IMG/VR virus record: IMGVR_UViG_3300008267_000516
Coordinates: 1 to 20,418 of that record
DNA length: 20,418 bases
Direction: 5' to 3' (one strand)
DNA from: a virus
Made by a program: the position numbers and the translations under genes. How positions within the stretch are numbered: position 1 is the stretch's first letter; each line of letters starts with the position of its first letter. Of this stretch, positions 1 through 20,418 are shown in pieces. The notes under the pieces are model-generated. The model ran no database searches and was not told the origin of the DNA. It saw only the letters and a program-made list of their open reading frames with translations.

Positions 1-2
1 AC

Positions 3-77
3 CTGTCGCGTGATGAGCAGCTGGTGGATCGCTTGGGACACCTGCTGGCACAGATGCTCACTACCTTAACGGAATGA
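3..77 (+). CDS. C-terminal end of an unidentified upstream gene (partial)
   Basis: An open frame runs from the window edge and ends at TGA 75-77. The 24 visible residues (LSRDEQLVDRLGHLL and onward) look like an amphipathic helix. The stop overlaps the ATG of the metallophosphoesterase at 74 in an ATGA arrangement, the same stop/start overlap used repeatedly in this genome. That overlap is the main reason to believe the frame. It is too short to assign a function, and only a longer contig would show the rest. Confidence 0.5.
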   Translation: MSRDEQLVDRLGHLLAQMLTTLTE

Positions 78-817
78 AGCGCCACCTTATCATCCCAGAC
101 GCGCAGGTTAAGCCTGGCGGCCACACAGAACACATTAACTGGGCGGGCGAAGCGATCCTCGAGTACCGGCCAGACGTGATCGTGTGCCTCGGAGACTGGT
201 GGGACTTGCCCTCCCTTAACAGCCACGCCGAGAAGGGCAGCGCCGAGTTAGAAGGGGCGCGCTACCAGGAAGACATCTACGCCGGGAACAAGGCCTTTAA
301 GTTACTTGATGTCTACCTCAAGAGATCGCGCAGCAAGACGTGGCAGCCGCGCAAGGTGTTTCTCGAGGGCAACCACGAAAACCGCGCAAACCGTATCGCC
401 AAGAATGATCCGAAGTGGCAGGGCATTATCGGCTCGCAGAACTGCCAGACGCTGGACTGGGAGCGGCACAGGTTCCTAAAGATCGTGGAGATCGACGGGA
501 TCGCATATTGCCACTACTTCGCCAACCCGTTCAGCGGCAAGCCCATCGGCGGAACCATCGTGAGCCGCCTCAACAACATTGGCAAGTCATTCGTGCAGGG
601 GCACCAGCAGGGCTTTTTGTACGCGAGCAAGCAGTACCCAGACCATGTGAAGCACGGACTTGTCGCTGGGCGGTTCTATTTAGAGCACGAGTCGTACCGC
701 CCAGACGACGTGCAGGCGTCGGAGTGGAATGGGCTTGTTGTACTCAACGGCGTGCGCAGGGGAGATTACGACCTCATGCCGCTGCGTATGGACTACCTGC
801 GCCGCAAATACGGATAA
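74..817 (+). CDS. Calcineurin-like metallophosphoesterase
   Basis: 247 aa. The motifs of the binuclear-metal phosphoesterase fold appear in order: an N-terminal beta strand ending in PDAQ (D9, Q11, where the classical motif has DxH), GDWWD at 40-44, GNHE at 99-102, a single H147, and GHQQG at 176-180, close to the usual GHxH block. The family hydrolyses phosphomono- or diesters using Mn or Fe; phage members are often annotated as phosphatases or DNA-processing enzymes, and the substrate here cannot be told. Replacement of two metal-ligand histidines by Gln (Q11, Q178) could change metal binding. The start overlaps the preceding stop by 4 bases. The TAA ends immediately against the opposite-strand gene that stops at 818. 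The family call is solid, the role is not. Confidence 0.85.
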   Translation: MKRHLIIPDAQVKPGGHTEHINWAGEAILEYRPDVIVCLGDWWDLPSLNSHAEKGSAELEGARYQEDIYAGNKAFKLLDVYLKRSRSKTWQPRKVFLEGNHENRANRIAKNDPKWQGIIGSQNCQTLDWERHRFLKIVEIDGIAYCHYFANPFSGKPIGGTIVSRLNNIGKSFVQGHQQGFLYASKQYPDHVKHGLVAGRFYLEHESYRPDDVQASEWNGLVVLNGVRRGDYDLMPLRMDYLRRKYG

Positions 818-1051
818 CTACTTTGCCTTTTGCTGAGTCTTTGACCTGGCGCGAATGTGGTTGGCAAAGTATTTTCCCTCGTCAGACCATGTAACATGGT
901 CGCACACCTTGGCGCATGCCTCCCGCTCTTCGGCAGCAACGAGGGCGGCGAAGCGTTCAAGTTCAGACCATGTAAGCACACCGGATTCTTTTATCCAAGC
1001 CATTGGCAACTTTGCATTCCTCGCCATGCGGATAATGTCGTCGCGGGTCAT
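818..1051 (-). CDS. Small phage protein of unknown function
   Basis: 77 aa, beginning MTRDDIIRMARNAKLP and containing an ELERFAALVAAEEREACAKVCD helix. From memory, this resembles short early proteins common in phages of GC-rich bacteria that share an 'ELERFA..VAAAEREAC' segment; none has a known role. The start at 1051 is chosen because GGAGG lies just upstream at good spacing, and because this ATG overlaps the TGA of the preceding minus-strand gene (ATGA). An in-frame extension to 1138 lies inside that gene and is unlikely to be used. It is the last gene of the leftward operon. Confidence 0.7.
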   Translation of the reverse strand: MTRDDIIRMARNAKLPMAWIKESGVLTWSELERFAALVAAEEREACAKVCDHVTWSDEGKYFANHIRARSKTQQKAK

Positions 1052-1233
1052 CGTGTTTCCTCCTTCCATAGCCTGTAATCGTACTGCTTGATCCCACGAT
1101 AAACCGCTGTTGATAGGTGGTAGTGCGGGACTCCCCACTGCTGAATTAGGTCTTTGTACTTGACGCTCCTACCGTTTGCTTTTTGCTTACGGTCGAGCAA
1201 GACCTTGTATTGCTCAAACGAAATTGTAGGCAT
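1048..1233 (-). CDS. Small putative helix-turn-helix protein
   Basis: 61 aa, basic, starting MPTISFEQYK. The C-terminal part (VKYKDLIQQWGVPHYHLST then AVYRGIKQYDYRLW) has the spacing of a helix-turn-helix: a short helix, the turn-like GVPH, then a putative recognition helix. Such proteins may bind DNA as small phage regulators; this is inferred from pattern only. ATG at 1233 is preferred over the TTG one codon upstream. The Shine-Dalgarno sequence is weak. The TGA overlaps the next gene's ATG, suggesting translational coupling. A 66-base gap separates it from the DUF3310 gene upstream in the operon. Confidence 0.65.
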   Translation of the reverse strand: MPTISFEQYKVLLDRKQKANGRSVKYKDLIQQWGVPHYHLSTAVYRGIKQYDYRLWKEETR

Positions 1234-1299
1234 CAAAGTTCCGGCTGGCGCGACGGGGCCGGTGCTCCGAAGTGTGTATCGCGCGCCTCGTGTGGTGGG

Positions 1300-1557
1300 T
1301 CAGGCCTCTTCTATTTCTTCCAACACCTGAGCGGCACGGACTGCAAACCATGCCGCCTTTCGCAGGTCTTCCGCAAAGTCGATCTTGCGCCCTGCGCGTG
1401 AAAGGTACTTTAATGCCGAGCCGTGACAGTACGCAACAAACATTTCATTGCCAAGGACGGCGTGGATGTAGTCAATCGCCTCAATCAGATCGCCGTCTGG
1501 CAGTTGCAGCTGATAGTGCCGCGGGCTTAACACTGGGTCATCTTCTCGCATCTTCAT
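1300..1557 (-). CDS. DUF3310-like (SaV-like) phage protein
   Basis: 85 aa. It shows the hallmark layout of DUF3310: HYQ near the N-terminus, then LIEAIDYIHAVLG, AYCHGSALKYLSRAGRK, and a C-terminal EDLRKAAWFAVRA helix. The family (a nucleotide-kinase-like annotation is sometimes attached) is widespread in phage early and replication regions, and its biochemical role is not established. The ATG at 1557 overlaps the TGA of the exonuclease gene (ATGA), so the two are probably translationally coupled; a second Met is two codons in. Family assignment rests on the conserved YCxGxAxKYLxRxGxK block. Confidence 0.8.
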   Translation of the reverse strand: MKMREDDPVLSPRHYQLQLPDGDLIEAIDYIHAVLGNEMFVAYCHGSALKYLSRAGRKIDFAEDLRKAAWFAVRAAQVLEEIEEA

Positions 1558-2261
1558 GCCGCCCTCTTCTTAAGTTTTTCGTTAAGGTCATGCAGCGCAC
1601 GCAGGTGCAGGAACGCCGGCCAGGCGTCGTCGTCTAGGCTTGGGTAGAAGTGGTGGCCGAAGTCGCCGTTTTCCTTGCTGAAGCGCAGAAGGTGATACCC
1701 GCCGTCGATCTTGTTGCCGGTCGTCTCTTCGTAGGCTTTGGCGTATGCAGCAATTTGCATAAGATATTCGCCGTACACGCCGCCGCTAGTTTTGAAATCA
1801 CCCAGCACCAACTTACCGTTAAGGCGCCCAATAAAGTCCAATGTGCCTCCGTATCGGTGCGCCTCGCTAATCACCGGCACCTCACAATCGACAATCTCTA
1901 ACTGCGTGCCCTTAACCCAGAACTCGAAGGCAGAGTAGGCGGAGGCGGCCTGCGCACGGAACGACGTCTTGTCAGCCACGGATGGTGCCTCAATCGCCTT
2001 CTCGAGCACCAGCATCGGGTCATCTCCCTTGACCCAAGCCTCGCACATGGCGTGGACGCAGGTGCCCACGGCCAGCGCGTCGTTGCCTTCATAAAGTCCA
2101 CCAGGCGCATCCTGCCCTTGACCCTCAAGGACGCCGTGGGCGCGTCCTGTTTTGTAAGCCCATAACAACAAAGCTCCCGGGTCTTTCACACGCAAAATGG
2201 TAGTGACCGACGGGATTTTCTTCCCGTCGGCTGCCTTATAACCCTGTCGCTGGGTAGGCAT
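1554..2261 (-). CDS. PD-(D/E)XK exonuclease, Cas4/RecB-like
   Basis: 235 aa. The nuclease core is readable: H70 in a GTCVH helix followed by E74, LDF (D142), then GDFKTS with D155 and K157, and a QIAAYAKAYEE helix with Q169 and Y173. This is the motif order of RecB/Cas4-type PD-(D/E)XK nucleases, which cut DNA using Mg2+. No four-cysteine iron-sulfur cluster of true Cas4 is visible, so this is a phage recombination or DNA-processing exonuclease rather than a CRISPR Cas4. It lies 2 bases downstream of the SSB-like gene, an arrangement that suggests a single-strand-annealing or end-resection module. The N-terminal SVTTILRVKDP segment is also typical of phage members. Confidence 0.85.
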   Translation of the reverse strand: MPTQRQGYKAADGKKIPSVTTILRVKDPGALLLWAYKTGRAHGVLEGQGQDAPGGLYEGNDALAVGTCVHAMCEAWVKGDDPMLVLEKAIEAPSVADKTSFRAQAASAYSAFEFWVKGTQLEIVDCEVPVISEAHRYGGTLDFIGRLNGKLVLGDFKTSGGVYGEYLMQIAAYAKAYEETTGNKIDGGYHLLRFSKENGDFGHHFYPSLDDDAWPAFLHLRALHDLNEKLKKRAA

Positions 2262-2263
2262 GA

Positions 2264-2911
2264 TTAAAACGCCAGCGCGTCGTCGGCAAACTCTTCAGCC
2301 GCGGCGGCCGGGGCAGCGGCGGCCTTCGGTGCGGGCGCTGCAGCCTTGGGCTTGTCGATGATGCGGGCAGCGATCTTGTCCTGCACCCACTCCGGCAGCT
2401 TGTCGAACACGTCAGGGTCTGGCGCGTCGGTCGAGTAGATCAGCGCCTCGCCTTCCAACACCGGGGCTGGCATGCCCTTCGGCAGCGGCATGATGCTCGT
2501 GAGGTTGGCGTATGTTTTCTCGCCTTTAACGCTGTGCGTTACATTGATGAACGCGGGCTTGCCAAGCACGTTGGCAAGGTCAAACCGCTTCAACTCTTCC
2601 GGCGTGAACGCCTTACCGCGCCAGCTCTGGAGCAACTGCCGCAGCGTCGCCTTCTCGTTGAGACTCAAGCCGAGCGTGCGGGAGATCACCGCAGGGAGGC
2701 TCTTGGTCTCGCCGTTCTTCGTGATCTCGACACGCTCAGAGGGAATCTGAAAGCGGATCATCATTGTGCGCTTCGGGGCGAACTGACCGCCGGGCGATGG
2801 CTGCACGCCGAGGTCTACGATCATGTCACAGACGGCTGCGTAAGCACCGGCCTCGAGAGGCTTGCGCTCAGGATAGTTGCCGCCACCAGATGCAGAAATA
2901 ATCAAGCTCAT
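2264..2911 (-). CDS. Putative phage ssDNA-binding protein with acidic tail
   Basis: 215 aa. The body contains segments typical of a phage family usually annotated as ssDNA-binding or DUF669-like: LGLSLNEKATLRQLLQSWRGKAFT, then FDLANVLGKPAFINVTH and YANLTSIMPLPKG. The end is an Ala/Pro-rich linker (about residues 188-205) followed by an acidic tip, EEFADDALAF. An acidic tail ending in Phe is how bacterial and phage SSBs recruit partner proteins. A role in coating single strands beside the adjacent exonuclease is likely. The start is supported by AAAGG upstream. The OB fold itself cannot be confirmed by eye, so the function is probable rather than certain. Confidence 0.7.
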   Translation of the reverse strand: MSLIISASGGGNYPERKPLEAGAYAAVCDMIVDLGVQPSPGGQFAPKRTMMIRFQIPSERVEITKNGETKSLPAVISRTLGLSLNEKATLRQLLQSWRGKAFTPEELKRFDLANVLGKPAFINVTHSVKGEKTYANLTSIMPLPKGMPAPVLEGEALIYSTDAPDPDVFDKLPEWVQDKIAARIIDKPKAAAPAPKAAAAPAAAAEEFADDALAF

Positions 2912-2936
2912 GTGTATTTACCTTTGTTGTTACGGT

Positions 2937-3116
2937 TCACCAGTAATCTCTACCGCTCCGTGCGGAGCGCCAGTTTGGCGGGGGAACCTGCCGCCAGTTC
3001 TCGTGTAGCCTGTTGCGCGACGCACTACGGAAGCGGCGGTCGCGCAGGTGTTCGATGATGCCGTGGATGAACCAGAGCAAAAACAGGAGGAACAAGATTG
3101 CGAAAAGGATTTTCAT
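2937..3116 (-). CDS. Tiny single-pass membrane protein (59 aa)
   Basis: Too short for ordinary gene-length cut-offs. It starts MKILFAILFLLFLLWFIHGI, one uninterrupted hydrophobic segment (about residues 3-20), followed by a basic, Arg-rich tail (EHLRDRRFRSASRN) ending in PPPNWRSARSGRDYW. The start has a near-perfect Shine-Dalgarno (AAGGAGG) which itself overlaps the stop of the preceding small gene. The topology (N-terminal anchor, basic cytoplasmic tail) fits an inner-membrane phage protein. It could act in lysis timing, superinfection exclusion or host takeover, but nothing in the sequence decides among these. A second small membrane protein lies directly upstream. Confidence 0.65.
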   Translation of the reverse strand: MKILFAILFLLFLLWFIHGIIEHLRDRRFRSASRNRLHENWRQVPPPNWRSARSGRDYW

Positions 3117-3125
3117 TGGGCCTCC

Positions 3126-3251
3126 TTACCACTCTTCAGGATTCGCTATCGCGTAAGCCAACACAGAGACCGCGATGGCGCCGAAGACTTTTGCGAGGAA
3201 TATTATCTGCTGATATTCGTGGTGGTTGACTGGCGTGATGAGGTCGATCAT
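3126..3251 (-). CDS. Tiny single-pass membrane protein (41 aa)
   Basis: 41 aa starting MIDLITPVNHHEYQQ. A hydrophobic stretch follows (IIFLAKVFGAIAVSVLAYAI, about residues 16-35, with one Lys inside), and the end is ANPEEW. The ATG overlaps the TGA of the gene upstream (ATGA at 3248-3251). The TAA stop is embedded in the Shine-Dalgarno of the next gene, giving unbroken packing of the operon. That packing is stronger evidence for translation than the length. It is probably a membrane-inserted peptide; function unknown. Together with the following gene it fills what otherwise looks like a 336-base non-coding gap. Confidence 0.6.
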   Translation of the reverse strand: MIDLITPVNHHEYQQIIFLAKVFGAIAVSVLAYAIANPEEW

Positions 3252-3469
3252 TGGAACACCGGGCCGTTAATCATCTTGCCAGGCTCAGGCGTCTTGACAA
3301 GCTTCTCGGCATACGCTGCCGCGTCGTCAACGCTCGAGAAGATGCGAGAGACGCCGACGCGCATGTCTGAGTCCAAGTCGGCGAGGTGCACGATGTACTT
3401 GCCGCTCTTCGTGAGGTGTACGGCTGACATCATGGAGGTGTCGTGGTTGATGAAATTAATGATGTGCAT
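3248..3469 (-). CDS. Small hypothetical early protein
   Basis: 73 aa starting MHIINFINHDTSMMSAVHL. It looks like a compact alpha/beta protein: two predicted strands (GKYIVHLADLDS) then a helix (SVDDAAAYAEKLVKT) and a short tail ending NGPVFQ. No family is recognised. The start at 3469 has AGGAG at six bases; a longer in-frame extension to 3565 overlaps the upstream gene and lacks support. It sits in the leftward early operon, with its stop overlapping the start of a tiny membrane protein. Confidence 0.65.
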   Translation of the reverse strand: MHIINFINHDTSMMSAVHLTKSGKYIVHLADLDSDMRVGVSRIFSSVDDAAAYAEKLVKTPEPGKMINGPVFQ

Positions 3470-3488
3470 GGTGCGCTCCTGTGCCGGG

Positions 3489-3695
3489 TTAGGCGTCGAG
3501 ACCAAACGCCTCGGCGGCGCCAACTCGGTTGACGGCACCGAGCACCGCGTCGCAGCACTCTTCAAACGTGTCGCGCTTGCTCCACGGCTGCTTGACGCCC
3601 TGGACGTACCAGACGTATCCGCCGACCACTTGGCGTGCGTAACCGTCGATGTCTTCGAGTTCGATCTCGTAATTCGGGCAGAGGGGGCGGTTCAT
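3489..3695 (-). CDS. Small hypothetical early protein
   Basis: 68 aa beginning MNRPLCPNYEIELEDIDGYARQ. It has Trp/Tyr-rich strands (GGYVWYVQGVKQPW) and a C-terminal helix (TFEECCDAVLGAVNRV). No family is recognised. The ATG at 3695 is preferred because it overlaps the TGA of the upstream gene (ATGA); a GTG seven codons earlier lies inside that gene. The pattern of short strands plus helix is common among small phage early proteins of unknown role. Confidence 0.6.
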   Translation of the reverse strand: MNRPLCPNYEIELEDIDGYARQVVGGYVWYVQGVKQPWSKRDTFEECCDAVLGAVNRVGAAEAFGLDA

Positions 3696-3973
3696 GCCGA
3701 CGCCCCGTTGATCCACCAGCGGCCAACTTCGATTGCGCGGTCACGCTCCATAAGATCCGTAACCATGCGGCCGTTGACGCGAACGTAATAATCCGAGCCG
3801 CTGCTGGTGTTAACTTCGACAACCTCAACCTTGCCGTGCCAGCAGCGCATACGGCCGACGACCACCTCATAAGTCTCGAGTTCTTCGCGCCACAAGTCGC
3901 CGCGGCAGAACCCGTCAAATCGGCTGTTGTCGATTGCGCTGTCTCGGATGTGCTCTTCGTACTTGTCAAACAT
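3692..3973 (-). CDS. Hypothetical protein, first gene of the leftward operon
   Basis: 93 aa starting MFDKYEEHIRDSAIDNSRFDG. The middle is rich in alternating hydrophobic and polar residues (YEVVVGRMRCWHGKVEVVEV), suggesting a beta-sheet, and the end is EVGRWWINGASA. No family is recognised. The start is chosen from a strong AAAGGAGA Shine-Dalgarno; upstream Met codons in the same frame lack one and would run into the control region. It is the promoter-proximal gene of the minus-strand operon and is followed by four-base overlap coupling. Confidence 0.65.
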   Translation of the reverse strand: MFDKYEEHIRDSAIDNSRFDGFCRGDLWREELETYEVVVGRMRCWHGKVEVVEVNTSSGSDYYVRVNGRMVTDLMERDRAIEVGRWWINGASA

Positions 3974-4023
3974 TTTGCTGTCTCCTTTGATCGCTTCGTC
4001 CGGCACCCTGCCGTGGAGATAAG

Positions 4024-4052
4024 AATGTAGCAAGTGGCAAAACAGAACACAA
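4024..4052 (-). promoter_or_regulatory. Candidate leftward early promoter
   Basis: On the minus strand, TTGTGT (complement of 4047-4052) and TACATT (complement of 4024-4029) are separated by exactly 17 bases, resembling sigma-70 -35 and -10 boxes. Transcription would begin near 4017, about 44 bases before the start codon at 3973. The -35 box overlaps an operator-like 15-mer at 4049-4063, so the adjacent repressor could block it. Match quality is moderate. Confidence 0.5.
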
Positions 4053-4063
4053 GCCCTATTTGT
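4049..4063. promoter_or_regulatory. Operator-like site O1
   Basis: ACAAGCCCTATTTGT. Its five-base arms (ACAAG and TTTGT) are identical to those of a second 15-mer at 4094-4108, while the five-base centres differ (CCCTA versus GTAGG). ACAA/TTGT is an inverted half-site pair, as expected for a dimeric helix-turn-helix repressor. It overlaps the -35 box of the leftward promoter candidate. It is likely bound by the repressor encoded at 4114, by inference from position. Confidence 0.5.
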
Positions 4064-4076
4064 GAAAATAATTCGC

Positions 4077-4105
4077 TTGACCGTAAAGTAGGCACAAGGT
4101 AGGTT
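4077..4105 (+). promoter_or_regulatory. Candidate rightward promoter
   Basis: TTGACC (4077-4082) and TAGGTT (4100-4105) with a 17-base spacer. The -35 box is close to consensus and the -10 is weaker. A start point about seven bases downstream would fall at about 4112, two bases before the repressor ATG at 4114, implying a leaderless transcript. No convincing Shine-Dalgarno lies at normal spacing before that ATG. Confidence 0.5.
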
Positions 4106-4108
4106 TGT
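4094..4108. promoter_or_regulatory. Operator-like site O2
   Basis: ACAAGGTAGGTTTGT, sharing both five-base arms with the site at 4049-4063. The centre-to-centre distance is 45 bases. It covers the -10 box of the rightward promoter candidate and lies just before the repressor start codon, a position suited to autoregulation. Confidence 0.5.
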
Positions 4109-4113
4109 CGGTT

Positions 4114-4323
4114 ATGAAAAAGCCAACCAGCGAATCTATCGCCCTCCTCCACGCTGTGGACGTATTGGGCGGTCAAACGGCCACGGCCAAGAGGCTAGGC
4201 GTCAGCCAGCAGGCGGTGCAGTATTGGATAAGAAGGGGCAGGGTGCCTGCCCTAAAGGCCATCCCTCTCGAGGTCGCAAGTGGGGTGTCCAGGCAGAAGC
4301 TGCGGCCGGATTTGTACCCATGA
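4114..4323 (+). CDS. YdaS/Cro-type helix-turn-helix repressor
   Basis: 69 aa. The pattern is that of the YdaS/Cro family: a leading helix (ALLHAVDVLGG), then QTATAKRLGVSQQAVQYWIRRG as the helix-turn-helix, then VPALKAIPLEVASGVSRQKLRPDLYP, whose 'RPDLYP' ending is characteristic. These small proteins bind operators as dimers and repress divergent phage promoters. Two matching 15-mers in the upstream region are obvious candidate targets. It is the first gene of the rightward operon; its TGA overlaps the ATG of the primase gene (ATGA at 4320). The start at 4114 is the Met that fits the domain and the promoter; an in-frame alternative codon lies at 4105. It may serve as a Cro-like switch, or as the only regulator of a lytic phage; no second, CI-like repressor is in view. 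Confidence 0.85.
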   Translation: MKKPTSESIALLHAVDVLGGQTATAKRLGVSQQAVQYWIRRGRVPALKAIPLEVASGVSRQKLRPDLYP

Positions 4324-6368
4324 AGCCAGAACTCACCGCCATCGTGCCAGTCGAGCGTATCCTCGAGCTGGCGAAGAAGTACCCCGTATTCCCGTGCAGG
4401 AGAAAAGATGAAACAGACCAAGAAGGGCGCACGCTCAAAGCCAAAAGCCCGCTCACCCGAAACGGATTCAAAGACGCCACGCAAGACGAAGCCCAAATTC
4501 GTCGACTCTGGGCCAGTCACCCTGACGCACTCGTTGGGGTTCCAACCGGCAGCCGCACCGGGCTTGCCGTCATCGACTTCGATACCAGCAAGGCTGGCGC
4601 GGCTGCTCAGGACTGGCTTACAGAAAATCAAGCGGCTCTGGTAAGCACCAAGGTACACCAGACCGGCGGCGGCAGCGGCGGTAGGCATTACCTGTTCTCG
4701 ACACCATCCGGTGTGAAAATTCGCGGCGGCGCGTCGGTTACGCTTGGCAAGGTGCGCCGCGACGGCCTCGACATCCGCGCCGAGGGCGGGTACATCATCT
4801 GGTGGCCGCTGCACTACGGCCAGAGCGGCCCGATGGGCGACATCAAGTCGCTACCGGCGGGGCTGATCGACGAGCGGCGCATGGATCTTGAGCTGCCCGC
4901 GGAACTGGCGGCAAAGCTGCCGCCGAAGCCTGGTACCAGCGGGGACTTCCAGCGCGACCTGCCGCGGATCACTGAGGCGCTGTCGTTCATCGACCCGGCT
5001 GACTACGACCCGTGGCTCATGGTAGGCATGGCGCTGCATTACGCCTCTGGCGGAGCCGATGACGGGCTAGAACTGTGGGACTCCTGGTCATCCGGCGGCA
5101 TCACTGGCGTGCTGCCCGCGTCCTACGCCGGGCGCGCAGACATCGAGTACCGCTGGCAGTCGTTCCACCTGGATCGCGGCGGCGGCGTCACTCTCGGTAG
5201 CCTATTCAATGCCGCCAAGGCAGGCGGTTGGGTGTCCGTGCCAGAGGCGGTGCGGGTTGGGCCACCGAAGCGGGAGGAGCCGCCAATGCAGTACGACGAC
5301 GTGCCAGAGGCGCAGGGGATGATTCGGCACGTTGAGCCAGAGCTGCTGGCGCAAAGTGTGACACCTAGTGGCATAGTCACCGGCCGTCGTCTCATCCTGC
5401 GACCCATTGGCGAGATCGTGACCGAACGGCGCGAGGCGACGTGGTTGATCCACAACGTACTCGAGGCCAATGTGCTGGCCGTGTTGGCCGGGCCTAGAGC
5501 GTCGTTTAAGTCGTTTATCGCGCTTGAGTGGGCTATGCGCATCGCCATGGCGGACAACGCCGTGGTCATCCTGTCGGGCGAGGGTGCCGGTTTGGGCCGT
5601 CGCGCTGAAGCATGGATGCAGGAGCACGGCAAGGGGCGCGACTTAGATGAGCTGCGGCTCATGGCGCTTGAGTCTGTCGCCAACCTAAACGCCGAGGAGG
5701 AGATGTCCATGCTCCAGCAGTCTATTGACGAGGCGGGAGTACGACCGGCGCTTATCATCGTGGATACCTTCAGCAAGTTCAGTGCGGGCCTTGATGAGAA
5801 CTCCAACCAAGAGGTGGCCGAGTATCTCTCTAAGCTCACCATCGGGCTGCGCGAGCGGTACACGGCCACGGTATTGCTCGTGGCGCACAGCGGGCACGGT
5901 GATGCCAAGCGGCCACGAGGCGCCAGCGCGCTGATGGCAAACCCCGACGCCGAGTACATCGTGGAGCGGCCAGACGCGCAGGCCATGGTGGTGTCGGTGA
6001 GCCGTGAGCGGTTTAAGGATACGGCCAGCCTGTCTCCACTTGGATACGAGGCGGTGGAGGTGTCGCTTGGGCGGATGGACAAGTACGGTGAGCCGGTCAA
6101 GTCTCTGGTGATGAGGGAGGCGACGGCGCCGGGTAAGCCGGCGGTAGCTCACTCGCCCCAAGGGAAGGCACAGCGGACGATCCTTGCGGCGCTCAGGGAG
6201 CGCCAGAAGCGGTCTGATACGCCGCTTGTTTGGACGGTCGAGGAGATGCGCCAGGTGGGCCGGGAGTGTGGGGTGCCGCGGCAGTCTGTCCACGATGCGG
6301 TCGAAAAGTTGATGATGTCGCCCTTCCTAAAGGCCAGTGTAGGCGGCAGTATGCTGGGGGAACCGTGA
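4320..6368 (+). CDS. Prim-pol primase fused to RepA-like helicase
   Basis: 682 aa with at least three domains. Residues 10-165 are a bifunctional primase/polymerase (prim-pol, AEP) domain: IDFD at 85-88 supplies acidic metal ligands, GGRHYLF gives H123, and DIRAEGGYIIWWP at 151-163 is the third motif. Residues 213-300 resemble the PriCT linker domain (DYDPWLMVGMALHY, then GGVTLGSLFNAAK). Residues 375-600 are a RecA/RepA-type ATPase: Walker A GPRASFKSF at 391-399 (Phe before Lys, as in many AAA_25 proteins), Walker B LIIVDT at 478-483, H523 and RGASAL. A C-terminal helix-rich tail (about 625-682) may be a winged helix binding DNA. It should prime and unwind at the phage origin. The ATG is set by ATGA overlap with the repressor stop; an upstream in-frame extension to 4224 lies inside the repressor gene. 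Confidence 0.9.
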   Translation: MKPELTAIVPVERILELAKKYPVFPCRRKDETDQEGRTLKAKSPLTRNGFKDATQDEAQIRRLWASHPDALVGVPTGSRTGLAVIDFDTSKAGAAAQDWLTENQAALVSTKVHQTGGGSGGRHYLFSTPSGVKIRGGASVTLGKVRRDGLDIRAEGGYIIWWPLHYGQSGPMGDIKSLPAGLIDERRMDLELPAELAAKLPPKPGTSGDFQRDLPRITEALSFIDPADYDPWLMVGMALHYASGGADDGLELWDSWSSGGITGVLPASYAGRADIEYRWQSFHLDRGGGVTLGSLFNAAKAGGWVSVPEAVRVGPPKREEPPMQYDDVPEAQGMIRHVEPELLAQSVTPSGIVTGRRLILRPIGEIVTERREATWLIHNVLEANVLAVLAGPRASFKSFIALEWAMRIAMADNAVVILSGEGAGLGRRAEAWMQEHGKGRDLDELRLMALESVANLNAEEEMSMLQQSIDEAGVRPALIIVDTFSKFSAGLDENSNQEVAEYLSKLTIGLRERYTATVLLVAHSGHGDAKRPRGASALMANPDAEYIVERPDAQAMVVSVSRERFKDTASLSPLGYEAVEVSLGRMDKYGEPVKSLVMREATAPGKPAVAHSPQGKAQRTILAALRERQKRSDTPLVWTVEEMRQVGRECGVPRQSVHDAVEKLMMSPFLKASVGGSMLGEP

Positions 6369-6481
6369 TGTCCGAAAATGTCCGAAAATGTCCGAACCGG
6401 ACAATTTCGGCGGGTCAATTATGTCCGAAAATGTCCGAGAGTCCTTTAGGACTCGGACATTCGGACATGACCTTCGGTCAT
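6368..6481. repeat. TGTCCGAA direct/inverted repeat cluster with three hairpins
   Basis: ATGTCCGA occurs in direct orientation at 6368, 6378, 6388, 6421 and 6431 (10-base period within each group), and TGTCCG occurs inverted at 6398-6403, 6454-6459 and 6462-6467. These build three structures. At 6382-6410, six-base CCGAAA/TTTCGG and TGTCCG/CGGACA arms are stacked around AAC with one A-A mismatch. At 6421-6468, a 20-pair hairpin has a TTTA loop and two 2-base bulges. At 6467-6481, ATGACC-TTC-GGTCAT is perfect. The cluster starts at the last base of the primase-helicase gene. No T-run follows, so it is not an ordinary terminator. A replication origin or iteron set, or an mRNA control element, is possible. 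Confidence 0.8.
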
Positions 6482-6496
6482 TGGGGTGGAAGGTGA
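6368..6496 (+). CDS. Possible 42-aa peptide within the repeat cluster
   Basis: ATG at 6368 overlaps the primase TGA (TGATG), and the frame runs 42 codons (MSENVRKCPNRTISAGQLCP onward) to TGA 6494-6496. That stop overlaps a GTG at 6493 in the frame of the next gene (GTGA). The overlaps at both ends imitate the coupling seen elsewhere in the genome. However, the peptide is made largely of translated DNA repeats and has no recognisable fold, so it may be only a translational relay or not a gene at all. Confidence 0.3.
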   Translation: MSENVRKCPNRTISAGQLCPKMSESPLGLGHSDMTFGHWGGR

Positions 6497-6705
6497 GATA
6501 CAAGACGGACAAGCCTAAAGGTGTTGCGTTGGCGCAACATGTTGCAGATACGCCACTAGCCAAGAGGATGCTCGAACAGATGGGCAAAGATGACTATCAG
6601 TTGATGAAGACATTTCAACAGCACTTTGGTGCAAGGTTAGTCCACTACGCTGACCAACATGGCGAGGTGGGCAAGCGACCGGGGTGGGCCAATGACGCAG
6701 GGTAA
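6388..6705 (+). CDS. Small hypothetical protein downstream of the repeat cluster
   Basis: Up to 105 aa. The first 30 or so residues are translated repeats (MSEPDNFGGS, then MSENVRE). The rest (VRYKTDKPKGVALAQHVADT, then LAKRMLEQMGKDDYQLMKTF, ending RPGWANDAG) looks like an ordinary small helical protein. Three starts are possible: ATG 6388, ATG 6421, or GTG 6493, which overlaps the stop of the 42-codon frame (GTGA) and gives a 70-aa protein free of repeats. I favour the last on coupling grounds but give the longest open form. Its end overlaps the next gene by 14 bases. Function unknown. Confidence 0.55.
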   Translation: MSEPDNFGGSIMSENVRESFRTRTFGHDLRSLGWKVRYKTDKPKGVALAQHVADTPLAKRMLEQMGKDDYQLMKTFQQHFGARLVHYADQHGEVGKRPGWANDAG

Positions 6706-6976
6706 GCTGAACCTTACCGGGCCGCTGGTCTGGGAGGAGTCCGAGAACTGGGGGAAGACGTCGGCCTGTGGGCGGTTTTCAATCCGGCACCAGACAATCA
6801 ATGGCAAGGAAGAGTTCGTGCTGTGGAGGCGCGGGGCGGACGGTAGGGTCATCCCGAAGCAGCTGGGGGTGTTTGATAACTTCGGTGCCGCGGCAGCAGA
6901 GGCTGACGAGCACAAGTACCGAGACCCTCCGAAGCGGAACGGCATATACGACTGGAGGCCGCGATGGGGCAAGTAA
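6692..6976 (+). CDS. Small hypothetical phage protein
   Basis: 94 aa starting MTQGKLNLTGPLVWEESENW. Predicted strands (CGRFSIRHQTINGKEEFVLW, then RRGADGRVIPKQLGVFDNFG) are followed by an Ala/Glu helix (AAAAEADEHK) and a tail YDWRPRWGK. The layout of strands followed by a helix resembles small phage proteins described only as hypothetical. The start at 6692 is chosen because a G-rich tract precedes it and the upstream in-frame ATG at 6659 lies deeper inside the previous gene. It overlaps both neighbours by 13-14 bases. No function can be given. Confidence 0.65.
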   Translation: MTQGKLNLTGPLVWEESENWGKTSACGRFSIRHQTINGKEEFVLWRRGADGRVIPKQLGVFDNFGAAAAEADEHKYRDPPKRNGIYDWRPRWGK

Positions 6977-7338
6977 AACGATGCCCGGTCTGCCTGATCG
7001 AGAACACGGGCGGGCGTCCGCACACCTGGCACAAGACCGCGCATAAAAAGAAGGGTTACTCTCCTGAGAAGATTGCGGAGATGGTGCGGCAGACGATTGA
7101 GCAGAACCAGGTGAAGGAAATAATCTGCGACGCCGTGGACTTGGCAAGGCAGCCGGATGGCTGGCGCTCAAAGCCGAAGAAGTCCCGCAAGGAGTATCAT
7201 CAGGTCTATTATTGGCGTCACGCTGATAAGCGTAGGATGCAACGACGAGAGAGTAAGACTTTGCGCAGGAGGGTGCGGCCATTGATCGCTGAACTGTGCA
7301 AGGCCGTTGACCTTGGCAGAATTACAGCGGGGTGGTAG
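6964..7338 (+). CDS. Basic protein with CxxC plus His putative zinc site
   Basis: 124 aa, strongly basic. The N-terminus RCPVCLIEN (C7, C10) followed by H20, H23 and H27 suggests a small zinc site. A helix follows (SPEKIAEMVRQTIEQNQVKE), then a Lys/Arg/Tyr-rich middle (KKSRKEYHQVYYWRHADKRR) and a C-terminal helix (RPLIAELCKAVDLG). The DLxRQPDGW and DLGRITAGW segments are weakly similar and may be an internal repeat. Probably a nucleic-acid-binding protein; the family is not recognised. The stop TAG is directly followed by the ATG of the next nuclease gene. Confidence 0.6.
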   Translation: MGQVKRCPVCLIENTGGRPHTWHKTAHKKKGYSPEKIAEMVRQTIEQNQVKEIICDAVDLARQPDGWRSKPKKSRKEYHQVYYWRHADKRRMQRRESKTLRRRVRPLIAELCKAVDLGRITAGW

Positions 7339-7665
7339 ATGGGAAAGCGACAAAGAGAACGCGGGGCAGAGACCGAGCGTGAGGTGTGCGAGAAGATCGC
7401 GGACGGTACGGGCTGGGTAGTCAAGCGTGAACTAGGGCAGGCCAGAGATGGTGGCTGCGACATTCGCCTGGGGCAGTTCGTGCTCGAGGTGAAGCGGCGC
7501 AAGTCGATTGCGGTCTATGACTGGATCGACCAAGCAAAGGCGGCGTGTGCTCCGCCGTATGAAGTCCCAGTCGTCGTTTGCCGCGGCGACAAGCGAGAGT
7601 TCCTCGTGATCCAGCGCCTTGACGACTGGATGAAAATGGCTAAGCACGAGTTACCGGACAGATGA
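7339..7665 (+). CDS. PD-(D/E)XK nuclease, Holliday-junction-resolvase-like
   Basis: 108 aa. The motifs of a small PD-(D/E)XK endonuclease are clear: an N-terminal RGAETEREVCEKI helix with E11 and E15, GGCDIRLGQ with D41, FVLEVKRRK with E50 and K52, then a YDWIDQAKAAC helix with Q65. Size and order match archaeal Hjc-like and phage VRR-type resolvases, which cut branched DNA as dimers. In this position, between replication genes and terminase, it could resolve replication or recombination intermediates before packaging. The last four bases (ATGA) overlap the zinc-ribbon gene. Nuclease family is confident; branched-DNA specificity is inference. Confidence 0.8.
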   Translation: MGKRQRERGAETEREVCEKIADGTGWVVKRELGQARDGGCDIRLGQFVLEVKRRKSIAVYDWIDQAKAACAPPYEVPVVVCRGDKREFLVIQRLDDWMKMAKHELPDR

Positions 7666-7961
7666 AATGCCCAAAATGCTCGAAACCGAGCGAGGTCGTG
7701 AAGGTATACCAGTTCCCGACCGAGGCGCGACGCCGGAGAGAGTGTACGAGCTGCGGTCTCAGATTCAGCACGAGCGAGCGCGTCTGGAGGCGAGTCTATG
7801 CCGAAGAAGTCAAGGGCAAGACTCAGGTGCGACTCTCGAGGAAGGTGGATCACTCGGAGAGGCAGAAAAAGACGTATAGCAACTTCGACGTCGTGGCATT
7901 GGAAGGCTACGACCTGGACTACGAAGACGTATCAACCTATGTGCATGCGAGCGACGACTGA
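7662..7961 (+). CDS. NrdR-like zinc-ribbon protein without ATP cone
   Basis: 99 aa. The first 40 residues form a zinc ribbon: MKCPKC (C3, C6), then a basic turn EARRRRECTSCGLRFSTSE (C28, C31). This is close to the N-terminus of the ribonucleotide-reductase repressor NrdR, which starts MKCPxC and has RRRxC..C..RFTTxE. The NrdR ATP-cone domain that should follow is absent; instead there is a polar tail (VYAEEVKGKTQVRLSRKVD, then acidic YDLDYEDVSTYVH). It could be a small DNA-binding regulator or a factor working with the adjacent nuclease and terminase. Linked to both neighbours by ATGA and TGATG overlaps. Confidence 0.65.
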   Translation: MKCPKCSKPSEVVKVYQFPTEARRRRECTSCGLRFSTSERVWRRVYAEEVKGKTQVRLSRKVDHSERQKKTYSNFDVVALEGYDLDYEDVSTYVHASDD

Positions 7962-8470
7962 TGGCAGGGACACCAATTAAGCGGGCGCGACAAGAGAAGG
8001 CGTTAGCTATTCTTTCCAAGCCAGACTTCTGGGAGCAACTCTGGGAACATTTGGCAGAGGGCAACACGCTGCGATCCTTTGTGAGCGGCAGCGACGTGCC
8101 TTACGGCGTGGTGTGGCGGAAGATGCAGTCCGATCCTGTCTTGATGGAGCGGTACGAGATCGTGCGAAACGCCAGAGCGTTGGCGAACGCTGAGCGCATT
8201 GAGGCGCTGGCTGAGAAGGTCGAGACTGAGCAGATCGACCCAAACGCAGCGAAGGTTGCGATGGGCGCGAGGCAGTGGCTTGCCGAGCGAATGGATCCAA
8301 AACGCTGGGGAAATAAGATCCAGCAGGACGTGAAGATCACCGACACGACGCAACTGCACCTGCAAGCCGTGCGCAATCTAATGCGAACGGTGAGCGTCGT
8401 AGAACCCGTAAAACTTGACGTTGACACTGACGTGTCAACGGCGCCGGCCGCGCGCGATTCAATAGAGTAA
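7961..8470 (+). CDS. terS: Terminase small subunit (TerS)
   Basis: 169 aa. The N-terminus is basic (KRARQEKALAIL) and is followed by a helix-turn-helix-like region (LRSFVSGSDVPYGVVWRKMQ, then DPVLMERYEIVRNARALANA). A central helix contains the ARQWLAERMDPKRWGNK block, typical of phage small terminase proteins. TerS recognises the packaging site and regulates the large subunit. Position just before TerL, 285 bases away, supports the call. The ATG overlaps the zinc-ribbon stop (TGATG). A perfect 9-base inverted repeat lies inside the last 50 bases of the gene. Confidence 0.8.
   Translation: MAGTPIKRARQEKALAILSKPDFWEQLWEHLAEGNTLRSFVSGSDVPYGVVWRKMQSDPVLMERYEIVRNARALANAERIEALAEKVETEQIDPNAAKVAMGARQWLAERMDPKRWGNKIQQDVKITDTTQLHLQAVRNLMRTVSVVEPVKLDVDTDVSTAPAARDSIE
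8419..8440. repeat. Perfect 9-bp inverted repeat inside terS end
   Basis: CGTTGACAC and GTGTCAACG flank a TGAC centre, with no mismatch in the arms. It lies 31 bases before the terS stop. No T-run or -10 box follows, so it is not an obvious terminator or promoter. In headful phages such as P22 and SPP1 the packaging site lies in or beside terS, so this is a candidate TerS binding site, by inference. Confidence 0.65.
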
Positions 8471-8755
8471 TGTTATAACATAACACTGATTTTATGCGAA
8501 GGCACACGCAAATTATGCAGCACGCAACACAACGCAACGCGCAAGTCATTGATTATCAAGGCATTGCTGATCGTAGTGCGTATAATGCCCATTATGTTAA
8601 ATAGTCCACTGTGCGGATACTGCGAGCGTAACCCGCTGATTTTCATAGGATCTACCCCGCAACTGACCGCGCAGCGGGAAAATACCCCCCCCCCGGGTGG
8701 TGGCCCCGCCGGGGGCGGGCGCTGGCGTAACCCCACATAGGCCGACCTGAAAAAA
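8471..8755. other. Non-coding terS-terL gap with several palindromes
   Basis: No convincing gene is seen in 285 bases; a 63-codon plus-strand frame here begins at TTG and ends in low-complexity Pro/Gly. The left two thirds are AT-richer than the genome and hold palindromes: ATGTTATAACAT (8470-8481), TTGATTATCAA (8549-8559) and ATAATGCCCATTAT (8582-8595). The right third is extremely GC-rich, with ten C in a row (8685-8694) and a GCCCC/GGGGC hairpin (8703-8716). A regulatory and packaging region is likely. Confidence 0.6.
8558..8586 (+). promoter_or_regulatory. Candidate late promoter upstream of terL
   Basis: A perfect -10 box TATAAT at 8581-8586 has, 17 bases upstream, AAGGCA (8558-8563), a three-of-six match to the -35 consensus. 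The -10 is inside the palindrome ATAATG-CC-CATTAT (8582-8595), which could be an operator. It would drive terL and the structural genes. The weak -35 keeps confidence low. Confidence 0.35.
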
Positions 8756-10153
8756 ATGCAAAACCCGTACTTGGACTTCGTTAAACGCTATCACAAAGCC
8801 CCAGTGGCCTTCGTGGAAGAGGTGCTAGGCGTCACCCCAGACCCATGGCAAAAGCGCCTCCTAGAGCTTCTGGCTGCGGGAGAGCGAAAGGTGTCAGTCC
8901 GCTCAGGCCACGGCACCGGCAAATCGACCGTAGCCTCGTGGGCCATGCTCTGGTACATGCTCACCCGCGTCCCGGTTAAGGTGGTCGTGACGGCCCCCAC
9001 GGCAAGCCAGTTGTTTGACGCCCTCTTCGGCGAGTGCCGCCGCTGGGCCAAACTGCTCCCCCCCGCCGTGGGCGAGTTGCTCGAGATCAAGTCTGACCGT
9101 ATTGAATTAAAGGCCAGCCCCGAAGAGTCGTTCATCTCAGCTCGCACCAGCCGCGCCGAGCAGCCCGACGCCCTGCAAGGTATCCACGCAGAGTTTGTGC
9201 TGCTGGTGGTGGACGAGGCCCCCGGCGTATCGGAGGCGGTCTTTGAATCCGCGGGCGGTAGCATGTCCGGCCACAACGCCACGACCCTGCTGCTCGGCAA
9301 CCCCACCCGCACCCAGGGGTATTTTTACGACACCTTCCACCGCCTTTCCCACGAGTGGAAAAACCTGCACGTCAGCTGCCTTGACTCGCCCCGGGTGAGC
9401 GATGATTACGTCAAGGAGATGTCGAGCCGGTACGGTGAGGGCAGCAACGCCTACCGCGTGCGCGTGCTGGGAGAGTTCCCCGTCGCCGATGACGACACGC
9501 TGATTGGCCTGGAGCTGGCCCAGAGCGCCATTGACCGTGACGTGATACAGAACCCGGGCGCCCCGATCCTCTGGGGGCTAGACGTGGCCCGCTTTGGCAC
9601 CGACTCGTCGGCCCTTTGCAAGCGCCAGGCAAACGTCGTGCTTGAGCCTCCGAAGACGTGGAAGAATCTTGACCTTATGGCGCTGACCGGCGCGGTGCTG
9701 CACGAGTACGAGACGGTGGACTTCAAGGAGCGCCCCGTGGAGATCCTTGTAGACAGCATCGGCTTGGGCGCTGGCGTCGTTGATCGACTGCGCGAGCTGA
9801 AGCTGCCCGCCCGCGGCATCAACGTCGGCGAGTCACCCGCCTTTAAGGGGCAGTACATGAACCTGCGAGCGGAACTCTGGGCCAAGGCTAAGGCATGGCT
9901 CGAGGCCCGCGACTGCAAGTTGCCGCGTGACGAGCGGCTCGTGAATGAACTATCCTCGCCGCGTTATTCGTTTATGAGCAACGGCAAGTTGAAGCTCGAG
10001 AGTAAGGACGACATGAAGCGCCGCGGGCTGGCCTCGCCCGACGTGGCCGACGCATTCGTGCTTACGTTTGCGAGCGAGGCGGCGACAGGTGGCGGCGTGT
10101 ACGCGCCGACGTGGACAAAGGCGGTCAAGAGACAGATTCGGGGAGTGGTATGA
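8756..10153 (+). CDS. terL: Terminase large subunit (TerL)
   Basis: 465 aa, normal length. The N-terminal ATPase has Walker A SGHGTGKST at 50-58, an adenine-side WQKRLLE at 31-37, and Walker B LLVVDEAPG at 149-157 with the catalytic Glu. The coupling motif is likely LLLGNPT at 178-184. The C-terminal RNase-H-like nuclease has GLDVARFG (D276), ILVDSIGLGAG (D333) and SPDVADAF (D429, D432). It cuts concatemeric DNA and pumps it through the portal using ATP. No good Shine-Dalgarno precedes the ATG; AGG lies too far away, and an A7 tract touches the start codon. The end overlaps the methyltransferase start (ATGA). Confidence 0.97.
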   Translation: MQNPYLDFVKRYHKAPVAFVEEVLGVTPDPWQKRLLELLAAGERKVSVRSGHGTGKSTVASWAMLWYMLTRVPVKVVVTAPTASQLFDALFGECRRWAKLLPPAVGELLEIKSDRIELKASPEESFISARTSRAEQPDALQGIHAEFVLLVVDEAPGVSEAVFESAGGSMSGHNATTLLLGNPTRTQGYFYDTFHRLSHEWKNLHVSCLDSPRVSDDYVKEMSSRYGEGSNAYRVRVLGEFPVADDDTLIGLELAQSAIDRDVIQNPGAPILWGLDVARFGTDSSALCKRQANVVLEPPKTWKNLDLMALTGAVLHEYETVDFKERPVEILVDSIGLGAGVVDRLRELKLPARGINVGESPAFKGQYMNLRAELWAKAKAWLEARDCKLPRDERLVNELSSPRYSFMSNGKLKLESKDDMKRRGLASPDVADAFVLTFASEAATGGGVYAPTWTKAVKRQIRGVV

Positions 10154-10710
10154 GCATCGAACACTTAGGCGGCTACATCCCAGAGGGCGACCGCGCAACG
10201 TGGATGCCTGACATTTGGGGCTATCTTGCGCTGACGTACAACATCAAGTCGGTGATCGACATCGGCGCCGGCATGGGCCATAACATCCGCTGGTGGCACG
10301 ACCTAGGCTTTGATGCGCGTGGTGTTGAGGGTCACCCGATTGCGCTCGCAGAGAGTCCCGTTCGGGATATTTTGGTGGCGCATGACTACGAAAGGGGGCC
10401 ATATATACCCGAACGGGAATACGACCTTGCGATCTGCACGGAGTTTGTGGAGCACGTCGAGCAGAAGTGCGAGCAGAACTGGTTTGCGACGATGGCGCGG
10501 TGCAAGTATGTGCTCATGTGCCACGCGCTGCCCGGGCAGGGCGGGCACCATCACGTCAACGAGCAGCTGACCGAGTATTGGATCGACCGCTTTTACGAAA
10601 ACGGCTTCAAGTGCGACTGGATTACGTCGTGCAGATTCCGTGAGACGGATCAGCGGCAGGGGTCTAGTTGGGGCCGCCCGACGCTGCTGTTTTTTGTGAG
10701 GGACAAGTGA
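10150..10710 (+). CDS. Class I SAM-dependent methyltransferase
   Basis: 186 aa. The Rossmann-fold motif I is DIGAGMG at 37-43; an acidic residue at the end of strand 2 (GVEGHP, E60) would bind the ribose of S-adenosylmethionine. DLAICTEFVEHVE (92-104) is motif IV-like. The HHHVNEQLTEYW segment is typical of sugar or small-molecule methyltransferases of the Methyltransf_11/23 type; the DNA-methylase NPPY or DPPY motif is not seen. It begins a cassette with a glycosyltransferase and a beta-propeller sugar enzyme, so a methylated sugar or methyl-capped glycan is a fair guess. ATG 10150 overlaps the terL stop; the next start overlaps this stop (GTGA). Confidence 0.8.
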   Translation: MSIEHLGGYIPEGDRATWMPDIWGYLALTYNIKSVIDIGAGMGHNIRWWHDLGFDARGVEGHPIALAESPVRDILVAHDYERGPYIPEREYDLAICTEFVEHVEQKCEQNWFATMARCKYVLMCHALPGQGGHHHVNEQLTEYWIDRFYENGFKCDWITSCRFRETDQRQGSSWGRPTLLFFVRDK

Positions 10711-11315
10711 AGTATTACTGCATCACGCTCGCGGAGACGCCGGAGCGCACGGAACACGCTCGAGCGCAGGCTGCTAAGGCTGGCATTGAGCTGGACTTTA
10801 TCCAGGGCATCTTTGGCAAGACCATGCAGGTCAAGTCAGAGATCCCGATGCACACGGACTATTACGTCACCCGCGGAGCGACGTGCTTGGTTCTGTCGTG
10901 GCACATCGCGTGGCAGATCGCGTGGCGCGACGGGCACGAGGAGTTTGTGATCTTTGAGGATGACTTCATCCTGCCCGAAAATTTCAACGAACGCCTTGCA
11001 CAGATTCGGGAAGAGATTCCGCACTGGTGCGACCTTGTGTACCTAAACTCTTGCTGCACCACAGAGAAGCCGGCCAAGAAAGAGTCAACAAATCTGTGGG
11101 AGATCAAGTACCCGCTTTGCACGGCCGCGATATGGCACCGCCGCCGCGCAATACCGACCCTACAGCAGTACACGAAGCCCGCCAACACGCCCGTTGATAT
11201 ATTGCTCGAGTGGTACGCGCTGCCGCACCTGCGCGTGCTGACCGCAGTTCCGCCATTAGTCACCCAGGCAACGCAAGACCTTGCGGTGCCGATGCCGTCA
11301 ACAATCCACATGTGA
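10707..11315 (+). CDS. Glycosyltransferase family 25-like protein
   Basis: 202 aa from GTG. It begins with a strand and PERTEHARAQA helix (the family's 'R...A' start), then TRGATCLVLSWHIAWQIAWR, matching the GC-LSH-aW block, and HEEFVIFEDDFILP, whose EDD (84-86) is the metal/donor motif. GT25 enzymes add sugars to LPS or proteins. The C-terminal NTPVDILLEWYALPHLRV fits the acceptor half. The GTG overlaps the methyltransferase TGA; an in-frame ATG at 10668 lies inside that gene. It probably acts in the cytoplasm on nucleotide-sugar substrates; the acceptor is unknown. Confidence 0.75.
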   Translation: MKYYCITLAETPERTEHARAQAAKAGIELDFIQGIFGKTMQVKSEIPMHTDYYVTRGATCLVLSWHIAWQIAWRDGHEEFVIFEDDFILPENFNERLAQIREEIPHWCDLVYLNSCCTTEKPAKKESTNLWEIKYPLCTAAIWHRRRAIPTLQQYTKPANTPVDILLEWYALPHLRVLTAVPPLVTQATQDLAVPMPSTIHM

Positions 11316-11327
11316 GGAGATAGATGA

Positions 11328-11447
11328 ATGCTCAGCCCAAAAGACGTCGCCCTGTTTCAAAAGCGCCTCGACAAGAAAGCCCCGGCGAAGCCGGAGTCCA
11401 AGAAGCCGCCAGAGCCGAAGCCGCCCTCCCCGCCGAAGGCGGCCTAG
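11328..11447 (+). CDS. Lys/Pro-rich 39-aa microprotein hidden in another frame
   Basis: MLSPKDVALFQKRLDKKAPA starts this frame; the rest is KP-rich (PESKKPPEPKPPSPPKAA) and ends at TAG 11445-11447. It starts 8 bases after GAGGAG (11314-11319), better spacing than the 4 bases for ATG 11324 in the overlapping frame. Its codons end mostly in G or C, like the rest of the genome. The other frame in this stretch has AGA, CGA, CCT, TCA and other unusual codons. This suggests that this frame, not the 5' extension of the beta-propeller gene, is translated here. Function unknown; it could also be joined to the next gene by a frameshift, but I see no slippery site. Confidence 0.5.
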   Translation: MLSPKDVALFQKRLDKKAPAKPESKKPPEPKPPSPPKAA

Positions 11448-11479
11448 TCTTATCGCAGTACCTGCCGGAGGGCGCCTTT

Positions 11480-12325
11480 GTGCGCCTTTCCGTGCCGGAG
11501 TCTGAAAAGTTTTTGCCGTGCAACCCGTCGATTGCCAAGAGCGCGACGGGCGAGTTGGCGTGCATGATCCGCACGGTCAACTACGAGCTTGGCGATGAAG
11601 ACGGGATCTGGTTTCGTGGAGACCCGGCGCCCAATACCCGCAACTACTTGGTCACGTTGGGACAAGACTTGAGCCAGCGGTCGGTTGAGTGGGTGGACGA
11701 CCTAATGGTGCGGAACACTCGCGCCCCGGCCCGTGACGGGCTAGAGGATGCCCGGCTCTTTTGGTGGCGCGGTGGGTGGTGGTTTACCTGCACGGCGTTG
11801 CACCATGGCCCCCGCGTAAGGGGCACGATGGCGTTGTGCAAGCTGAATAAGACCACGGTCGAGGGTTTGGAGTTCCTGCACAGCCCGCACGGTCGAGAGG
11901 TAGAGAAAAACTGGATGCCTCTGGTCAATGGCGATCAGTTGTCGTTTGTGTACATGAACCACCCGTCTGAGTCGTATGAGTTCTACCCGCAAAAGCGCAG
12001 GGTATGGGTGGGCGAATATGCCCCGCTGGCCGGGTGGTCTGGCGGGTCGCAGTTGATTCCGTATGAGGGCGCCTACCTTGGCGTGGTGCACCAGCGGCGT
12101 AAGCACAAAAATCGCGTCTATTACGCCCACAAACTGGCGCAGTACAACGGCAACCTAGAGCCGTTTTCTGCCGGCCGTGAGTTTTACTTCCGCGGCGAGC
12201 AGATTGAGTTTTGCTCTGGCATCGTGAGCCACGGCAGCGGGTACGCCCTATCCTTTGGGGTTAGGGACAGAGAGGCCTGGATAGTTTCTTTATCGGCGAG
12301 CCAAGTTGCCTCACTTCTCAAGTGA
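11480..12325 (+). CDS. GH130-like five-bladed beta-propeller sugar enzyme
   Basis: 281 aa from the GTG at 11480, which has GGAGGG seven bases upstream. Repeated blade motifs of the GH130/GH43-like fold are visible, numbered from the start chosen here: LPCNPSI near residue 12, GLEDARLFWW near 87, EKNWMPL near 142, GGSQLIPYEGAYLGVVHQR near 188-206, EFCSG near 243 and SFGVRD near 258. EDAR and EKNWxP are the catalytic-cleft motifs of beta-mannoside phosphorylases and related glycosyltransferases (GT108-type). It probably trims or transfers a sugar together with the preceding GT25 and methyltransferase. The frame is open back to 11324, a possible longer start, but that part looks non-coding in this frame. 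Confidence 0.75.
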   Translation: MRLSVPESEKFLPCNPSIAKSATGELACMIRTVNYELGDEDGIWFRGDPAPNTRNYLVTLGQDLSQRSVEWVDDLMVRNTRAPARDGLEDARLFWWRGGWWFTCTALHHGPRVRGTMALCKLNKTTVEGLEFLHSPHGREVEKNWMPLVNGDQLSFVYMNHPSESYEFYPQKRRVWVGEYAPLAGWSGGSQLIPYEGAYLGVVHQRRKHKNRVYYAHKLAQYNGNLEPFSAGREFYFRGEQIEFCSGIVSHGSGYALSFGVRDREAWIVSLSASQVASLLK

Positions 12326-12345
12326 CAATAGATAGACCCCCTTTT

Positions 12346-12364
12346 CGGCACGGGTGCCGGTTTT
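12346..12364 (+). terminator. Hairpin with short T-run just before portal
   Basis: CGGCA (12346-12350), a CGGG loop and TGCCG (12355-12359) are followed by GTTTT. This resembles a weak intrinsic terminator for the sugar-enzyme cassette. The portal ATG follows immediately at 12365. The only Shine-Dalgarno-like bases (GGTG, 12353-12356) lie in the loop and stem, so it may instead control portal translation. Confidence 0.45.
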
Positions 12365-14599
12365 ATGTATCAAAAAGAAGGTTCACTCATAGAGCAGTCT
12401 GAGGCCGAGATCGGCGCGATTGAGCCGATGGCGGACGAAGAGCTGGAGTCGTTGGTTGGCACAGAGCTGACCGACGCGACGTCGTTTGTCGATGCCGAGT
12501 TGTCTCCGGTTCGCGCCCGCGCTATTCAGTATTACCGCGGCGAGCCGTTTGGTAACGAAGAAGAGGGTCGATCTCAGGTTGTCTCGACCGACGTGCGAGA
12601 CACAATCGCCGGCATCATGCCGTCTTTGATGAAGGTTTTTTACGGCTCCAAGCAGATTGTCCACTTTGCGCCAAAAAATGCAGAGGACGTACCGGCGGCA
12701 GAGCAGGCCACAGATTACGTCAACTACATTTTCAACAACGACAACAACGGATTCCTGACGCTGCACTCTGCCTTCAAAGACGCGCTGCGTGGCGCGCTTG
12801 GCATCATCAAGTACGTCTGGGAAGAGAAAGTCGAGGTCAAGACGGAATACTACTCTGGACTTGATGAGTCTGCGCTGACGGTGCTGCTCTCTGAGCCAAA
12901 CGTCGTCGGCAGCGCCATCATGTCAATGGACGACCCGTCGTATCAGCCGCCCGTTGACCCGATGACGGGGCAGCCAGCGGTTGACCCTGCGACCGGGATG
13001 CCTGCGCCTGCGCCGAAGATTTATGACGTAGAGCTGAAGCGCGAGTACAAGGACGGCCGCGTGCGGGTTGAGGCGATCCCGCCGGAAGAATTTTTGATTG
13101 ACCGCCGCGCTCGCTCCGTTGAAGACGCGACGCTTGTGGCTCACCGGCGCATGATGCGAGTGTCTGACCTGGTTGCGCTTGGGTACAACGAGGAAGAGGT
13201 CAGCTCGCAGATGGGTGTCTATGAACTGGACACCAACGACGAATACATTGCGCGCAACCCGTACGCACAGTCTTACGGCCCTGGCGGCACGCAAGACGAT
13301 AAGCGCGTGCTGTACTGCGAAGCATACGTTCGCGTGGACTACGACAAAGACGGCATCTCTGAGTTGCGCAAGGTATGCACCATCGGGCCGGGCTACAAGA
13401 TGGTGATGAACGAGCCTTGCTCGCACGCGCCGTTTGCTCTCTTTTGCCCAGACCCAGAGCCGCACGCGCTGATTGGGCTTTCGATGTTTGACTACACGGC
13501 CGACCTGCAAAAGATTAAGTCGGCCATCCTGCGCAACATGCTCGACTCGCTCTCGCTCGCCATCCATCCACGGGTTGGCGTCGTCGAGGGGCAGGCGAAC
13601 ATGGACGACGTGCTAAATACAGAGGTTGGCGGCGTTATCCGCATGCGACAGGCCGGGGCGGTACAGCCGTTCTCCGTGCCGTTTGTTGGACAGGCCGCCT
13701 TCCCGATGCTCAGCTACTTAGACGAAGTACGCGAGACCCGCACCGGCATGAGCAAGGCCTCGATGGGCTTGCAGGCCGATGCACTACAGAGCACCACCCG
13801 CGCGGCGGTCGCCGCGACCGTTAGCGCCGCGCAGCAGCATCTTGAGCTGATCGCCCGGATTTTCTCAGAAACCGGGATGCGCGCCCTGTTCAAGGGCATT
13901 CTCAAGCTGGTCACGGAAAATCAAGATCGTCCGCGGGTGGTGCGCCTGCGGAACCAGTGGGTGCCGATTGACCCACGGTCGTGGAACTCAGACATGGACG
14001 TTGAGGTGGATATTGCGCTAGGCGCCGGCACCGAAGAGCAAAAGATTGCCGTGCTGAACTCTATTGCGCAAAAGCAAGAGCAGATCATGCAGACCATGGG
14101 GCCGCAGAATCCGCTTGTTTCGCCGCAGCAGTACCGCAACACCCTCGTGAAACTTTCCGAGGCGTCTGGGTATAGAAACTCCGACGAGTTTTTCTCAAAC
14201 CCCGCGACGATGCCACCGCAGCCGCCACCTCCACCTCCACCGCCTGACCCGGCTCAGATTCTTGCGGAGGTTGAAAAGCAAAAGATCATGGCAGACATCC
14301 AGAACAAGCAGGCAGAGCTTGAGCTGAAGCGCCAAGCAATGCTGCTCGAGGATGACAGAGCGCGCGATAAGCAAGAGGCTGACATTATGTTGCGCGCCTA
14401 TGAGGTGCAGTTGAAGTACGGCACGTCTGTGGATACCGAGACGCTGCGTGCGATGATGGAGCGCCCGCGCACCGCGTCGCCATCTGTGCAGCGGCCAGTG
14501 ATCCCAGAGATCACGCCGTTTGATATGTCTCAGCAAGCGCCTCCGCCTCCGGCGCCTCAGCAGCCCATGGCTGGTGAGCAGATGCCGCCGGTAATGTAA
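12365..14599 (+). CDS. Portal protein
   Basis: 744 aa, the size of P22-like podovirus-type portals. The N-terminal part has the typical VSTDVRDTIAGIMPSLMKVF, then EQATDYVNYIFNNDNNGF and LHSAFKDALRGALGIIKYVW. The middle has IPPEEFLIDRRARSVEDATL, then LADLQKIKSAILRNMLDSLS-type core and TGMSKASMGLQADALQ with TTRAAVAATVSAAQQ. A short loop near 12952-13008 repeats VDPMTGQP/VDPATGMP. A poly-Pro run (14212-14249) leads to a coiled, Glu/Lys/Gln-rich C-terminus. Twelve copies form the vertex through which TerL packages DNA. A hairpin abuts the start and no clean Shine-Dalgarno is present; a later Met (12428) is possible. Annotation rests on this family pattern and position after terL. Confidence 0.88.
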   Translation: MYQKEGSLIEQSEAEIGAIEPMADEELESLVGTELTDATSFVDAELSPVRARAIQYYRGEPFGNEEEGRSQVVSTDVRDTIAGIMPSLMKVFYGSKQIVHFAPKNAEDVPAAEQATDYVNYIFNNDNNGFLTLHSAFKDALRGALGIIKYVWEEKVEVKTEYYSGLDESALTVLLSEPNVVGSAIMSMDDPSYQPPVDPMTGQPAVDPATGMPAPAPKIYDVELKREYKDGRVRVEAIPPEEFLIDRRARSVEDATLVAHRRMMRVSDLVALGYNEEEVSSQMGVYELDTNDEYIARNPYAQSYGPGGTQDDKRVLYCEAYVRVDYDKDGISELRKVCTIGPGYKMVMNEPCSHAPFALFCPDPEPHALIGLSMFDYTADLQKIKSAILRNMLDSLSLAIHPRVGVVEGQANMDDVLNTEVGGVIRMRQAGAVQPFSVPFVGQAAFPMLSYLDEVRETRTGMSKASMGLQADALQSTTRAAVAATVSAAQQHLELIARIFSETGMRALFKGILKLVTENQDRPRVVRLRNQWVPIDPRSWNSDMDVEVDIALGAGTEEQKIAVLNSIAQKQEQIMQTMGPQNPLVSPQQYRNTLVKLSEASGYRNSDEFFSNPATMPPQPPPPPPPPDPAQILAEVEKQKIMADIQNKQAELELKRQAMLLEDDRARDKQEADIMLRAYEVQLKYGTSVDTETLRAMMERPRTASPSVQRPVIPEITPFDMSQQAPPPPAPQQPMAGEQMPPVM

Positions 14600-14603
14600 T
14601 GCC

Positions 14604-15959
14604 ATGCCACTTGAAACCCTTGAGGTTCCTGCGCCGCCGAATCCAAACGTGCCGCCGGCGATTTATAGCCCTCAATATCACAACCAGCTCAACAACCAGC
14701 TCAAGCTATACCTGAACAGGATTAGCAATAACCAGCAGGAAATTGTTGAGTTTATTAGAAGCCTGACGGATTTGAACTTGTTGAGTAAGAATAACTTTGA
14801 TGCGTTTGGACGGTTGCGGGTATCACAGCCGTTCACGCTATTTGATAGTCAGAATCGTTACGCGGCAGACCCTGCGTTCGATACATCTCTGACTGGCTCT
14901 GGCACCTCTACCTTTTTGCCAAACGAGTCGGCCGTGAGCCTGGCCGTGACAACGGCCTCCGGCGACAAAGTGGTGCGCCAGACAAAGCGGTACTTCCCGT
15001 ACCAGCCTGGCAAGAGCCTGTCGTTACTCTCGACATTCGTGATGGCCGCTGCGAAGGCGAACCTGCGCCAGCGCGTAGGGTACTTCGACACAAATAACGG
15101 GCTATTTTTGCAGCGCAACGGGACGGAACTCTCGTTCATCATCCGCACCTACACCGGCGGATCTGTCGACGACACCCGAAAGGTGGTCCAGTCTTCATGG
15201 AACGGCGACCCGTTGGACGGGAGCGGCGCAAGCGGCATCACGCTCGACACCACAAAAGCGCAGATACTTTTCGCGGACTTTGAGTGGCTTGGGGTCGGGT
15301 CGGTGCGCGTCGGGTTCGTTATCGACGGCCAGTACATCACGGCCCACACGTTCGACAACGCCAACGAGGTGACGTCGGTCTATATGCAGACCGCGACGCT
15401 TCCGCTGCGCATCGAGATCGAGAATACGGCCGCGACCGCGAGCAGCTCGAGCATGAAGCAGATCTGCTCGACGGTGCTTTCTGAGGGCGGCTATGAGCAG
15501 ACCTCCGTCGAGCGCGTGGCCAGAAGGGCCACGACGCTAACCGGCATCGGGACGTCGTTTGTTCCGCTGGTGTCGATCCGGCTCGCGTCTGACTCACTCG
15601 GCGCGGTAATCTTGCCAAAGCAGGTGCGCGTGCTTCCGATCGCCAACGGCGAGTACGAGATAGCTCTGGTCAGGAACGCGACGCTCACCGGCGCGTCCTA
15701 CGACACTACGACCTTTGCGAGCGTGGACTTTGATGTGACCGCGACCGCCATGTCTGGCGGCGATATCGTCTTGAACGAGTACACGACATCAAGCAACCAG
15801 TCCGCGGCACAGGCGCAGAACGATCTGCTCTACAACTTCGATATGCAGCTCGGCGCGACCATCGCCGGGACGAGTGATGTCTACACGGTTGCCATCAGAA
15901 TCTTGAGCGGCACCGGGTCTGCCATCGGTTCATTGGCTTTCTACGACTTGTCGGAATAG
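14604..15959 (+). CDS. Virion structural protein, possible head/tail appendage
   Basis: 451 aa. The first 90 residues are Pro/Asn/Gln-rich with a short helix (NQLKLYLNRISNNQQEIVEF), then FDAFGRLRVSQPFTLFDSQN, a motif I recognise in many uncharacterised environmental phage proteins. The rest is beta-rich with alternating Ser/Thr/Gly (AVTTASGDKVVRQTKRYFPY, GGSVDDTRKVVQ, DFEWLGVGSVRVGFVIDG), as in jelly-roll appendage or decoration proteins. No catalytic motif or collagen repeat is seen. Located between portal and small head genes, it could be a fibre, spike base or head decoration protein. It starts four bases after the portal stop. Confidence 0.6.
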   Translation: MPLETLEVPAPPNPNVPPAIYSPQYHNQLNNQLKLYLNRISNNQQEIVEFIRSLTDLNLLSKNNFDAFGRLRVSQPFTLFDSQNRYAADPAFDTSLTGSGTSTFLPNESAVSLAVTTASGDKVVRQTKRYFPYQPGKSLSLLSTFVMAAAKANLRQRVGYFDTNNGLFLQRNGTELSFIIRTYTGGSVDDTRKVVQSSWNGDPLDGSGASGITLDTTKAQILFADFEWLGVGSVRVGFVIDGQYITAHTFDNANEVTSVYMQTATLPLRIEIENTAATASSSSMKQICSTVLSEGGYEQTSVERVARRATTLTGIGTSFVPLVSIRLASDSLGAVILPKQVRVLPIANGEYEIALVRNATLTGASYDTTTFASVDFDVTATAMSGGDIVLNEYTTSSNQSAAQAQNDLLYNFDMQLGATIAGTSDVYTVAIRILSGTGSAIGSLAFYDLSE

Positions 15960-15966
15960 GTGACTT

Positions 15967-17043
15967 ATGAGCAATTCATTTAGAGGGCAGACGCAGTACA
16001 CGCAGTCCCCCATGGGGTACGGCGGCGGCGGATACGGCGACCCCATGAGCGTAGACTATGGCGGTTATGGCGCCCCCATGGGCCGGCCAAGGGGCGGCTC
16101 AATGGGACAGCCAAGTGGCGGTTCAATGGGCGGAGGATACGGCCAGTCATACGCAAGCCCGTTTGACAGCCCGTTTGGAAACCCGCTTGCAAGCCAATTC
16201 GGCGGCTACGGCGCCACCTTCGGCGGTGAAGCGATGGGCGGCGGAGGATATGGCTTTTTAGGCCAGCAGCGGCAGCGGCAGCAGCAGCCCATGACGCCGC
16301 AGTATGAGCCGACCGTCAATGATTTATTCTCGCAATACTTTTCGCAGCAGTATTACGGCGGCCAGGCCTTTAATCCGTTTGCGGCCACGTCGCTCTTTGG
16401 CGGCGGATACGGCGGCGGATACGGCGGCGGATACGGCGGCGGATACGGCGGAGGCGGAGGCGGACGCGGAGCGGGGAACCGCATGCGTGATCGTCGCAAG
16501 ATGTTTGAAGACTTGTTTGCCCCAGAGAAAACTGATTTTTCGCAGCCTGAGCCAATGCCGGCACGTCAGCCGCAAGTGCAACCGCAGGTGCAGCCGCAGG
16601 TACAGCCACAAGTACAGCCGCAGGAGCAGCCGCAGGCGCAGACCGGAACTGGCGGCGGCGGAAGCCGTACCTTTACTGGGCCAAACGCCTTGATAGACGC
16701 ATGGAACGCGGCACAAGAGGCTCGCAATAATTACGTTGCACCTCAGTCACCTGGCAGCGACATTCAATATGCAGGCGGCACTCCCGGCTTTTACGATAAG
16801 GGCGGCGCAGGCTATACGCCCGCGGTTATGCCGAGTGCGCCTGAAAGGCCGTTCATGCCGACGATTAGTGACCCAGACTACCAAGGAGTCGCTGAGCCAG
16901 CGGTAATGCCTAAAGTTCGTGAGCCTCAACCGCTCATAGAGTTTCAGATGCAGCCGTCTCTCGCACCGGCCCAGGCCCCGGCTGCTTCTCCGTTTTTGCA
17001 GCCGGGTCGAAGTGCAATCCGTCGTAGCTTTGGAAACAGGTGA
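15967..17043 (+). CDS. Gly/Gln/Pro-rich low-complexity protein
   Basis: 358 aa. Gly- and Tyr-rich YGGGGYGDP and GGSMGQ segments occupy the first 170 residues, with a GGGY array from DNA repeats, then a PQVQ repeat array (residues 201-225) and a Pro-rich C-terminus (FMPTISDPDYQGVAEPAVMP). A basic stretch GNRMRDRRKMFEDLF interrupts it. Intrinsically disordered throughout. Phage virion proteins of this kind can be flexible tethers, head-tail joining or internal proteins; silk-like GGY proteins can self-assemble. AGGTG lies upstream of the start. Function unknown. Confidence 0.6.
   Translation: MSNSFRGQTQYTQSPMGYGGGGYGDPMSVDYGGYGAPMGRPRGGSMGQPSGGSMGGGYGQSYASPFDSPFGNPLASQFGGYGATFGGEAMGGGGYGFLGQQRQRQQQPMTPQYEPTVNDLFSQYFSQQYYGGQAFNPFAATSLFGGGYGGGYGGGYGGGYGGGGGGRGAGNRMRDRRKMFEDLFAPEKTDFSQPEPMPARQPQVQPQVQPQVQPQVQPQEQPQAQTGTGGGGSRTFTGPNALIDAWNAAQEARNNYVAPQSPGSDIQYAGGTPGFYDKGGAGYTPAVMPSAPERPFMPTISDPDYQGVAEPAVMPKVREPQPLIEFQMQPSLAPAQAPAASPFLQPGRSAIRRSFGNR
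16399..16446 (+). repeat. 12-bp tandem repeat (4 perfect copies)
   Basis: GGCGGCGGATAC is repeated four times without a change, encoding GGGY units. The unit keeps the reading frame, so copy number can change without breaking the gene. Perfect identity suggests recent slippage. Confidence 0.9.
16567..16638 (+). repeat. 12-bp degenerate tandem repeat (6 copies)
   Basis: Six copies of a unit near CAGCCGCAGGTR encode QPQV, QPQV, QPQV, QPQV, QPQE, QPQA. Differences between copies are mostly synonymous, so this array is older or under selection for the peptide, unlike the perfect array 120 bases upstream. Confidence 0.85.
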
Positions 17044-17047
17044 TACC

Positions 17048-17197
17048 GTGAAACAAGGGCTTTACTCAAACATTTGGGCCAAGCGTGAGCGCATCGCAGC
17101 AGGTAGCGGCGAGAAGATGCGAAAGCTTGGAGCCAAGGGGGCGCCGACTGCAAAGGCTTTTAAGGCCGCAGCAAAGACGGCGAAGAAGCGCAAGTGA
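17048..17197 (+). CDS. Small Lys-rich phage protein
   Basis: 49 aa from GTG 17048, with AGGTGA just upstream. LYSNIWAKRERIAAGSGEKM followed by RKLGAKGAPTAKAFKAAAKT recalls a widespread short phage protein with the same 'LYxNIxAKRxRI..GSGEKMRKxG' opening. Very basic, mostly helical C-terminus (KAFKAAAKTAKKRK). Possibly a DNA-binding or head-internal protein, on charge only. An ATG at 17012 in this frame lies within the previous gene. The stop overlaps the next GTG (GTGA). Confidence 0.7.
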   Translation: MKQGLYSNIWAKRERIAAGSGEKMRKLGAKGAPTAKAFKAAAKTAKKRK

Positions 17198-17517
17198 AGA
17201 CGCCGGCTTGGCAGCGCAAGGAAGGCCAGAACAAGAAGGGCGGTCTTAATGCTGCTGGCCGGGCATCTTATAAGCGAGAGACCGGCGGCACGTTGAAGGC
17301 GCCGGTCAAGGGAGCGCCAACCACGCCAGAGCAGTTACGTCGGAAGGGATCCTTTCTGACGCGCATGGGGTCGATGCCGGGGCTGCTCATGGACGACGGC
17401 AAAAAGACCCGATTAAAACTAAGCCTTGAGGCGTGGGGGCATTATGGTGGGAAAGCAGAGGCGGTAAAGAAGGGCCGCAATTTGCTTGAGCGATATAGGA
17501 AGCAGAAAAATGGCTGA
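17194..17517 (+). CDS. DUF6321-like small basic phage protein
   Basis: 107 aa from GTG 17194. AWQRKEGQNKKGGLNAAGRA then SYKRETGGTLKAPVK, and FLTRMGSMPGLLMDDGKKTRL with LSLEAWG, match the conserved segments of the DUF6321 family as I recall it (GGLNxxGRxSYxRETGxxLKAPV and ARMxxMxGP). Widespread in phages, role unknown. Basic throughout. The GTG overlaps the previous stop; its own last 8 bases overlap the next gene. Encoded between structural genes, so a virion or assembly function is likely but not shown. Confidence 0.75.
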   Translation: MKTPAWQRKEGQNKKGGLNAAGRASYKRETGGTLKAPVKGAPTTPEQLRRKGSFLTRMGSMPGLLMDDGKKTRLKLSLEAWGHYGGKAEAVKKGRNLLERYRKQKNG

Positions 17518-18991
17518 AATGCGCGCATATTCTCCAACGCTACGTCAGCGATTGGTTGATCAAATTGCAAAGAGCTTAAAAAAAGCCGGATATTCTGATT
17601 CAGAGGCAAAAGCCTCTGCTGATCGCGTTTCTCAGGTTTTTGGCGGAATTTTTGACGTCCAAGAAGGTGGTATGGCGGCGTCAGAAGGAGCCGCTGCCGT
17701 TGAGCGCGGTGATGTTGGCACTGGGATTTTAGATGTGTCTCTTGGCGCATTGCAGGCCGCTGCTGGGTTGACGCCAGTTGTTGGCGGAAAGGCAGGTTCT
17801 GCCGTAAAGGCAGGGCGCAGTACAATTAAGGGCGCACTAAGAAAAGCATTCCCTGGTATTTATGACGACCCGCGATTGGTTGCCGAAAGAGCGGAAGGCA
17901 TGGTCATGCCTGAAAGCTCAAATCTAGGCAAACTTTTTAACGTAACTAGAGCTGATCTTTCGCGAGCTGCTCAGACTCCTGGAACAGCACCTGGCGTAAT
18001 TCCTGGCGCGCCAAAAAATCCGCGCGGATCGCCTAAGACAGAGCAAATTATGTCGCCTGCCAACACTCGCAGACTTGTAGAAGGTTTGCAGGCAACAGAA
18101 GAGTTTGCGCCAAAGTTACGAGAGGGAATGACCGGCTGGTACATGATGGATCCAGCGTACCAGCGACTTGTTGAATTGGTTGGCCCTGAAGAAGCTGAAA
18201 AAAGGTATCGCCGGTTTAACGCATTGACATCTATGGCAAGCCCATCAAGCGATGTAATAACTGAATTGCGCCGAGGAACTGCCGCTAACAAACTTGCACA
18301 AGAGGGCAGATTTGATGAATTTATGCAATACGGCGGACTTCCGATTGAAGAGAGAATGAGGCTTGGACTGCCGACAGATTTGCTTGACTTCCCGTCACAT
18401 GCATATCACTCAACGGCGCAAGCGCCAGCAATGGAAGCGTTTTTAAGGGAGGGGATGCCGCAGCTTAAAAGCCCGAAGGTTCCGCTTTACTTGCAGGCCA
18501 GCCAGGCTTCCGCGTTAGGTAGACAAAGCAATATCCCAGTTGGGGACGCTCACTGGTCGCGTGCAGTTGGGCTTGCAGACGTTCGCCCAATGCGAATGGT
18601 AAAAGGCGAGCCAAAAATTCCAGGGCAAAGCGTTAGCACCGGAGAGCTTGCTGTACTTGCCCCATGGTGGCGTGAGCAAGTAGCAAAGGAAGCCGGAATG
18701 GAAGCAGTTCCAGGACAAGCTACTGCATGGGGACTTTATTCTCCTGCGACCGGAGTTGATACACCTGTTGGACAGCCTAAACTTGAAATTTTGTCTGATT
18801 TGATTGAGCGTACATCAAATAGACTTAACGTGCCTATTGAGCGCGCTAGAGACATGGTTTTGCTGGGCGAGGCGCAGGCTGGGCGTATTGATCCGACAAT
18901 GCTTGCTACACTTGGATTGAGCGCGGCTGGCGTTGCCGCGTACAATGAATACCAAAAGCGCAAAGATAAGGAGCAAAACAATGCCAAGTAA
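17510..18991 (+). CDS. 493-aa phage protein of unknown function, AT-richer than neighbours
   Basis: 493 aa, start set by GGAAG upstream and an 8-base overlap. An amphipathic N-terminal helix (LRQRLVDQIAKSLKKAGYSD) is followed by a Gly/Ala-rich stretch (TGILDVSLGALQAAAGLTPV) that could insert in a membrane. Then come GWYMMDPAYQRLVELVG, RRFNALTSMASPSSDVITEL, VGDAHWSRAVGLADVR and TAWGLYSPATGV, a pattern I associate loosely with DUF7178-like phage proteins. It may be a virion or ejection protein; unproven. Visibly richer in A/T: 32 and 29 G+C in two counted 60-base lines (17941-18000, 18241-18300) against 38 in 15301-15360, which suggests a different origin or later acquisition. Confidence 0.55.
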   Translation: MAEMRAYSPTLRQRLVDQIAKSLKKAGYSDSEAKASADRVSQVFGGIFDVQEGGMAASEGAAAVERGDVGTGILDVSLGALQAAAGLTPVVGGKAGSAVKAGRSTIKGALRKAFPGIYDDPRLVAERAEGMVMPESSNLGKLFNVTRADLSRAAQTPGTAPGVIPGAPKNPRGSPKTEQIMSPANTRRLVEGLQATEEFAPKLREGMTGWYMMDPAYQRLVELVGPEEAEKRYRRFNALTSMASPSSDVITELRRGTAANKLAQEGRFDEFMQYGGLPIEERMRLGLPTDLLDFPSHAYHSTAQAPAMEAFLREGMPQLKSPKVPLYLQASQASALGRQSNIPVGDAHWSRAVGLADVRPMRMVKGEPKIPGQSVSTGELAVLAPWWREQVAKEAGMEAVPGQATAWGLYSPATGVDTPVGQPKLEILSDLIERTSNRLNVPIERARDMVLLGEAQAGRIDPTMLATLGLSAAGVAAYNEYQKRKDKEQNNAK

Positions 18992-19160
18992 ATCTATCAA
19001 ACAAGCCCGCCTCATGGCCGCAGCCGCACACGATCCCGCCTTCGCCAAGAAGGTTGGCGTACCGATGAAGGTGGCTAAAGAATTCAACAAGGCCGACAAG
19101 GGCGGCAAGCTCTTGAAGAAGGCCATGAAGAAGAAGCCCAAGGGCGGCCTCCTCGCTTGA
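18981..19160 (+). CDS. Small Lys-rich phage protein
   Basis: 59 aa. KSIKQARLMAAAAHDPAFAK then KVGVPMKVAKEFNKADKGGK is a known phage pattern (KSxxQARLMxAAAHxPxFAKKxGxPxxVAKEFxxADKG) without an assigned function. The C-terminus is Lys-rich (LLKKAMKKKPKGGLLA). AAGGAG precedes the ATG. It overlaps the previous gene by 11 bases and the next, TTG-started gene by four (TTGA). It resembles the other short basic proteins of this cluster in style, hinting at a common role in the head. Confidence 0.75.
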   Translation: MPSKSIKQARLMAAAAHDPAFAKKVGVPMKVAKEFNKADKGGKLLKKAMKKKPKGGLLA

Positions 19161-19426
19161 GCGAGCGCAACCCCTACATCGACGCTCGTAAGGGGCAAGA
19201 CGCCAAAGACCTCCTCGAGAACCCGATTCTTGTGGAGGCTTTTGCCGTCTTGGAGGGCGAGTACCTCAAGGCGTGGCGGCAGAGTAAGCCCGCAGACCAA
19301 GAAGAGCGCGAACGGCTGTGGCTGGCTGTCGGCATTCTTGAGGAAATCAAGCGCCACCTACGCATCGCAGTTGAGAACGGTGCGATGGCAAAACGCGATA
19401 TTGACAAGATCAGCGGCAGGAAATAG
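19157..19426 (+). CDS. Small helical phage protein with TTG start
   Basis: 89 aa from TTG 19157 (LSERNPYIDARKGQDAKDLL), with Trp, Arg and Glu-rich helices (EYLKAWRQSKPADQEERERL, then WLAVGILEEIKRHLRIAVEN). Amphipathic and probably coiled-coil. The start is unusual but is the only in-frame start that makes a TTGA overlap with the previous stop, matching the genome's habit. From memory, phages often carry a similar protein ('LWLAxxxLxxVxxHLxxxxExG') just before the scaffold gene. Function unknown. Confidence 0.65.
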   Translation: MSERNPYIDARKGQDAKDLLENPILVEAFAVLEGEYLKAWRQSKPADQEERERLWLAVGILEEIKRHLRIAVENGAMAKRDIDKISGRK

Positions 19427-19452
19427 CCGCTTGAATCCCGCACAATAGAAGT

Positions 19453-20418
19453 ATGAGCGAAACCGGCACGGGTGTACCCCCGGGAAGCGTACAAAGCACG
19501 CAGGATGTTTTCGAGCAGATGCTCGCCGCTGATGAAGGCGAAAACGAGCAGCAAGAAACTGAAGGCGTGGATGAGGTGCTTGAGGCAGCGGCCAGCGAGT
19601 CCGACGCCGATAGCGATGAGCAAACCGAAGGCGACGAGGATTCCGAAGAGGCGTCACAGTCGGGCCAGACATTCCGCGTCAAGGTTGACGGGGAAGAAGT
19701 CGAGGTGCCGCTGGATGAGCTTCTGAAGGGATACTCACGCACCGCGGATTACACGCGCAAGACGCAAGCGATTGCAGAGGCACGAAAGCAAGCCGAAGCA
19801 GAGTCTGCGATGGCGCGGGAAGAGCGGCAACGGTATGCGCAGACATTGGAGGCGCTTGACGCGACACTCCGGCAGCTGCAACCGCCCGAGATTGACTGGG
19901 ACAGGCTCTATCAAGAGAACCCGGTTGAGTGGGTGAGACAGCGCGAGGTGATGCGGTCAAGGCAGGAACAGGCCAACTGGGTACAGGCCCAGAAACATGC
20001 CCTGGTGGAGAAGCAGCAGGCTGAAGAGCGCATTGAGACTGAAAAGACCCTCGAGAGCGAGCGCAGCAAGTTGCTGGAAGCACTGCCGGAATGGCGCGAC
20101 GTTGAAAAGGCGCGCACAGAGAAGGCAAAGATCGTCAACTATGCCACCGAAAGACTCGGCTTCACGGTCGAAGAGATTTCGGACATTTATGACGCTCGAG
20201 CCGTGGTAGCTCTTCGTAAGGCCATGCTCTTTGACGAACTGATGAGCAAACGCGATCAGATGCGTCCAAAGATCATGCAGAAGGCTAAGCCGATGAAGGC
20301 TGGTGCCGCCTATGCTCCGCAATCCTCCAAGGTTGTTGCATCCAAGGCAGCTCTTTCTAGACTCGCAAATAGTGGCAGCCACCGCGATGCGGCTGCTGTG
20401 TTTGAACAGTTTATAGAT
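19453..20418 (+). CDS. Scaffolding protein (3' end outside window)
   Basis: At least 322 codons, open to the window end. The N-terminus is very acidic (DEGENEQQETEGVDEVLEAA). Then FRVKVDGEEVEVPLDELLKG and YSRTADYTRKTQAIAEARKQ, the latter typical of phage scaffold proteins, followed by long coiled-coil helices (ERQRYAQTLEALDATLRQL and onward). Scaffold proteins guide capsid assembly and are then released or cut; the major capsid gene normally follows. The C-terminal part (KAALSRLANSGSHRDAAAVF) resembles the helix-rich end that meets capsid protein, so few codons are probably missing. Confidence 0.8.
   Translation, partial: MSETGTGVPPGSVQSTQDVFEQMLAADEGENEQQETEGVDEVLEAAASESDADSDEQTEGDEDSEEASQSGQTFRVKVDGEEVEVPLDELLKGYSRTADYTRKTQAIAEARKQAEAESAMAREERQRYAQTLEALDATLRQLQPPEIDWDRLYQENPVEWVRQREVMRSRQEQANWVQAQKHALVEKQQAEERIETEKTLESERSKLLEALPEWRDVEKARTEKAKIVNYATERLGFTVEEISDIYDARAVVALRKAMLFDELMSKRDQMRPKIMQKAKPMKAGAAYAPQSSKVVASKAALSRLANSGSHRDAAAVFEQFID

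Follow-up and report, generated by a model that had tools for sequence, protein, structure and literature searches.

Hairpin-nested repeats behind a phage primase-helicase gene as a proposed replication origin

The window, i.e. the whole 20.4-kb stretch of DNA that was analysed, is a fragment of a phage genome that encodes a terminase, a portal protein and other phage head genes. A primase-helicase gene, the proposed initiator, occupies positions 4224–6368 on the plus strand; its open reading frame contains the Pfam domains Prim-Pol, PriCT_2 and AAA_25, and the helicase domain falls in the AAA_25 (RepA-like) family and in no SF3 family. In an AlphaFold2 model, the last 83 residues form a winged helix with a core confidence of about 86–93, and the recognition helix begins at R686 (RQSVHDAVEKLM). 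A Foldseek search with this model gave only weak matches (best E 0.014), although most of the top ones were winged-helix DNA-binding domains. Codons 645–714 (6156–6365, plus strand), assigned from the model and from co-inheritance with the repeats described below, constitute the protein half of a putative specificity cassette. A small Cro/YdaS-like regulator (4105–4323) is located directly 5' of the primase-helicase gene, and small transcriptional regulators are annotated at the equivalent place in several named phages (L283, L285, L286 and L287).

The stop codon of the primase-helicase gene (TGA, 6366–6368) shares its last base with a repeat-and-hairpin element at 6368–6480 that fills the intergenic gap. 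The next gene is co-directional and lies 13 nt past the element; its likeliest start is GTG at 6494, judging by where the ATG starts of relatives align. A scan of the window identified five direct copies of TGTCCGA on the plus strand, at 6369, 6379, 6389, 6422 and 6432, with start-to-start distances of 10, 10, 33 and 10 bases. The first three copies, with their 10-base spacing, span 6369–6395, and the other two (6422–6438) form the 5' arm of a long hairpin, B, the 3' arm of which contains two inverted copies (TCGGACA) at 6453 and 6461 (6453–6467, minus strand). A third inverted copy, at 6398, is imperfect and matches only TGTCCG. Folding and comparison with relatives revealed a decayed inverted copy, TTCGGTCAT, at 6472–6480 on the minus strand, where it closes the fold; this copy is intact as TTCGGACAT in several relatives. 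TGTCCGA occurs eight times in the window, seven of them within the element, against a chance expectation of 2.4 for the whole window, and eight copies were reached in one of 100 whole-window shuffles. The GC content of the element is 48%, compared with 58% for the window. No iteron cluster was found 5' of the primase-helicase gene.

The element folds, as RNA and on either DNA strand, into a single compact three-way junction that consists of an outer helix, formed by regions of about 6368–6376 and 6472–6480, and of hairpins A and B. Hairpin A (about 6382–6410, from the inverted-repeat list and the RNA fold) is made by the direct copy at 6389 and the imperfect inverted copy at 6398. Hairpin B (6422–6468) is lengthened by a GGTCA/TGACC pairing, and its tip (6439–6454), a covarying stem with a TTTA loop, resembles GAGTCC-TTTA-GGACTC. 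The minimum free energy of the RNA is −57.6 (z −8.1 against shuffles), the DNA fold has a z of about −8.7 for either strand, and none of the shuffles folded equally well. The original prediction had described five direct and three inverted copies with a 10-base, iteron-like period, building three hairpins within 114 bases that start on the base where the primase stops, and only scattered single TGTCCG copies elsewhere. The direct copies, the period and the start held, the length comes to about 113 bases, and one other TGTCCGA is present in the window; the inverted copies held in part, two being exact, and the three hairpins are corrected to one junction. An interpretation of the element as coding sequence (an ORF, MSENVRKCPN..., starting from a TGATG overlap) was rejected, since the repeats have a period of 10 and their spacings vary by 1 and 10 bases from one relative to another.

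Tips similar to that of hairpin B, of the form CCT(A/T)(A/T)AGG or CCCTATAGGG, are seen in many families with unrelated repeat words (the window at 6439–6454, L095, L104, L212, L264, L210, L285, L286 and L293). The tip could be a second signal that does not depend on the word, or an easily opened A/T core.

An exact search of viral contigs for two adjacent repeats retrieved 74 loci, and in most of them the cluster is located right behind the same stop codon. A second set of relatives was collected by protein search and hence without selection for repeats. These relatives have the same element built from other words, representing the GGTCAAA, GTACGAA and TGTTGGA classes; each word class has direct copies and the long hairpin B, and there is one main cluster per genome. 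Single-sequence folding recovered the three-way junction for the window and several relatives, and some relatives fold otherwise. When 20 elements from three classes were aligned, 13 of the 21 consensus pairs proved to be retained via changes on both sides. Pairing also continues outside the repeats: read by eye, one class has GGTCA/TGACC as the outer stem of hairpin B, and another has TCCATG/CATGGA, TCTATG/CATAGA or TTTATG/CATAAA. Because of this pairing beyond the repeats and of the two-sided changes, the fold itself, besides the repeat word, seems to be under selection. A DNA-level search for the element in named phages gave no match.

Two of the relatives (L126:3001-5142 and L083:3001-5136) have an in-frame stop in the matched primase range, which may reflect a sequencing error, a frameshift or a broken gene. 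Three records of 35–37 kb (G003, G006 and G008, the records of L116, L099 and L085) have identical 127-base ends, as is expected of circular assemblies.

The repeat word corresponds to the recognition helix of the winged-helix domain. In a comparison of 56 distinct rows, the helix RQSVHDAVE is found with TGTCCGA in 30 of 30 cases, KQSVH(K/R)A with GGTCAAA in 12 of 12 cases, all from a close family, and SKTTAH with GTACGAA in 11 of 11. TGTTGGA is represented by a single phage, L108, the recognition helix of which differs from those of all TGTCCGA proteins by one substitution, Q687H; N685, which immediately precedes the helix, is changed as well, and the domain has seven further differing positions. 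RQSVHD with TGTCCGA and RHSVHD with TGTTGGA hence make up a near-minimal pair. A distant pair of proteins (L135 and L136, about 33% identical) with GGTCAAAA repeats has KQS or KQA at the place of the recognition helix, an agreement that is no more than suggestive.

This match is not explained by shared ancestry alone, as the rest of the protein crosses the motif classes repeatedly. On a tree built from the remaining protein (630 columns), eight changes are needed to account for the four motif classes, and well-supported branches force several of them; the winged-helix tree, which rests on few columns, requires three changes, the minimum. The exchange is visible in the comparison of L100 (GGTCAAA) with L177 (TGTCCGA): their identity is about 88–100% until 426 bases before the stop codon, drops to 46–76% over the stretch that ends about 155 bases behind the stop, and is mostly above 90% again further downstream. 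We then considered all pairs that are at least 88% identical in the helicase region. In ten pairs of different classes (helicase region 89–96%), the last 210 coding bases are 63–65% identical and the elements 61–74%, with downstream identity of 76–94%; in 63 same-class pairs, the respective values are 81–100%, 85–100% and 71–100%, so that only the downstream ranges of the two groups overlap. Well-supported branches account for only about five independent exchanges, so some of the pairs share an event and the sign test by itself reaches no better than p 0.06. The simplest reading, which we consider likely but which is inferred, is a repeated recombinational exchange of one cassette that holds the reader together with its sites. 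As a matched protein–DNA pair is exchanged, the winged-helix domain is inferred to bind the repeats; this evidence is indirect, with no binding assay.

Several replicons with known or putative origins have a similar arrangement. In archaeal plasmid pRN1, a stem-loop origin is located directly downstream of the prim-pol initiator gene ORF904 (PMC4234260). As in the window, prim-pol, helicase and winged helix are combined in one protein, and the structure of the origin is retained while its sequence diverges. In contrast to the element, pRN1 has an SF3 helicase and one stem-loop of roughly 100 bp without a recognised repeat word, and exchange of reader and site is not reported in the parts of PMC4234260 bearing on it. 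The stem-loop and the winged helix are present in the window, but the AAA_25 helicase fails the test of pRN-type membership; by analogy, the system would work like a pRN-type origin without being a member. The SaPI and SCCmec origins are bound by the C-terminal domain of a helicase encoded just upstream (PMC7581432). In the pri-rep-ori modules of SaPI/PICI (PMC6092414; Ubeda et al. 2007 as cited in PMC7581432), the origin with its iterons lies immediately 3' of the initiator gene, and the helicase C-terminal domain recognises the iterons, as proposed here without binding data. The element differs in that a three-way junction holds its copies and no A/T-rich stretch is present, and the window helicase is of the AAA_25/RepA type and fused to Prim-Pol. 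PICI origins are described as an A/T-rich region with a set of iterons on each side (PMC6092414); the element has two groups of copies, but the stretch between them is CGGCGGGTCAATT. For this reason, and because of the terminase, portal and head genes in the window, we do not classify the element as a PICI origin. The putative origin of SCCmec Cch2 (PMC7581432) also has direct repeats behind a helicase gene, bound in vitro by the C-terminal domain, but the primase is separate, the inverted repeats are dispensable for binding and the repeat region is short (23 bp). The RSF1010 RepA/RepB'/RepC system (as summarised in PMC4234260) shares the RepA-type helicase, recognition iterons and priming hairpins (ssi), which are distributed over three proteins and separate sites, whereas the window has one protein and one 113-bp element.

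The experimentally mapped origins of the analogous replicons (pRN1, SaPI, SCCmec and PICI) sit at the same place. The element is likely to be the phage replication origin, read by the phage's own primase-helicase; origin activity is inferred, with no binding or replication experiment. We propose that the C-terminal winged helix, as co-inheritance suggests in the absence of a binding assay, binds the TGTCCGA copies about one helical turn apart. Binding in both orientations would assemble the AAA_25 (RecA-type) helicase and lead to melting or extrusion of the hairpins, the tips of which have a short A/T core. Prim-Pol would then prime the exposed strand and the helicase would launch a fork without DnaA. 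Inherited and exchanged as a specificity cassette, the recognition domain and its repeats may ensure that origins are not cross-read between phages.

Some of the features expected of iteron origins are present. The element has several short direct repeats at about helical spacing (10, 10 and 10 bases in the window), and it adjoins and matches the DNA-binding domain of its own initiator, although the latter is established only indirectly, without a binding assay. An A/T-rich unwinding region is absent inside the element; the 30-mer with the lowest GC content (30%) is found at 6586, inside the next gene. DnaA boxes are present in many, but not all, iteron origins, and self-loading initiators need none. 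The window contains no DnaA box, and a DnaA-dependent origin was rejected on that account; among relatives, four of 62 have a box at most 400 nt away. A perfect DnaA box (TTATCCACA) is observed a short way behind the element, 105–191 bases past the primase stop, in L166, L155 and L118. Cumulative GC skew, a check suggested with the original prediction, was run for eight near-complete relatives (35–37 kb); the minimum is near the element in only two, which gives no help and is not used as support. As for the other original claims, the idea would have failed if relatives did not conserve the architecture, and it passed, the architecture being kept with a changed word. The suggested binding array is strongly supported by co-inheritance with the winged helix, and the suggested origin is supported by analogy.

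The third possibility raised at the outset, an mRNA control element, is less likely. The primase message could end in a structured RNA that acts on stability, attenuation or translation of the next gene and that is perhaps bound by the C-terminal domain. The strong RNA fold, the compensatory changes and the location between co-directional genes, close ahead of the next start codon, are consistent with it. However, one word is common to all helices and changes in all of them at once, although a pure RNA fold has no need of this; the opposite DNA strand folds equally strongly; the reader domain is a winged helix; and neither an Rfam match for the element nor a terminator-like T-run after the stem was found. 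Sites in duplex DNA are favoured by the joint change of the word and its winged-helix reader and by the use of one word across different helices. The asymmetry of G-U wobble pairs, meant to tell RNA from DNA, gives no decision, as the G-T pairs are too few and most of them are due to overlapping repeats. We regard the RNA reading as improbable, but it cannot be excluded by sequence alone. Still less probable is an operator array, through which the primase winged helix would regulate downstream transcription and not the start of replication. Co-inheritance with the winged helix and the position directly ahead of the next gene agree with this, and co-inheritance would likewise arise if the repeats served the domain as an operator or were bound by it as RNA. 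Against it, no promoter-like site was found within 6200–6800, the domain is fused to a primase-helicase, and in pRN1, SaPI and SCCmec the counterparts that have been mapped act as origins.

Two further explanations can be practically ruled out. The array could be bound by the Cro/YdaS-like regulator, a helix-turn-helix protein beside the locus, instead of the primase. However, the helix of this regulator is identical in phages with different words (L100 with GGTCAAA and L168/L177 with TGTCCGA; L149 with TGTCCGA and L169 with GTACGAA) and differs between L100 and L185 despite the same word. Alternatively, the element could be a non-functional palindromic repeat, either self-spreading or driven by slippage, as slippage or gene conversion can keep copies alike. 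This does not agree with the fixed place behind one gene in close relatives, the single main cluster per genome, the covariation and the exchange together with the protein end.

The arrangement recurs, with other words, beyond close relatives. Of 37 chromosomal relatives found by protein search, 10 carry four or more copies of a single 7-mer within 200 bases past the stop codon, a threshold reached by 4 of the 233 other gene ends examined in these loci; the remaining 27 distant relatives have no strong cluster by this simple 7-mer test. Among 12 named phages and plasmids with related helicases, eight have at least five copies, each of its own word: TGAACCA in Alteromonas phage PB15, CGGTACA in Idiomarinaceae phage 1N2-2, GGGGACA in Salicola phage CGphi29, GGCTGGA in Roseobacter phage CRP-406, GCCGCAC in plasmid pKp_Goe_795-4, AAGTGGG in pSTEC1024_3, CGGGACA in a Xanthobacter plasmid, and TGCGGAA in Caenibius plasmid p1 (12 copies in 250 bases). 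These 12 replicons were hand-picked, hence the fraction is not an unbiased estimate, and the 7-mer scan is simple. The commonest repeat spacing across families is 9–11 bases.

TGTCCG-like clusters were also observed at L058:3076-3396 and L015:1910-2230, with no primase-helicase found beside them, and no replication gene was identified alongside the TGTCCGA clusters in other contexts (L058/L060, L015, L010 and L006). Two or three close copies of TGTCCGAAA occur at prophage ends, near locus position 620–640 (L017, L021, L028, L032, L066 and others), and adjoin the end of an integrase gene in L017 and L021, where the locus shows one. These copies could be arm-type or attachment sites and seem to have no connection with the primase element.

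The general idea is already known: the pRN1 authors proposed, for phage BIP-1, assembly of proteins of this kind on a downstream stem-loop (PMC4234260). The word classes, the helix match and the cassette exchange were not found in the open-access literature searched, which is no proof that they are undescribed, and a search of that literature for the repeat word returned nothing relevant. A bolder reading, toward which we lean by a small margin when all of its parts are taken jointly, is that of a widespread undescribed class of origins. These would consist of hairpin-nested iterons placed directly behind the genes of RepA/AAA_25-type initiators, many of them Prim-Pol fusions, and would occur in phages, phage-plasmids and chromosomal elements. 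The word would be free, the spacing, the fold and a CCT(A/T)(A/T)AGG-like tip would be kept, and the winged helix and the origin would be exchanged as a cassette. Most tailed-phage origins are unmapped; if the proposed origin is correct, sequence alone would reveal the origin and the initiator specificity in many phages and phage-plasmids. The swaps found in nature would represent ready-made domain-exchange experiments, and the pairs of recognition helix and repeat would provide a first table from which to work out a winged-helix recognition code.
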